Assembly: GCA_009922615.1 (NCBI GenBank)
Contig: RFVF01000002.1
Coordinates: 55,701-119,700 of the forward strand
Direction: 5' to 3'
DNA from: Pseudomonadota bacterium
GTDB lineage: Bacteria > Verrucomicrobiota > Verrucomicrobiia > Limisphaerales > SXTU01
Length of the DNA stretch: 64,000 nt
The notes below the pieces were generated by a model, which saw only the letters and a list, made by a program, of their open reading frames with translations, was not told where the DNA came from and searched no databases. Position numbers and translations under genes: made by a program. Positions 1 to 64,000 of this stretch are shown piece after piece (the first letter of the stretch is position 1; every line of letters starts with the position of its first letter).

Positions 1-1481
1 ACGCTCTTGTGGTAGAACTGGCCGGAGAAGTGGAGCTTCCGCAACGGATACCAGTTGGCGCCGAAGGTGTATTTCTGCGTGAAGCGTTCCGAGTCCGTGC
101 TCCGGTTGACGGCCGTCGTCGCGGTTGTGACATCTTGCTCCGTCTCGCGCAGATAGCCATCGCCCTCCGACCACTCACCGCGCGTGTAGAGCACCCAGTT
201 TTGAAAGCCAGTGTAGCGGGCCTCCATGGCTTCAGAGACCGTGACGAAGCCATTTTGCCGCGAGTTCAAGAGGTGGTCTTCGGCCGTGACAAAGCCCGGC
301 CCGGCTCCCACGGCCGTTTCGGTGAACGTGGTGCTGCCAGTGGTGTCGATTTTTTCCGCGCGTAACGATGGAACGAGCACCAAGTTCTCTGCCAATTCCA
401 AACGGAGAGACAGATTCATCACGTATTGGTCCACGATAGAGCCCCCACTTAGGTTGTAGAAACCTTCGTCATGGAACTGCCTATTTGGCGAAGTCTTTGA
501 ATAGACCGCGTCGTAGCCCGGGCCGTATATCCGGCTACCACCGACACCTGTGTCTAACCGCGTATAGGAATAACCGGTCGTCAACAGCACGGCGTCATTG
601 AAGCGTGTCTCAGTGAATCCGTGAAAGTTGAGCATGTCCGCCTTGAACAGCTCGCGTTGGGTCACATACCGGTCCGCGCCCGCCTCGCCGGGCTTGCGGT
701 GTTCCTTGAGCGCGTCGTTGTTGTCCACCATGTCCAGGCGCACGCCGAAGCCCACATCGGATTTGCCGAGCGTGTGCTTCAGGTCCGCGATGACAATATT
801 GCGCAACTCATCCAATTCCCGGAAACTCGGCACCATCCCACGCGCCGTGCCGCCCTGAGTAGAATCGCCCCAGATGATCGAGTCCTTGGTGCCTTTGCGA
901 TACTCGCGGGCCAGCTTCAACGTCAGCATCGGGCCATCCGGCGGTGTCAAACCGCCTTCGATCCAGTATTCGCCGCGCTTGAGACTCAGCTCATCGCTGT
1001 AGAGTGAAATCGACTTGCCGGTGGCCGGGTAGTAGCCTCCGCTGCCATCATACCAAGTCTGCGATTGCTTGAAGCCGGCCCGCAGAAACCCGACGTCCGG
1101 GCTGGCGACACCGAGCTTCACGGAGAAATCCTGCTGGCCATACATGGCCTTCCCGTCCAGCTCCAGCATCCCTTTTTCACCAAACATCAACTCGTAGTGA
1201 AAGTCTTGCAGCCCGCCCAACACCCCCTGCGACTTGCCCCAGCGCTCCTGAAATTGCGCGCGGTTGCCGCTGGTGGAGACGCCGCCCACGCCAAGTGTGA
1301 TCCAGTTGGCCGGCTCGTCGGCCGGGTTGGCTGCGGTTGGCTTTTTTGCCCCGGCCGCGTCGTTCGTCGGCGCCGACTGGGCCAGCAAGCCCGGGCCGGT
1401 TCCCAACGCCGCGGCCAAGGTCAGCGCGCCCAGCGCGAGTCTGGCGCCCGGCAATTCCTGATGTTTACAGTGGATTTTCAT
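1..1481 (-). CDS. MtrB/PioB-type outer-membrane beta-barrel (decaheme-associated porin family), C-terminus cut by window edge
   Basis: My translation from ATG at 1481 is open to position 1: signal-like N-terminus MKIHCKHQELPGARLALGALTLAAAL, then repeated beta-strand-like segments (e.g. YWIEGGLTPPDGPMLTLKLAREYRKGTKDSIIWGDS, GYSYTRLDTG, ANWYPLRKLHFSGQFYHKS). Located directly downstream of a multiheme cytochrome. Confidence 0.75.
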   Translation of the reverse strand, partial: MKIHCKHQELPGARLALGALTLAAALGTGPGLLAQSAPTNDAAGAKKPTAANPADEPANWITLGVGGVSTSGNRAQFQERWGKSQGVLGGLQDFHYELMFGEKGMLELDGKAMYGQQDFSVKLGVASPDVGFLRAGFKQSQTWYDGSGGYYPATGKSISLYSDELSLKRGEYWIEGGLTPPDGPMLTLKLAREYRKGTKDSIIWGDSTQGGTARGMVPSFRELDELRNIVIADLKHTLGKSDVGFGVRLDMVDNNDALKEHRKPGEAGADRYVTQRELFKADMLNFHGFTETRFNDAVLLTTGYSYTRLDTGVGGSRIYGPGYDAVYSKTSPNRQFHDEGFYNLSGGSIVDQYVMNLSLRLELAENLVLVPSLRAEKIDTTGSTTFTETAVGAGPGFVTAEDHLLNSRQNGFVTVSEAMEARYTGFQNWVLYTRGEWSEGDGYLRETEQDVTTATTAVNRSTDSERFTQKYTFGANWYPLRKLHFSGQFYHKS

Positions 1482-1494
1482 GGCGCTCTCCATT

Positions 1495-2358
1495 TCAGAA
1501 GCGAAGGGATGAACCGATGTTGGAACCATGCACCGCCTCGTGGCAGCCGCCGCTGAAGCACGTGCCGCGTTTGAGGAAGGCGGTGTGATCAACGCCGCCG
1601 TTGAAGACCTTGCCGGCCACAGTCTGCTGTTGGAAGTGGCACTTGTAGCACAGGGTCGCGTTGCGTTCCGTGAGCATGCGGCGGTTCACCGAACCGTGCG
1701 GCTTGTGACAAGTCGTGCAGCCCTCGCGCACAGCCTCGTGCTCGAAAACGAACGGCCCGCGCTGCGCCGTGTGACACCGGCCGCAGGTCTCGTGCTCCGT
1801 CGCGATCTGCGTGCCGCCGCCCGCGATGGCGGGGCCCTTGTGCGGATGATGGCAATCAGCGCAGCTCACCTTGCCTTCCAGCACCGGATGATGATGCGGG
1901 AGCGAGAACTCGCCGCGCTTGTCGAGGTGACACTTGAAACACGTCTCGGCATCGCGGCGTGGATTGAGGATGTTGTTGCGTCCGCCGCCGGCCTGCGCGT
2001 GCAGACTGCCGGGGCCGTGGCAGCCTTCGCAACCGAGGTTGACCGCGTTGGTGCCCTTGGCTTGCAAGCGGGCGTGGCCGGAGGTTTTGAAGTCCCGGAC
2101 CGCCTCCGCATGGCACTGGGCGCAGTTCTGGTTACCCACGAACTCAGCCCCAGGAATGTTCGGCAGGTCAATGACCGTCCGCGTGACCGTGGCACAGGAG
2201 ACGATCGCCGCCGCCGCCGCCACGCTAATGCCCAAAGTTCCCCATCGCACAGTCGAGGCCACCCAGTCGCGCACCGGTCGGGCCTCCGGTGGGCCGCTCG
2301 CCTCGGGTTGGTTGTCAGTTCTCACGCCCGCAGCGTGGCTGAACGGCGCGAGCGGCAC
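1495..2358 (-). CDS. DmsE/MtrA-family multiheme c-type cytochrome
   Basis: Seven CXXCH motifs (CAQCH, CEGCH, CFKCH, CADCH, CGRCH, CTTCH, CYKCH) plus a C-terminal CFSGGCH (CX4CH); N-terminal hydrophobic export segment. Start codon uncertain. Confidence 0.88.
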   Translation of the reverse strand: MPLAPFSHAAGVRTDNQPEASGPPEARPVRDWVASTVRWGTLGISVAAAAAIVSCATVTRTVIDLPNIPGAEFVGNQNCAQCHAEAVRDFKTSGHARLQAKGTNAVNLGCEGCHGPGSLHAQAGGGRNNILNPRRDAETCFKCHLDKRGEFSLPHHHPVLEGKVSCADCHHPHKGPAIAGGGTQIATEHETCGRCHTAQRGPFVFEHEAVREGCTTCHKPHGSVNRRMLTERNATLCYKCHFQQQTVAGKVFNGGVDHTAFLKRGTCFSGGCHEAVHGSNIGSSLRF

Positions 2359-2556
2359 TCACCGGATTTTGTCAGTGACTTCGCATAAAATGTTGCACAT
2401 GCGCCCGGTCATCCAAACCAATGGGGCGACAAACACCCTTCCGGCTCGCGGGAAAATGAGCCGATTATCACCGTGGCACGATCGACTACCCGGCACGGCC
2501 GTGCGCTCGCTGAATTGTCCAGCAGCGAACGTGGATTGGTGCAGCGAGCCTCCGAA

Positions 2557-3840
2557 TCAGGGTTTGATCCCGGTCTCGACACAGTGGAGGAATTTGTCGG
2601 AGCGAAGGAAGAGCTGCCGGCCACTCACGGCGGGAGTCGCGTTAAACTGCGTTGGGTCGCTGACGAAAGTGTTTTGTGCCACGAGCTGAAACTGCGGCTT
2701 CGCGGCAATGACGAAGGTGCCGTTGCGCCGGCTGACGGCATAAACGTTTCCGCCAGCCAGCACTGCGGAGGCGTAAAAGGGTTTGCCGCCGCGGCCGGTC
2801 GCACTCGCACCAGGGAGCCGCTCTTTGAAAACTTCCTCGCCAGTCTTCGCATCCAGACAAAGCGCGAAACCCTGATCGGTGACGACATAGAGTCGGCCCT
2901 CGCGCAGCACGGGCGTGGGGATATAAGTGCTGTTGCGCGTGATCCAGAGCTGATGTGTCTGGCCCACGTCACCCCTGCCGCCGGTGCGGTAAGCGACCGC
3001 GCCGAGCTGCGGGAAACCGCCGAACGCAAACACGACGCCCTCACCCACGACCACGCTCGGAGCGATGTTGCCGGGCAGGCCGGTGGCCGCGAACCACCGG
3101 AGCTTGCCGTTGTCAGGGTTGAGCGCCCACAGCTCATCCGGCAGGGCGAGCATCAGTTCCGGCTGCGTGTCGCTGCCGGCGAGCACTGGCGTGTTGAAGA
3201 CGTATTCGAGCGCGGAGCCGGTGGCCTTCCAAACTTCTTTGCCCGTGGCCTTGTCGAGCACCACGACGGCGTGCGCCTCTTCGGAGGCGGTGACGATGAC
3301 GGTGTTTTTGTAGAGCACGGGGCTGGCAGCGGAACCCCAGTTCTTGCGATTCGCATCGTTGCCCAATTGCGCATGCCAGAGCTGATTTCCCTCCAAGTCG
3401 AAGGCCGCCGCGCCGCCCCGGCCGAAATAAACGAACACCTTTTCGCCGTCGCTCACCGGGGTGTGGCTCGCGTAGCCGTGCTCGGTGAGAAAGCCGTCGT
3501 AGCGATCTGGCGTAGCCTCACTCGCAATGGATTTGGCCCAGAGAATTTTCCCGGTCGCGCGTTGCACGCACACGATCTGCCGCGTGATCGCACTCGTGCC
3601 GGTCCAGCACGTGAGGAACACGCGTTCGCCGACGACGATGGGACTGGAAGTGCCCGGCCCCGGCAACTCGGTCCGCCATTTCAAGTTTTGAGTGTCGCTC
3701 CAAGTCGTGGGCGGCTGCGCACCGACCGCGATGCCCGAGCCGTTCGGCCCACGGAAGCGTGGCCAGTCCGCATCGGCCGCCAAGAGAGAGAGGCAGCCAG
3801 TAAGGCAGATCAGGACTGCGAGAGGCTGCTGTAGTTTCAT
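2557..3840 (-). CDS. PQQ-binding-like beta-propeller repeat protein
   Basis: Start MKLQQPLAVLICLTGCLSLLAADADWPRFRGPNGSGIA; propeller repeats such as VVLDKATGKEVWK, LCLDAKTGEEVFKE. Confidence 0.88.
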   Translation of the reverse strand: MKLQQPLAVLICLTGCLSLLAADADWPRFRGPNGSGIAVGAQPPTTWSDTQNLKWRTELPGPGTSSPIVVGERVFLTCWTGTSAITRQIVCVQRATGKILWAKSIASEATPDRYDGFLTEHGYASHTPVSDGEKVFVYFGRGGAAAFDLEGNQLWHAQLGNDANRKNWGSAASPVLYKNTVIVTASEEAHAVVVLDKATGKEVWKATGSALEYVFNTPVLAGSDTQPELMLALPDELWALNPDNGKLRWFAATGLPGNIAPSVVVGEGVVFAFGGFPQLGAVAYRTGGRGDVGQTHQLWITRNSTYIPTPVLREGRLYVVTDQGFALCLDAKTGEEVFKERLPGASATGRGGKPFYASAVLAGGNVYAVSRRNGTFVIAAKPQFQLVAQNTFVSDPTQFNATPAVSGRQLFLRSDKFLHCVETGIKP

Positions 3841-5531
3841 CGAGGCACGAAGTCCGGCGGCAGACGGCGGCGCAGCAGTTGCAACACCTCCTGGTCGGTC
3901 TCCATCGTTTGGAAGCGCAGCGGAAAATCCCGCCATAGTTGATAAGCTTCATCGAATTTTCCGGCCTGCAACAAGGGTTCCATCCTGGCCTCCGTTTGCT
4001 TGATATAGGCGCCGGCGGCGGCTTCAAGTTTCTGCTGCGCCTGGTCGAAACGGCGTTCGACTTCCTTCTGCCACGGGGTGCCGCTCACCTTTTCCTCGAT
4101 CTGGCCATAACGGTGGATGATCTCCACGAACTCTTCCTTGTTAGCGGCCGCGTAGGCATCTGCCTCGGCGAGCATCTGCGGAATCGGCGCGTCGCGGAGC
4201 GGATGACGATCCGGTTCGGGCCGGCGCGGCCAGGGCGGTCGCAAGCCGCCACCCATGCCTTTCATGGCGGGCCCGCCTTTGCCTTTGCCCCTCTCCATCG
4301 AATCGCTGAAGCCAGGCCGTTCACCGGGCCCGGGCAACGGCCGCTCAGTGGGAAGTGGGGGCGGTGGCTCGGTGCGTTGGGGGCGCTCATTTGGCTGCGC
4401 CACTTGGGCCGGTGGCGTTTCGGACTCGACAGGAAGTGACTTCCGGTCGGATCCCCATCGCGGGCCGACGAACAGAAGCACGAGAACGGCGACGATGCCC
4501 ATTCCAGCAAACCGCGCGGCTTTTGAATGCCGCAGGAGCTGCCCCCAGGCCACGCGCGGGCCGTGCCCGGCCTTCACGCGTTGCAAGTCCGCGAGCAGTT
4601 CCTCGTAGCTTTGATACCTGCCCTCCGGGGCTTTGGCGGTCATGCGTTTGATAAACCGCTCGATTTCATCTGGCAGCGGCGTGCCCAGCTCGAAGCCCGT
4701 GGGCAGCGGCTTGTTCGCGTGGGCCAGAACGACGGAGAAATTCGAGGCCCCGTCATACGGGCGTTTGCCGGTGAGTAGAAAGAGCAGCGTGACGCCGAGC
4801 GAATAAATGTCCGCGCGATGGTCCACATGCGCCGCATCGTCCGCCTGCTCGGGAGCGAGGAAATGCGGCGAGCCCATGCCCACGCCGGTCAAGGTCACTT
4901 CGGAGTCATCGGTGAGTTTTTTGGCCAGGCCAAGATCGGCGACCTTCACCCGTCCGTCGCGGGTGAGCATCAAGTTGGCGGGCTTCACATCGCGGTGAAT
5001 GATGGCGTGGCGCGCCGCGAACTGAAGCGCGAGGACGGCTTGCTCGAAGTATTCGAGCGCGACCGGAATGGGCAGCTTGCCGTGTGCCTTCACGAGCAGG
5101 GAAAGGTCCTGGCCCTCGACCAGTTCCATCACGAAATAATACTGCCCGTCGGCGCACCCAAAATCATACACCTGCACGATGTTCGGATGATTGAGCGCCG
5201 CAGCGGATTTGGCCTCACGCTCGAACCGCGCGAGAAATTCGGGCTCGCGGGCGAGTTGCTCGGCCAGGAGTTTCACGGCGACCGGCCGGTCAAGCTTGAG
5301 TTGCACGCCCTCATAGACCTCGCCCATGCCGCCCTCGGCGATCTTCCGGACGAGCCGGTATTGGCCCAACTCCGAGCCAGAGAGGTCGCGAACGGGAGGG
5401 CGGAACTTCATCGCGGCCGATCCGCTGGAGCCGCCAGGTTGCGCCGTATCGCGCGACAACGTCTCCCCGTCGCCGCCCACGCGGGGATTGTCCGGAGGTT
5501 CTGGAGTTAGCTCGGAGGGCGTCGCGCTCAC
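3837..5531 (-). CDS. PknB-like serine/threonine protein kinase with one TM segment and C-terminal coiled region
   Basis: LGQYRLVRKIAEGGMGEVYEG, AVKLL, HRDVKPANLMLTRDGRVKVADLGLAKK, GSPHFLAPEQ, ADIYSLGVTLLFLLTGKRPY; TM IVAVLVLLFVGP. Confidence 0.93.
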   Translation of the reverse strand: MSATPSELTPEPPDNPRVGGDGETLSRDTAQPGGSSGSAAMKFRPPVRDLSGSELGQYRLVRKIAEGGMGEVYEGVQLKLDRPVAVKLLAEQLAREPEFLARFEREAKSAAALNHPNIVQVYDFGCADGQYYFVMELVEGQDLSLLVKAHGKLPIPVALEYFEQAVLALQFAARHAIIHRDVKPANLMLTRDGRVKVADLGLAKKLTDDSEVTLTGVGMGSPHFLAPEQADDAAHVDHRADIYSLGVTLLFLLTGKRPYDGASNFSVVLAHANKPLPTGFELGTPLPDEIERFIKRMTAKAPEGRYQSYEELLADLQRVKAGHGPRVAWGQLLRHSKAARFAGMGIVAVLVLLFVGPRWGSDRKSLPVESETPPAQVAQPNERPQRTEPPPPLPTERPLPGPGERPGFSDSMERGKGKGGPAMKGMGGGLRPPWPRRPEPDRHPLRDAPIPQMLAEADAYAAANKEEFVEIIHRYGQIEEKVSGTPWQKEVERRFDQAQQKLEAAAGAYIKQTEARMEPLLQAGKFDEAYQLWRDFPLRFQTMETDQEVLQLLRRRLPPDFVPR

Positions 5532-5555
5532 GGGCTCAGTGTAAAGTTCCTGCGT

Positions 5556-6560
5556 TTACCGGCCATCTTTTCCCGGCGGTGGACCTTTCGGTCCCGGGCC
5601 GCCACGGAAGCCCACCTCGCCGGCACCGAACCGCATGGGCGGCGGGCCGTGGCGGAAAAAGCTGCTGTCTGGCGTGCCCTTAAACTGACGCGGGATGAAC
5701 GGGAAATCATCGGTCAAGACGTAGTGATAGGTGCCTTGCGGAAACTCCGGCATGACCCCGAACCGCCCGTTGGCCTCGTCCAAATCGCCCGCGCCCTTCA
5801 CGAACTGAAAATCCTCGACGTAACTGCCATCGAACTTCCCGCCCGGCCCGCTGGCTCGCGTGCCTTCGCGCAGCCGATAGCTGGACTTCAAGCGTATCAC
5901 GACGCTGTTGGTGTCCTTCGCGTCGCCGTAGCCCCACGGCCCGTAAATCGGGAAGCCATCCGCCGCCCAGCCGGCCAGCGCAACCTTCTCCTTGCCGCCC
6001 GTCACGCGCTCGATCAGGCCCGTCGGCATTGCGTGATAGTGATATGCCCCCGTAGGCTGGACGTGTGCGTTGTGCCGGTCCACACCGAGCTTTTGCGAGC
6101 CGCTGATCGGATCCAGTGTCCAGCCCGAGCGCGGGTCCATCTGCCACCACTCGGCCGCACCGGGATCGAAGACGACGCCGTTGAGCGCCACGCCAAACGG
6201 ATGCATCCGGAGTGGGGTGAATTGCGTGTTCTCCTTCGGCTGGAGCGGGACGCGGAAGTGGTAGTTCTGCACGGCGATCACGTTCGGGTTGCCGCGATTC
6301 GGAAACTGGCCGGGCGCGTGGTCCGGCAGGCCGTTGGCGCGAATGACCCGGAAGCCACCCTCGATGACGATGCTGACCTGATTCGAGCCCGGACTCTGGC
6401 CATCGCCCGGCGGGGCCGCGTATTGCTTGCCCATCTTTTCACCGTTGCGTCCACCGGCACCGCGCGGTTCCGGCGGGCGGTTCTGCGCGTGCGTTAGCGC
6501 CACGAGCGCGAGCGCCATCAACGAAGCAGTGAGGAGAGGGAGAAGATTCCGGGGGCGCAT
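5556..6560 (-). CDS. YHYH domain-containing secreted protein
   Basis: Signal peptide MRPRNLLPLLTASLMALALVALTHA; GAYHYHAMPTG and GTYHYVLTDDFPFIPRQFKGTPD motifs; P/G/R-rich ends. Confidence 0.82.
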   Translation of the reverse strand: MRPRNLLPLLTASLMALALVALTHAQNRPPEPRGAGGRNGEKMGKQYAAPPGDGQSPGSNQVSIVIEGGFRVIRANGLPDHAPGQFPNRGNPNVIAVQNYHFRVPLQPKENTQFTPLRMHPFGVALNGVVFDPGAAEWWQMDPRSGWTLDPISGSQKLGVDRHNAHVQPTGAYHYHAMPTGLIERVTGGKEKVALAGWAADGFPIYGPWGYGDAKDTNSVVIRLKSSYRLREGTRASGPGGKFDGSYVEDFQFVKGAGDLDEANGRFGVMPEFPQGTYHYVLTDDFPFIPRQFKGTPDSSFFRHGPPPMRFGAGEVGFRGGPGPKGPPPGKDGR

Positions 6561-6662
6561 GGTGGCAGTAGTTGGGACGTTAGCGGAGGAGGCGAGAAAG
6601 GAAATGGTGAAGTGGGTTTGGATCGTGCATGGCGGCGACCGTTGCGGGGACCAATCTGACTC

Positions 6663-6721
6663 GCCCGTGTAAAGGGATCGTGAGCTGACTCCGGCAGATT
6701 TGTTAAGCCCGTGTAAATCTG
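6663..6721. promoter_or_regulatory. Candidate response-regulator binding region: 11-bp direct repeat GCCCGTGTAAA (6663-6673 and 6707-6717) and inverted repeat CAGATTT/AAATCTG (6695-6721)
   Basis: Exact repeats read in the gap between the divergent YHYH gene and the two-component system; repeat spacing is 44 bp. Confidence 0.4.
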
Positions 6722-6740
6722 CTCGCTCCACGCAGGCGCA

Positions 6741-7592
6741 ATGAAAATCCTCCACTCGTTCGGTGCTGCCATGCTGACCAACCCACTCCTGCCGGGAACG
6801 CGCGAGTTTCCAAACTCATCGGCCTCTGCTATGCCCGGAGCCAACGCATCTATGGCCGCATCCGACAAGCCCGCTCCTGCCACGTCCGCCACGCGCGTCC
6901 TCCTCATCGATGACGACCGCAAGCTTTGCCGGCTCATCAAGGACTACCTCGAACCCCTCGGCTACAGCGTCCAGGCCGCGCACACCGGACCGGAAGGCGC
7001 GGAGCGCGCCACGGCCGAGTCCTGGCACGCCGTCGTCCTGGATCTCATGCTGCCGGGCTGCGACGGCTTCGAGGTGCTCAAGCGCATCCGCTCCCGCTCC
7101 AGCGTGCCGGTGCTCATGCTCACGGCGCGCGGCGAAGAGGCGGACCGCATCGTCGGTTTGGAACTGGGTGCGGATGATTACCTGCCCAAAACTTTTTCCA
7201 CGCGCGAACTGCTCGCGCGGTTGCGCGCCGTCACCCGCCGCACGACGCACCCGGGTGCCGCGTCCACCGCCGACGGCGATGAAATCGTCAGCGTTGGCGA
7301 CCTCCACATCAATGTCAGCGCCCGCACCGCCACGTTGGGCCGGCAGGCGCTCATCCTCACGCCCGTCGAATTCGACCTCCTGCTCTCGCTGGCCCGCGCG
7401 CAAGGCCGTGTGAAATCCCGCGAGCAATTGCTCGATGAAATCCGCAACCGCAACTACGAAGTGTTCGACCGCTCGATCGACGTGCATATCTCCGGGCTGC
7501 GCAAGAAGCTCGGTGACGACCCGCGTGAACCGCGTTTCATCCGCACGGTCCGTTCCGCTGGCTACATGCTGATCCGACCGGACGCCCCATGA
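6741..7592 (+). CDS. OmpR-family response regulator (CpxR-like)
   Basis: RVLLIDDDRKLCRLIKDYLEPLGYSV, VVLDLMLPGCDGFEVLKRIR, LGADDYLPKTF, winged-helix C-terminus FDRSIDVHISGLRKKLGDDPREPRFIRTVRSAGYML. Start may be internal (e.g. 6852). Confidence 0.92.
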   Translation: MKILHSFGAAMLTNPLLPGTREFPNSSASAMPGANASMAASDKPAPATSATRVLLIDDDRKLCRLIKDYLEPLGYSVQAAHTGPEGAERATAESWHAVVLDLMLPGCDGFEVLKRIRSRSSVPVLMLTARGEEADRIVGLELGADDYLPKTFSTRELLARLRAVTRRTTHPGAASTADGDEIVSVGDLHINVSARTATLGRQALILTPVEFDLLLSLARAQGRVKSREQLLDEIRNRNYEVFDRSIDVHISGLRKKLGDDPREPRFIRTVRSAGYMLIRPDAP

Positions 7593-9202
7593 ACGCGCGC
7601 TCGTCCCTTACCACGAAGATCCTGATCTGGTTCTCGCTGAACTTGATTGTCCTGATCGTCATCGCGTGGGCCGGCCTGCGCTACGCGACCCGCAGCGGCT
7701 TCGACTCCTTCCTCGCCGGCCACGTCGGCGGCCGCGTCGAATCCACCGCCCGCGCCATCATCGGCGAACTGGAGGGTTCTCCCCGGAGCGAGTGGAACGA
7801 AGTGCTGGCCCGCTACGGACGCAAGCACGGAGTCTTGTTTCTCCTGCTCGACCCTGACCAGGCCATCCTGGCCGGTGAGCAACTGCAATTGCCCGAGAGC
7901 CTGCGCAGTCAACTGCCGCGCCCGGCAAGGCATGAGGATGGACAGTTCCGGCGCAACCCGCCGCCCGGTGGCTTTGGTGAACGCGGTGCGCGCGGCCCGC
8001 GCAGCGAATTGGAGGGCGACAACCTCGGGCTGCCGCCGCGCCCGCCGGATTCGCGCGGCGGTCCGCCCCCGAATGGCCCCGGCGGCAACCGCCGCCCACC
8101 GATGGACGGGGAACAGATCGAGCCGGCCCGCGGGTCGGGGCCGGTTGAGGTGCCTGGTTCCGCGCCGATTCACCACCGGTTTCTCGTTCAGTCCGACAAC
8201 CCGCGCGCCTACTGGGTCGGGCTCATGCTGGCCCTGCGCCCGGGCGTTCACGGTGGACACCAACGCGCCACGTTGCTCGCCCGTTCCGCCACCTTCAGCG
8301 CCGGCGGTTTCTTTTTTGATTACCGGCCGTGGCTGTTGAGCTGCGCCGGTATCGTCGGCCTGTCCGGCCTGTTTTGGTTTCCGCTCATTCGCGGCGTCAC
8401 GCGCAGCGTCGGGCAAATGACCCGCGCCACGCGACAGATCGCAGACGGCCAGTTCGACGTGCGGGTGGACGAGACGCGCACCGACGAACTGGGCCAGCTC
8501 GGCGTCTCGATCAACCGGATGAGTGCGCGCCTGGAGGGCTTCGTCAACGGCCAGAAGCGCTCCACCGGCGACCTCGCCCACGAACTCTGCTCGCCGCTCG
8601 CGCGCCTCCAGATGTCGGTCGGCATCCTTGAACAAAACTGTTCCGAGCAACAAAAACCCTGCCTCGAAGATGTGCGGGAAGAAGTGCAGCACCTCAGCGA
8701 CCTCGTCAACGAACTGCTCGTCGTCTCGAAAGCTTCGCTCAAGCCCGCCAACATCAAACGCAAACTGACCAACATCAAAGCCATCGCCAAGGCCGCTGCG
8801 AAACGCGAGGCGGCGGACGAAACCGACGTTCTCGTGCAGGTGCCGGCCGAGCTCACTTGCCTGGCCAGCCCCGAGCTGCTGCAACGCGCGCTCGCTAACC
8901 TGATCCGCAACGCCCTGCGTTACGCGGGCAGCGCCGGCCCTATCACCATCACCGCGCGTGCTGTAGACAGCGCCGTTGTCATCAGCGTGTCCGACCTTGG
9001 TCCCGGCGTGCCGCCGCAACATCTCGACCGGATTTTCGACGCCTTCTACCGGTTGGAACCGGATCGCGCGCGGGACACCGGCGGCGCGGGCCTCGGACTG
9101 GCCATCGTGAAAACATGCATTGAAGGTTGCGGCGGCACCGTCACCGCGAAGAACCGCGAGCCGCACGGACTCGAAGTGCAGATCACACTGCCGGTGGAGT
9201 GA
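7589..9202 (+). CDS. HAMP-domain sensor histidine kinase (CpxA-like)
   Basis: Two TM regions, HAMP segment, H-box DLAHELCSPLARLQMS, N-box NLIRNALRYA, G-boxes DLGPGVP and GGAGLGLAIV; overlaps the regulator stop by 4 nt. Confidence 0.92.
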   Translation: MNARSSLTTKILIWFSLNLIVLIVIAWAGLRYATRSGFDSFLAGHVGGRVESTARAIIGELEGSPRSEWNEVLARYGRKHGVLFLLLDPDQAILAGEQLQLPESLRSQLPRPARHEDGQFRRNPPPGGFGERGARGPRSELEGDNLGLPPRPPDSRGGPPPNGPGGNRRPPMDGEQIEPARGSGPVEVPGSAPIHHRFLVQSDNPRAYWVGLMLALRPGVHGGHQRATLLARSATFSAGGFFFDYRPWLLSCAGIVGLSGLFWFPLIRGVTRSVGQMTRATRQIADGQFDVRVDETRTDELGQLGVSINRMSARLEGFVNGQKRSTGDLAHELCSPLARLQMSVGILEQNCSEQQKPCLEDVREEVQHLSDLVNELLVVSKASLKPANIKRKLTNIKAIAKAAAKREAADETDVLVQVPAELTCLASPELLQRALANLIRNALRYAGSAGPITITARAVDSAVVISVSDLGPGVPPQHLDRIFDAFYRLEPDRARDTGGAGLGLAIVKTCIEGCGGTVTAKNREPHGLEVQITLPVE

Positions 9203-9246
9203 GCCGGCGGCTTGAAGTGGAATTTTTCTCCGTTAACCTCCCGCGC

Positions 9247-10827
9247 ATGAAAGCCTTGCTCTCCGCACTAACCTTCGCGTTTTTCACTGCGGTCGCTTCG
9301 GCCGCACCCGCCAAGCCCAATTTCATCTACGTCCTGTGCGATGACCTCGGCTACGGCGACGTGAAGTGCCTGAACCCGCAGGGCAAAATCGCCACGCCGA
9401 ACTTGGACAAGCTGGCGGCGGGTGGAATGTATTTCACCGACGTTCACTCCAGTTCCTCCGTCTGCTCCCCCACGCGCTACGGCATCATGACCGGCCGCTA
9501 CAACTGGCGTTCCAAGCTCCAGTCCGGTGTGCTCGGCGGCCTCAGCCCGCGCCTTATCGAGCCCGGTCGGCTCACCGTCGCGCAGTTGCTGAAGAACCAC
9601 GGCTACCACACCGCCGCCATCGGCAAATGGCACCTCGGCATGGACTGGGTGAAGCAGGCGGGCAAGGACGTGGCCGAGCTGAACATCGAGTCTCCCGCGC
9701 AGGTGAACAACGTGGACTTCACCCAGCCCATCAAGAACGGGCCCAACGCCGTCGGCTTCGACTACTACTTCGGCATCAGCGCCTCGCTCGACATGGTGCC
9801 CTATACGTTCATTGAGAATGATCGCGTCACCAAGCTGCCCACGGCGGAAAAAAAGTTTCCCATGATGAGCGGCAAGGCCGGCTTCACGCGCTTCGGCCCC
9901 GCCGCGCCGGACTTCGAAGCCGAGGACGTGCTCCCCACGCTGACCGCCAAGGCGGTTGACTACGTGAAGTCCCGAGCTGCCGATGCGAAGGCTGGCCAGC
10001 CGTTCTTCCTCTACCTCCCGCTGCCATCGCCGCACACGCCGATTGCGCCCACAAAGGAGTGGCAGGGCAAGAGCGGCCTCAATCCCTACGCAGACTTCGT
10101 GATGCAGACGGATCATTGCATCGGCCAGTTGCTCGCCGAAGTGGACCGGCTCGGCCTCGGAGAAAACACCTTGTTCATCGTCACCAGCGACAACGGCTGC
10201 TCGCCACAAGCCGACTTCCCCGCGCTGCTCGCCAAGGGCCACAACCCCAGCCACACTTTTCGGGGACACAAGGCGGACATCTTCGATGGGGGCCATCACA
10301 TCCCGTTCCTCGTCCGCTGGACCGGACGCATCAAGCCCGGCACCAAATCCGACCAACTGCTCTGCCTCACTGACTTCATGGCCACGGTTGCCGAAATCAT
10401 CGGAGCGAAAACCCCGGCCAACGCAGCCGAAGACAGCGTGAGCTTTCTCCCCGCGCTGACGGGTCAGGACAAAGCCCCGCTCCGCGAGGCCGTCGTGCAT
10501 CATTCCATCAACGGCTCCTTCGCCATCCGCCAGGCCAACTGGAAACTCGAACTCTGCCGTGACTCCGGCGGCTGGAGCGATCCCAGGCCCGGCGCGCCCA
10601 AGGCCGCCGAGCTCCCCGCCGTCCAGCTCTACGATTTGGACAAGGACATCGGCGAACAAACCAACCTCCAGGACAAACATCCCGACATCGTAACCCGCCT
10701 GACCAAGCTTCTGGAGAAATACGTTACCGATGGCCGCAGCACGCCCGGCGAGCCGCAGCAAAATGCCGTGCCGGTGCAGATCGTGAAAAACGCGAAGACC
10801 GCCGCCGGCAAGGGGAAGAAAAAGTAG
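9247..10827 (+). CDS. Sulfatase (arylsulfatase family)
   Basis: Signal peptide; KPNFIYVLCDDLGYGDVKC; SSSVCSPTRYGIMTGRYNWR (Cys-type sulfatase motif CxPxR); GKWHLG; TSDNGCSP. Confidence 0.93.
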   Translation: MKALLSALTFAFFTAVASAAPAKPNFIYVLCDDLGYGDVKCLNPQGKIATPNLDKLAAGGMYFTDVHSSSSVCSPTRYGIMTGRYNWRSKLQSGVLGGLSPRLIEPGRLTVAQLLKNHGYHTAAIGKWHLGMDWVKQAGKDVAELNIESPAQVNNVDFTQPIKNGPNAVGFDYYFGISASLDMVPYTFIENDRVTKLPTAEKKFPMMSGKAGFTRFGPAAPDFEAEDVLPTLTAKAVDYVKSRAADAKAGQPFFLYLPLPSPHTPIAPTKEWQGKSGLNPYADFVMQTDHCIGQLLAEVDRLGLGENTLFIVTSDNGCSPQADFPALLAKGHNPSHTFRGHKADIFDGGHHIPFLVRWTGRIKPGTKSDQLLCLTDFMATVAEIIGAKTPANAAEDSVSFLPALTGQDKAPLREAVVHHSINGSFAIRQANWKLELCRDSGGWSDPRPGAPKAAELPAVQLYDLDKDIGEQTNLQDKHPDIVTRLTKLLEKYVTDGRSTPGEPQQNAVPVQIVKNAKTAAGKGKKK

Positions 10828-10839
10828 CCGGCCACACCC

Positions 10840-11220
10840 CTACGGCTGGCTGCCCGTAGTAATTTTCCCCTGCGGCAAATTTGGCTTCACTTCGCCGTTG
10901 AAGAGGGCGGTGCAGACTTCCTCGGCGCTTTGCACGCGCATGTTGAGCACTTCAGCGGTGTCGAGGGGGAGGTCGGCGTTGGCGGTGTGGAAGAGCCATT
11001 TCACGGCGCGCGGGAAGCAGGCGGCAATCTTCACCGGCCCGCCGTCGGCCAGGCGCTTGAGCGATGGGTCTTGTCGGGCGCTCATCTCGCAAAGGTCGGC
11101 CACGGCATCGAAAGCCATGCCGGAGTCGGAGAGTTTTTGCAGCACGGCGGCTTTCACCTCGGGCGGGACGACTTGAGCGTATTGGCAGTGACAGTAGAGA
11201 ATGCGCGGCGCGGCGGACAT
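10840..11220 (-). CDS. Small conserved-looking cysteine-containing protein, function unknown
   Basis: MSAAPRILYCHCQYAQVVPPEVKAAVLQKL...DLCEMSA...IAACFPRAVKWLFHTA; coherent globular composition, convergent with the sulfatase gene. Confidence 0.65.
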   Translation of the reverse strand: MSAAPRILYCHCQYAQVVPPEVKAAVLQKLSDSGMAFDAVADLCEMSARQDPSLKRLADGGPVKIAACFPRAVKWLFHTANADLPLDTAEVLNMRVQSAEEVCTALFNGEVKPNLPQGKITTGSQP

Positions 11221-11280
11221 GTCGTGGGACAGCTTGCGCGAGGTGGCGCGTGGCGGCAACTGCGGTTTGCAGCTCGAAGC

Positions 11281-11453
11281 AGGTCAGGCTTCCCGCCTGA
11301 CATCTGACGGCCATCGTGAGTTCGGTTCGGAAGCGCCGATTCGATCTCACCGGCATCCAACTCCGCCTCAAAGCGGCTCCAGTCTTCGGAGCGAGAACGC
11401 CAGTCTCCTGCCCACACCGCGAGGAAGTTTGAAGCCGGCTGAAAGCCTGACCT
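11281..11453. repeat. Palindromic intergenic element with 11-bp terminal inverted repeats AGGTCAGGCTT / AAGCCTGACCT
   Basis: Exact 11-nt inverted termini at 11281-11291 and 11443-11453; an additional local palindrome GTCAGGC-ttccc-GCCTGAC at the left end. Confidence 0.6.
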
Positions 11454-12663
11454 ACTTTCCACTCACGTCCAGCGCGAGCAACTCGCCCGGCACGTTGCGA
11501 ACGTAGAGACGGCCGTTGGCCAGCACGGGGACGGTCCAGCATTTCTTGCCGAGCACTTGCGCGCGGGCGAGGGCCTCAAACTTTTGCGGGTTCGCGGCGA
11601 CGACGGCGATTTCACCGGTCTCGCTGAGGACAATCAGCTTTCCATCCGCCGCCATGAGCGAGCCGACGCCCATGCCCTTTTGCGCCCACTTCGTCGCACC
11701 GGTCTGCCAGTCGAGACACCGCAGCTCGCCTACCGCCGGTTTGCCGGCCTGACCGTGGAACGTGTAAAGGTAGCCGCCGAGCACGACGCCCGCGTTGAAC
11801 TGCGTCCACGTCTCCGACTTCCAGCCTGCTACGGGCGCGCCATCGCGCAGGCTCAGCTTCGTGGCCAGCGCGGTCTCGCCGGAAATCAACACGACGCCGT
11901 CCTGCACCACCGGTGCGCCGGCGTTGGTGTCGTAGGCGGACACAAACTTCCGCGCCCAGCGCACTTTGCCGGTGGCGACTTCCACGGCGGCGCATTCGCG
12001 ATGCGTGAGGAGGGCGACGCAGCGCGTGCCGTCGAGATCGAACGGGATCGGCGTGGCGTAGGCGGCAGAGCCTTTGCCATTCTGCCAAACAACCTTGCCT
12101 GTGGCCTTGTCGAGCGCGGTGCCGTGACTGCCGACGCTGAGGATGATGAGCTTGCCCTCGACGAGCGGCGAGCCGGCGAAGCCCCACTCGGGCACGTCCA
12201 CACCCAGCTCGGTGACAAGCTGCTTCTGGTAAACCACCTTGCCCGTCGCCAGTTCGAGACAGAAGAAATCACCCAGCCGGCTGAGGTGATAAACGCGGTC
12301 GCCCTCAATCGTCGGCGTGCCGGTCGTGCCGCCCTCGAAATATTTGTTGCCCAGCGGGGCGGCGTAACTGTGCTTCCACAACTCCTTGCCCGTCGCGGCG
12401 TCCAGGCACCAAATCGTGGCCTCGCCTTTCGCGCGTCCATCGTGGCCGGTAGTGATGACCCTGCCTTGGCTGGCCACGACGCTGGCAAACCCGACGCCGA
12501 GCTTCGCGCGCCACGCAACTTTCGGTCCGTCCGCTGACCAGGTCGAGGACCAGCCGACTTCGCGGGAAACGCCATTCAAGTCCGGGCCGCGAAACCTCGG
12601 CCAGTCGGTGGCGGGAGTGGAAAGGGCGGCAGCAAGCAACGCGAGGCAAACGGCGGAACGCAT
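11452..12663 (-). CDS. PQQ-binding-like beta-propeller repeat protein (paralogue of 2557-3840)
   Basis: MRSAVCLALLAAALSTPATDWPRFRGPDLNGVSREVGW; repeats CLDAATGKELWKH, ALDKATGKVVWQN. Confidence 0.87.
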   Translation of the reverse strand: MRSAVCLALLAAALSTPATDWPRFRGPDLNGVSREVGWSSTWSADGPKVAWRAKLGVGFASVVASQGRVITTGHDGRAKGEATIWCLDAATGKELWKHSYAAPLGNKYFEGGTTGTPTIEGDRVYHLSRLGDFFCLELATGKVVYQKQLVTELGVDVPEWGFAGSPLVEGKLIILSVGSHGTALDKATGKVVWQNGKGSAAYATPIPFDLDGTRCVALLTHRECAAVEVATGKVRWARKFVSAYDTNAGAPVVQDGVVLISGETALATKLSLRDGAPVAGWKSETWTQFNAGVVLGGYLYTFHGQAGKPAVGELRCLDWQTGATKWAQKGMGVGSLMAADGKLIVLSETGEIAVVAANPQKFEALARAQVLGKKCWTVPVLANGRLYVRNVPGELLALDVSGK

Positions 12664-12712
12664 GCGCGCGAGCTTGGCTATGGACACAGCGGAGTCAAGG
12701 CAGGCATGGCTT

Positions 12713-12817
12713 TTCACCACAAAGACACGGAGAGCACAGGGAGGAATCAGGAACGCATGAAAATTTCAGTTTGGCTCTTGTAGTCCCTCTCTGAGCTCTC
12801 TGTGTCTCAGTGGTTCA
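12713..12817. repeat. Imperfect long inverted repeat (ACCACaaAGACACgGAGAGCaCAGgGAGG-type arms)
   Basis: Left arm 12713-12745 ttcaccacaaagacacggagagcacagggagga; reverse complement of right arm 12784-12817 is ttgaaccactgagacacagagagctcagagaggga; about 24/29 identical in the core. Confidence 0.55.
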
Positions 12818-14011
12818 ACCCTCCGCCACCCGCCGTGCGATTTCCTCGCCGATCGCGAGCGATGCCGTGGCCGCCGGGCTCGGGGCATTCAACACGTGCA
12901 GCGCCTTGGGCCGCGCAACGAGACAGAAGTCCTGCACCAGCGTGCCGTCCGGTGACATCGCCTGCGCGCGCACGCCTGCACCGCCGGGCTCCAGATCGTC
13001 CTCGCGGATTTCGGGAACGAGCCGCTGGAGCGACGCGCAGAACAGCTCCTTGCTGAAGCTGCGTTTGATTTCCTCCCAGCTCATGCGCGGGTGTTTGCCG
13101 AGGAAATTCCACAAGCCCTCGAATGTCACGGCGTCCAGCAGGTCGGCGACATTCAAGTCAGTCTTTGTGTAGCCCTCCCGGGCAAAGGCCAGCACCGCGT
13201 TCGGCCCGGCCTCAATGCCGCCGTGGATCATCCGCGTGTAATGCACGCCGAGGAACGGGAACTGCGGATCCGGCACCGGGTAAATCAAATGCCGCACGAG
13301 CGACTCACGTTCCTTCCTGAGCTGATAGTATTCGCCGCGGAAGGGAACGATCCGCACGTCGCGCCGCTCGCCGGCCAGCTCGCTCACGCGGTCGCTGTGC
13401 AGCCCGGCGCAGTTCACGATGAAAGTGCCCTCGAAGGCGCCCGCCGTCGTCTCCGCCACCCAACCAGCGGCGTGCTCGCGCAAGCCGGTGACACAGGCGG
13501 AAGTCACGACGCGGTTCCCGGCCTGGGTGATCAACTCGAGCATCGTCGCGCAGACCCGCGCGTAATCCACGATGCCTTCCTGCGGCACGTGCAACGCGGC
13601 GACCCCGCCGACATGCGGCTCGATCTCGCGCATTTGCTCTGGACCCAGCCAGCGCAAGCCGGCCAAACCATTCTGCGTGCCGCGCTCCTGCAAATTCCGG
13701 AGACGCGAAACCTCGGTTTCATCCACCGCCACGACGAGCTTGCCACACACCTCGTGAGGGATGACGTGCTTGAGGCAAAACTCCGTCATCTCCGCGACGC
13801 CGCTGACCGCGAGCCGGGCCTTGAGCGAACCGGGCTTGTAGTAGAGACCGCAGTGGAGCACGCCGCTGTTGTGCGTGCTCTGGTGGCGGCCCACGCCGGG
13901 CTCCTTTTCGAGGACGGTGATGCGGGCGGCGGGAAGTTTGCGGGCGAGCTTGATGGCAGTCGCCAAGCCCACGATGCCGCCGCCGATGATGAGAAAGTGT
14001 TGGTCAGCCAC
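12815..14011 (-). CDS. lhgO: L-2-hydroxyglutarate oxidase (FAD-dependent)
   Basis: VADQHFLIIGGGIVGLATAIKLARKLP (FAD-binding GxGxxG), STHNSGVLHCGLYYKPGSLKARL; likely GTG start at 14011. Confidence 0.9.
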   Translation of the reverse strand: MADQHFLIIGGGIVGLATAIKLARKLPAARITVLEKEPGVGRHQSTHNSGVLHCGLYYKPGSLKARLAVSGVAEMTEFCLKHVIPHEVCGKLVVAVDETEVSRLRNLQERGTQNGLAGLRWLGPEQMREIEPHVGGVAALHVPQEGIVDYARVCATMLELITQAGNRVVTSACVTGLREHAAGWVAETTAGAFEGTFIVNCAGLHSDRVSELAGERRDVRIVPFRGEYYQLRKERESLVRHLIYPVPDPQFPFLGVHYTRMIHGGIEAGPNAVLAFAREGYTKTDLNVADLLDAVTFEGLWNFLGKHPRMSWEEIKRSFSKELFCASLQRLVPEIREDDLEPGGAGVRAQAMSPDGTLVQDFCLVARPKALHVLNAPSPAATASLAIGEEIARRVAEG

Positions 14012-14220
14012 AACGCAGCGCAGGGTGCGAGCCGGCGGGCAGGCTGGCAAGCGCTGACCCGGAGTGGTTAGCCGTAACTCAGGGTGGTTCGCTCATCGGC
14101 AAGACCGAAAGTGGACCACCAGCGAGGTGATCAAAATGCTCGCCCTACTCGTTCCAGAGTAAGGGCAGCAGTTTCTGCGCCCCATTCTTCTGCCATGAAT
14201 TCTCCTATTGCGCTCGGCGG

Positions 14221-15288
14221 CTACTCCACACGGGCCGCGCCCGTGCCCTTCACCACTTCGCCGATGTGCCACGCCGTGTGCTTCTGACCGCGGATGAACT
14301 TCAGCACGGCATCCACCTGCTCAGCCGCCACGATGGCCACCATGCCCACGCCCATGTTGAAGACTTGGTAAAGCTCTGCCTCGTCCACTCCGCCCCGCTC
14401 CGCGAGCAACTGAAACAACGGCCCCAGTTCCCACGAACCCTTGCGGATGACCACGTCACACTTGGCCGGCAGCACGCGAGGAATGTTGTCCACGAAGCCG
14501 CCGCCGGTGATGTGCGCGAAGGCCCTCACTGGCAGTTTAGAGTTTGGCGTTTTGGATTTTGAGTTGAAGCGTTTCAGCAGTGCCTGCACGAGCGGGCCGT
14601 AGCTGACGTGAACCTTGAGCAGCTCCTCGCCCACCGTGTTGTGCAGGTCCGGCACGAAGTCGCCTGGCTGGAACTTGAGCTGCTCGAACAAAATCTTCCG
14701 CGCCAGCGAGTAGCCATTCGTGTGCAGTCCGCTCGATGCGATGCCGATGACCGCGTCACCGCGCTTCACGGACTTCTGCCCGTTGAGCATCCGGGACTTC
14801 TCCACCACGCCCACGATCGTGCCGCTCACATCGTATTCGCCCGCCTGGTAAAAGCCCGGCATCTGCGCCGTCTCGCCGCCGATGAGCGTGCAGCCGTTGG
14901 CCGCGCACCCACGCGCGAAGCCCTTGATGATGTCTGTGAAGACGTGCGGCTCCAGCTTGCCGGTGCCGAGATAGTCGAGGAAGAACAGCGGCTCCGCACC
15001 GAGCACCGCGATGTCGTTGACGCAGTGGTTCACCAAGTCCTCGCCGATGGTGTCGTGCTTGTCCATGGCGAAGGCCAGCTTCAGCTTGGTGCCGACGCCG
15101 TCCACGGAGCTGACCAGCACGGGCTGACGATACTTCTTCACGTCCAGCGCGAAGAGGCCGCCGAAACCGCCCACCTTGCCCAGCACCTCGCGGCGATGCG
15201 TGCTAGCTAGGAGCTTGGGCAGCGTGCCCTTGACCTTGTTGCCCAAATCAATGTCCACCCCGGCGGCGGCGTAAGCTTTTTGTTTCAT
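14221..15288 (-). CDS. purM: Phosphoribosylformylglycinamidine cyclo-ligase
   Basis: MKQKAYAAAGVDIDLGNKVKG; SVDGVGTKLKLAF; VNHCVNDIAVLGAEPLFFLDYLGTGKL; GCTLIGGETAQMPGFY; HITGGGFVDNIPRVLP. Confidence 0.96.
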   Translation of the reverse strand: MKQKAYAAAGVDIDLGNKVKGTLPKLLASTHRREVLGKVGGFGGLFALDVKKYRQPVLVSSVDGVGTKLKLAFAMDKHDTIGEDLVNHCVNDIAVLGAEPLFFLDYLGTGKLEPHVFTDIIKGFARGCAANGCTLIGGETAQMPGFYQAGEYDVSGTIVGVVEKSRMLNGQKSVKRGDAVIGIASSGLHTNGYSLARKILFEQLKFQPGDFVPDLHNTVGEELLKVHVSYGPLVQALLKRFNSKSKTPNSKLPVRAFAHITGGGFVDNIPRVLPAKCDVVIRKGSWELGPLFQLLAERGGVDEAELYQVFNMGVGMVAIVAAEQVDAVLKFIRGQKHTAWHIGEVVKGTGAARVE

Positions 15289-15531
15289 TTGTGAAGGCTC
15301 ATTCAGCACCCCGCGACGACGCGCGGAACGCGAGGCGGCATCTTTCGGAATCCCCCGCCCGGCAGCAAGGCAAAGAATCGGCAACCCTGATCGCCGCGCT
15401 ATTTCCTGAAACCTGAAATCATCTCGTTGCAGCTCACTTTATTGCTGGCATACGTCGGATAGATAACACCGACATCGCGTCAGGCCCCGCGTGCCTTCCG
15501 GTCCAGCACAAGTCGCCCTTCGGCATGGATT

Positions 15532-15785
15532 CGGTTTCTCGCGGAAACCGCCACGAGCCACGCCATGGGTTGGGGTCAGCCTGCGCTGGAGTGCGACACG
15601 CTGCACTAGCGGCTGGCTTCCAGACTTTCTGTAACCTGGTCAGGCCACACCGAAGAGTTCGCTGGGCCGGATCGCTCTTGTTTCTCCGAATCACTGAAGC
15701 GGAGCTTGGCCACAGAAGGCACTTCGGTCTTGAGGCTTTGGCGAATCAGCTTGCCGCGGACTCGATTCCTCGCAAAATACGAGTC
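15532..15785. repeat. Palindrome-rich non-coding stretch left of tRNA-Ser
   Basis: CGGTTTC-tcgcg-GAAACCG (15532-15550) and GACTCG-(15 nt)-CGAGTC (15759-15785); no ORF in the interval resembles a real protein. Confidence 0.35.
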
Positions 15786-15958
15786 GGCCGGAACGTAACG
15801 GGTCGAGCTTGCATACGGCGTCTTCTAGAGCGATTTCGACACGGCGGGCGGTGCTGGGTTAGGCTTTGCGTTTTTCACGCAACCAGTGTCGGGTTGCTGT
15901 ATCAAACGGCCGATTTGAAAGCTCCATTTACGACGCAGGTCGTTGTAGCTGACCGGCA

Positions 15959-16048
15959 GGAAGGGTGGCTGAGTGGTTAAAGGCACCTGACTCGAAATCA
16001 GGAGTAGGGGCAACCCTACCGGGGGTTCGAATCCCTCCCCTTCCGCCA
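15959..16048 (+). tRNA. tRNA-Ser (anticodon CGA), CCA encoded
   Basis: GGAAGGG...CCCTTCC acceptor stem; anticodon arm CCTGA-CTCGAAA-TCAGG; long variable arm GTAGGG-GCAA-CCCTAC; T-arm GGGGG-TTCGAAT-CCCTC; ends GCCA. Confidence 0.97.
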
Positions 16049-16306
16049 CTTGATGACAAGCCGGTAGCCGTTGGCGAGGCCCACCTGTTTCGCAACTTCG
16101 GCCGCCTTGAGCAACAGGTGCCCGACCACCGCATGGTCGGCAGGCGTGGCATCAGCGATGCGGGGGATGGGCTTGCGCGGCACGATGAGGATGTGCGTGG
16201 GCGCCTGCGGATGGAGATCGCGGAAAGCGACGACGTGCTCGTCTTCGTAAACCAGGTTCGCCGGAATCTCCTTCGCGGCGATGCGTTCAAAGAGGGTTTT
16301 GCTCAT
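16049..16306 (-). pseudogene. HIT-family protein, 3'-truncated at the tRNA-Ser 3' end (histidine-triad motif absent)
   Basis: MSKTLFERIAAKEIPANLVYEDEHVVAFRDLHPQAPTHILIVPRKPIPRIADATPADHAVVGHLLLKAAEVAKQVGLANGYRLVIK, then the frame reads into antisense tRNA (WRKGRDSNPR*). The HxHxH C-terminal segment is missing. Confidence 0.85.
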
Positions 16307-16381
16307 GTGTATGCGCGTTGCTCAACGATAGATCTTTGGTCAAAGCCTGACAGAACAAAAGCGTGGAGTGCCCGCATGAGC

Positions 16382-16828
16382 TTAGGGTGCTTTGTCGTAA
16401 CGCTTTGCATACTCAACTCTCCGGTCTTTCTCCGCTTTCGAAATCCAGCCGTCGGAAAACTGCCATTCAATTGCACGGCAGATGTCATTCTCATCCAACT
16501 GGCACCAATCCCACAGCATCATCTCGTAATTCAGCCAACCCGCAGTGAGCCAAGCAAACCGTCGCATCTCGACCAACTCCGCATCGGAAATGCCACGGCG
16601 CCGTAGTTCTGCGTGAGCCCTCTCGAAGCGGACGCATGGAAACTGAGTATCGAGCACCTCCTCACACACTATGCTCCAAGTGCTGAAGGCATTGAAGACA
16701 GTCTGACCTTCACGCGCAATTGACTCAGGTGAGAATCCCTCATCGCTGCCGGGCGGGCTTCGGACGAGCTTCTCAACCTTTGCAGCCCAGAAGGCCATCG
16801 AGATGCGGTTTAGTAATGACATGAACAC
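16382..16828 (-). CDS. Hypothetical protein
   Basis: 148 aa open frame with non-random composition (Trp/Glu-rich helices), next to the tRNA junction; no family recognised. Confidence 0.6.
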   Translation of the reverse strand: MFMSLLNRISMAFWAAKVEKLVRSPPGSDEGFSPESIAREGQTVFNAFSTWSIVCEEVLDTQFPCVRFERAHAELRRRGISDAELVEMRRFAWLTAGWLNYEMMLWDWCQLDENDICRAIEWQFSDGWISKAEKDRRVEYAKRYDKAP

Positions 16829-16891
16829 GCTCGAAGCCCATCGGTTTGGGGCTCGTTCTTTCTGTCCAGCCTCCGCCCACCCGCATCGCGC

Positions 16892-17455
16892 CTAGCTCAC
16901 CACCAGCGCGCAGTCGGCCCGGTGGTTCTCATCGAGGCACTGGCGGAGGTAGCCCACAATCTGGTCGCTCATCGCCCGGCAGCGGTCGCACCAGCGGCGC
17001 GCGCCCACGAGCCGCTTCACGCAGTCGTGCAGACCGTTGAAGCGCATCAGGCGCGGGGACAGGCTGAGTTGAGTCCGCATCTCCTCGCGCAGGCGCGGGA
17101 AGAAGAGAAGTTCCCCGCCATCGCCGGATTCCAAGGCGAGCGCGGCAAGGCTCGTTTCCGAAACGGGGCCGCTCAGTTCGGGGACTGGTTTCGCCTGCGT
17201 GGTGATGACAATGAGGCCGAGTCCACGCAGCACTTCTTCAAGCGCGGCGGTGAACTCGGCGATGGTCACAACGGTTTGCTGCCGCTCGACTTTGAAGTAG
17301 TGCAGCACGGCCGCGGCAGCTTCCTTCACGACTTCGTGATCAAGCTGTTCGAGCGCCTCACCGATGACCTCGACGCTCACATCCTCGACCGCACAGGGGA
17401 TGTGGTCGCCGTTGGCGGTTTCAAATACCAGGCAGTGGGAATGTAGCTGTATCAC
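16892..17455 (-). CDS. Hypothetical protein overlapping nrdR
   Basis: GTG start at 17455: VIQLHSHCLVFETANGDHIPCAVEDVSVEVIGEALEQLDHEVVKEAAAAVLHYFKVERQQTVVTIAEFTAALEEVLRGLGL...; the longer listed ORF runs back through the nrdR region in another frame. Confidence 0.7.
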   Translation of the reverse strand: MIQLHSHCLVFETANGDHIPCAVEDVSVEVIGEALEQLDHEVVKEAAAAVLHYFKVERQQTVVTIAEFTAALEEVLRGLGLIVITTQAKPVPELSGPVSETSLAALALESGDGGELLFFPRLREEMRTQLSLSPRLMRFNGLHDCVKRLVGARRWCDRCRAMSDQIVGYLRQCLDENHRADCALVVS

Positions 17456-17906
17456 TTTTGGCCTCCACTTGTTTGAGCGCGTCGAGGAAGTCCTCCGCTT
17501 CCTCGAAGCGCCGGTAAATGCTCGCGTAACGGACGTAGGCGACTTTGTCCAACTCGCGCAGGCGGGCCATGACCATTTCGCCCAGCGCCTTGCTCGGCAC
17601 CTCGGAGTCGAACTCGTCGGTGACGCGGTCGGTGATGTTTTCGGCGAGCGCCTCGATTTCGGCGGCCGGCACGGGACGCTTGGCGCAGGCAGCCTTGAGG
17701 CTGCCCAGCAGTTTTTCCTTGGTGAACTCCTCGCGGCGACCATCGCGCTTCACCACCATGAGGCCGGCGTGCTCGATTTCCTCGTAAGTGGTGAAGCGAT
17801 GTTCGCACTTGAGGCACTCGCGGCGGCGACGAATGGTGGAACCTTCCCGCGAACCACGGGAATCGATCACTTTGTCATCCAGGCAACCGCATTTGGGGCA
17901 ACGCAT
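17421..17906 (-). CDS. nrdR: Transcriptional repressor NrdR
   Basis: MRCPKCGCLDDKVIDSRGSREGSTIRRRRECLKCEHRFTTYEEIE; ATP-cone KRDGRREEFTKEKLLGSLKAACAKRPV; YVRYASIYRRFEEAEDF. Confidence 0.97.
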   Translation of the reverse strand: MRCPKCGCLDDKVIDSRGSREGSTIRRRRECLKCEHRFTTYEEIEHAGLMVVKRDGRREEFTKEKLLGSLKAACAKRPVPAAEIEALAENITDRVTDEFDSEVPSKALGEMVMARLRELDKVAYVRYASIYRRFEEAEDFLDALKQVEAKSDTATFPLPGI

Positions 17907-18193
17907 AAATGCGCCTAACCACTTCAAATAGACGCTGAATGTTGTTAGCACCCCACTAATGGTGGGAGCAAGGAATTTCAAAACGATCTCCAAGCCGAAA
18001 AGAACGCGCCTCAAGCCAGGCCGCCCGGCCTTCAACTCGACTTCGGCATAGTCAGCAGTCGTTCGCGCAGACGCTGCACTGGATGGTTGCTTGATCCGCG
18101 TTGACTTGGGGTGGGACTTCTAACGCTCACGTTCCGTTGAGCGAAGTTGAACTTTGAACTTTGAACTTCGGCTCCCGGAAACATACTCGGCGC

Positions 18194-18895
18194 GTGGCTG
18201 CCGCTTTGATCACGTTGATTTTCCTGAGCTATCTGCTCGGCTCGATCCCGACGGGCTTTCTCGTCGCGAAGGCGAAGGGCGTGGACATCCGCAGCGTGGG
18301 CAGCGGGAACATCGGCGCGACAAATGTTTTCCGCATCCTCGGCAAGGGAGCGGGAATCTTCGTGCTGACTGTAGATGCAATGAAGGGGGCGCTGGCTGTC
18401 TCTGTAATCGGTCCTTTTGTTGAGCGAGGCTACCATCTTTCCCTCCCGGTCTTTTCTTCCTGGACCTCGTCCTCCTCGAACCTGTCCGAAATCATGCACC
18501 ATCTGCCGGCGCTAGCCGGCATCTGCGCCATCCTTGGGCACAACTACACCTGCTGGCTTCGTTTCAAAGGCGGCAAGGGCATCGCCACCACGGCGGGCGT
18601 CTTCGCGGCGCTGGCCCCGGCGGCCTTCGGCATCGCGCTGGCGACGTGGCTAGTGGTCTTCGCGGCGAGCCGCTACGTCTCGCTCGCGTCCATCGTGGCG
18701 GCGGTGGCGTTGCCGCTGGCGGTGTGGCTTACGGGCAACGGCGCATTGCTCATCGGCGTCTCGACGGCACTGGGCGCGCTGGCGATTTACAAGCACAAGG
18801 CCAACATCGAGCGGCTGCGGGCCGGCACCGAGAACCGCATCGGCACGAAGAACCCGGAATCTCCCGCCTCGGCGCCGGAGGAGAAGAAATCTTAG
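18194..18895 (+). CDS. plsY: Glycerol-3-phosphate acyltransferase PlsY
   Basis: LLGSIPTGFLVAKAKGVDIRSVGSGNIGATNVFRILGKGAGIFVLTVDAMKG; GHNYTCWLRFKGGKGIATTAGV; probable GTG start at 18194. Confidence 0.94.
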   Translation: MAAALITLIFLSYLLGSIPTGFLVAKAKGVDIRSVGSGNIGATNVFRILGKGAGIFVLTVDAMKGALAVSVIGPFVERGYHLSLPVFSSWTSSSSNLSEIMHHLPALAGICAILGHNYTCWLRFKGGKGIATTAGVFAALAPAAFGIALATWLVVFAASRYVSLASIVAAVALPLAVWLTGNGALLIGVSTALGALAIYKHKANIERLRAGTENRIGTKNPESPASAPEEKKS

Positions 18896-19067
18896 CCGCG
18901 CAAGGGCGCAGAGAGTGCAATGATGAAGAGCCGAAACGTCCAACGCTCAACACTCTGTAATCAACCTTCAACGGGGCGCGACGCTGCGGAGTTGATTATT
19001 GCGCACTCGACGTGGGGCGTTGGAAATTGCCCATCTTTCTCTGTGTCCTCTGCGTCCTTTCGTGGCA
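18894..19067. repeat. Second copy (diverged) of the inverted repeat family seen at 12713-12817
   Basis: Left gccgcgcaagggcgcagagag; right arm reverse complement gccacgaaaggacgcagaggacacagagaaag; fills the plsY-gpsA gap. Confidence 0.45.
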
Positions 19068-19077
19068 AAACATCCAC

Positions 19078-20058
19078 ATGAACATCACCGTCCTCGGTGC
19101 CGGTGCGTGGGGCACCGCGCTCGCTAAGTTGCTCCGCGAGTCGGGCCATGAAGTGACTCTTTGGGGCCACGATCCCGCGCACCTCGCCTCGTTGCGTAAC
19201 ACGGGGCGCAACGAGCGTTACCTGCCCGGCGTGGCGCTCCCGGCGGGTCTGCGTTACACGGACAACCTCGCCGAAGCGCTGCGGGGAGCCAAAGAAGTCA
19301 TCGTGGCCGTGCCATCGCGAGCCTTCCGCGAAGTGACCGGCGCGTTGGCCGATTTTCGCGGGCTGGCCGTAAGCGTGACCAAGGGCATCGAGCATGACAG
19401 CGGCCTGACGATGTGCGGCGTGCTCCAGGCGTGCGCGCCGCGAGCCAAGGTCGCTGCGCTCTCCGGCCCCACCCTGGCACCAGAAGTGGCGCGCGGAATT
19501 CCCACGGCGATTGTGGCCGCGAGCTCGGACCTCGGCGTGGCGCGCGTGGTGCAAAGCCTCTTTCACCGGCCCGCATTCCGGGTTTACACGAGTGGTGATC
19601 TGCTGGGCGTGGAACTGGGCGGTGCGCTCAAAAACATCATCGCCATTGCCGCCGGCGTGGGCGACGGCCTGGGTTTCGGCGACAACGCCAAGGCCGCGTT
19701 GGTTACGCGCGCGGTGGCGGAGATGCGTCGTCTGGGCGTGGCGTGCGGTGCGCAGGCGGAGACCTTCACCGGCTTGAGCGGCCTCGGCGATCTCACGGTG
19801 ACGTGTTTCTCAAAACTCAGCCGCAACCGTGGTTTTGGCGAAGAGCTGGGCCGGGGAGTGCCACTGTTCGACTTGCTCGCCGCCAGCCGACACGTGGTGG
19901 AGGGCCACCCCACGACGCGCTCCGCGTGGCAGCTCGCGCGCAAGCACGGCGTGAGCACGCCGATCATCGAGCAAGTCCACGCGATGCTCTACGAGGGCAA
20001 AGACGTGAAGGCGGCGGTGCGGGATTTGACGAGCCGGGACTCGAAGGCGGAAGATTAG
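19078..20058 (+). CDS. gpsA: NAD(P)H-dependent glycerol-3-phosphate dehydrogenase
   Basis: MNITVLGAGAWGTALAKLLRESGHEVTLWGHD; SVTKGIE; LSGPTLAPEVARGIPTAIV; GVELGGALKNIIAIAAGVGDGLGFGDNAKAALVTR. Confidence 0.97.
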   Translation: MNITVLGAGAWGTALAKLLRESGHEVTLWGHDPAHLASLRNTGRNERYLPGVALPAGLRYTDNLAEALRGAKEVIVAVPSRAFREVTGALADFRGLAVSVTKGIEHDSGLTMCGVLQACAPRAKVAALSGPTLAPEVARGIPTAIVAASSDLGVARVVQSLFHRPAFRVYTSGDLLGVELGGALKNIIAIAAGVGDGLGFGDNAKAALVTRAVAEMRRLGVACGAQAETFTGLSGLGDLTVTCFSKLSRNRGFGEELGRGVPLFDLLAASRHVVEGHPTTRSAWQLARKHGVSTPIIEQVHAMLYEGKDVKAAVRDLTSRDSKAED

Positions 20059-20074
20059 CCGTTACCGAAGTGGG

Positions 20075-20488
20075 TTATTGTGGTCCAATGTATTCAACCG
20101 TTCTTGTCTTCTGGTTGATTACTAGTCTTCCTCCGGGAGGCAACACGGCCTTGGGCAGATGCCTCTCGGCTAATAACTCGTCAATATCAGCCGGAAGACG
20201 CTTCTTAGTAGCCTGGAAAGAAATCAAGTGCTTGCCCAAATCATCGAAAGCACTGGTGCCCGGCAGGTAGTTCCATTCGCCTGTTTGAGACTTACCAGAC
20301 TGTGGTTTCGCGGGGGGAGCAGGTTGAGCAGGTAAATTCGCCGCTGGTGTTGGCGTTGAAGGTGTTGTGGCAGGAACCTCTGACTGGCTGGTCGGCGAGG
20401 CGGGCGGCTCAATAGGCCTAGCAGACTTCCGGCGGCAGGCGCTTACCGCACACCCCATGATCAAAAGCAAAAGAAGAAGACATTTCAT
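20075..20488 (-). CDS. Small lipoprotein, function unknown
   Basis: MKCLLLLLLIMGCAVSACRRK (lipobox-like VSAC), Pro/Thr-rich linker, short C-terminal domain. Confidence 0.65.
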   Translation of the reverse strand: MKCLLLLLLIMGCAVSACRRKSARPIEPPASPTSQSEVPATTPSTPTPAANLPAQPAPPAKPQSGKSQTGEWNYLPGTSAFDDLGKHLISFQATKKRLPADIDELLAERHLPKAVLPPGGRLVINQKTRTVEYIGPQ

Positions 20489-20551
20489 CGGAAGCGACAG
20501 TCAACTTGAGTGCCCAAAGGAACGCGGAAGTGCCCAGACAGACGTTGAGTT

Positions 20552-21418
20552 TCATTGGGAAGCTACACTGGCCAGCCAAGCTTGATCCGTTGGCGACCCC
20601 GTCCCCGGGCCAGTGTAAGAGTTGACCGCGCCTCCGCTGTATTTGACCGGCTGCTGTAGGTCACGGTCTTTCCACCTGTGAATCTCCACGTGGCCATCTG
20701 CAAAGCTGAACGAACTGGCGTTATTATGGTAATTGGCCGGAAAATCAACGACATGTCCCAAATGAGCCATACAGACCGCGAAACCTCCGTCGTTGAGGCT
20801 GGTCGGAAATTCATCCACAAGAACAAACAAGCTCGACATATCCCGGGAGCCAAGATCGGTCTCCCGTTTGTATTTTTGAAATGATAGGCCGGAGCCGTCG
20901 GCCAGCCAGTTAGCATTCACGTTATTGCCCACGGCCTGATTCATGGAGATGCTGCGAACGCGGGGGATCAACGTAGGGTTGTCAAAACTTTTGTCACCCG
21001 GGCACTTGAAGACGCCAGCATTTTTGCCTACGTATTGGCCCAAGGTAACATTGTTGGGGTGAGTCCCAACAGGGGCAAGCGTCTGAACCCAAGTGTTGTC
21101 AAGCATGGTGAGGGGGTTGGTGTTGGCCTGCTGACTTTGTCCAGACGAGGCACCTACGGTCATGTTGCCCAGCACCCAGCTCTGTTGGGCGGCGTCCAAA
21201 TTGTTTATCAATCGCCCATCAGCGTCTGGAAAATAGAGGGCCCAACCAAGCTGGACTTGTTTCAGATTGCTCATGCAAGTCGCTCCGTGAGCCTTTTGCT
21301 TTGCCTTGCTCAATGCCGGCAAGAGCATGCCGGCCAGAATCGCGATGATCGCGATGACGACGAGAAGCTCGATCAGGGTGAAACCATGGGACGGATGTCG
21401 CTTGGTGGGAAGATTCAT
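20552..21418 (-). CDS. Type II secretion/prepilin-like protein with H-X9-DG motif
   Basis: [30 protein letters not shown] prepilin N-terminus; [12 protein letters not shown] matches H-X9-DG. Confidence 0.92.
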
Positions 21419-21448
21419 ACCGGAGCGAGTTACTAAATTCGACGATAC

Positions 21449-22204
21449 TTATGGGTTATACCGGGAAAACAACCAATTAAAGTCATTTACGGTTGGAATG
21501 GCCGCGTCCCATTTCTTCATCTCCGCGTGACCATCTGCGTAGATCAACCCGCCGCTGCGACTATGATAGGTTGCCGGTTTTTCGTTACCCCAACCGGCCC
21601 CACCAATCAAAAATGATCCGTCATCCAAAGATTCCAAACCCTCCTCAATGAACACGAACGTGTCCGTCGGCAGGCGGAAATCTGTCAAGCGCCGGAAATA
21701 CTGTTGCGGGGAGACAAAGCCCGTCGACTGAGGCATCGAGTAGTTCCTTATGTAAACGGGAAACACAACGGTCGCGGTGGCTGGTGCCTTGTCAGGCTTG
21801 GGGCAGGCAAAAACATGATAATCCGAACCGGCGTATCGACCCAACAGAGCCTTGCTCACCAGATTACCGTTGGCAGCATCGGCCTGATTCTTCATGTATC
21901 CAACCGCCCAAGCAGTGTAGTAATTACCGTCAGGACTGGGGGCAGGATTAGCCCCGGGCCCTGGAAACCCGCCCCAACCGGGGTTGCTCACCAACCTGTC
22001 ATCGAAGTCGCCAGCATAAGTGAGCCATGCCAGCGCAACCTGCTTTTGATTGCCGAGGCACTTGGTCGCGCGAGCCTTGCTCTGGGCCGTGCTCAACGCA
22101 GGGAGCAGCATCCCCGCCAGAATCGCGATGATGGCGATGACAACGAGCAGTTCGATCAGGGTAAAGGCGAGGGTGTCCTTGTGGGCGGCTGGTAATGCAG
22201 GCAT
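21449..22204 (-). CDS. Type II secretion/prepilin-like protein with H-X9-DG motif
   Basis: [53 protein letters not shown]. Confidence 0.92.
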
Positions 22205-22355
22205 ATAGGCTCGTCGGGCGGACTTGGGAGACAAATACCTCCTTTTTAAGGCGGCGTCAACGGGCGAAGCGCCCCCAAATCGCCACGCATACGCGGCGAT
22301 TTTGGGTCGGCTGGCTTCCTTGACGAGCTTCACCCCGCTACCTACAGTCCGCCCC

Positions 22356-23393
22356 ATGATTCGACGGACTCTCCGCGTAACGCTGCTGCTCGCCGTGGTG
22401 GTTGCGTTTCCGCACGTGTGCCCCGCCCCGCTGATCTACAAGCCGGGCGAAGGCTGGTCCTACGAGCCTTACGGCGGCGATTCGAGCTGGAAAAAGACGC
22501 GTGCCAAAGATCAGTTGGAGGTCGCCGAGAAAGCCTTCGAGAAAAAGGACTATGACCTTTCACTCAAGGCCGCCCGGTTGACCGTCAACAAATGGCCGCT
22601 GTCCGACTACGCCCCCAAGGCGCAGTTCCTCGTCGGGCGCAGCCTTGAGGAATTGAAGAAGGACGAAGAAGCGTTCAAGGCCTACCAAACCCTGCTCGAG
22701 AAATATCCCAAGGCGGAAAACTATCAGGACGTGTTGAAGCGGCAGTTTGAAATCGCCAACCGCTACCTCGGCGGCCAGTGGTTCAAGCTCTGGGGTGTCA
22801 TCCCCTTCTTCCCGTCCATGGAGAAGACCTCCAAGATGTATGAGAAGGTCATCAAGAACGGGCCCTACAGCGACGTCGCTCCGCTGGCGCAAATGAGCAT
22901 CGGCACCGCGAACGAAAAGCGCGGCGAGTTCACCGACGCGGTGAAGGCCTACGAAAAAGCCGCCGACAAATACCACGACCAGAAAAACCTCGCCGCCGAC
23001 GCGCTCTTCAAAGCCGGCCAGACGCATCTAAAGCAGGCCAAGACCGCTGAATACGACCAGGGCGTCGCCGCCAAGGCCATCGCCACTTTCACGGACTTTA
23101 TTTCCCTCTACCCGGACGACAAGCGGGTGCCCGAGGCGCGCAAGAACATCGACTCCCTCCGCGCCGAGCAGGCCCGGGGCGCGATGAAGGTCGCGCAGTT
23201 CTACGAGAAGAAAAAGCAGTGGAGCGGAGCGCTCGTTTATTACAACGAAGTGCTCATCAAGGATCCGGACTCGACCTTCGCCGCCGAGGCCAAGCATCGC
23301 ATCGAGTTTCTCAAGACGTTGCCCGGTGTGGCGGCCGGCCCCGCTGCCACGACTGGCACCAACGCGCCCCCCGCCCCGGCACCGAAACCGTAA
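22356..23393 (+). CDS. BamD-like TPR outer-membrane assembly protein
   Basis: Signal peptide, tetratricopeptide-like repeats [67 protein letters not shown]. Confidence 0.82.
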
Positions 23394-23398
23394 TTATC

Positions 23399-23911
23399 AT
23401 GCGCGCCCTGCTCGCCCTCGGCCTTGCTGCCAGTGTTTTCGCCTGCGCCGGCTGCGCTGGTTACAAGCTCGGCACGACCACCAGCTTTCCCGCCGGCCAG
23501 CACAGCATTCAGATCGGTCTCATCAAGAACCAGACCAACGAGCCGCGGCTGATCGAGGCCCTGAGCAACGCGCTGCGCAAACGGTTCCAGCAGGACGGCA
23601 GCTACAAGCTCGACACCCGGGGAGAATCCGATGTGATCCTCACCGGGGTCATCACACGGTTTGATCGCAGTGGCGTGAGTTACCAACCGGCAGACACCCT
23701 TACCGTGCGCGATTTCGGGTTGAGCCTCACCGCGAAAATCACCGTGCGCGAACGCGGCACCGGAAAAGTCCTGTTCGATCGCGAGATCGTCGGGCGGACC
23801 ATCATTCGGACCGGCTCGGATATGGTCAGCGCGGAACGTCAGGCAGTGCCCCTGCTCGCCGAGGACCTCGCCCGCAACGCCACCTCGCTCATCGTGGACG
23901 GCAACTGGTAA
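23399..23911 (+). CDS. LptE-family LPS assembly lipoprotein
   Basis: MRALLALGLAASVFACAGCAGYKLGTTTSFPAGQHSIQIGLIKNQTNEPRLIEALSNALRKRFQQDG; lipobox CAGC. Confidence 0.82.
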   Translation: MRALLALGLAASVFACAGCAGYKLGTTTSFPAGQHSIQIGLIKNQTNEPRLIEALSNALRKRFQQDGSYKLDTRGESDVILTGVITRFDRSGVSYQPADTLTVRDFGLSLTAKITVRERGTGKVLFDREIVGRTIIRTGSDMVSAERQAVPLLAEDLARNATSLIVDGNW

Positions 23912-23916
23912 GCCGC

Positions 23917-24465
23917 CTAGCGCCGCTGGCTCAAGATCCATTCCGTCGCCGCTGGCAGGTCATCCACCACGATGGCGCGCGACATTTTATCCGCGTGCTT
24001 CTGTTCCGTCTCTGCGCCGTAGCCCGTGCGCACCAGCAGGCTCTGCTGCACGCCCGCGTTCCAGCCGCATTCCAAATCAATCACCTTGTCGCCGACCATG
24101 AAGCTGCGGCTCAGGTCCACGCCAAATTCGCCCCGCGCATCCAGCAGAAAATCCGGCGCTGGCTTGCGGCCCCGGCTCGGTTGCTCGGGCGATTCCGGGG
24201 CGAAGTAGATTTTGGCGAAGCGCACGCCCAGCGGCGCGAGCAACTCGTTCATCCGCGCGTTCACCGCATGCAAATCCGCCTCCGTGTAGTAGCCGCGCCC
24301 GATGCCCGACTGGTTGGTGACGACGATCAGCAGGAAGCCCGCGTCCTGCAACCGACGAAGCGCCGGCCCCGCGCCCGGAACCAGCTCGAACTGCTCCGGC
24401 TTGCTCAAGTAATGCCGGTCCACGTTGATCGTGCCATCGCGGTCGAGGAAGACGGCGCGTTTCAT
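23917..24465 (-). CDS. gmhB: D-glycero-D-manno-heptose 1,7-bisphosphate 7-phosphatase (HAD family)
   Basis: MKRAVFLDRDGTINVDRHYLSKPEQFELVPGAGPALRRLQDAGFLLIVVTNQSGIGRGYYTEADLHAVNARM; FMVGDKVIDLECG. Confidence 0.92.
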   Translation of the reverse strand: MKRAVFLDRDGTINVDRHYLSKPEQFELVPGAGPALRRLQDAGFLLIVVTNQSGIGRGYYTEADLHAVNARMNELLAPLGVRFAKIYFAPESPEQPSRGRKPAPDFLLDARGEFGVDLSRSFMVGDKVIDLECGWNAGVQQSLLVRTGYGAETEQKHADKMSRAIVVDDLPAATEWILSQRR

Positions 24466-25481
24466 CCTTCTCTCCGAAAACTCTCCGCCAGTTCCGCCGG
24501 CGAAACCGTGGCGGTGCCCACCTTGCCCACGACCACGCCCGCCGCATGGTTGGAAAAGATCGCCGCCTCGACTGGCGACGCGCCCGCCGCAATGGCGAGG
24601 GTGAACGACGCAATCACCGTGTCGCCTGCGCCAGACACGTCGAAAATCTCCCGCGCCACCGTCGGAATGTGAAACGGCTTCTGCCCTCGCTGGCACAGCA
24701 GCATCCCCTGGTCGCCCAGCGTGATGAGCAGCAACGCCGGGTTCAACTCCATCAGCAACGTCTCAGCCACGCGTTGGAGGTTGCCGTCCTTGAGCGGATC
24801 AGCGTTGCGCGTGCCGTCGGAAACACCCGCCAACTCGAAGGCTTCCTTGCGATTCGGCGTGAGCAGCGAGAGGCCCACCAGGCTCAGGTCATGCACGGGT
24901 TTCGGATCAAGGCTCAACCACACGCCGCGCGCACGGCACAACTGCCGCAGCCCATCAAGCAACTCCTGCGTGACCACGCCCTTGCCGTAATCGCACACGA
25001 TCACCGCGTCCGCGCCGCTCAGATTTTTCTCGATGGCCGCGAGCAGCCGCTGCGTATCGCGTTCATCCACCGCGCCGCGCGTCTCACGGTCCACGCGCAC
25101 GATCTGCTGCTGATGCGCGATGATGCGCGTCTTCACGCTTGTCGTGCGGGCGGCGCTGGCCAGCAAACCGGCGCAGGCGATGTCTTGCTCGCCGAGCAGT
25201 GCGCGCAGTTTCTGTGCAGACTCGTCGCGCCCCACGTGCCCCAGCAACTCGGTCGTCGCACCCAGCGTGTGAACGTTGCGCGCTACATTGGCCGCGCCAC
25301 CAGGCATGAAACTCTCCCGGTCAAACTCGACGACCGGCACCGGGGCCTCGGGCGAAATGCGGCCCACATGGCCCCAAATGTATTGGTCCAGCATCACGTC
25401 GCCGACGACGAGCACGCGGGCCTGGGCGCAACCGGCGATCAGTTCTTCAAGCCGGTTTGGAGGAATGATGGGCAACTTCAT
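24462..25481 (-). CDS. D-glycero-beta-D-manno-heptose-7-phosphate kinase (RfaE1/HldE kinase domain)
   Basis: VLVVGDVMLDQYIWGHVGRISPEAPVPVVEFDRESFMPGGAANVARNVHTLGA; DVSGAGDTVIASFTLAIAAG; ATGA overlap with gmhB. Confidence 0.92.
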   Translation of the reverse strand: MKLPIIPPNRLEELIAGCAQARVLVVGDVMLDQYIWGHVGRISPEAPVPVVEFDRESFMPGGAANVARNVHTLGATTELLGHVGRDESAQKLRALLGEQDIACAGLLASAARTTSVKTRIIAHQQQIVRVDRETRGAVDERDTQRLLAAIEKNLSGADAVIVCDYGKGVVTQELLDGLRQLCRARGVWLSLDPKPVHDLSLVGLSLLTPNRKEAFELAGVSDGTRNADPLKDGNLQRVAETLLMELNPALLLITLGDQGMLLCQRGQKPFHIPTVAREIFDVSGAGDTVIASFTLAIAAGASPVEAAIFSNHAAGVVVGKVGTATVSPAELAESFRREG

Positions 25482-25512
25482 CGGCGTGAGCTTGCGAAGG
25501 ATGTTCGGGCTT

Positions 25513-26301
25513 TCAATGCAAAAACGCAGTCAACGGACTCGTGGCACTGGCGGTGGACTGCGCCGCGCCGAGTCCAATTTCATAGGCCGCGCGGCCGGCC
25601 TCGACCGCTTGTTTGAAGGCGATGGCCATGCGGTTCGCGTCGCTCGCGATGGCGATGGCGGTGTTAACCAGCACGGCGTCCGCACCGAGTTCCATCGCTT
25701 CGGCTGCGTGGCTCGGTGCGCCGATGCCCGCGTCCACGACGACGGGCACGGTGGCCTGCTCGATAATGATGCGGATTTGATCGCGCGTCCGGAGGCCGCG
25801 ATTGGAGCCGATGGGCGAGCCGAGCGGCATGACCGTCGCGCAGCCGACTTCTTGCAGGCGCTTCGCGAGCACAGGGTCGGCGTTGATGTAAGGCAGCACG
25901 GTGAAGCCTTCCTTCACCAAAATTTCCGCCGCGCGAAAAGTTTCGATCGGGTCGGGCAGCAGATACCGCGGGTCGGGATGGATTTCGAGCTTCACCCACT
26001 TCGGCAGGCCGGCGGCGACGGCGAGGCGCGCGAGGCGGACGGCCTCCTCGGCGTTCATTGCGCCGCTGGTGTTGGGCAGGAGTAGATATTTTTTGGGGTC
26101 AATGAATTCGAGGATGTTCGCGAACGGGTCTTTCTTGCCGCTCAAATCCGCGCGGCGCAGCGCCACGGTGACCATCTCCGTGCCGCTGGCCGCCAGCGCA
26201 GCGCGCATCGCGTCGGGCGACGGAAACTTGCCGGTGCCGAGGATGAGCCGCGAACGGAACTCTCGACCGGCGATGACCAACGGGCGGGACGCCAAATTCA
26301 T
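25513..26301 (-). CDS. thiG: Thiazole synthase ThiG
   Basis: [96 protein letters not shown]. Confidence 0.96.
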
Positions 26302-26355
26302 GCGCGGGGAAAGTAGGCGGCGCGGCGCGGCGCGTCCAGCGCGGTCAACAATGAC

Positions 26356-27282
26356 TCAAAGGCCGGCCTGTTTGAAGGCGGGTGCCAAAGCGGCGTGGCA
26401 CTTCTTCGCGGCGACGACAGGATCGTAGCCGGGCTTGCCGAAGACCTGGCCGCTGACTTCCACGCAGACGGAGCCGCTCCAGTTGGCGGCCTTGAGGCGG
26501 CGGAAGTAATCGGCGTAGTCAATCGTCCCTTCGCCTGGCAGCGCGAACTGGAACTTTGCCGCATCGCCGATGGCGTCCTTCACATGGATGAACGCGGTGT
26601 GCGGCAGCAACGCATCGAGCGTCTTGCCGAGGTCGAGGCCGCGCAGTTGGTAGTGGCTGAAATCGTAGGCGGCCTTCACCGCCGGGTTCTTGACATGGTC
26701 CAGCAGCCAGAGCGCGTGCTCGGGCAGGTGCGCGGCGCTGCCGACGTGCGGTTTGATGCAGAGCGTGATTTTGCCCGCAGCGGCGGCCTTGCCCCAATCA
26801 GCGAGGCGCGCGGCCATCTGCGCCTTCACCTTGTCCCACTCGGCGGGCTTGCCGCCCATGACGGTTTCGAGCACGGGCGGCGCGTCCGGCGTGAGGTCAT
26901 GCGCGAGCTGCGCGGCGGCCTGGATGCGTTCCAAGTTCTTCGTATGCGTGGCATCGTCGGCGGTGAGGTGGATGTTGTCCATCAACGCGGCCAGCCGCAG
27001 GCCCAGCCCGGCAAGCTGCGCGCGGAGTTCCTTGCGTTGTGCGGGAGAAAGGAGCTTCGGCTCCGTCGCGTAGCCGGGGTTCAACGCGAACTCTACGTCA
27101 TGGAAACCAATCTCCGCGCAGACGCGCAACGCCTGCTCCACAGGCAGCGTCTTCATCCCGTAAAGGCTGAAGCCGAGACCGACGCGGCGGGCGGGCGCGG
27201 CGGCGGGAAGCGAGCACGCGGCCAACGTGGCGGTCGCAAGAAAGTGGCGGCGGGTGAAGGGGTGGTTCATGGCGCTAGGCAA
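26356..27282 (-). CDS. Sugar phosphate isomerase/epimerase (TIM barrel), secreted
   Basis: Twin-Arg-like N-terminus FTRRHFLATATLAACSLPAAAPA; GFSLYGMKTLPVEQALRVCAEIGFHDVEF; C-terminal WSGSVCVEVSGQ. Confidence 0.82.
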   Translation of the reverse strand: MPSAMNHPFTRRHFLATATLAACSLPAAAPARRVGLGFSLYGMKTLPVEQALRVCAEIGFHDVEFALNPGYATEPKLLSPAQRKELRAQLAGLGLRLAALMDNIHLTADDATHTKNLERIQAAAQLAHDLTPDAPPVLETVMGGKPAEWDKVKAQMAARLADWGKAAAAGKITLCIKPHVGSAAHLPEHALWLLDHVKNPAVKAAYDFSHYQLRGLDLGKTLDALLPHTAFIHVKDAIGDAAKFQFALPGEGTIDYADYFRRLKAANWSGSVCVEVSGQVFGKPGYDPVVAAKKCHAALAPAFKQAGL

Positions 27283-27300
27283 CCTGCCATCGGGCTACTT

Positions 27301-28416
27301 TCATGGCTGCAGGAAATAAACAGTTCGCTGTGGCTTCCACGGCTTGAGGTTGAGAGCTTGCTCAATCAGTATCCTTAACTCCTTCGCGCGCTTGAAGTCG
27401 GCAAGGATTTGGTCAGGAGACATTTGGTCAGCCAACGAATTGCGGTCGGCGGCCGCTTGTGGAACGGTCGCTGCTGCCAAACTCCACCACGCGTATGCCT
27501 CCACAATATCCTGATCCAAGCCCTCGCCACGTTGATAGCAATTACCCAGGCTTTTCTGAGCTGCGGCGTAGTTTTGCTCTGCGGCCTTGCGAAACCACTT
27601 CGCCGCTTCCACGTGATTCTGGCCCACGCCCAGGCCCCGTTTTAAGTGGACTCCTAGGTTGTATTGCGCCACGGCCTCACCCTGTTCGGCAGCTCTGCGA
27701 AACCATTCCGCTGCCTTTCCATCATCCTTAGGCCCCACCAAACCCATAGCATAGAATGAGGCAATGGATTGTTGAGCGCCGCTAGAGTTCTTTTCCGCAG
27801 CCAAAAGATACCACTTCAAGGCCTCCGCGTAGTCCTTGTCGACGCCAAAACCACTCGCGTAGCATAATCCTAAGCTTGCTTGAGCCTCAACCATGCCCTG
27901 CTCAGCAGCTTTCCGATACCATTTCACAGCCTCGAAATAATTCTTCCCCACCCCGTAGCCGTCTCGGTAGCAGAAGCCCATACTGTTTTGGGCTTCACCG
28001 AGGTTCTGCTCTGCCGCCTTCCGATACCATTTCACGGCTTCCTCGTAATCTTGTTTCACGCCTCGGCCATAGTGGAAGGCCGTGCCTAAGTTATGTTGGG
28101 CCGGGGCGAAGTTTTGTTCAGCGGCTTTGCGATACCACTTAACTGCTTCCGCCGGGTCCTTGAGCACGCCTAAGCCTTCTAAGAAACAGCCGCCGAGCAT
28201 GAATTGCGCCTTGGGATCGCCTTTCTCGGCCAGGGCTAGGTATTCCAAAAATTGCGTTTTAGGTGCGTCAGTTTGTTGTGCTAAAGTGGTCGGCACAAAG
28301 CACCCGAAATACGAGATCAAAACCACGATCAGCGTGCCAAGGTAGTGAAGTCTGGGCATAGAATAACAACATTTCGAGTTTCGGGCGCGATTCCTAAAAG
28401 GGATAACGAGGCGCAT
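27301..28416 (-). CDS. Sel1-like repeat protein, exported
   Basis: About seven 36-aa repeats such as AQHNLGTAFHYGRGVKQDYEEAVKWYRKAAEQNLGEAQ. Confidence 0.93.
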   Translation of the reverse strand: MRLVIPFRNRARNSKCCYSMPRLHYLGTLIVVLISYFGCFVPTTLAQQTDAPKTQFLEYLALAEKGDPKAQFMLGGCFLEGLGVLKDPAEAVKWYRKAAEQNFAPAQHNLGTAFHYGRGVKQDYEEAVKWYRKAAEQNLGEAQNSMGFCYRDGYGVGKNYFEAVKWYRKAAEQGMVEAQASLGLCYASGFGVDKDYAEALKWYLLAAEKNSSGAQQSIASFYAMGLVGPKDDGKAAEWFRRAAEQGEAVAQYNLGVHLKRGLGVGQNHVEAAKWFRKAAEQNYAAAQKSLGNCYQRGEGLDQDIVEAYAWWSLAAATVPQAAADRNSLADQMSPDQILADFKRAKELRILIEQALNLKPWKPQRTVYFLQP

Positions 28417-28437
28417 CTTGCGAAGACACTAGTCCTT

Positions 28438-29043
28438 TCACTCCCCCACATACCGCTTGAGCATCGCCATGAACTCCTTCATCAGCCAAGTGTTGTCCAT
28501 CCACACGCGCGAGCAAACAAGGTTGCCGTCCACGACCACGCGCTGGTTCACGTATTTCGCGCCGCCTTGCACCGCGTCCAGTTCGCACTTCGCCACGGTG
28601 GTGACGGTGCGGCCCTTGATGACATCGGCGGCGGTGAGTATCTCGATGCCGTGGCAGACGCTGGCGACGGGCTTGTTCGCCGCGAAGAAGTGCCGCGTGA
28701 TGCGGAGCAGGTCCTGATCGTAGCGGAGATACTCGGGCGCGCGCCCGCCGGAGATGAACAGGCCGCAATACTCCTCCGGCTTCACGTCGCGGAAGGCGAC
28801 GGTGGCGCGGACGTGGTAGGCGGGGCTTTCGCGGGTGATGTCCCACTTGGGTTCGCCCTCGGCGGTGGGCGGAATCTCGTGCAGCACGCCGTGATACAAG
28901 CGCGCTTCCGGCCCGCAGACGACGGCCTCGAAGCCATCCTCCGGCAGGCGGAAGATGGGGTAGAGCGTGTCCATGACTTCCGTGGCATCGCCGATGGGGA
29001 TGAGCACTTTCTTCTTCGGGAGGATGGTTTTCTTTTTGGCCAT
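28438..29043 (-). CDS. DJ-1/PfpI family protein
   Basis: KVLIPIGDATEVMDTLYPIFRLPEDGFEAVVCGPEA; GLFISGGRAPEYLRYDQDLLRITRHFFAANKPVASVCHGIEILTAADVIKGRTVTT. Confidence 0.9.
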   Translation of the reverse strand: MAKKKTILPKKKVLIPIGDATEVMDTLYPIFRLPEDGFEAVVCGPEARLYHGVLHEIPPTAEGEPKWDITRESPAYHVRATVAFRDVKPEEYCGLFISGGRAPEYLRYDQDLLRITRHFFAANKPVASVCHGIEILTAADVIKGRTVTTVAKCELDAVQGGAKYVNQRVVVDGNLVCSRVWMDNTWLMKEFMAMLKRYVGE

Positions 29044-29170
29044 GCGCGGATGACAGCAGAGGCGCGGGCCGGGTGTCAATGAGAGCAACGGGAAACAGAC
29101 TTGCGCCAGCGGAACGATTCCCTTAGCAATCTCGCCGCTCGACGCAGCAAACAAACCAATCATCAACGTC

Positions 29171-30478
29171 ATGCCCGCATTTCCTGACATCGCCAAGATC
29201 GCCTACGAAGGTCCGCAATCGAAGAACCCGCTTGCGTTCAAACACTACGACGCCAACGCGCTCATCGAGGGCAAGACGATGGCCGAGCACCTGCGTTTCT
29301 CGGTCGTTTACTGGCACACGATGTGTGGCAACGGCACGGACATGTTCGGCTGGGGCACGGCGCAGCGTCCGTGGGAAGCGGGCCTGAGCGGCATTGATCT
29401 GGCCAAAGCGCGCGTGCCGGTGTTCTTCGAGATTTGTGAGAAGCTCGGCGCACCTTACTACGCGTTCCACGATCGCGATGTGGCTCCGCACGGCGCGACG
29501 CTCAAGCAGTCCAACCAGTGGCTCGACACCATCGTCAAGCTCCTCAAAGCCCAGCAGAAAAAAACCGGCATCAAGTTGCTGTGGGGCACCGCCCAGCTCT
29601 TCGCCCATCCCCGCTACGCGCACGGTGCCGCCACGAGCTGCGACGCCAACGCCTTCGCCTACGCCACTGCACAGGTGAAGAAAGCCCTCGAAGTCACCCA
29701 CGAGCTAGGCGGCGAAGGCTACACCTTCTGGGGCGGTCGCGAAGGCTACAGCTCCCTCTGGAACACCGACATGAAGCGCGAGCTGGAACACCTCGCCAAG
29801 TTCCTGCACATGGCCGTGGCCTACAAAAAGGAAATTGGCTTCAAGGGCCAGTTCTACATCGAGCCCAAGCCCAAAGAGCCGACCAAGCACCAATACGACA
29901 GCGACGCCGCCGCGTGCCTAAACTTCCTCCGCGAATACGACCTCATCGACCACCTCAAGCTCAACCTCGAGACCAACCACGCCACGCTCGCCGGCCACTC
30001 CATGCAGCATGAGATGGAGGTCGCGGGTGCGGCGGGTGCGCTGGGCTCCATTGACGCCAACACAGGCGACCTGATGCTCGGCTGGGACACGGACCAGTTC
30101 CCGACGGACATTTATCTCACCACGCAGTGCATGTTGAGCGTGCTGAAATACGGCGGTTTCACCACGGGCGGCGTGAACTTCGATGCCAAGGTGCGGCGCG
30201 AGAGCTTCGAGCCGGTGGACCTCTTCCACGCGCACATCGGCGGCATGGATGCCTTCGCGCGCGGTCTCAAGATCGCTGCGGCCATCCGCGCTGATGGGCG
30301 CCTCGACGCCTTCGTGAAGAACCGCTACCGCACTTGGGACAGCGGCATCGGCAAAGACATCGAGAAGGGCAAAATCGGCTTCAAGCAGCTCGAAGCGCAC
30401 GCGCTCAAGTTCGGCGAACCGAAGCTGGAGAGCGGTCGGCAGGAGTTCTTGGAGAACCTGATCAACGAGTTCATCTGA
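29171..30478 (+). CDS. xylA: Xylose isomerase
   Basis: [83 protein letters not shown]. Confidence 0.97.
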
Positions 30479-30486
30479 ACTCACGA

Positions 30487-30597
30487 CACGTTCTCTACGA
30501 ACGTGCTCCCAAGCGTGAGCCAAGCAGCGTAGGAGTCCCGCAGCTCAGAGCGAGAATGCGGGGTTACAAGTTCGTTGCTGCTCCGGCCGGGCCGGAG
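30487..30597. repeat. Multi-hairpin intergenic element / possible transcription end of xylA
   Basis: CACGTTC-tctac-GAACGTG (30487-30505), CCCGCA...TGCGGG (30537-30562), CTCCGGC-cgg-GCCGGAG (30581-30597). Confidence 0.45.
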
Positions 30598-30620
30598 GGT
30601 GCCCATCGGTCGGCGTTGCC

Positions 30621-30998
30621 TCACAACAACCCGCGCTCGTCCAGCTCGTCCTCGTTCAAGCCGAGGTAATGGCCGAGTTCGTGGATGTAGGTGATGTGGA
30701 CTTCGTCGAGGTAGGTTTCCTCGTCGCCCTCCGCGAAATCCCAGAGGTTTTCCAGGAAGAGAATGATTTGCGGGGGCAAGGGCGAAGCGCCGCCATCACC
30801 GTCGGGAAAAGCTTCGCCGACGAACAAGCCCAGCGTGTCCGGCTGCACCACTTCATCGAGCATTTCCTCACTGGGCACGCGTTCATACACGACCGGCAGG
30901 GGCTGGGCACGGACGCGGAGCTCGGCGGGCAATGCGGCCACGGTGGCGCGCACTTCGGTTTGCGCGAGGGACAAAAGCTGGCTCCAGTTATCGGCCAT
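30621..30998 (-). CDS. Metallopeptidase family protein (zincin-like)
   Basis: ETYLDEVHITYIHELGHYLGLNEDELDERGLL (HExxH-type HELGH). Confidence 0.85.
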   Translation of the reverse strand: MADNWSQLLSLAQTEVRATVAALPAELRVRAQPLPVVYERVPSEEMLDEVVQPDTLGLFVGEAFPDGDGGASPLPPQIILFLENLWDFAEGDEETYLDEVHITYIHELGHYLGLNEDELDERGLL

Positions 30999-31009
30999 CG
31001 GGGCGGCGG

Positions 31010-31459
31010 TTAGGGACGGCGGGCTTTGCCGCGCGACCTGATGAATTGTTCGAGGATATTGGGGTTTTGCTCGAAGAATTTCGCCAGATCCGCCAAGCAC
31101 GTCACCGTGTCCGGGCTGAGGTGGTGCTCGATGCCTTCGATGTCCGCCTGCTGCGTGGCGGCATCGAGGCCGAAGAGCGAGAAGAAGCGGGAAAGGGTTG
31201 CGTGGCGTTGTTGGATGCGATGCGCCACAGCGCGGCCCTTCTCGGTGAGGATGAGGCCGCGATATTTTTCGTAGTTGAGGTAGCCTTGTTCCGCGAGCTT
31301 CTGGACCATGCTGGTAACACTGGCCTGCTTCACGTTCAGCGAAGACGCGATGTCCACGACGCGGGCGTAGCCCTTGCCCTCCATGAGTTCCAGGATGCGC
31401 TCCAAATAATCCTCGGCGCTCTGGCTGGGACGCGAACTGGCGGACGTGGCGGGCGGCAT
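31010..31459 (-). CDS. DtxR/MntR-family metal-dependent regulator
   Basis: SAEDYLERILELMEGKGYARVVDIASSLNVKQASVTSMVQKLAEQGYLNYEKYRGLILTEKGRAVAHRIQQRHATLSRFF; EGIEHHLSPDTV. Confidence 0.92.
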   Translation of the reverse strand: MPPATSASSRPSQSAEDYLERILELMEGKGYARVVDIASSLNVKQASVTSMVQKLAEQGYLNYEKYRGLILTEKGRAVAHRIQQRHATLSRFFSLFGLDAATQQADIEGIEHHLSPDTVTCLADLAKFFEQNPNILEQFIRSRGKARRP

Positions 31460-31697
31460 GGCGGTGCCGTAATAAACCCGGATACGGGCGGAAGGAAAGC
31501 CCCAACTTGAGCCCGTCAACGGGTCGGTGTCCTGTGCTGGTGAACGATTCATTAGGAAACCGCGTGGTGATGATGCGCCCAACTGCAATTTGAGCAGATG
31601 GGCAAAAAACCCCTTGTGAAAGATTTCACGACGCGGCACTCTGCGCCCCGTTTTCGATTCTGCGCGAGAGAAGAAGTGTCTCTGCGCCCGGTGATTT

Positions 31698-32639
31698 TTG
31701 CGTGTGAAAAGTGTGATCAAGTCAGTTTTAGCGGCCACTATGCTCGCTATTGCCTCCCTGACAGGGTGGGCTGCGGATGCTGCGCACGAGACAGCGGGCA
31801 AGGCTGTGGATCACGCGGCGGCACAGGCTCACGACGCTCATGCGGAACATCACGGTCTGCCGCCGGCGGCGGTGAAATTTCATATTGGCCCGCTCATGGT
31901 GACCAATTCCATGATCGTGACTCTGCTGGTCGCCTTGGTCATGGTGATTGTCGCCCAGTTGGCAACACGCAATGTCGAATCTGTCCCCAATGGCATTCAG
32001 AACTTCGTGGAATGGCTCGTGGACGGCATGCACGGCTTCATCTGCACCTTGCTCGGTGAGGACATGGGCAAGCGCACGTTCTGGTTCTTCGGTTCGCTCT
32101 TTTTCTTCATCCTCTTCACCAACTGGGCCGGCTTGATCCCCGGTGTGGGCACGATCACCTACGGTGGCGAACCGATCCTGCGCGGTGGCAACGCCGACCT
32201 GAACACCACCTCGGCCATGGCCGTGTTGTTCACGGTTCTGTGGTTTTACTGGAGTGTTTCGGCACTCGGACCGGGCGGTTTCCTGAAGCATATCTTCGCG
32301 GCGGGCGGCGGCGGGAACAAGGGTTTCATGGGCGTTTTCATGATCGCCGTGTTCTTCTTCGTGGGTGTCATTGAAGTCATTTCCATCGCGTTCCGCCCGG
32401 TGTCCCTGAGCTTCCGTTTGTTCGGCAACGTGTTCGCGGGTGAGAACATCCTCGAATCCATGATGACCATCGTCCCTTGGCTGGGCTGGATCATCCCGCT
32501 GCCGTTTTACTTTTTGGAGTTGCTGGTCGGTATCGTGCAGGCGCTGGTGTTCACCCTTCTGACGGCGGTGTTCACCTCGCTCATGTGCAGTGCACACGGG
32601 CACGAGGAACATGGTCATCACGGCCACGACCACCACTAA
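31698..32639 (+). CDS. atpB: F0F1 ATP synthase subunit a
   Basis: GIQNFVEWLVDGMHGFICTLLGEDMGKRTFWFFGSLFFFILFTNWAGLIPG; SLSFRLFGNVFAGENIL; ELLVGIVQALVFTLLTAVF; non-ATG start, exact start uncertain. Confidence 0.95.
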   Translation: MRVKSVIKSVLAATMLAIASLTGWAADAAHETAGKAVDHAAAQAHDAHAEHHGLPPAAVKFHIGPLMVTNSMIVTLLVALVMVIVAQLATRNVESVPNGIQNFVEWLVDGMHGFICTLLGEDMGKRTFWFFGSLFFFILFTNWAGLIPGVGTITYGGEPILRGGNADLNTTSAMAVLFTVLWFYWSVSALGPGGFLKHIFAAGGGGNKGFMGVFMIAVFFFVGVIEVISIAFRPVSLSFRLFGNVFAGENILESMMTIVPWLGWIIPLPFYFLELLVGIVQALVFTLLTAVFTSLMCSAHGHEEHGHHGHDHH

Positions 32640-32705
32640 AGATTTCGGTCGTCAGACGGTGGCAAGACTGCCGGGGCGGCTGGAGAAAAACGAAAGGCAA
32701 ATAGT

Positions 32706-32915
32706 ATGATGCCCATGTTGGCAGAAATGTCCGGTAACCTGCATGTCGGTTTGGCGGCCCTCGGGTCGGCCATCGGCGTGGGTATTATCGGTTTGAAGGC
32801 CGCCGAGGCCACCGGCCGTAACCCCGGTGCCGCGGATCAGATCCGTAACAACGCGATCATCTTCGCCGCTCTGGCGGAAGGCGTCGTGTTCTTCGCGATC
32901 TTCCTGGCCAAGTAA
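32706..32915 (+). CDS. atpE: F0F1 ATP synthase subunit c
   Basis: HVGLAALGSAIGVGIIGLKAAEATGRNPGAADQIRNNAIIFAALAEGVVFFAIFLAK. Confidence 0.97.
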   Translation: MMPMLAEMSGNLHVGLAALGSAIGVGIIGLKAAEATGRNPGAADQIRNNAIIFAALAEGVVFFAIFLAK

Positions 32916-32970
32916 TGTTGTCCGGGCGCGGGTCAAACCGCGCCCGGCATCCCTTTTTAAGCGCACGCAC

Positions 32971-33510
32971 ATGAACTTCCCCGTCCTTCTTGCCGCCGGT
33001 GACAATCCGCTCAAAGCGGTGGGCGAAACCTTCGGCTGGCACCCCCAGCTGTTTCTCTCCCAGGTCGTCCTGTTCGTCATTCTGGCGTTGGTGCTGAAGA
33101 AATTCGCCTACGCGCCGCTGCTGGCGATGCTCGACAAGCGCAAGGCCCAGATTGCCGAGAGCCTGGAGAACGCCGAAAAGACCCGCAAGGAACTGGCCAA
33201 TGCGCAGGCCAAGTCGCAGGAATTGATCGGTCAGGCCGGTCAGCAGGCCACCAAGATCATCGAGGAAGCCCGCGCCGCCGCCGCCAAGATCGCCGAAATC
33301 GAACGCCAGAAGGCGATTGCTGATGCCGCGACCATCATCGCCAAGGCCAAGCAGGCCAGCGAGGCCGAACTGGCCCGCATGAAGGGCGAGCTGCGTCAGG
33401 AATTTGGCCGCCTCGTGGTGGCCGCCGCCAGCCGCGCGACCGGTGACATCCTCTCGGCCGATCAGAAGGGCCGCCTCGCGGACGATGCCGTTCGCCAGTT
33501 GGCCGCTTAA
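32971..33510 (+). CDS. atpF: F0F1 ATP synthase subunit b
   Basis: Single N-terminal TM LFLSQVVLFVILALVLKKFAYAPLLAMLDKRKAQIAESLENAEK followed by long coiled coil. Confidence 0.95.
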   Translation: MNFPVLLAAGDNPLKAVGETFGWHPQLFLSQVVLFVILALVLKKFAYAPLLAMLDKRKAQIAESLENAEKTRKELANAQAKSQELIGQAGQQATKIIEEARAAAAKIAEIERQKAIADAATIIAKAKQASEAELARMKGELRQEFGRLVVAAASRATGDILSADQKGRLADDAVRQLAA

Positions 33511-33532
33511 TTGATATTTTCCGCCCCCGCCG

Positions 33533-33925
33533 ATGAAAGTCAGCAAACAAGCCCGCCGTGACGGCAAGACGTTGTTCAACGCCTGCTGTGTGAATGGCCT
33601 CCTGAACGAGGACAAGGTCCGGCAGACCGTGACCGCTGTCATCGCCCAGAAGCCCCGCGGGTATGCCGCCACCCTGACGCATCTCCAGCGCCTGGTGAAG
33701 CTGGATCTCGACCGCCGCTCCGCGCGCGTCGAGAACGCCGTCGAATCCACCCCGGCGCAGATGGAAAACATCCAGGCCGCCCTGACGCAGAAATACGGCC
33801 CCGGCATGAACGTGACCTTCTGGGTCAACCCGGCGCTGATCGGCGGCGTGAAGATCAAGGCCGGCAGCGACATTTACGATGGCAGCGTGGCCGGCCGCCT
33901 GGCTGCTCTCAACGACACGATTTGA
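33533..33925 (+). CDS. atpH: F0F1 ATP synthase subunit delta (short)
   Basis: Position between atpF and atpA; C-terminal VTFWVNPALIGGVKIKAGSDIYDGSVAGRLAAL typical of delta; only 130 aa. Confidence 0.9.
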   Translation: MKVSKQARRDGKTLFNACCVNGLLNEDKVRQTVTAVIAQKPRGYAATLTHLQRLVKLDLDRRSARVENAVESTPAQMENIQAALTQKYGPGMNVTFWVNPALIGGVKIKAGSDIYDGSVAGRLAALNDTI

Positions 33926-33948
33926 TTTTTTCGACTTAAAGAATTGCT

Positions 33949-35475
33949 ATGAGTTCCATCCTGCAAGACATCGAAGCCCAGATTTCGGGCCTCAAGACCT
34001 CCGTCTCCCGGCAGAACGTCGGCACCGTGCGCGAGATTTCCGACGGCGTGGCCAAGGTTGAAGGCCTCACCGACGCGATGCTCAACGAGATGCTCGACTT
34101 CGGCAACGGCGTCATCGGCCTCGCGCTCAACCTCGAAGAAACCGAGGTCGGCGTCGTCGTGCTCGGTGATTACCTCGCCATCCGCGAAGGCTCCGAGGTC
34201 AGGACCACCGGCAAGCTGCTTTCCGTGCCCGTGGGCAAGGGTCTGCTCGGTCGCGTGGTGGACATGCTCGGCCGCCCGGTGGACGGCAAAGGCCCCATCG
34301 CCGCAACCACCCAGTATCCAGTCGAGAAAATCGCGCCCGGCATCGTCAAGCGCAAATCGGTCAGCCAACCGCTCCAGACGGGCATCATGTCCGTGGACGC
34401 GATGATCCCCATCGGCCGTGGCCAACGAGAACTCATCATCGGCGACCGTTCGACCGGCAAGACGACCATCGGCGTGGACGCGATGATCAATCAGGCGCGC
34501 ATCAACAAACAGAACGCCGGCCAGAAGGACTTCCGCCCCGTTTACAACATCTACGTCGCCGTCGGCCAGAAGCAGTCCAACATCGCGCGCGTGATTGCCG
34601 AGTTGGAGAAGGCTGGCGCGATGGAATACACCATCGTCGTGGCGGCCGGTGCCGACGCTCCTGCCGCTGCCCAGTATCTCGCGCCGTTCTCCGGTGCGGC
34701 GATGGGCGAGTGGTTCATGGACAACGGCATGGACGCGCTCATCATTTACGATGACCTCTCCAAGCAGGCCGTCGCTTATCGCCAAGTCTCACTCGTGCTC
34801 AAGCGTCCCTCGGGCCGTGAAGCTTATCCCGGCGACGTGTTCTATCTGCACAGCCGCTTGTTGGAGCGCTCCGCGCGCGTCAACGAACGCAGCGGCGGTG
34901 GCTCGCTCACCGCGCTGCCCATCATCGAAACGCAGGCAGGCGACGTTTCGGCCTACATCCCGACGAACGTGATTTCGATCACGGACGGCCAGATTTACTT
35001 GGAAACTGACTTGTTCTATCAGGGCATCCGTCCCGCGATTTCCGTCGGCCTCTCGGTGTCGCGCGTCGGCTCCGCCGCACAGATCAAGGCGATGAAGCAG
35101 GTCGCCGGCAAAATTAAGCTCGAACTCGCGCAGTTCCGCGAACTCGCCGCCTTCGCGCAGTTCGGCTCTGACCTCGACGCCAAGACGCAAGCCACGCTCG
35201 AGCGCGGCAAGCGCATCGTCGAGCTCTTCAAGCAGAACCAATACAATCCGCTGCCCGTCGAAGTGCAGGCCTCCGTGCTGTGGTCCATGCAGAACAACTT
35301 CCTCGACGACGTGCCGGTGGAAAAGGTGAAGGACTTCCAGAACAAGCTTACCGACTTCCTCTCCACGCGGAAGAGCGCCTTGCTCGACAAGATTCGCAAC
35401 GAGAAAGCCATCAGTGACGCGCTGGCTGCTGAATTGAAGGCCGCGCTCACGGAATTCAAGCAGAGCTACCGCTAA
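33949..35475 (+). CDS. atpA: F0F1 ATP synthase subunit alpha
   Basis: [18 protein letters not shown] (Walker A); [18 protein letters not shown]-like [18 protein letters not shown]. Confidence 0.98.
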
Positions 35476-35506
35476 GTTTCGCCGCGCTAAACTGCCTTAG
35501 CCCACC

Positions 35507-36388
35507 ATGCCCAGCACACGCGACATCCGCCGACGCATCAAGTCGGTCAAGAACACGGCCCAGATTACGAAGGCCATGCAGATGGTCGCGTCGGCCAAAA
35601 TGCGCCGCGCCCAGCAGGCCGCGCTCGCGGGTCGGCCTTACGCCACACTGATGAACGAAGTCCTCGCGGCAGCCACGGCGGGCGCGGGCGAGTTCACGCA
35701 TCCGCTGATGGAGAAGCGCACCGGCAAGAAACGCGCGCTCATCCTCATCACCACGGACAAAGGGTTGTGCGGTGCCCTCAACACAAACCTTCTCCGCGAG
35801 GCCGCCAAGTGGGACAAGGACACCACCGTCTTCATCTGCGCCGGCAAGAAAGGCGCGCAGTGGGCGGGCCGCTTGAAGCGCGATCTGGCGGCGGAATTCA
35901 GCTACAAGGACACGCCACAGTTCGCCGAAGCACGGGCCATCTCCAAGTTTGCCCAGGACCTGTTCCTCGAAGGCAAAGTGGACGCGGTGGACGTGCTCTA
36001 CACGAATTTCATCAACACCTTGACCCAGAAGCCCGAATCACGGCAGCTCCTGCCGCTGGGCGAGATCAAGGCGTTGGAAGCCGGACTCGAAGGCGATGGC
36101 GCGACCAAGGCACTCGGCGAAGCCACCCGCGAATACCTCTTTGAGCCGGTCGCCGCCACGGTGCTCGGCAATTTGCTGCCGCACTACTTGAACTACCAAG
36201 TCTTCCAATTCTTGCAGGAAGCCAAGGCTTCCGAACAGTCCGCACGCATGGTCGCCATGAAAAACGCGACCGACAACGCCAAGCAAATCATCAAGGACCT
36301 GACGCTCGAATACAACAAGCTGCGCCAGGCCAACATCACGAAAGAACTTTTGGAAATCACCACCGCCCAGATGGCGATGGGCAATTAA
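35507..36388 (+). CDS. atpG: F0F1 ATP synthase subunit gamma
   Basis: MPSTRDIRRRIKSVKNTAQITKAMQMVASAKMRRAQ; C-terminal YNKLRQANITKELLEITTAQMAM. Confidence 0.98.
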   Translation: MPSTRDIRRRIKSVKNTAQITKAMQMVASAKMRRAQQAALAGRPYATLMNEVLAAATAGAGEFTHPLMEKRTGKKRALILITTDKGLCGALNTNLLREAAKWDKDTTVFICAGKKGAQWAGRLKRDLAAEFSYKDTPQFAEARAISKFAQDLFLEGKVDAVDVLYTNFINTLTQKPESRQLLPLGEIKALEAGLEGDGATKALGEATREYLFEPVAATVLGNLLPHYLNYQVFQFLQEAKASEQSARMVAMKNATDNAKQIIKDLTLEYNKLRQANITKELLEITTAQMAMGN

Positions 36389-37852
<1,464 letters not shown>

Positions 37853-37866
37853 TGCCTCTCTGAACC

Positions 37867-38277
37867 ATGGCCGCGACACTCAAACTCGAAATCGTCACCC
37901 CGGAGGCGAAGATCTACTCCGAGGATGTGGACATGGTCACGCTCCCCGGCGTCGAGGGCGAGATGGGCATCTACCCAATGCACATCCCGCTCATGACCCA
38001 GATCGCCCACGGCGAGATCGTCGCCAAAAAAGGTGGTGTGGATCACTACCTCGCCACCGGCGAAGGTTTCGTCGAGATCACCGGCGACCGCGTGGCCATC
38101 CTCACCGACATGGCCATCAAGGCCGACGACATCGATGAAGCGAAGGCCGAGGAAGCCCGCAAAAAGGCCGAGGCACGCCTCGCCGAAAAGCTCACGGACG
38201 AAGAAACAGCAACGGTGCAGGCCGCGTTGCTCCATTCGCTCACGCAGCTCAACGTCAAACGCCGCACGCGGCGATAA
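37867..38277 (+). CDS. atpC: F0F1 ATP synthase subunit epsilon
   Basis: LKLEIVTPEAKIYSEDVDMVTLPGVEGEMGIYPMHIPLMTQIAHGEI. Confidence 0.97.
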   Translation: MAATLKLEIVTPEAKIYSEDVDMVTLPGVEGEMGIYPMHIPLMTQIAHGEIVAKKGGVDHYLATGEGFVEITGDRVAILTDMAIKADDIDEAKAEEARKKAEARLAEKLTDEETATVQAALLHSLTQLNVKRRTRR

Positions 38278-38303
38278 ACCAGTTCGAGGAGGTTCCTTCA
38301 ACT

Positions 38304-38335
38304 GCGGCGAACTCCGGTTCGCCGCTATTTATTTT
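38304..38335 (+). terminator. Rho-independent terminator at end of atp operon
   Basis: GCGGCGAAC-TCCG-GTTCGCCGC perfect 9-bp stem followed by TATTTATTTT; sits between convergent atpC and the AsmA-like gene. Confidence 0.85.
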
Positions 38336-41300
38336 CCGGGGTGCTTTTCTCCGGCGTGAGGAACTCACGGATGGTCTGAAAGGGACGCAGCGGCAGCAGG
38401 AGGAATTTCGGGATGAAGCGCGGCTCGCTCTTGGGATTCGCGAGCGAGCCGGTGACCTTGTATTCGAAGACCTTCGTCATCGGCGAGGTGAGAAAACTCA
38501 GGATCGGCCCGACGAGGAAGGTGTCGCGAAACATCTCGGCCTCGACCACCGCGTTGACCCGGCCGGCGAAATCCACCGTGCCGTCGTAGTGCAGTCTCGC
38601 GGGTGAGGAGTTGATCTCGAGGTTTTTCGTGTAGATGACGCTGTTCGTTAGGATGAAGGTTCCCTTGGCCTCCTTCGCCCGGCTGTTGCCGAGATCCTTG
38701 TTGATCGCGTTCAGCACCGGCGAAAACAGGCCGAAGATGGGGAACTCCCACAGCAGCCCATCGTTGAGGCGCACCTCGCCAAAGCCCTGCCAGCTCTGCC
38801 AGTCCGCCGTGTTTGCATTGGTGACGACGATCGTGCCTGCCACCGTTCCTTCCAGTTTGTTCGGTTTGCCGGTGAGATTGGCGATGAAGCCGGGCAGGCT
38901 CGCGTTGGTGAACGCGAGGTTGAAGCCGAAGTCCGCACTGTGCCGGGGGGTGAAATCAAAATTCAAGTCACCCGCCAGCCGCCCGCCGTTGAACGCCCCG
39001 TCCAGATTCGTGATCGCCAGCCGGTTCGTCACCCAATGGATCGTTCCGGTGACCTGCGGCAGGTGGAAGAACGACCAGCGGAACGGCCCGCCCGCGATGT
39101 CGAAGTGCAGGTCCGTCGTGTCGCCCTCGCGGAACGGGATCGAGCCGTTCACGCGCACCGACGGCGCGTTGCTGAACTCATAGGCCTTGATCGCGCGCTC
39201 GGTCTGTGGGCCGATCATCCGCGTAAAGGCGTAGGGATCGAACGTGCTCGTCGCGTTCGTCACCCACAGCCGCTCGAAGCGGCCATCGATGGCGAGTTTG
39301 GGCACGTGGATTTCGCCCGTGCCGCGCCGCGCGAACACATCGCTGATCGCAAAAAGCTGGTTGGTGAAGTTCACGTGGCCACGAAACTTATCCAGCCGCT
39401 CGCCGCGCAGGATGAAGTTCGTCGCAGTCGCGCCGGCCCGGAAGGTCAGTTCCTGTTTCGCACCCCAGCGGCCCCACACTTCGCCCTCGACGCTTGGGGG
39501 GATGGTGAAAGTGAAGTTTGTCAGGATGCGTTTCTCCTCGGGCCGCTCCAGCAACGGCTCGATGGCGTGCGGGAAAACCTGGGCCCGGCCGGCCCAGTGA
39601 AATTCCTTCGTGCGCGGGTTCACGTCATAGTTCAAATGCACCTCGCCCTCGGGCCGGCGCGCCCACAGGTTGCGCAGACGGAGGATGCCGTTGGTCAGCG
39701 TGAGATCGGTGTTGGCTTCGAGATACGTCGCGTTGCGATACGAGCCGCCGGGGCTGTCCACGTGGGCGGCGAGCGTCACGGATTCTCCGGTGGCGCGCCA
39801 ATTCTTCACGGAATTCGTCCACTCGGGCAGCACAAGCGCGACGGCCGCCCGGGCTTTCGGCAGCCCGGTGAAGGTGAAGCGCGACATCTCGCGTCGGGTG
39901 TTCGCATCCAGCAGGTGCTCGATGCGATATGCGTCGAAGTCGAAGCCGCCGCTGGCCATCAGTGTGCGCGTGGCCACGTCGAGGCGCGCGGAGGTGTCCA
40001 GCGCGCCTTGGTAAAGTTCGGAGTGCAGGTTGGTGACAATCAGCTCCGGTGCACGCCAGCGGGCGGTGAAGTTGAACTTCGCCACGTCCAGCGATTGTGC
40101 CGGAGCCTGCACGGCGTCGAGGGCGACAGAGGTTTCCAACTGCCACGGTGCCAGATTGGTCCAGAAGCCCCACGCGGCCGACGCGCCGCTTTCCAAGCCG
40201 GCCGGGCTTGTGGCCGCGCCGACGTGTGTGGCCTTGGCCGTCACGCGCGCTTGTTTCGCCGTGCCCCACTTGGTCTGCGGCGCAGTGAGCTGTGCCTCCG
40301 CGTCGGCGGCGAGCAACTGCTTTCGAGCCGGCGCGAAGCTTGCGTTGCCGGACAGCCGGCCCTCGGCAAGCTGGCCCCATTCCGACTTCAACCCCGTGGT
40401 GCGCAGCGTCCCACTGGCGCGCCATTCGTCCGGCGCGAGCGGACGCGGCGCGGCCTGGCCGCTGAAGCGCAGCGTGGCCGCCTCGGCCCACGGCGACTTG
40501 CCAGTGCGCAGTGCCACTTCCCACGCAGCGTCCCAGTCGTTGGTGCGGTCGGACTGTCGGTTTAGCCGTGCGGTGAACAGCACGTGCTCGGCGCTGAGGA
40601 TTAGATTCGTGGTGCGCAGGCGCTCGGCTTCGAGCCGGAAGTCCGCATTCGCCGCGCCGTTGGTGCCAGGCGGCTGGTTGATTTTCGCCGTGAAATTCGC
40701 ATGGCGTCCGCTGCCCCAGGGCGTGACCACATCGCGCGTCTGCACTTTCAAGTCGGCTTGAAAACCGCGCTCCAGTTTTGCATCGGCACGCAGAGCCAGC
40801 TCGATTTCCGGCGGCGCAGTGAACTGCACACGGGCCAGTTCGGTGAGGACTCGGTGCAGGATGGCCTCGGCTCCGGGCCGGGCTGGCTCCGCCGGCCCCG
40901 TGGGCGGGGAGGCGCTTTTGGCCCCGGGTCTGCGCAACGCCGTGGCATTGGTCAGCACGGCGCTGAACTTCATCTGAATGCCTTGCACGGTGGCATTGAG
41001 CTGGGGCAGTTCCCACACGTCGTTCGGGAGGAAACGCACCGTGGTGGCGAGGTTGGTGACGAGGAGCACCTGCGGCGGCAGGTTGGATGGAGCCAGCTTC
41101 CAGGTCATCCCGCCCTGGCTGAGGACGACGCCGCGCGGAATGAGTTGAAAGTGGCGCAGCGCTTCGGAGTCCAGTTGCACTTCGACTTCGCCGACGGAAA
41201 AGTGCGGCCCCGTGACGACTCCGGCCTGGCCCACCACGATGCCTTCAGCGACGAGTCCGCGAAACCATTGCCAGCGCAGCCGGTGGAATTCCACGTCCAA

Positions 41301-41489
41301 CCCGCGAGCTTTCAACTCAGCGAGGATGGGCCGTTTGACGAAATCGGGAACGCCGCGCTGGTTGAACCACAGGAAGGCGACGAGCACCGCGAGGACGAGG
41401 AGCCACGCAACGATGCGCACGCAGCGGAAACCCACCCGGCACACGCGCCAGAAGGTCCAGCGTTTCGGTTGTGGTTTCGCGTCAGGCAC
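38325..41489 (-). CDS. Large AsmA-like / DUF3971-type envelope protein
   Basis: N-terminal TM IVAWLLVLAVLVAFLWFNQRG, 1054 aa of beta-rich repeats, C-terminal GRVNAVVEAEMFRDTFLVGPILSFLTSPMTKVFEYKVTGSLANPKSEPRFIPKFLLLPLRP. Confidence 0.78.
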   Translation of the reverse strand: MPDAKPQPKRWTFWRVCRVGFRCVRIVAWLLVLAVLVAFLWFNQRGVPDFVKRPILAELKARGLDVEFHRLRWQWFRGLVAEGIVVGQAGVVTGPHFSVGEVEVQLDSEALRHFQLIPRGVVLSQGGMTWKLAPSNLPPQVLLVTNLATTVRFLPNDVWELPQLNATVQGIQMKFSAVLTNATALRRPGAKSASPPTGPAEPARPGAEAILHRVLTELARVQFTAPPEIELALRADAKLERGFQADLKVQTRDVVTPWGSGRHANFTAKINQPPGTNGAANADFRLEAERLRTTNLILSAEHVLFTARLNRQSDRTNDWDAAWEVALRTGKSPWAEAATLRFSGQAAPRPLAPDEWRASGTLRTTGLKSEWGQLAEGRLSGNASFAPARKQLLAADAEAQLTAPQTKWGTAKQARVTAKATHVGAATSPAGLESGASAAWGFWTNLAPWQLETSVALDAVQAPAQSLDVAKFNFTARWRAPELIVTNLHSELYQGALDTSARLDVATRTLMASGGFDFDAYRIEHLLDANTRREMSRFTFTGLPKARAAVALVLPEWTNSVKNWRATGESVTLAAHVDSPGGSYRNATYLEANTDLTLTNGILRLRNLWARRPEGEVHLNYDVNPRTKEFHWAGRAQVFPHAIEPLLERPEEKRILTNFTFTIPPSVEGEVWGRWGAKQELTFRAGATATNFILRGERLDKFRGHVNFTNQLFAISDVFARRGTGEIHVPKLAIDGRFERLWVTNATSTFDPYAFTRMIGPQTERAIKAYEFSNAPSVRVNGSIPFREGDTTDLHFDIAGGPFRWSFFHLPQVTGTIHWVTNRLAITNLDGAFNGGRLAGDLNFDFTPRHSADFGFNLAFTNASLPGFIANLTGKPNKLEGTVAGTIVVTNANTADWQSWQGFGEVRLNDGLLWEFPIFGLFSPVLNAINKDLGNSRAKEAKGTFILTNSVIYTKNLEINSSPARLHYDGTVDFAGRVNAVVEAEMFRDTFLVGPILSFLTSPMTKVFEYKVTGSLANPKSEPRFIPKFLLLPLRPFQTIREFLTPEKSTPENK

Positions 41490-41515
41490 GGAGCTTCACC
41501 CAGCGCAGGGCCGAG

Positions 41516-43345
41516 TCATTTCACCTGGCTGAGATACTGCACGATGTAGTGCAGGAACAGCTCGCGGGGAAATTCAAAGACCGCGGGCTGGCCGCTGCGC
41601 GGATCGGGGGCGCTGGCCCACGGGTTCCGCTTCGAGGGCATGTGGCCAAAGGTGAGAACGTTCGTGCGCGCGGGCTGGCCGGCCAGTTCGATGCTCACGC
41701 TCCGGCTGTCCGGGCCAATGCCGTAGAGCGACAGCCGCTTGGTGTCTGCCGCACCTTCGGCAAGGAACACCCAGCGCGCAGCGCGCAACTGGCCGAGGCG
41801 GAAGCAGGTTTCCTCCAAGGCGACGCTTCTCAGCTCATCCAAGGTGTTGTTGCCTTCGCTCCACCGCCCGTTGGCCGCGCGGGTGAGGCGGTGATTCTGC
41901 CCATCCCACTGGACGGAAAGGGCGCTGACCTGATTGGTGGCGAAGGACCACACCGTGCGGTCCTGCAACTGGAACAGGGACCACGCGAAGTTTTCGACAT
42001 CCCCGCGCGAAACCACGTAGATGGAATTCTCGTCGTGCCGGCGGGCGAACACGGTGTCGTTGCCCTTGGTCTTGCCGAAATCTAGGCGCGCCACGAGCGT
42101 GTTGGTGAGCGCGCCTGCCGCGTTGGTGCCGGAGCGCAACAGGCTCACGCTGCGTTCCGGCGTGGTGAGACCGTAGGGAGCGTAATCGGTGACCACGTCC
42201 TTCTCCAGCTCCACGGCCTCGAGGGTCACGAGGTTGGCCAGAAAGCTTTCCATCATCACGGGATCGGTGGGGGTTTGCGCTTTGTCGTCAGCTACCCACA
42301 CGAGCTCGGCGGCGGCGTTGGTCCGGAGCCGCAGCGTGAAAGGTTCCTTGGCCTGCACCTGAATGGTGTCCACGCCGCCGGGCACGAGCGCGTCCACGAG
42401 CCGGTGCTCGGTGAAGTCCCAGACCGGCGCGCGCAACTGCTCCAGCCAATCACGAGCTACCAGCATCACGTTGGTCGTCGCCAGACTGCGCGCGTAAACC
42501 AGTCCGGGCTGGTTGGTCGGGCTTTTGCCAAACTGCACGGTGAGCAAATCATTCGTGCCCGCGCCGAAAGCCAGCTCCATCTCGGGGGGTTGCAGGCCAA
42601 ATGAATCGAGTTCGGCCTTGGGGTCATCCGTGACGAAGCGCTGCACGGGCCAGCGCTGCAACTCGGTGAGCAACTGATCGAGTCGCGGCGTGTTGGCACG
42701 CTTCACCGGCTTGGGTTCCTCGATGCGCCAGAGCCGGTTGGTCCCCCGCTGGGCAACCAGATCGCGCGTGCCGTTACGGACGCGCAGGCGGTCAAACTTC
42801 AGCCCGGTCAGAGAAAGCAACCGCCGGTCGCGCCATGCATCGGCGGTGAGCGGCAACAATTCCAGCAGCTTCGCATCGGTGATGGCGATGTGATCACTGC
42901 CGGCGACTTGAACGTAAAGCAGATCGTTGACCGCCGTGCGGGCACCGATGCGCAATTCCACCGGCTGGCCACCCTGCTGGAAAAGCACCGTGGCCTGCGG
43001 CGGTTGGAGGCCAAAGTCCACCAGCCGCGTCGCCTCCGCACCGGTCACGTGCTGGCGCGGCCGCAATTTGGAGCAGACATCCAACAGCGCATTCAAGGCG
43101 AGGTCGTTGGCCGGATAATTCAACGGCGCCGTCAACCGCCACTGGCCACCGGCGCGTTCGGCGCGGAAGGTGGCATTCGAGCGGGTGAGCTCCACGCGCG
43201 TAACCGTGGCCGGCCGCAACTGTGGAACGAGCGTTCCCCCGGGCGTGCTCGTCGCGAGGTCGGGCCGCCGCAGCTCCACCGCGACGATGAACGCCAGCAG
43301 CGCCAGCGCGAGCCCCACCAACCATTTTGTCTGCTTGGAATTCAC
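41516..43345 (-). CDS. DUF4340 domain-containing protein
   Basis: GTG start VNSKQTKWLVGLALALLAFIVAVELRRPD; repeated beta-rich segments (LRLRTNAAAELVWV..., VSALSVQWDGQNHRLTRAANGRW) and position after GldG-like gene. Confidence 0.75.
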   Translation of the reverse strand: MNSKQTKWLVGLALALLAFIVAVELRRPDLATSTPGGTLVPQLRPATVTRVELTRSNATFRAERAGGQWRLTAPLNYPANDLALNALLDVCSKLRPRQHVTGAEATRLVDFGLQPPQATVLFQQGGQPVELRIGARTAVNDLLYVQVAGSDHIAITDAKLLELLPLTADAWRDRRLLSLTGLKFDRLRVRNGTRDLVAQRGTNRLWRIEEPKPVKRANTPRLDQLLTELQRWPVQRFVTDDPKAELDSFGLQPPEMELAFGAGTNDLLTVQFGKSPTNQPGLVYARSLATTNVMLVARDWLEQLRAPVWDFTEHRLVDALVPGGVDTIQVQAKEPFTLRLRTNAAAELVWVADDKAQTPTDPVMMESFLANLVTLEAVELEKDVVTDYAPYGLTTPERSVSLLRSGTNAAGALTNTLVARLDFGKTKGNDTVFARRHDENSIYVVSRGDVENFAWSLFQLQDRTVWSFATNQVSALSVQWDGQNHRLTRAANGRWSEGNNTLDELRSVALEETCFRLGQLRAARWVFLAEGAADTKRLSLYGIGPDSRSVSIELAGQPARTNVLTFGHMPSKRNPWASAPDPRSGQPAVFEFPRELFLHYIVQYLSQVK

Positions 43346-43346
43346 G

Positions 43347-44831
43347 TCAAGATTGCCGCCGGAACCAGACCAGCAGGCCGAACCCAAGGATCACGCCGGG
43401 CACCCCGCCCAGCAGAATCCATTGCACCGAGCGTAACTGCGAGTCCGACATGCTGAACTGATAGACGCGCACCGGGCGCGGGCCGACTCCCACCAAGCGT
43501 GGCCGGTCCACGAGCCAGTTGATAGCGTTGTGCGCGAAGTCGCGGTTGATCGATGCCTCGATCACCTGGTTGTTGAGAAAGAACGAGTCACCCACCACGA
43601 CCATCCGTGTGGAGCCGCCCTCGACACTACGCAGCCCGCCGCGCTCAACGGCCACGGCCACAGGCACAACGCCGGGCGGCGGATCGCGCCGGGGGTCGTA
43701 GCGCGGGCCGTTGCGATAATTGGAGATGGCCTTGCCCGCCTCCGAAGTGCTCACAAGCGGACGTGCTTGCGGGGCGTCCGAGCCTTGGACGCCAGGCCGC
43801 GGACGGACAGAGCGGGCGGTAGGAAAGATCACTCCGTTTTGTGTGCCGCCGAAGAGCCGGACGATCTCGTGTTCCCCGAAGTTTTTGAGCGTCATGTGGG
43901 AGTCCGCGCGGTCACCGGCCTCGTCGGTCACGAAGTTGTCGCCCAGCTCCACGCCCCATTGTTCGAGCAACCGTTCCAGGTCGGGCGAGCTGCCTTGCGT
44001 GAGCAGGATCAACGCGCGTCCGCCGCGGTCCAGGTAGCGGTTGAGCTTCTCGCGTTCAGTCGGCGTGACGGGCAGCACGGGGCCGGCGATGACCAACAGG
44101 CTGCAATCCGCCGGGACTTCGTTGGTGCCCACAAGCGGCAACGTGTAGGCCCGCATGCCGTTGGCCTGTTCGAGGAGTTGAATGAACTTCCAATAGCCGG
44201 TCGGCGTGGTGGGGCTGTCCGGCTCATGCTCCTTGTGGCCGACCAGGTAGTAAGCGTTCAACTGCCGGCTCTCGAAAAGCGTGAGCATCGCCGAGGTGAA
44301 GTAGGCTTCGCCGTTGAAGGACTTCCGTTTTACGGTCTGGCTTTTTCCGGCGAGCAGATTGCTGGTGTCGTATTCGGAGAGTTCGCCCGCTCGCACTATG
44401 CGGTGCTTGCCGTTCATCTCGAAGATGATGACGTCCCTGGTGTTGGGCGGGAGCTCACACCTTTTCTTGACCTGCTCGGCCTTGGCCGGCTCGGTGAGGT
44501 AATTGACCACGGAAACTTTCACCCGCGGGCTGGCGTGCTCGTATTGGCGCAGGAGCTGGAGGATCGGCCCGTAAAGCACTTCTTCGGGGTCGAAGAACAC
44601 TGTGACGTTCAGATCATTGGTGAACGCGTGCACGACCTGCAAGCTGACAGCAGCCAACGGCGGCACGCGATCCTCCGAGATGGACACCCGGCGGTAATGG
44701 CGCGCGGCCAGAAAGTTCACCATCAGCACAATGGCGACAAAGGCGGCCACACCCACGAGCGTGTTGAAGCCCGTGCCGAACTTGCGCGCGGCGGAGTAGC
44801 TGGGCGTGGGATTTTCGAAGTCGTCAGCCAT
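43347..44831 (-). CDS. GldG-family ABC-associated protein
   Basis: N-terminal TM FVAIVLMVNFLAARHYRRVSIS; ALILLTQGSSPDLERLLEQWGVELGDNFV; C-terminal TM; preceded by ABC permease and ATPase genes. Confidence 0.85.
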   Translation of the reverse strand: MADDFENPTPSYSAARKFGTGFNTLVGVAAFVAIVLMVNFLAARHYRRVSISEDRVPPLAAVSLQVVHAFTNDLNVTVFFDPEEVLYGPILQLLRQYEHASPRVKVSVVNYLTEPAKAEQVKKRCELPPNTRDVIIFEMNGKHRIVRAGELSEYDTSNLLAGKSQTVKRKSFNGEAYFTSAMLTLFESRQLNAYYLVGHKEHEPDSPTTPTGYWKFIQLLEQANGMRAYTLPLVGTNEVPADCSLLVIAGPVLPVTPTEREKLNRYLDRGGRALILLTQGSSPDLERLLEQWGVELGDNFVTDEAGDRADSHMTLKNFGEHEIVRLFGGTQNGVIFPTARSVRPRPGVQGSDAPQARPLVSTSEAGKAISNYRNGPRYDPRRDPPPGVVPVAVAVERGGLRSVEGGSTRMVVVGDSFFLNNQVIEASINRDFAHNAINWLVDRPRLVGVGPRPVRVYQFSMSDSQLRSVQWILLGGVPGVILGFGLLVWFRRQS

Positions 44832-44918
44832 TCAGGTGATAAGTCCGGAGCCCACGGTCGGCTTTCGCCGTCCCGGCATTGCCGTGCGATCCGCTGCCCG
44901 GTCTGCGACTTTGAGATT

Positions 44919-45671
44919 TCATTTCCATCGGCGGCTTTCCACGACCTTGTGGGTCAGAAACAAAAACAGCACGGTCATGCTTAAATAGAAGATCACCTGC
45001 CGGGTGTCCACGATTCCGCGCGTGAAGTCCTTCATGTGATTGATCATCGACAGGTGGGCAAACGCGGCGGACTGCCAGCCCAGTTTCGGCGGGATGACTT
45101 CCGTGAGACAGCTCAGGAGAAACAACCCGAGCGTGAGCACCAGGGAGTTCATGGCCGCGATGATCTGGCTGCGGGTCAGCGCCGAGGCGAAGCACCCCAG
45201 CGCAATGTAGAACGCGCTGATCAAAAACACTCCCAGGCACGTGCCAGCCAGCGCCCCGGTGTCCACCAGTGTGAGATCGACGGAGAAACGCTTGAGGAGA
45301 AACGGATACATCAGCGCCGGCAGCAAAGCCGACATGAAGAACAGGAGCGCGCCCGTAAACTTGGCAAGCACCACCTGCCAGTCGCTCACCGGCGACGTCA
45401 TCAACGTCTCGTAAGTGCCGGTGAATTTTTCCTGCGCGTAAGTGCGCATGGTCGTGATGGACGGGGCTAGCAGCATCACGATCCAAAACAGTTCGCTGGT
45501 GAAAAAAGTCTCAATCACCGGCTTGTCAAAAGGCTTGCTCTCCAAAGCGCGCAACAGAATGAAGAAGCCCAATCCCATCAAAAACTGCACGCCCGCGATG
45601 ATGACATAGCCGATGAGCGAGACGTAGGAACTGCCCAGTTCGCGGCGGACGAGCGTAAGGAAGGGCTGCAT
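44919..45671 (-). CDS. ABC-2 type transporter permease (GldF-like)
   Basis: MQPFLTLVRRELGSSYVSLIGYVIIAGVQFLMGLGFFILLRAL; SITTMRTYAQEKFTGTYETLMTSPVSDWQVVLAKFTGALLFF. Confidence 0.88.
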   Translation of the reverse strand: MQPFLTLVRRELGSSYVSLIGYVIIAGVQFLMGLGFFILLRALESKPFDKPVIETFFTSELFWIVMLLAPSITTMRTYAQEKFTGTYETLMTSPVSDWQVVLAKFTGALLFFMSALLPALMYPFLLKRFSVDLTLVDTGALAGTCLGVFLISAFYIALGCFASALTRSQIIAAMNSLVLTLGLFLLSCLTEVIPPKLGWQSAAFAHLSMINHMKDFTRGIVDTRQVIFYLSMTVLFLFLTHKVVESRRWK

Positions 45672-45785
45672 GGCTAGTCGAAATTGCGAAGGGGGAATGA
45701 GGCATGGCGAACCGTCCGCCAGGACGCGCCGGGCAGCGATGGAGCATCCACAGTTCGCAGTTCGCAATTCGCAATGTCGTTCATC

Positions 45786-46751
45786 TCAGAGCTCCTCCTG
45801 CTCCTTCTTGGTGACATGCACAAAAATGTCTTCAAGCGAATGCCGCGTGCGGGTCAGCTCGCGCAACGTCCAGCCGCGCGCCTTGGCCAGCTCGAAAATA
45901 TGCGGTCGCAGGTCCACGCCCGCGCGGGGCGTGAGCGAGCATCGGTGAAAATTGCCCTCCGCTGCGGCGATGTCGAAGTGCTCCACCTCCGCCAGATGCT
46001 CCCACGCCTCGCGCAAGTCCGGCACCGGCGCGGCCAGCTCGGCGATGACTTGCTGGCCGGAACTCATCTTGCGCTGCAACTCGTCCAGCGTGCCCTGCTC
46101 GCGGATGGAACCCTCGTGAATGATGATGACCCGCGTGCAGGTCAGCTCCACTTCGGGTAGCAAGTGCGAGGAAATAAAGACCGTGCGGTCCTTGCTCACG
46201 TCCTTGATGAGCTGGCGCACGGTGCGCGTGAGATGCGCGTCGAGGTTCTTCGTCGGCTCGTCGAGAATGATAAGTTCCGGCTCATGCACCAGCGCATCCG
46301 CGAGCCCCACACGCTGCCGGTAACCACCGGAAAGCGTGCTGATGACCTTGCCGGCCACCTCACCGAGGCCGCACTGCTCGGTGACAATGTCCACGCGTTC
46401 GCGGCTGCGGTTGGCACTCAAGCCTTTGAGCCGCGCGCGGAACTTGAGGTATTCGCGCACCCGCATGTCGAGATGCAGCGGGTTGCCCTCGGGCATGTAG
46501 CCGATGCGCCGACGCACTTCGTCCGCTTGGGTGAACACGTCGTAGCCCGCGATCCGCGCGGTGCCGGACGTGGCGGGCATGAAGCACGAGAGCATCCGCA
46601 TTGTGGTCGTCTTGCCCGCGCCGTTCTGGCCGAGGAAGCCGACGATCTCGCCGCGCTTCACCGTGAAGGTGAGGTCGCGCACCGCCGCACGGCCCGCGTA
46701 GCGTTTCGTGAGGTTCTCGACCTCGATCATGGGTGATGCGGCGGTGCTCAT
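45786..46751 (-). CDS. ABC transporter ATP-binding protein
   Basis: GFLGQNGAGKTTTMRMLSCF (Walker A); LSGGYRQRVGLADALVHEPELIILDEPT (signature and Walker B). Confidence 0.95.
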   Translation of the reverse strand: MSTAASPMIEVENLTKRYAGRAAVRDLTFTVKRGEIVGFLGQNGAGKTTTMRMLSCFMPATSGTARIAGYDVFTQADEVRRRIGYMPEGNPLHLDMRVREYLKFRARLKGLSANRSRERVDIVTEQCGLGEVAGKVISTLSGGYRQRVGLADALVHEPELIILDEPTKNLDAHLTRTVRQLIKDVSKDRTVFISSHLLPEVELTCTRVIIIHEGSIREQGTLDELQRKMSSGQQVIAELAAPVPDLREAWEHLAEVEHFDIAAAEGNFHRCSLTPRAGVDLRPHIFELAKARGWTLRELTRTRHSLEDIFVHVTKKEQEEL

Positions 46752-48127
46752 TTGAGTTTCACCGCCACCGTTCCTTCGCGGAGCCAGCCGTAGCTTCCGC
46801 GCTTCGGCGGCGCGATCACGTTCAGCCGCACGGTATCCCCGGCGCGCTTGGCGTGCAGCACCCGGCCCAACTCCACGAGGTCACGCACTGGCTGGTTGTC
46901 CACGCCTTGCACCACGAAATATTTCTCCATCTTGGCCTCGGCAGCCGGTGAATCTTTGTCCACGTCCGCCACGACGAAGCCGCCGTAAAACGGGAAGCTC
47001 ATGTTTTCCGCCAGCTCCCGCGTCAACTCCTGCACGTGCAAGCCAAGTTTCTGACGCACCAGTTCGGCGTTGAAGAAATCGCGCTCCGGCACGAGCCGCA
47101 CGGACAACGTCTGTTGCGCGCCAGCGCGGCGGATGAGCAACGACACGGGCTCCTTCGATCCGGCGGCATTCAGCTCGCGCATGAACTCAATGAAATTACG
47201 CGGCACTTTGCCGGCGACCTGCAGGATGACGTCGCCGACCCGCAGTCCGCCTCTGTCGGCGGGGCTGGCTGGCTCGACGGCCGTGATTTCCAGCAGGCTT
47301 GCGCCGGAACGCACGCGCGCCCCAAACCAAAGCGCTTTGGTGCCCTCGGGAGTGAAGTAACGCGAAAGCGCCTCGTTCACCCGCTTGATGGGAATCGCGA
47401 AGCCGATCCCGTGACCCTCGCGATAGACGGCGACGTTGAGGCCGATCAGTTCGCCGCGCACGTTGATGAGCGGGCCGCCGGAGTTACCGGGGTTGATGGC
47501 GGCATCGGTCTGCAACCAATCGGCAACATCCAGCGCACTGTCCTCGTTGGCGGGCCGGCGGGACTTGGAGCTGAGAATGCCTTTGCTGACGGAGCCGCCG
47601 AGGCCGAAGGGATTGCCCAGCGTGATGACCGTTTCCCCGAGCAGCAGATCGTCGTCGGCGGCGAAGCGCATGGGCGTGAACTTGTCGCCTTCCTTGGTCT
47701 TCATCTTGAGCAAGGCCACGTCGGTCTTTCGCGTGCCGGCCACGCGTTCAGCCTCGATCTCGCGGCCGTCCATGAGTTTGACCCAGATGCGGTTCGCACC
47801 CTTTACGACATGCTCGTTCGTCAACACGTAACCGGTTTCGTCGATGATGACACCGGAGCCGACGCTGGAGGGGACTTCCGCAAGTTGCGGGCGCACGCGA
47901 TAGCCGAAGAACTCGGCGCGCCAGCGGAAGGCGGGATCGGTGTTGTCCACGACGGTTGTAGTCGCGATGTTGACGACACTCGGCATGGCACGCTCGACGG
48001 CGGTGACGGTGGCATCGCGCCGCACATCGGCGACCTGCGCTTGGGCCATGAGCAGTCCGCAGCCCACGGCCAGCGCGAACCATGTCACGCGACGGAGCGA
48101 CAACCCGTTTGAAAGGATGACTTTCAT
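46748..48127 (-). CDS. HtrA/DegP-like trypsin-like serine protease with PDZ domains
   Basis: SVGSGVIIDETGYVLTNEHVV; TDVALLKM; INPGNSGGPLINVRGELIGLN; ATGA overlap with ABC ATPase gene. Confidence 0.92.
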   Translation of the reverse strand: MKVILSNGLSLRRVTWFALAVGCGLLMAQAQVADVRRDATVTAVERAMPSVVNIATTTVVDNTDPAFRWRAEFFGYRVRPQLAEVPSSVGSGVIIDETGYVLTNEHVVKGANRIWVKLMDGREIEAERVAGTRKTDVALLKMKTKEGDKFTPMRFAADDDLLLGETVITLGNPFGLGGSVSKGILSSKSRRPANEDSALDVADWLQTDAAINPGNSGGPLINVRGELIGLNVAVYREGHGIGFAIPIKRVNEALSRYFTPEGTKALWFGARVRSGASLLEITAVEPASPADRGGLRVGDVILQVAGKVPRNFIEFMRELNAAGSKEPVSLLIRRAGAQQTLSVRLVPERDFFNAELVRQKLGLHVQELTRELAENMSFPFYGGFVVADVDKDSPAAEAKMEKYFVVQGVDNQPVRDLVELGRVLHAKRAGDTVRLNVIAPPKRGSYGWLREGTVAVKLK

Positions 48128-48345
48128 GCCCACACTGACAATGTTGAGTCCGGGCCGTTCAACCAGAGCGCACGAGACGCAGGTTTGAAGTGAAACCAGC
48201 CACGGCGGAGGCAACGCTCAAATTTTTGCAGCACCAGGCGCTATAAAGCAACCGCAAGGTGCCTGGCTCGCCGTGGAAATATCTTCAGCCCACGGAATGG
48301 TTGTTGTTCAATGGCCCGGCAACACGACATGGCCCGGCACTTCAC

Positions 48346-49590
48346 ATGAGCGATTCGCTCCGCATCCTATGGCTCAAGACCGGCCCGCTCCACCCCGTGG
48401 ACACCGGCGGAAAAATCCGCACCTACAACATGCTCCGCGAGCTGCGGAAGCGGAACCCGCTCACCTACCTGTCGCTGTGGCCCGAGGGCACGCCCGAGTC
48501 CGCGCGCAAGGACGCCATGGAATACTCCGACACCCAGACTTGGATTCCTTGGTCGGAGACACGCAAGGGCACGCCGGGCTTCTTTGCCGAGTTGGCCGCC
48601 AATTACTTTCTGACCCGCCTGCCGTACGCACTGCACAAATATCGCTCTGCCGCGTGGGCGCAGGCAATGGTCGAAGCGGATGCTTCGGGCAAATTTGACC
48701 TCATCGTCTGCGATTTTCTCACCCCGGGCGTGGCGCTCTTCGCCGAAGGCCGCCGCCCCCGCACGCCGGTGCTGCTCTTCCAGCACAACGTCGAATCGCT
48801 CATCTGGCAGCGCCATTTCGAGACCGCGCAAGGGGCGGTGAAACGCTTCTACCTGCGCGACCAGTGGCAGCGCACGATCCACCACGAGCGCCTCTACTGT
48901 TCGCTGGCGGACCAAGTCTGCGCCGTCTCCGAGGAAGATGCCCGTCTGCTGCGCGAACAATTTGCGCTCCCCAACGTCGTCGGAGCCGTGCCCACCGGCG
49001 TGGATTTGGACTTCTTCCGGTTCAGCACCGCAACGCGCCAACCCCATTCACTCGTCTTCCTCGGTTCGATGGATTGGATGCCGAACATCGACGGCTGCCG
49101 CTGGTTTGCCGACGAGATGTGGTCGCTGGTGAGACAGAAATATCCCGACGCGACCCTCACCATCGTAGGCCGCAAGCCCGCGCCCAAAATCCAGGAACTC
49201 GCCGCCCGCGATGCCAGCATCCGCGTGACTGGCACCGTGGACGACGTGCGTCCGCACCTGGCGGCCGGCGAGGTGATGATCGTCCCGTTGCGCGTCGGCG
49301 GCGGTACGCGCATCAAGATTTTTGAGGCCATGGCCACGGGCATTCCTTGCGTCAGCACGCGCATTGGTGCGGAAGGTTTGCCGGTGAACCACGGCGAACA
49401 TCTCGCGCTAGCCGACACGCCCGCCGAGTTCGCTCAGGAAATCTGCGCCCTGTTCGAAAACGGCGACCGTCGCCGCGCCTTCGGCCAGAACGCCCGCGAT
49501 CTGGTGGAAAAGAATTTCGGCTGGGCCAGCATCAACGCCGTCTTCGAGCGCTACTGCCACACGGCCGTGACCACGCCGCGCCGCGCCTGA
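48346..49590 (+). CDS. Glycosyltransferase (GT4-like; resembles the exosortase-associated sugar transferase family TIGR03087)
   Basis: MSDSLRILWLKTGPLHPVDTGGKIRTYNMLRELRKRNP; LVFLGSMDWMPNIDGCRWFADEMW; VPLRVGGGTRIKIFEAMATGIPCVSTRIGAEGL. Confidence 0.88.
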   Translation: MSDSLRILWLKTGPLHPVDTGGKIRTYNMLRELRKRNPLTYLSLWPEGTPESARKDAMEYSDTQTWIPWSETRKGTPGFFAELAANYFLTRLPYALHKYRSAAWAQAMVEADASGKFDLIVCDFLTPGVALFAEGRRPRTPVLLFQHNVESLIWQRHFETAQGAVKRFYLRDQWQRTIHHERLYCSLADQVCAVSEEDARLLREQFALPNVVGAVPTGVDLDFFRFSTATRQPHSLVFLGSMDWMPNIDGCRWFADEMWSLVRQKYPDATLTIVGRKPAPKIQELAARDASIRVTGTVDDVRPHLAAGEVMIVPLRVGGGTRIKIFEAMATGIPCVSTRIGAEGLPVNHGEHLALADTPAEFAQEICALFENGDRRRAFGQNARDLVEKNFGWASINAVFERYCHTAVTTPRRA

Positions 49591-49597
49591 AAGCCGT

Positions 49598-49978
49598 TCA
49601 GCGCTTCTGCCCAAGCCACAGCATGAGCATGGGCAGCAGGATACCCAAGGCGAGGCAGAGCCAGACGGGCCAGACAGGACGGAAGAGGCGGAAGGAGAGC
49701 ACGAGCCCGAGCACAATGGTGATCGTAGCCGCGATGGACATGACCACGACCAGGGCTTTGAAGAATTTCGGCGAGGAGGGTTTGTCGAATTCGGCGTCAG
49801 TCGGGTAGATCTGGTCGGAGTGCACCACGCGGAATTTTTGCAGGAGTGTCTCGGCTTCGCTGGGCGTCTTGAGGCGATTCTGGTTCACCGTCTGATACCA
49901 GCCGGTGAGGATGTAGAACAGCAGCAGCGGGGTGAAGAAGCAGCCGAGAAAGAGGTGCGCGCGGCGGATGAATTTCAT
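49598..49978 (-). CDS. PepSY-like/TM helix membrane protein
   Basis: MKFIRRAHLFLGCFFTPLLLFYILTGWYQTVNQNR; two further hydrophobic helices at C-terminus. Confidence 0.7.
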   Translation of the reverse strand: MKFIRRAHLFLGCFFTPLLLFYILTGWYQTVNQNRLKTPSEAETLLQKFRVVHSDQIYPTDAEFDKPSSPKFFKALVVVMSIAATITIVLGLVLSFRLFRPVWPVWLCLALGILLPMLMLWLGQKR

Positions 49979-49985
49979 GCGCAGC

Positions 49986-50663
49986 TCACTTTTCGGGAAT
50001 CGGGATGAAGAGCTTCTGGCCGGCGCGTAGCTTGTTCATGTCCGCGCCGGAGTTGGCGGCTTCCAGTTGCTTGAGGGTGATTTTTCCAAGTCGACCTTTG
50101 GCTTTCAGGTCGTCGTTGTAGGCCTTGAGAATCGCCCCAGCCGTCTGGTCTTTCTCGACGACGTGATAGACGCCGGTGTCCGGCACGCCGGGAATGGTCC
50201 GGGGCTTTTCGCCACCGTTGTCCGCCTTGGACTTGCCGACCTTGGGGGTGGCGTGCGGTGGCAGCACAACGGGCGTGGGCGGATTGGCGATGACCTTGCC
50301 CAGTTCCTTTAGCTGATCGACGAACCACTTCTTATCCGCCTCGCGATGCTGCTCGCTTTGCTTGAGGGCATGCTCCAGCTGCGCGAGTTCGTCCTTGCTG
50401 GCGGTGAGCTTGAGGATGTTGTTGTTCGCATTGGCGCGGTCCACGGCAGCCCGGCTCACTTCGTTCATCCCAGCTTCGAGTGAAGTCAGCTTCCGGCGCA
50501 AGACGTCGTTGGCCTCCTTCATGGCTTCGAGATCGCGCTCGACGCGGCGGAGACGGTCTTCCAACTCCTGCCGCGCGGCATCACCGACAGCGTTCTGCGC
50601 ACGCGCTGGCACCGCGAGCATCAAGGACGCAACCAGCGTCAGGGCCAACAAAATTCGTTTCAT
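49986..50663 (-). CDS. Coiled-coil LysM-domain protein, exported
   Basis: Signal peptide MKRILLALTLVASLMLAVPARAQ; coiled coil; C-terminal VYHVVEKDQTAGAILKAYNDDLKAKGRLGKITLKQLEAANSGADMNKLRAGQKLFIPIPEK. Confidence 0.82.
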   Translation of the reverse strand: MKRILLALTLVASLMLAVPARAQNAVGDAARQELEDRLRRVERDLEAMKEANDVLRRKLTSLEAGMNEVSRAAVDRANANNNILKLTASKDELAQLEHALKQSEQHREADKKWFVDQLKELGKVIANPPTPVVLPPHATPKVGKSKADNGGEKPRTIPGVPDTGVYHVVEKDQTAGAILKAYNDDLKAKGRLGKITLKQLEAANSGADMNKLRAGQKLFIPIPEK

Positions 50664-50797
50664 GGTCTGACAATAGAAAAGCGCCGCCCGCAGGGGCAAG
50701 CGCGGAACTGCGACGCGGGTTGGACGGTGTATCGCCGGCAATACTCCACGCTTACTTCGAAGAATCGGGAAGATGGCGCAATGGGCGCGCAGCCGTT

Positions 50798-53700
50798 TCA
50801 GCGTGCCGCCACCGGGTCTGGCTCCGCCGGGCGTGACTCGATGTAACACTCGTCGGGCACACCCTGCCGGCGAAGTTCGAAAGCGGAGAGCTTGCGGCCT
50901 TTGGCATCCACGAGGCCCGGCGTGCGGTTCTTGAAGGTGACTTCAGCCACATTCACGACATTGCTGCTGCGGTCCAAAAAGCGCGCGCGCATCGGCCCCC
51001 AACGCGGCAACGGAGCTTGGCCGCCGCCGGACATCAGGTTCGCGCCGTTGATGGCGCGCACGACATAGGTTTCAGCGGCGCGGCTCGTGTCGAGATATTC
51101 GGTGGGAACCACCCGCGACATCAGCGGGGTGGCCATCGCATCGCCCGGATCATATTGGAATGGGGTGCGATAAATCGGCCGGCCGCCGGCGAGCACGAGA
51201 TAGCCGGTGATGCCCGATTCCAAATCCGTGGCGGGCTTCCATGTGATGAGGTGGCCGTCAGCGCGGACCTCCACTTTCACGCCGGGCACGGCGGACGGCG
51301 GCGTGGTGTCGAGCGGTTGCACGCCGGCCTGGAGGGAAATGCTTTCGCCCTGACTGGCTTCCTTCACCAACATCGCGCCTTTTTTCACATCGGCGTTTTT
51401 GAAGGTCGAAGTCGTCACGTAACTGCCGTAGGGCAGCTCGAAGTTGCCGTCCGGCGCGTCCACGTGATCCACCGACATAGCCGTGCGGGACACCAGCGCC
51501 CGCGGCACGCCGCGCGTGGAGCAATGCGACACGTTCGCCAAGCCGCTGACCAAGATGCCCATCGGGTGGCCGGGGAAATCCTTGTTCTCGATCTCGAGAT
51601 GGCTCAGGACCACCGCGCCGTGGCCCTGCGCCTCAACGACGGCGCTGGTGGAATTTTCTTTGCCCACGCGGCGGAAAACGCACTTCTGCACGAGCATCGC
51701 CTCGCCGCCCGCGAGGCGCACCGCCGTATCACGAATGTCCTCGAAGACGCAGTTGTGAATGGCAATAGCCCCGGTCTGCGCGGCCCCGGGCTTCAGGTCA
51801 ATGGCCCGGTCGGTGAGGTTGCGAAAGGTGCAGTTGAGGATGCTCAAGCGCGTGATGGCCGGCCCGGCAGCCGGCCCGCGCTCGCTGTAAAACACCCCGC
51901 GCGTGCGATCGTGGCCATGCGTGAACCCGAGCTTGCCGTTGATGAACTCGCAGTCCTGATACGACTGATCCACGACCGAGTGGACGGTGATGCCTGCCTG
52001 GCTCTGGCCGTCGAAGCGCACGCGTAGGAGGAGCGCGGTGGCAGTGTTCGTCGGGCCACCCTCGCCCGCCTGCGAATTATAGCCGTAGCGCCCGCCGCGC
52101 GCGGTGAGGTTAAGCAGGCCCTTGCAATCGCGCTGGGCGCAATCGGTGTTGGTGGGCCAGGTCAGAATGGTCTTGTCCATGCCCGCGCCCCACAGGCAGC
52201 CGTTGGTGACCGGGCGCGTGAACGCGTAGTCACCGGGACCGAGGAAGACATTCTCCCCTGTATCCAGCGCGTGTTGGATCGCGGCGGCGGGCTTGCCCGT
52301 GAAGTCGCTGAACTTCTTGCCGAAGAGCAACGGCGGAGGGGCGCGCAAATCCTCGAGCGGCACCAGAACCGGTTGAGCAAGGTTCGCGCCCAGCACGGGG
52401 AAGCGCACGCGCATCTCGCGCGTCGTGGCGTTGTAAATCGGGCCGTTGGCGCGGGGCTGCACTTGGAAAATGTTCTTCGGCTCGGCGAAGTTGGCGTTGA
52501 GACCGCCTTGCTCCACCGACCATTCCTGCAGGAACGGGTCGCGCGCGACGATGCCATCGGCGAAGTGCAGGCCGGGCAACGCCGCCCGACGACCCAGACT
52601 CCACGGCCGCAGCCCGCCCTGGCCGATGATGCGGTTGCGCTGGCCACCGAGATAGATCGCGGCACCGCGATAGGGCGCGGCCGGGTGATTGTGGCCCGGC
52701 TCCTCGTGATCGGAATATTTGAGCAGGTCCGGCTGGCGAAGATAACCCGCCGTGGCCACGTCGCTGCGTCCCGCCAACGCCGTGCAAACGATTGCGCAAT
52801 CAATGCCGTAGTCCACTTCCAGCACCGGGTCCGCCCACGTGCCGCCATCCGCGGAGGCATGGGCAAACGTCAGCCCCGTCGCGCGCACCACGTGGAACGG
52901 CATCCACGCGGTCTGCCCGCGCACGTGGGGGCTGAGGAAGTAGGTGTTGTGCCCGTGGGCGGCGAGATCCTCGGGTTGCACGCGCACGACGGGCGGCCAG
53001 CTCATATCCCATCGCCGCTCGCCCTCGGGTGGGGCGATGACGGGCTTGTGAATCGTCACGCCACGCACGAAACCGCGCAGCCAGAGCTGCGGCGCGCTCG
53101 CCGCATTCTTGAAATCACCCGCCAGCACCGTGGTGCCGGCATAATAAAACGAGACGCCGTCCGCGTGCGTGAGCTGTGTGGCCGGGCCGTGCGAGCGGAA
53201 AAACGCGCACAGCTCCAGCTTGCCTGCGGTTTGCGTCAGATGCGTGGGCGTGTGCCAGAAGAACTGGCAGCCCGTCAGGTTCGCGCGCAGTTCCCAGGCC
53301 GCACTGCCGCCGATGAATTGCACGTCTTTCAGCGGCCGGTTGACGACGATGTCGCCACCCGGCGCATCGAACACGATGGCGTCGCCTTCCTGCGCCGCGT
53401 CCACCGCCGCCTGCCCGCTGCTCTGGGAGGTGAAATAAATCTTCCCGCTGCCGCCACCGGGTTTGGCGGCGCCCACCGGAAGCGAGTAAGGCAACCGAGG
53501 CGGCTCGGGGGCGACGGCAAACCCCAATGGCGCATTGGTCCGGTCGGGCTCCGACTCGGGGACGACGACGACGGATGCATTTGTGCCCGGCAGGCCAAGG
53601 ACGCCGGGCACATACGGCCCCACGGCGGCCACGCCTTTCTTTTCGTTCCTGGCTTTCTTCTCGATGGGCTTGGGGTGAAGTGCGGCCCAGATGCCGGCCA

Positions 53701-54172
53701 GCGCCAGCATGGTCAGCGATCCCCAGAGCAAAATCGGCCCCAGCTCAATGTCGAAGATGACCTTCTTTTTGAGCTGCTTCTGTTCCGCCAGGATTTCCTC
53801 GAACCGCGGCCCGGTCTTTTTGATTTGCGCGGCGAGTCCGCCGGGCGTGGGTTTGGGCGCTTGGCCGGGTGCTGCCTTGGGGATGGGGGCTCCGGCCTCG
53901 TAGCGCAGCTCGAGCTCACCGAGCTTAAGCACGTCCCCGTCTTGTAGCGCGGCGGTGGTAACGTGGCTGCCGTTGACCGCCGTGCCACCGCCACTGCGGT
54001 CCTTCATGCGACAGCCCTCGTGATCGACGGACAGGAGGAGATGGCTGTTGGCAACCGAGTCGTCGGCGATGACGATGGTGTTGCCCGGCTGGCGGCCAAT
54101 CGTGACGATACCCGGAGGCAGCACGTAACGCTGGCCCCGGCGCGCGCCAGTGAGAATGATGAACCCGGCCAT
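50798..54172 (-). CDS. FHA-domain protein with TM segment and extracellular parallel beta-helix / fibronectin-like region
   Basis: N-terminal FHA (GIVTIGRQPGNTIVIADDSVANSHLLLSVDHEGCRMKDRSGGGTAVNG); TM ILLWGSLTMLALAGIWAAL; repeats ITRLSILNCTFRNLTDRAIDLKPGAAQTGAIAIHNCVFEDIRDTAVRLAGGEAMLVQKCVFRRVG. Confidence 0.85.
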   Translation of the reverse strand: MAGFIILTGARRGQRYVLPPGIVTIGRQPGNTIVIADDSVANSHLLLSVDHEGCRMKDRSGGGTAVNGSHVTTAALQDGDVLKLGELELRYEAGAPIPKAAPGQAPKPTPGGLAAQIKKTGPRFEEILAEQKQLKKKVIFDIELGPILLWGSLTMLALAGIWAALHPKPIEKKARNEKKGVAAVGPYVPGVLGLPGTNASVVVVPESEPDRTNAPLGFAVAPEPPRLPYSLPVGAAKPGGGSGKIYFTSQSSGQAAVDAAQEGDAIVFDAPGGDIVVNRPLKDVQFIGGSAAWELRANLTGCQFFWHTPTHLTQTAGKLELCAFFRSHGPATQLTHADGVSFYYAGTTVLAGDFKNAASAPQLWLRGFVRGVTIHKPVIAPPEGERRWDMSWPPVVRVQPEDLAAHGHNTYFLSPHVRGQTAWMPFHVVRATGLTFAHASADGGTWADPVLEVDYGIDCAIVCTALAGRSDVATAGYLRQPDLLKYSDHEEPGHNHPAAPYRGAAIYLGGQRNRIIGQGGLRPWSLGRRAALPGLHFADGIVARDPFLQEWSVEQGGLNANFAEPKNIFQVQPRANGPIYNATTREMRVRFPVLGANLAQPVLVPLEDLRAPPPLLFGKKFSDFTGKPAAAIQHALDTGENVFLGPGDYAFTRPVTNGCLWGAGMDKTILTWPTNTDCAQRDCKGLLNLTARGGRYGYNSQAGEGGPTNTATALLLRVRFDGQSQAGITVHSVVDQSYQDCEFINGKLGFTHGHDRTRGVFYSERGPAAGPAITRLSILNCTFRNLTDRAIDLKPGAAQTGAIAIHNCVFEDIRDTAVRLAGGEAMLVQKCVFRRVGKENSTSAVVEAQGHGAVVLSHLEIENKDFPGHPMGILVSGLANVSHCSTRGVPRALVSRTAMSVDHVDAPDGNFELPYGSYVTTSTFKNADVKKGAMLVKEASQGESISLQAGVQPLDTTPPSAVPGVKVEVRADGHLITWKPATDLESGITGYLVLAGGRPIYRTPFQYDPGDAMATPLMSRVVPTEYLDTSRAAETYVVRAINGANLMSGGGQAPLPRWGPMRARFLDRSSNVVNVAEVTFKNRTPGLVDAKGRKLSAFELRRQGVPDECYIESRPAEPDPVAAR

Positions 54173-54300
54173 AGCGGAGGACGACGGGGCGGGAGGCTAG
54201 CAAGTAAGCCGGGCGTGTCAAAGAACCTCGCGGGGCAGCTCGCCACTCGCCTTTTGCCCGTTGACGGATGGCGGGCGGTGAATAGACTCGCTCTCCCTGA

Positions 54301-54337
54301 CCCGGATCAGTCTGGCGGTTCGCCAGCAAACCCCGGG
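54301..54337 (+). promoter_or_regulatory. Nested hairpin in rpsU 5' leader
   Basis: CCCGG-(6 nt)-CTGGCG-gtt-CGCCAG-(6 nt)-CCGGG, 30 nt before the TTG start. Confidence 0.45.
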
Positions 54338-54366
54338 CAGCAGTTCCGGAAGGAAGTGAAACAGTT

Positions 54367-54564
54367 TTGACCGAGATTAAGCTCAAAAAAGGCGAACCGG
54401 TGGAAAAGGCGCTGCGCCGATTGAAAAAGCGCATCGACCGCGAAGGCACCCTGAAAGAGGTGCGCAACCATCGCCGCTTCGAGAAGCCGAGCGAAAAGAA
54501 ACGGCGCAAGCTCAAGGTGGCCAAGTTCACCGCCATGCTGCGCGCCCGTTACGCCGACATGTGA
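54367..54564 (+). CDS. rpsU: 30S ribosomal protein S21
   Basis: TEIKLKKGEPVEKALRRLKKRIDREGTLKEVRNHRRFEKPSEKKRRK; TTG start at 54367 preceded by AAGGAAG. Confidence 0.95.
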   Translation: MTEIKLKKGEPVEKALRRLKKRIDREGTLKEVRNHRRFEKPSEKKRRKLKVAKFTAMLRARYADM

Positions 54565-54583
54565 TCCATGTCCTTCCCTCCCC

Positions 54584-54620
54584 GCCGGACGCTGGTTCAG
54601 CCTGCGTCCGGCTTTTTGTT
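54584..54620 (+). terminator. Rho-independent terminator after rpsU
   Basis: GCCGGACGC-(11 nt)-GCGTCCGGC followed by TTTTTGTTT. Confidence 0.9.
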
Positions 54621-54704
54621 TGCCGACCCGCCGCCCGATTTCAGGTTTGAACAATTGGTGAGCACCGGTGCCTAATACCGCGACGCGCGGAACACCAAAC
54701 TGGC

Positions 54705-55652
54705 ATGTATTCACTCTCCACCTGCTGGAACTCCCATCGGCACACGGACGGCCGCGCCATGTTGCAGGAAATCGCCGCGCTGGGCTTTGACCATGCGGAA
54801 CTGAGCCACGGCATCCGCGTGAGCCTGGTGCCGGGCATCCTCGCCGCAGTGGACGCCGGAGAAATCCGCATCTCCACCCTGCACAATTTCTGTCCACTGC
54901 CCATGGGCGTGACCCATGCGGCCCCAAACATCTACCAGTTCACCAGCGACGATCCGCGTGAACGGGAGAGCGCGCTGAAGCAGACCTTCAAAACCCTGGA
55001 CTTCGCCGTCCGCGTGAAGGCGCGTCTCGTGGTGCTCCACATGGGCAGCCTCACAGCGATGAAACCCAAGGCCCTCCTCGGGCTGTTTGGCCCGGATGAT
55101 TTCACGGACACGCTGCTGGATCTGATCGAGGCCAAGCAACACGAGACGCCCAAGTTCCACCAACTCCTCGCCGGTGCTGTAGAACAGCAGGAGCAGCACA
55201 AGCCCACGCCGATGGAGCGCACCGGCGCGGCGTTGAAGAAAATTGCCGCCCGCGCGGCGGAGCTCGGGCTGCAACTCGGCATCGAAAATCGCGAGGCGCT
55301 CGAGGAAGTGCCGCTGGACAACGACATGGCGCAGTTTCTCACTGGCTTCCCCTCGGCCACGGTCCGTTACTGGCACGACACCGGGCACGCGCAGATCAAG
55401 GAGCATCTGGGATTCCTGCATCACCCGACGCAGCTCCGCTCGCTCGCAGACCGGCTGGGCGGCCTGCACATCCACGACGTGGAATTTCCCGGCAAAGATC
55501 ATCGCGAGCCGGGAACTGGCACGGTGGATTTCGCGGCACTCCAGCCGTTCGTGAAGCCCGAACACATCAAGGTCTTCGAGTTCAGCCCCGGCATGACCGT
55601 GGAGGCCTTGAAGCGCGGGGTGACCCATGTGAAGCGGCTCTGGGGACCGTGA
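54705..55652 (+). CDS. Sugar phosphate isomerase/epimerase (TIM barrel)
   Basis: YSLSTCWNSHRHTDGRAMLQEIAALGFDHAELSHGI; LGIENREALEEVPLDNDM; YWHDTGHAQIKEHLG; GGLHIHDVEFPGKDHREPGTGTVDF. Confidence 0.88.
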   Translation: MYSLSTCWNSHRHTDGRAMLQEIAALGFDHAELSHGIRVSLVPGILAAVDAGEIRISTLHNFCPLPMGVTHAAPNIYQFTSDDPRERESALKQTFKTLDFAVRVKARLVVLHMGSLTAMKPKALLGLFGPDDFTDTLLDLIEAKQHETPKFHQLLAGAVEQQEQHKPTPMERTGAALKKIAARAAELGLQLGIENREALEEVPLDNDMAQFLTGFPSATVRYWHDTGHAQIKEHLGFLHHPTQLRSLADRLGGLHIHDVEFPGKDHREPGTGTVDFAALQPFVKPEHIKVFEFSPGMTVEALKRGVTHVKRLWGP

Positions 55653-56746
55653 AAAACACTGCCTCATGGCTGAAGCAGATAGCGCAACTTGCCGTATGCG
55701 GCCTGCTGTTGGCATGGATTTTCCAGACCATCTTCTGGAAGGAAGGCAAGGAAGCATGGGAACGGGAGAAACGGGTTCCCGCGTGGGATCAGTTGACCCG
55801 GTGGGAGCGGCTGGAAGTTTCATGGACCCACGGCCCACGCGAAGTCTGGCGGGACATGGCCCGCGTGCGGCCTGAGGCTTTCGCCGTCTCGCTGGCATTG
55901 ATGGGCGCGACCATCGGGCTCGGCATCGTGCGCTGGCGGCAGGTGTTGTGCGTGCATGGGTTGGAATTGTCCTTTGCCCGCGCAGCGGAGATCTCGCTGG
56001 TGGCGCACTTCTTCAACTCATTTCTGCTCGGCGCCGCCGGCGGCGACCTGATGAAGGCGTATTACGCCGCGCGAGAGACGCATCACAAAAAGGCGGAAGC
56101 CGTGGGCACGGTGTTCGTGGATCGCATCGTGGGGCTGTTCGCCCTGCTCGTCTTCACGATGGTGGCGATGGCGGCAAACCTGCCGCTCCTGCGCGAGGAT
56201 CGGCTGTTTCAAAAACTGGCGCTGGTGATCACGGCGATGTTTGCCGGGTGCGCACTGGTGCTGGTGCTGGCGTTTCGCGGCGGTGTCTCCAAAGGTTTCC
56301 CCCGCGCGCGCGAGTGGTTGCGCCAACTGCCCAAGGGCGATTTCCTGGAGCGCCTGCGTGAATCGCTCAAGCCCTTCGGGCGCGACCGGGCATTTCTGCT
56401 GAAGAGTTTTGCCGTGTCGCTGCTGCTCTGCGGCGTCTGTGTGCTGCACGTGCAATCCCTCGTGTGGGGGTTGGGGCTAGAGATTTCGCTGCGCCACCTG
56501 TGCGCGGTGGTGCCGATGATCACGTGCATCGTGGTGCTGCCGCTGACGCCGAGCGGGTTGGGCGTGCGGGAAAACTTGTTCGTGCTGATGCTGGCGGTGC
56601 CATTGATCGGGGTGGAGCATACGTCAGCCCTGTCACTCTCACTGCTCTGCACGGCGGGCAGCCTTTTCTGGAGCATCGTGGGCGGCGTGGTGTATGCGAG
56701 CCTGAAGCACCGGCACCACCTCGCAGAGCTGACGCAATCCGAGTAG
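55649..56746 (+). CDS. Lysylphosphatidylglycerol synthetase/flippase-family (LPG_synthase_TM-like) membrane protein
   Basis: AEISLVAHFFNSFLLGAAGGDLMKAYYAARETHHKKAEAVGTVFVDRIVGLFALLVF; TPSGLGVRENLFVLML. Confidence 0.85.
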   Translation: MKNTASWLKQIAQLAVCGLLLAWIFQTIFWKEGKEAWEREKRVPAWDQLTRWERLEVSWTHGPREVWRDMARVRPEAFAVSLALMGATIGLGIVRWRQVLCVHGLELSFARAAEISLVAHFFNSFLLGAAGGDLMKAYYAARETHHKKAEAVGTVFVDRIVGLFALLVFTMVAMAANLPLLREDRLFQKLALVITAMFAGCALVLVLAFRGGVSKGFPRAREWLRQLPKGDFLERLRESLKPFGRDRAFLLKSFAVSLLLCGVCVLHVQSLVWGLGLEISLRHLCAVVPMITCIVVLPLTPSGLGVRENLFVLMLAVPLIGVEHTSALSLSLLCTAGSLFWSIVGGVVYASLKHRHHLAELTQSE

Positions 56747-56757
56747 CATTGAGCGAT

Positions 56758-58167
56758 TCAGCCCGGAGGGCAAAGCTTGGGCAGGAGAGCCTCTCCTGCG
56801 GTCCCAAGCCGCGCCCAAGAGTCGGCCAACAAGGTAAGGAAGAACAAAAGAATAGAAGCTATCTCGAGCGGAAAATCCCACCGTGCATGCAGCAGTATCT
56901 CCAGCATCGCCGCCCCGCCGCAGAAGCCTAGCATCCACTGAGCACTGTCACGATGCACAGGCGCACAGAAGTGCTCACGGAATCCACTCATCAATCCGCC
57001 GAACACCAGCACCGCCCACAAGATCAACCCGCCCCAGCCCCAGTTGACCAAGTATTCGTAGTAGTCATTGTGAGCGTTTCGCCAGAACTTGTATTTCTCA
57101 TCCGATTTGCCAAAGGCTGCCATGTATGGTGGCAAGGCCACAGGGAAACAGTCCGGGCCATTACCGAGCAGATCGGTCTCCTTCGCCAGTTGCTGGTAAA
57201 CTTCGGCGTGATACCGAACCTCCATCGTTTTGAAAACCGTTTCCATTCGAGCCAGCTTGTCTGGCCAGTGAGTGCCCAACCCAGCCGCCGTCAAGAGGAC
57301 GATTACACCCAGCATCACCCCCCCCTGCAACAAACCCAGCTTCCAATCGAAATCTTCCCGGCCGATGCACCACCAAGCCCACAGGCATCGTGAACCCACC
57401 AACAGAGCACCGAAACATGCCAGTGCCCAGCCCGCCCGGGAAGTGTTCAGCGCCAGTCCAAATAGCAACCCCAACAAAGCCACTAGCCAGCCAGTCAGCA
57501 TCAACGACCGCCGCTTCTGCGAGGCAGACACCGCTACAAACCCAAGCACCATCGTCCATCCGATGCTCATCAGGGATGCAGCATTGCCATGATAGCGGTA
57601 GGCAGCAAAAGTGGTTTCGACTTGGGCCACGTCTTTGCCCCATAACCATTCGCGCATGGGTGGGCCGCCCAGTTTCAGCACGGTTCCCAGCAACGCCACC
57701 CCTGTAGCCGTCAGCGCCATCGTAACCCAAACCCGCTTGCGCCAGACTGACTGAGCCATGAGCTCGCAGGCGAACAGAAAAAGCAACAGCATACTCGTGA
57801 CGTTAATCACCGAGAAATTCGCCAGATGGCGGTCGATCGCTCCCGGCCAACCCGGCAGCGGCGGATGATCCCAGATCCGAATGACGGTCGTCGTAGTGGT
57901 GAAAATGTGGATCGAGTGAGCATTCCTCGCCAGCCACCAACCTTGCAGCAGGAGCAGGGTGACGAGGGTCGTTGGCAACCACGGAAGCAGCGGCCAGCGC
58001 CTCCGCGCAAGACAAGCGATAGCCCAGAAGACCATCAAAGCTGCCGCAAACTGATTTAGGACGACCATCTCCAACGGAAGCCGGCAGCCATAGGCAAATG
58101 GCGCATACACCAAAATCCCCAGAAACATCCAGCGGGGGACGTCGTCGGTGACGCGCTCCAACGTCAT
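56758..58167 (-). CDS. O-antigen ligase-like (Wzy-type) membrane protein
   Basis: Multiple TM helices; AYRYHGNAASLMSIGWTMVLGFVAVSASQKRRSLMLTGWLVALLGLLFGLALNTSRAGW; KFWRNAHNDYYEYLVNWGWGGLILW. Confidence 0.87.
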   Translation of the reverse strand: MTLERVTDDVPRWMFLGILVYAPFAYGCRLPLEMVVLNQFAAALMVFWAIACLARRRWPLLPWLPTTLVTLLLLQGWWLARNAHSIHIFTTTTTVIRIWDHPPLPGWPGAIDRHLANFSVINVTSMLLLFLFACELMAQSVWRKRVWVTMALTATGVALLGTVLKLGGPPMREWLWGKDVAQVETTFAAYRYHGNAASLMSIGWTMVLGFVAVSASQKRRSLMLTGWLVALLGLLFGLALNTSRAGWALACFGALLVGSRCLWAWWCIGREDFDWKLGLLQGGVMLGVIVLLTAAGLGTHWPDKLARMETVFKTMEVRYHAEVYQQLAKETDLLGNGPDCFPVALPPYMAAFGKSDEKYKFWRNAHNDYYEYLVNWGWGGLILWAVLVFGGLMSGFREHFCAPVHRDSAQWMLGFCGGAAMLEILLHARWDFPLEIASILLFFLTLLADSWARLGTAGEALLPKLCPPG

Positions 58168-58198
58168 ACGATCAGATGCGTCGTGTCGCCTGTCATGC

Positions 58199-59665
58199 TC
58201 AGCGGATCGACAGTTCACGTTGGATGCCAAATTTTTCGATGCGCTTGCGCAGCGTGGCCCGGGTAATGCCCAGCAGTTTCGCCGCCTGCACCTGATTGCC
58301 CTGGGTCTCAGCCAGCGCGCAGATAACCAGCTCACGTTCCACCGCCGGCAAAACCTTGAGCTTGGAGTTGGCGCGGGCCCAAGTGAAAAGGGTGCGCGCC
58401 ATGACGGCCACATCATTGGCCGGCTCGTTCGCCGGCTCGTGGGTGGCGACGCCGGACGGTGACGGTGGATTGACGGGGCTCGGACGCGCTACCGCAAACC
58501 CTGGCGGCAGATCGGCGGGCATGATGGTCGCCGCTTTGCCCACCACGAGCGAACGCTGGATCACATTTTCCAGCTCACGCACGTTGCCCGGCCAAGGATG
58601 GCTCTCCAACAAGGCGAGTGTATCGGGATGGAGGCCACTGGGCGGCCGCCCCTGTGAGCGGGCAAACTTCCTAAGAAAATAGTCCGCCAGCAAACGGATA
58701 TCCTCTCGCCGTTGACGCAACGCGGGCAACTCGATGCGGATGACATTCAACCGGTAAAACAAATCCTCGCGGAAGGCTTTGGCCGCCATCGCCTGCTCCA
58801 GAGGCTTGTTCGTGGCGGCAATGACGCGCACATCCACCTTCACCGGCTGGTTGCCGCCTACCCGCTCGAACACGCCGTTTTGCAGCACCCGCAGAATTTT
58901 TGTCTGCGTGGGCGGGCTCATGTCCCCGATCTCATCCAGAAAGAGCGTGCCGCCATTGCATTGCTCGAACTTGCCGATGCGCTGCGAGGTCGCACCGGTG
59001 AAAGCGCCCTTCTCATGGCCAAACAGCTCACTCTCGAGCAGGTTCTCGGGAATCGCCGCGCAATTGATGGCGAGGAATGGCTGGTCAGCCCGCCGGCCAT
59101 GCGTGTAGATCGCTCGCGCCACCAGTTCCTTGCCCGTGCCACTTTCGCCAGTGATCAGGACGGTGGCATCTGTGCCGGCGGTTTGGCCGATCAACTTGAA
59201 AACCTCCTGCATCGCCGGGCTTCGGCCCACGATGCCCAGATCGTAATCCTCCGATTCAAGCAACGGCTGGCAGGCCACCGTTTGCCGCATGGCCCGGGTG
59301 GCCTTCAAGGCATCGGTAACCAACTGCTTGAGTTTGGGCACGTCAAAGGGCTTGAGCAGGTAATCGTAGGCCCCGAGCTTCATGGCCTCAATAGCCGTAT
59401 GCGTCGTCCCATACGCGGTCATCATGATGACCGGCAGGCGCGCGTCGGTCTGACGGAGCCGTCGCAGCGTCTCGAGACCATTCATCCCCGTCCCCATGCG
59501 GATGTCCATGAGCACGAGCGAAGGCTTCACCTTGGGAACCAGCCGCAGCCCCTCTTCACCACTGGAGGCTGAGTGGATTTCGATTTCGGAAGAATTGAAC
59601 AGACGCCGAAACGAGTATTGCACGTCGGCCTCGTCATCAATGAGCAAGAGTTTTTCCATCCGCAA
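58199..59665 (-). CDS. Sigma-54-dependent NtrC-family response regulator
   Basis: Receiver LLLIDDEADVQYSFRRLF; AAA+ ITGESGTGKELVARAIY; GHEKGAFTGAT (GAFTGA); Fis-type HTH CALAETQGNQVQAAKLLGITRATLRKRIEKF. Confidence 0.96.
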   Translation of the reverse strand: MRMEKLLLIDDEADVQYSFRRLFNSSEIEIHSASSGEEGLRLVPKVKPSLVLMDIRMGTGMNGLETLRRLRQTDARLPVIMMTAYGTTHTAIEAMKLGAYDYLLKPFDVPKLKQLVTDALKATRAMRQTVACQPLLESEDYDLGIVGRSPAMQEVFKLIGQTAGTDATVLITGESGTGKELVARAIYTHGRRADQPFLAINCAAIPENLLESELFGHEKGAFTGATSQRIGKFEQCNGGTLFLDEIGDMSPPTQTKILRVLQNGVFERVGGNQPVKVDVRVIAATNKPLEQAMAAKAFREDLFYRLNVIRIELPALRQRREDIRLLADYFLRKFARSQGRPPSGLHPDTLALLESHPWPGNVRELENVIQRSLVVGKAATIMPADLPPGFAVARPSPVNPPSPSGVATHEPANEPANDVAVMARTLFTWARANSKLKVLPAVERELVICALAETQGNQVQAAKLLGITRATLRKRIEKFGIQRELSIR

Positions 59666-59746
59666 AGTCTTTGTGTGGTCGATGTAACGACTGTCGCAGT
59701 GTGCGCAGCATCCACCGTTACCCCCTCCGCTGTCAACGAGCGTGAG

Positions 59747-61876
59747 TTACCGCTTCGATCCGTAAACGCCTTTACTGCCGTAATACTTGTTGCCGGAGTA
59801 ATAGTAGTAATACCCACTCCCGGCACCTTGCGGCAGAAAGTTCAACACCAAGCCGGACGGCCGGGCCCCGGCGCGGCGGAGCATCTCCAAAGCGCGCCTC
59901 ACGACCCGCGTCGAGGTTTTCTTGGCGTGCATTACGAGACAGACAGTCTGCGCCTCCTTCACGATGAGCAGAGTGTCACTCACGGCGTTGATGGGGGCGT
60001 TATCCAAAACCACCTGATCGTATTTGCTGACGGCCTCCTGAATCAGTTGTTTTGCCCACGGGCCAGAAAGCAACTCCGCGGGGTTGGGCACGGTGCGACC
60101 AGCCGTCAGCAGGAACAAGTTATCGAACCGTGTCTTCTGCACACACGCATCCAAGGGCTCCTTGCCCAGCATCACATCGGTCACCCCCGGCAGATCCCCC
60201 TTCACTCCGAAGGTTTCGGACAAACTCGGTTTCCGGAGGTCGAAATCGATCACCAGCGTGCGCTTGCCCTGCTGGGCATGCGAGACGGCGTAGTTTACAC
60301 AGCAAAACGATTTGCCTTCGGAAGGAACCGCACTAGTGAAGAGCACCACCTTGCGATCGGCTTCCCGGCCCAGCAATGCGAGTGACGCGCGCAAACTGCG
60401 AAAAGCCTCCGCACACAGCGAAGTGGGATCATCGCTCATGAACAACCGGCTCTTGCCGTCCTTGACCAATTTGTTTTTCGGAACGGCACCGAGCACTGGC
60501 AAACCGAATACCCGTTCCGCCTGATCCACGGATTTGATCGTCGTATCTAGAAGTTGGATGAGCCACACCAACCCAAAGCTCAAGGCCGTGCCCAATGTCA
60601 TGGCATAGATGAAAATCATCCGCTTGTTCGGCCGGATCGGCATCTTGGGTAGCACCGCTGGCTCAATGATCTTGACGTCGTTCTTCTTGATTCCGCCGGT
60701 GACATCAATTTCGCGGATGCGCTTTACAACATTGTCATGGAGGGTTTTTTCCAGCGCAACATCACTTTGCAGCATGTCATACGCGATCCGCTGCCGAGCC
60801 AGATCCCCCAACTTGCCTTCCTGCTCCTTTAGGGTCCGCATCAAGGTCTTTTCTTTTTCTATTGCCGCCATTAGTTGCAGCTTGATTCGGGCGGGAGCAC
60901 GGCGGACTTCCTCTTCGAATGCCTTCTTAACGCTGGCCAGTTCATTCCGCGCCTGAACCATCGCGGGGTGTTTATCCTTGTAACGCAACTCCAAGTTGCT
61001 GACGTTCGATTCTTGGGTCAGCAGCTTGTCCTTGAGTGCAACCACCTCAGGAGATCGGGCCACGACCTCCAGTGTTAGCAACTCGGTCACTTTGCCCCCC
61101 ATCGCCTCCACCTGAGCAACTTCCCGCTCACGCAAAGCACGCTCATTGCCCGCTTCAAGCACTTGGCTGCTCAAGCTTTTGAAGTCATCACTGACCGTCT
61201 CGGCTCCCTGCAGCAAAGACACATTATTCGTCCGCACATACTCTTGAACCGCCCGCTGCTTCTTATTCAGATTCTCCTTGATACGCTTCTCTTCTTCCAA
61301 AAGATATTTTCCGGCACTTTGCCCCACTCCTGTCCGATCCTCACTGCTTTGCTTGATATATTCCTCGACTACCGATTGCGCCAGCAACTGCGCGACCGCT
61401 GGATCCTGAGCTTCGGCCGTGACATCGATCAGCCGAGTCATGCGCCGCAACCGCGCATCAATCGAACCCGCCAGAATGCGCACCACCTGATCCTCGGCCA
61501 AAACATTTGTTCCTCCGGTGAAATACGGGTGCTTCGTGAGATTATTGCTGTCCACGACCCGCCGGAGAATGGCACTACTTTTGACGTTGTTTGCGACGGT
61601 GTTAAGGAGATCCGCACTGCCTCGGTATTCCTTGGAGGAATTGACCTCTTCGATGTTAATAACCCGGGTTTCTCCAGCATCCAGCCAAAGCACGGACCTG
61701 CTTTGATACACCACCGGACTGTGCTCCCCGATCCAAATCCCCAGTGCTGCAGACGCTATTAGGATCGCAGCCACCAGCCATGACTTCTCGATGAATGTCT
61801 GCCACAAGTCACGGTTAATCGGGACGCCACCGTCTGTGAACACTCCATCCGTTATTAAACTGTCATCTTGTCCCAT
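59747..61876 (-). CDS. Polysaccharide co-polymerase / tyrosine autokinase (Wzc-like)
   Basis: Wzz-type N-terminus; VLFTSAVPSEGKSFCCVNYAVSHAQQGKRTLVIDFDLRKPSL (Walker A'/A); C-terminal Tyr cluster GSGYYYYYSGNKYYGSKGVYGSKR. Confidence 0.94.
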   Translation of the reverse strand: MGQDDSLITDGVFTDGGVPINRDLWQTFIEKSWLVAAILIASAALGIWIGEHSPVVYQSRSVLWLDAGETRVINIEEVNSSKEYRGSADLLNTVANNVKSSAILRRVVDSNNLTKHPYFTGGTNVLAEDQVVRILAGSIDARLRRMTRLIDVTAEAQDPAVAQLLAQSVVEEYIKQSSEDRTGVGQSAGKYLLEEEKRIKENLNKKQRAVQEYVRTNNVSLLQGAETVSDDFKSLSSQVLEAGNERALREREVAQVEAMGGKVTELLTLEVVARSPEVVALKDKLLTQESNVSNLELRYKDKHPAMVQARNELASVKKAFEEEVRRAPARIKLQLMAAIEKEKTLMRTLKEQEGKLGDLARQRIAYDMLQSDVALEKTLHDNVVKRIREIDVTGGIKKNDVKIIEPAVLPKMPIRPNKRMIFIYAMTLGTALSFGLVWLIQLLDTTIKSVDQAERVFGLPVLGAVPKNKLVKDGKSRLFMSDDPTSLCAEAFRSLRASLALLGREADRKVVLFTSAVPSEGKSFCCVNYAVSHAQQGKRTLVIDFDLRKPSLSETFGVKGDLPGVTDVMLGKEPLDACVQKTRFDNLFLLTAGRTVPNPAELLSGPWAKQLIQEAVSKYDQVVLDNAPINAVSDTLLIVKEAQTVCLVMHAKKTSTRVVRRALEMLRRAGARPSGLVLNFLPQGAGSGYYYYYSGNKYYGSKGVYGSKR

Positions 61877-61879
61877 CCC

Positions 61880-62572
61880 TTAAAAAAGCGTCTGCTTGAC
61901 CACAATCACATCTCCGGGGATGATAAGAAAGGGCTTCGCATTGATATCCCGCATCATGGCTTGAACGTTTTCCGTAAAAACTTTTTCCTGGCCGCCCACC
62001 ATGCGTTTCACAGTTACTTTTTCCTGATTGGCGAGGTTCGTAAAATCACCCGCCAGCCCGATTGCCTCCACCAAACTGACCTTTTGTCCCTCTGGCAGCT
62101 CCACCACTCCGGGCTTTTTTACCTGACCGCTAACCGTGATCCGATCTTTTTTGGCCGCCACTACCGCATTGGTGCGCGCCGACTGCACCAAGGTCACCGA
62201 GACGCCTGCAGACCTGAGGAAATCTTTTTCGTAGAGCTCCTTGATCTTCTGATTGGCCTCTGAAATTGGCTTTCCACCCAGTTTCACCGGCCCAATCAAG
62301 TGCAGAGTGACCGTCCCATCCTGATCCACGCGTGTCTCGGCCGTGAGATCAGGCTCCCGATACACCACCACTCTGATCAGGTCGTTAGGAATCAGGACGT
62401 AACTAGTGTTCGTCGATTGCGCCTCAGGTGCCGACTTTCCGACCTCAGTTGTTTGCCCAAAAAGTGGAAAGGCCACCCCACCGCAACCAAACGCGAGCAA
62501 CACGAAAAAAGCAGCCGTTCTCATCCTTCCGAGGGCGGCTGTTTTGAACGGCTCAAGTCGCTTGCCTAGCAT
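61880..62572 (-). CDS. Polysaccharide export protein (Wza-like, Poly_export/SLBB)
   Basis: YVLIPNDLIRVVVYREPDLTAETRVDQDGTVTLHLIGPVKLGGKPISEANQKIKELYEKDFLRSAGVSVTLV; ITVSGQVKKPGVVELPEGQKVSLVEAIGLAGDFT. Confidence 0.92.
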   Translation of the reverse strand: MLGKRLEPFKTAALGRMRTAAFFVLLAFGCGGVAFPLFGQTTEVGKSAPEAQSTNTSYVLIPNDLIRVVVYREPDLTAETRVDQDGTVTLHLIGPVKLGGKPISEANQKIKELYEKDFLRSAGVSVTLVQSARTNAVVAAKKDRITVSGQVKKPGVVELPEGQKVSLVEAIGLAGDFTNLANQEKVTVKRMVGGQEKVFTENVQAMMRDINAKPFLIIPGDVIVVKQTLF

Positions 62573-62577
62573 TCGAT

Positions 62578-63810
62578 CTAGAAGCGATACGTCAACTCGA
62601 CTCCCAACTGGTTGCCGTAAAAGTCGTTCTGGTTACCCGTCAGGTCGGAGTTGTTGCGCCGATACTGATAATATACCGAGGCTTGCGCCCGCTCGTTGAA
62701 GCGATAGCTTAGACCCGGTTTGATGAAGTAGTAGTCGTCGTCGTGAATGGCACTAGCCAGCAGAGTGGCGGCGTTAGCCGTGCTCGATCGGTAAACCGAC
62801 ATCGTGTAGCCACCGTCCAAAGTCAACGACATGTTGTCCGCCAGCGTCTGCTTGACGGAGAGCTGAATCGTAGTTTCCTCGTTGACGGTGTTGCCGTTGG
62901 CGTTCGAGGGCTTTGATCCTCGATCGAGCTGCAGCGTGACGCCGGTCGTGTCGGTCGCCTTCCACGTGGCACCGACGCCGAAGATCACACCCAAGCGGTC
63001 AACCCCCTGACCCTGATAATGGCGGCTTTCAACACCCCCCCTGCCATTGACAGTCACCTTCTCGGTGGCCTGCCAAGCCAGACGCACTTGCCCATTGTAA
63101 TACGCTGAATTCGGGTTGTTGACCGTGGGAGTGTTATCCACCTGTAAGTAGCCACCACCCACACCGGCGCCCATCTTAACCTTGGGCAGCACCTGATAGT
63201 CCATCCACAGATGACCAGAGCGTTCCACCGTATCAACGAAAGCCGGGCTCGCGTAATCGCTGATCGTTTGCACAAAATCGAGGGTGGCGCTGGTCTTTTC
63301 ACTCACCTCGTAGTTAGCCTCTGCGGCAGTGTCCCAGATTTTACGCTTTGTTCGACCATTGGCCGTCAGCAAATGCACATCAGCGTCGGAATACGAGGAG
63401 AGGCCTTGGGAGACCTTCACACCCAAGCGATTGAGTTTACCACCGAAATCGAGCTTAGCATTGTGATCCACGGCATCCGACCCTGTGTTGTTAGCAAACC
63501 GGAGGATGGCCGCCTCGTAGTTGGCATCAAAAAACGCGGACTGACGCTGCTGCACATCGCCCGCGTTCAGGCGCAAACCCGGGGTGATGGTGCTAATCCA
63601 ATCATGATCCCGTCCAGGATTGCCGATATTGGCCACATGGCTTTTGTGCTCCAAGAAAATATTGTCGTCATAGACCATAGAGTAGGTCAGATGAGGCCTG
63701 ACCTCCACTTCGCCGATTTTGTAAAGCGGGGTGCTCTCTGCCGCTCCCACAGCGGACATACCGGCAAGAAGAGTTGCGCCAGTGACCATCGTCGATTGCA
63801 TCTTATTCAT
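62578..63810 (-). CDS. Outer-membrane beta-barrel protein of EPS locus
   Basis: Signal-like N-terminus; alternating beta-strand pattern; C-terminal aromatic FYGNQLGVELTYRF; followed by wza. Confidence 0.8.
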   Translation of the reverse strand: MNKMQSTMVTGATLLAGMSAVGAAESTPLYKIGEVEVRPHLTYSMVYDDNIFLEHKSHVANIGNPGRDHDWISTITPGLRLNAGDVQQRQSAFFDANYEAAILRFANNTGSDAVDHNAKLDFGGKLNRLGVKVSQGLSSYSDADVHLLTANGRTKRKIWDTAAEANYEVSEKTSATLDFVQTISDYASPAFVDTVERSGHLWMDYQVLPKVKMGAGVGGGYLQVDNTPTVNNPNSAYYNGQVRLAWQATEKVTVNGRGGVESRHYQGQGVDRLGVIFGVGATWKATDTTGVTLQLDRGSKPSNANGNTVNEETTIQLSVKQTLADNMSLTLDGGYTMSVYRSSTANAATLLASAIHDDDYYFIKPGLSYRFNERAQASVYYQYRRNNSDLTGNQNDFYGNQLGVELTYRF

Positions 63811-63877
63811 AATTAGTTAAGTAAGTCTCGCGAAATGTTCCAACAGCTCTCAGCCGAACGACCTGACACACCCAAAA

Positions 63878-64000
63878 CTAGGGACTAGCACTGTTATTGT
63901 TTTGGATGATAGTTTGGCTCGTGGCACCACCGGTGGCACCGGTCGGGTTCCCGCTTCCAGCATTATTCCCACCACCACCAACAACACCACCACCACTACC
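63878..64000 (-). CDS. C-terminus of a Gly/Asn-rich protein cut by the window edge
   Basis: Open frame from 64000 to TAG at 63878: GSGGGVVGGGGNNAGSGNPTGATGGATSQTIIQNNNSASP*. Confidence 0.5.
   Translation of the reverse strand, partial: GSGGGVVGGGGNNAGSGNPTGATGGATSQTIIQNNNSASP

Follow-up and report, generated by a model that had tools for sequence, protein, structure and literature searches.

A HIT gene truncated at the 3′ end of tRNA-Ser(CGA), beside the relic of an integrase on the 5′ side of the tRNA, in a verrucomicrobial genome

The truncated HIT gene and its joint with tRNA-Ser(CGA)

The window, i.e. the whole stretch of 64,000 nucleotides analysed here (G000:C2:55701-119700), belongs to the 5.5-Mb draft genome of an uncultured verrucomicrobial bacterium, in 331 contigs with a completeness of 92.6%, and was compared with ten congeners. 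As outlined in Table 1, the 5′ part of a HinT-type HIT gene abuts the 3′ end of a tRNA-Ser(CGA) gene, whose 5′ end faces the remnant of a tyrosine integrase.

Table 1 Features around the HIT–tRNA joint (positions in the window).
Feature	Position	Strand	Basis or remark
purM-containing ORF, left neighbour	14221–15384	−	in congeners not on the contigs of HIT and tRNA-Ser
Junction sequence, purM to integrase remnant	15385–15664	.	only short matches elsewhere
Tyrosine integrase, N-terminal remnant (residues 1–70), in-frame TAG at 15827–15825	15669–15878	−	tblastn with the G004 and G007 integrases
Tandem repeat GTGT-N9-GTAT, decayed, 73 bp before the tRNA	15886–15902	+	one base off GTAT-N9-GTAT
tRNA-Ser(CGA)	15959–16048	+	ARAGORN and Rfam; sole copy found in genome search
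tRNA nt 1–40, att identity block carried or displaced by the elements of relatives	15959–15998	+	displaced copies in G007, G134, G127, G088 and G117
Tail of the truncated ORF (WRKGRDSNPR), non-HIT, antisense to tRNA-Ser	16016–16049	−	translation
HinT-type HIT gene, 5′ part, 85–86 codons, truncated at the 3′ end, without the catalytic HxHxH	16050–16306	−	Pfam HIT 2–76 of 98
nrdR and the following 187-aa gene	16892–18035	−	conserved beside HIT in congeners

The reading frame antisense to the tRNA (16306–16016) starts as HIT at 16306, runs leftward over 85–86 HIT residues and ends with WRKGRDSNPR, and translation bore out the original prediction that this tail is an antisense-tRNA peptide. The same peptide also terminates an unrelated frame at the tRNA of congener G004, which is identical over its 90 nt. 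The DNA homology of HIT ends at base 16050 in the comparison with all ten congeners and the CCA of the tRNA ends at 16048, leaving a single C (16049) between the two. The joint had been placed precisely at the CCA, which is right to one base. Since the 3′ flank of the G004 tRNA reads CCA-CT, base 16049 and perhaps also 16050 may be a leftover of the original tRNA flank.

Pfam HIT matches the window fragment with E = 5.8e-18 over model positions 2–76 of 98, compared with 2–97 for G004, and the catalytic HxHxH triad, which is kept in the ten congeners, is gone at the junction, as had been expected from the reading frame. The window gene shares the N-terminal three quarters with HinT, the purine nucleoside phosphoramidase of the HIT family, but has lost the catalytic end, and judged from the sequence its product is not expected to be active. 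An intact gene had been proposed as something to look for in relatives: in each of the ten congeners examined HIT is full-length and ends in VPHxHCHILGGRxxxWPPG, so that the truncation is not common to the relatives and is private to the window genome. In addition, the missing C-terminus, which according to the original prediction is not found in the ~500 bp left of the tRNA, was found neither in the window nor in the rest of the assembly. A 34-aa query of the lost end gave a best match of only E = 0.72 across the whole assembly, and the Pfam HIT search of the assembly returned, apart from the window copy, one other HIT protein (on contig C312), which has an intact HLHWH motif and apparently belongs to a different subfamily. 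With an assembly that is 92.6% complete, this evidence for the absence of the HIT 3′ end from the genome is strong, not absolute. The search for a canonical promoter or terminators around the joint gave nothing convincing.

The HIT gene looks like a recent pseudogene. Its fragment carries three changes specific to the window genome, all at third codon positions, and so gives, within this small sample, no indication of prolonged neutral drift. With its in-frame stop and cut-off end, the integrase fragment looks older than the HIT truncation. A separate irregularity was seen in congener G007 (L155:8162-8377), where a partial second HIT copy (codons 1–40) and, behind it, the tail of the gene upstream stand just before the intact HIT; it is the remnant of a tandem duplication.

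The integrase relic and its family

The region to the left of the tRNA is homologous at the nucleotide level to that of G004 (15665–16053, 88%) and of G007 (15670–16048, 79%). The homologue of the window integrase in G007 is intact, with 380 aa, Phage_integrase and SAM-like domains and a match to a PHROG integrase. As in elements that use the 5′ half of a tRNA gene, the integrase remnant lies beside the 5′ end of tRNA-Ser(CGA) and diverges from it, with its start 81 bp from the tRNA. A displaced copy of the tRNA 5′ half, which five relatives have, is absent from the window genome, and hence the locus is a relic of such an element, not a member element. The same genome holds a second decayed integrase of this family beside a tRNA-Met (L273, G000:C3:85832-86859). 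Rfam matches other than to tRNA were all below the gathering scores.

Within the genus, 24 matches to the integrase or its remnants were obtained, 22 of which had a tRNA in the fetched locus. All 22 are arranged divergently, with the tRNA 5′ end 13–104 bp (mostly 54–86 bp) from the projected integrase start. Order-wide relatives are mostly 55–100 bp from, and divergent to, tRNA 5′ ends, and among the best 30 order-wide integrase loci the same divergent layout was found in 25, at 57–139 bp. Two integrases of the family (L184 and L187) instead share their strand with the tRNA nearby. The tRNAs beside the family comprise Ser, Arg, Met, Lys, Val, Leu and Ala. The tRNA 5′ half recurs, with 39–40 exact nucleotides within nt 1–40, at a distance of 2.7–15 kb on the integrase side in G007, G134, G127 and G088, and of about 42 kb in G117. 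These displaced copies place the elements upstream of the tRNA and the recombination within nt 1–40, the reverse of the usual layout at tRNA 3′ ends.

Some further observations were made at these loci. A short remnant of an integrase start lies upstream of the displaced tRNA 5′ half in G007 (L144:18855-18954), which suggests that the same tRNA was used more than once by elements. The cargo of the G007 element (L144:9997-17669) includes a large frame resembling a DNA methyltransferase and a pair resembling a toxin–antitoxin system. Short dispersed repeats of ~37–40 bp with many genomic copies occur near the tRNA in G004 (L143, about 8661–8697) and G007 (L144, about 7552–7591).

Upstream of the tRNAs a short tandem repeat, GTAT-N9-GTAT, was recognized. 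It precedes 31 of 46 tRNAs in integrase-associated loci, nearly always at 72–77 bp, and none of 15 tRNAs without an integrase; the count is descriptive, the pattern having been defined after viewing the same loci, several of which are homologous or were fetched twice. By shuffling 0.14 occurrences would be expected, a value that ignores the shared ancestry of the loci. The repeat could be an arm site of the integrase or part of the integrase promoter.

Origin of the joint

The neighbourhood of the joint differs from that in the congeners, where HIT, tRNA-Ser and purM lie on different contigs. The genes mutS, pilT and that of a di-heme protein, found beside HIT or tRNA-Ser in congeners, are located on other contigs in the window genome, and pilT, although present in 10 of the 11 genomes, adjoins tRNA-Ser in G007 only. 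Gene order is thus widely scrambled in the genus, and one more gene-breaking joint is unsurprising. A 50-bp match between the HIT region of G002 and contig C301 of the window genome turned out to be short and due to chance, lying in a gene that resembles a urease accessory GTPase. The identity to G004 is 87.9% for purM, 87.9% for the integrase–tRNA segment, 88.4% for the nrdR block and 91.5% for HIT, and from this about equal divergence both sides of the junction come from one genus.

Taken together, the locus probably records an illegitimate rearrangement in a scrambled lineage, beside the footprint of a decayed 5′-half tRNA element. An integrative element of the family would once have resided upstream of tRNA-Ser(CGA) and then decayed to the upstream region of its integrase and the initial 70 codons of that gene. 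HIT would subsequently have been broken behind codon 85 by a chromosomal rearrangement or deletion that brought in the 3′ end of the tRNA together with one or two bases formerly flanking it; the remainder of HIT would have been lost. As HIT and the tRNA flank have no extended homology and at most 1–2 bases in common, we infer that the joining was illegitimate; it would also have been later than the decay of the element and independent of the integrase. The exchange of this family takes place in the 5′ half of the tRNA and the HIT joint lies at the opposite end, so that the integrase has no obvious reason to cut there; it is probably not the cause of the break. Two points speak against an illegitimate rearrangement. 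That a random joint should fall one base past the CCA is strikingly coincidental, although any deletion extending beyond that point would have cost the genome its only tRNA-Ser(CGA) copy found. Furthermore, the gene order of the congeners is too scrambled for the event to be reconstructed: an attempt to derive the ancestral order from them yielded conserved blocks that were too short.

The position of the breakpoint is what the original prediction had built on, proposing the scar of an integration or excision, or a deletion fusing tRNA and HIT. The fusion by rearrangement or deletion is retained, as is the use of this tRNA by a mobile element, but the integrase relic of that element lies on the 5′ side, not the 3′ side, of the tRNA, and the family displaces 5′ fragments. 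An att scar of a conventional 3′-end integrase, left after excision or deletion of a downstream island, would account for the joint one base past the CCA, and tRNA 3′ ends are common targets: in Islander, 3760 of 3919 islands have a 3′ tDNA fragment, compared with 159 with a 5′ fragment (PMC4383910). However, the proposed search of the genome for att-like copies of the tRNA 3′ portion gave the tRNA-Ser(TGA) gene as its sole match, and in congeners HIT lies beside nrdR in the chromosome and is not element cargo, which leaves the scar a poor candidate. A chimeric make-up of this tRNA, with a tRNA-Ser(CGA) 5′ half and a tRNA-Ser(TGA) 3′ half, was ruled out, the variable and T arms varying freely across the order.

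For a draft genome in 331 contigs it must also be asked whether the HIT–tRNA joint was made by the assembler. We regard this as unlikely: a chimera in the assembly graph presupposes sequence common to both partners where the switch occurs, and HIT and the tRNA flank share at most the 1–2 bases mentioned, both sides are about equally diverged from G004, and even a jump inside the 90-nt tRNA would still require a HIT–tRNA joint in some molecule. Alternatively, tRNA-Ser(CGA) and integrase could have moved as one unit with a complete tRNA and inserted into HIT. The 3′ flank of the tRNA is different in every genome seen and the tRNA was undetected in about half of the genus, as a moving unit would have it. 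Nevertheless, excision between 5′-half copies would yield a circle with the tRNA 5′ half only, the occurrence of the same integrase family at Arg, Met, Lys, Val, Leu and Ala tRNAs argues for host tRNAs as targets, and gene order is scrambled in general; such a transfer is very improbable. Equally far-fetched, and drawn by analogy, is the notion that the 5′-half integrases of this order might also carry out low-specificity recombination and scramble the chromosomes, with the HIT–tRNA joint as one product.

Related systems and significance

The analogy is to the pTN3-like archaeal integrases, whose attB is the tRNA 5′ half (PMC8371274) and for which, in the case of pTN3 in Thermococcus, low-specificity recombination and inversions were reported (PMC8371274, PMC5495485). 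The window family shares with them the attB in the tRNA 5′ half and heavily rearranged host chromosomes; it differs in being bacterial and in that the integrase gene lies whole beside the tRNA in relatives and is not split by integration. Islands upstream of tRNA genes, of the 5′-fragment type, are a known but uncommon arrangement. With the 5′-fragment islands of Islander (PMC4383910), the elements of the relatives have in common the tyrosine integrase, the whole tRNA with a displaced 5′ fragment and the upstream position, whereas in the window only the tRNA-proximal end is left and the displaced fragment is absent. The available text of that paper names neither the verrucomicrobial clade nor the GTAT-N9-GTAT repeat.

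The broken HIT gene itself is an ordinary pseudogene. Of more use is the integrase family, which within one bacterial order is directed at the 5′ halves of many tRNA genes. The footprints left once the element is gone, namely repeat, integrase start and tRNA, provide a simple signature with which to search for islands on the upstream, less common side of tRNAs.
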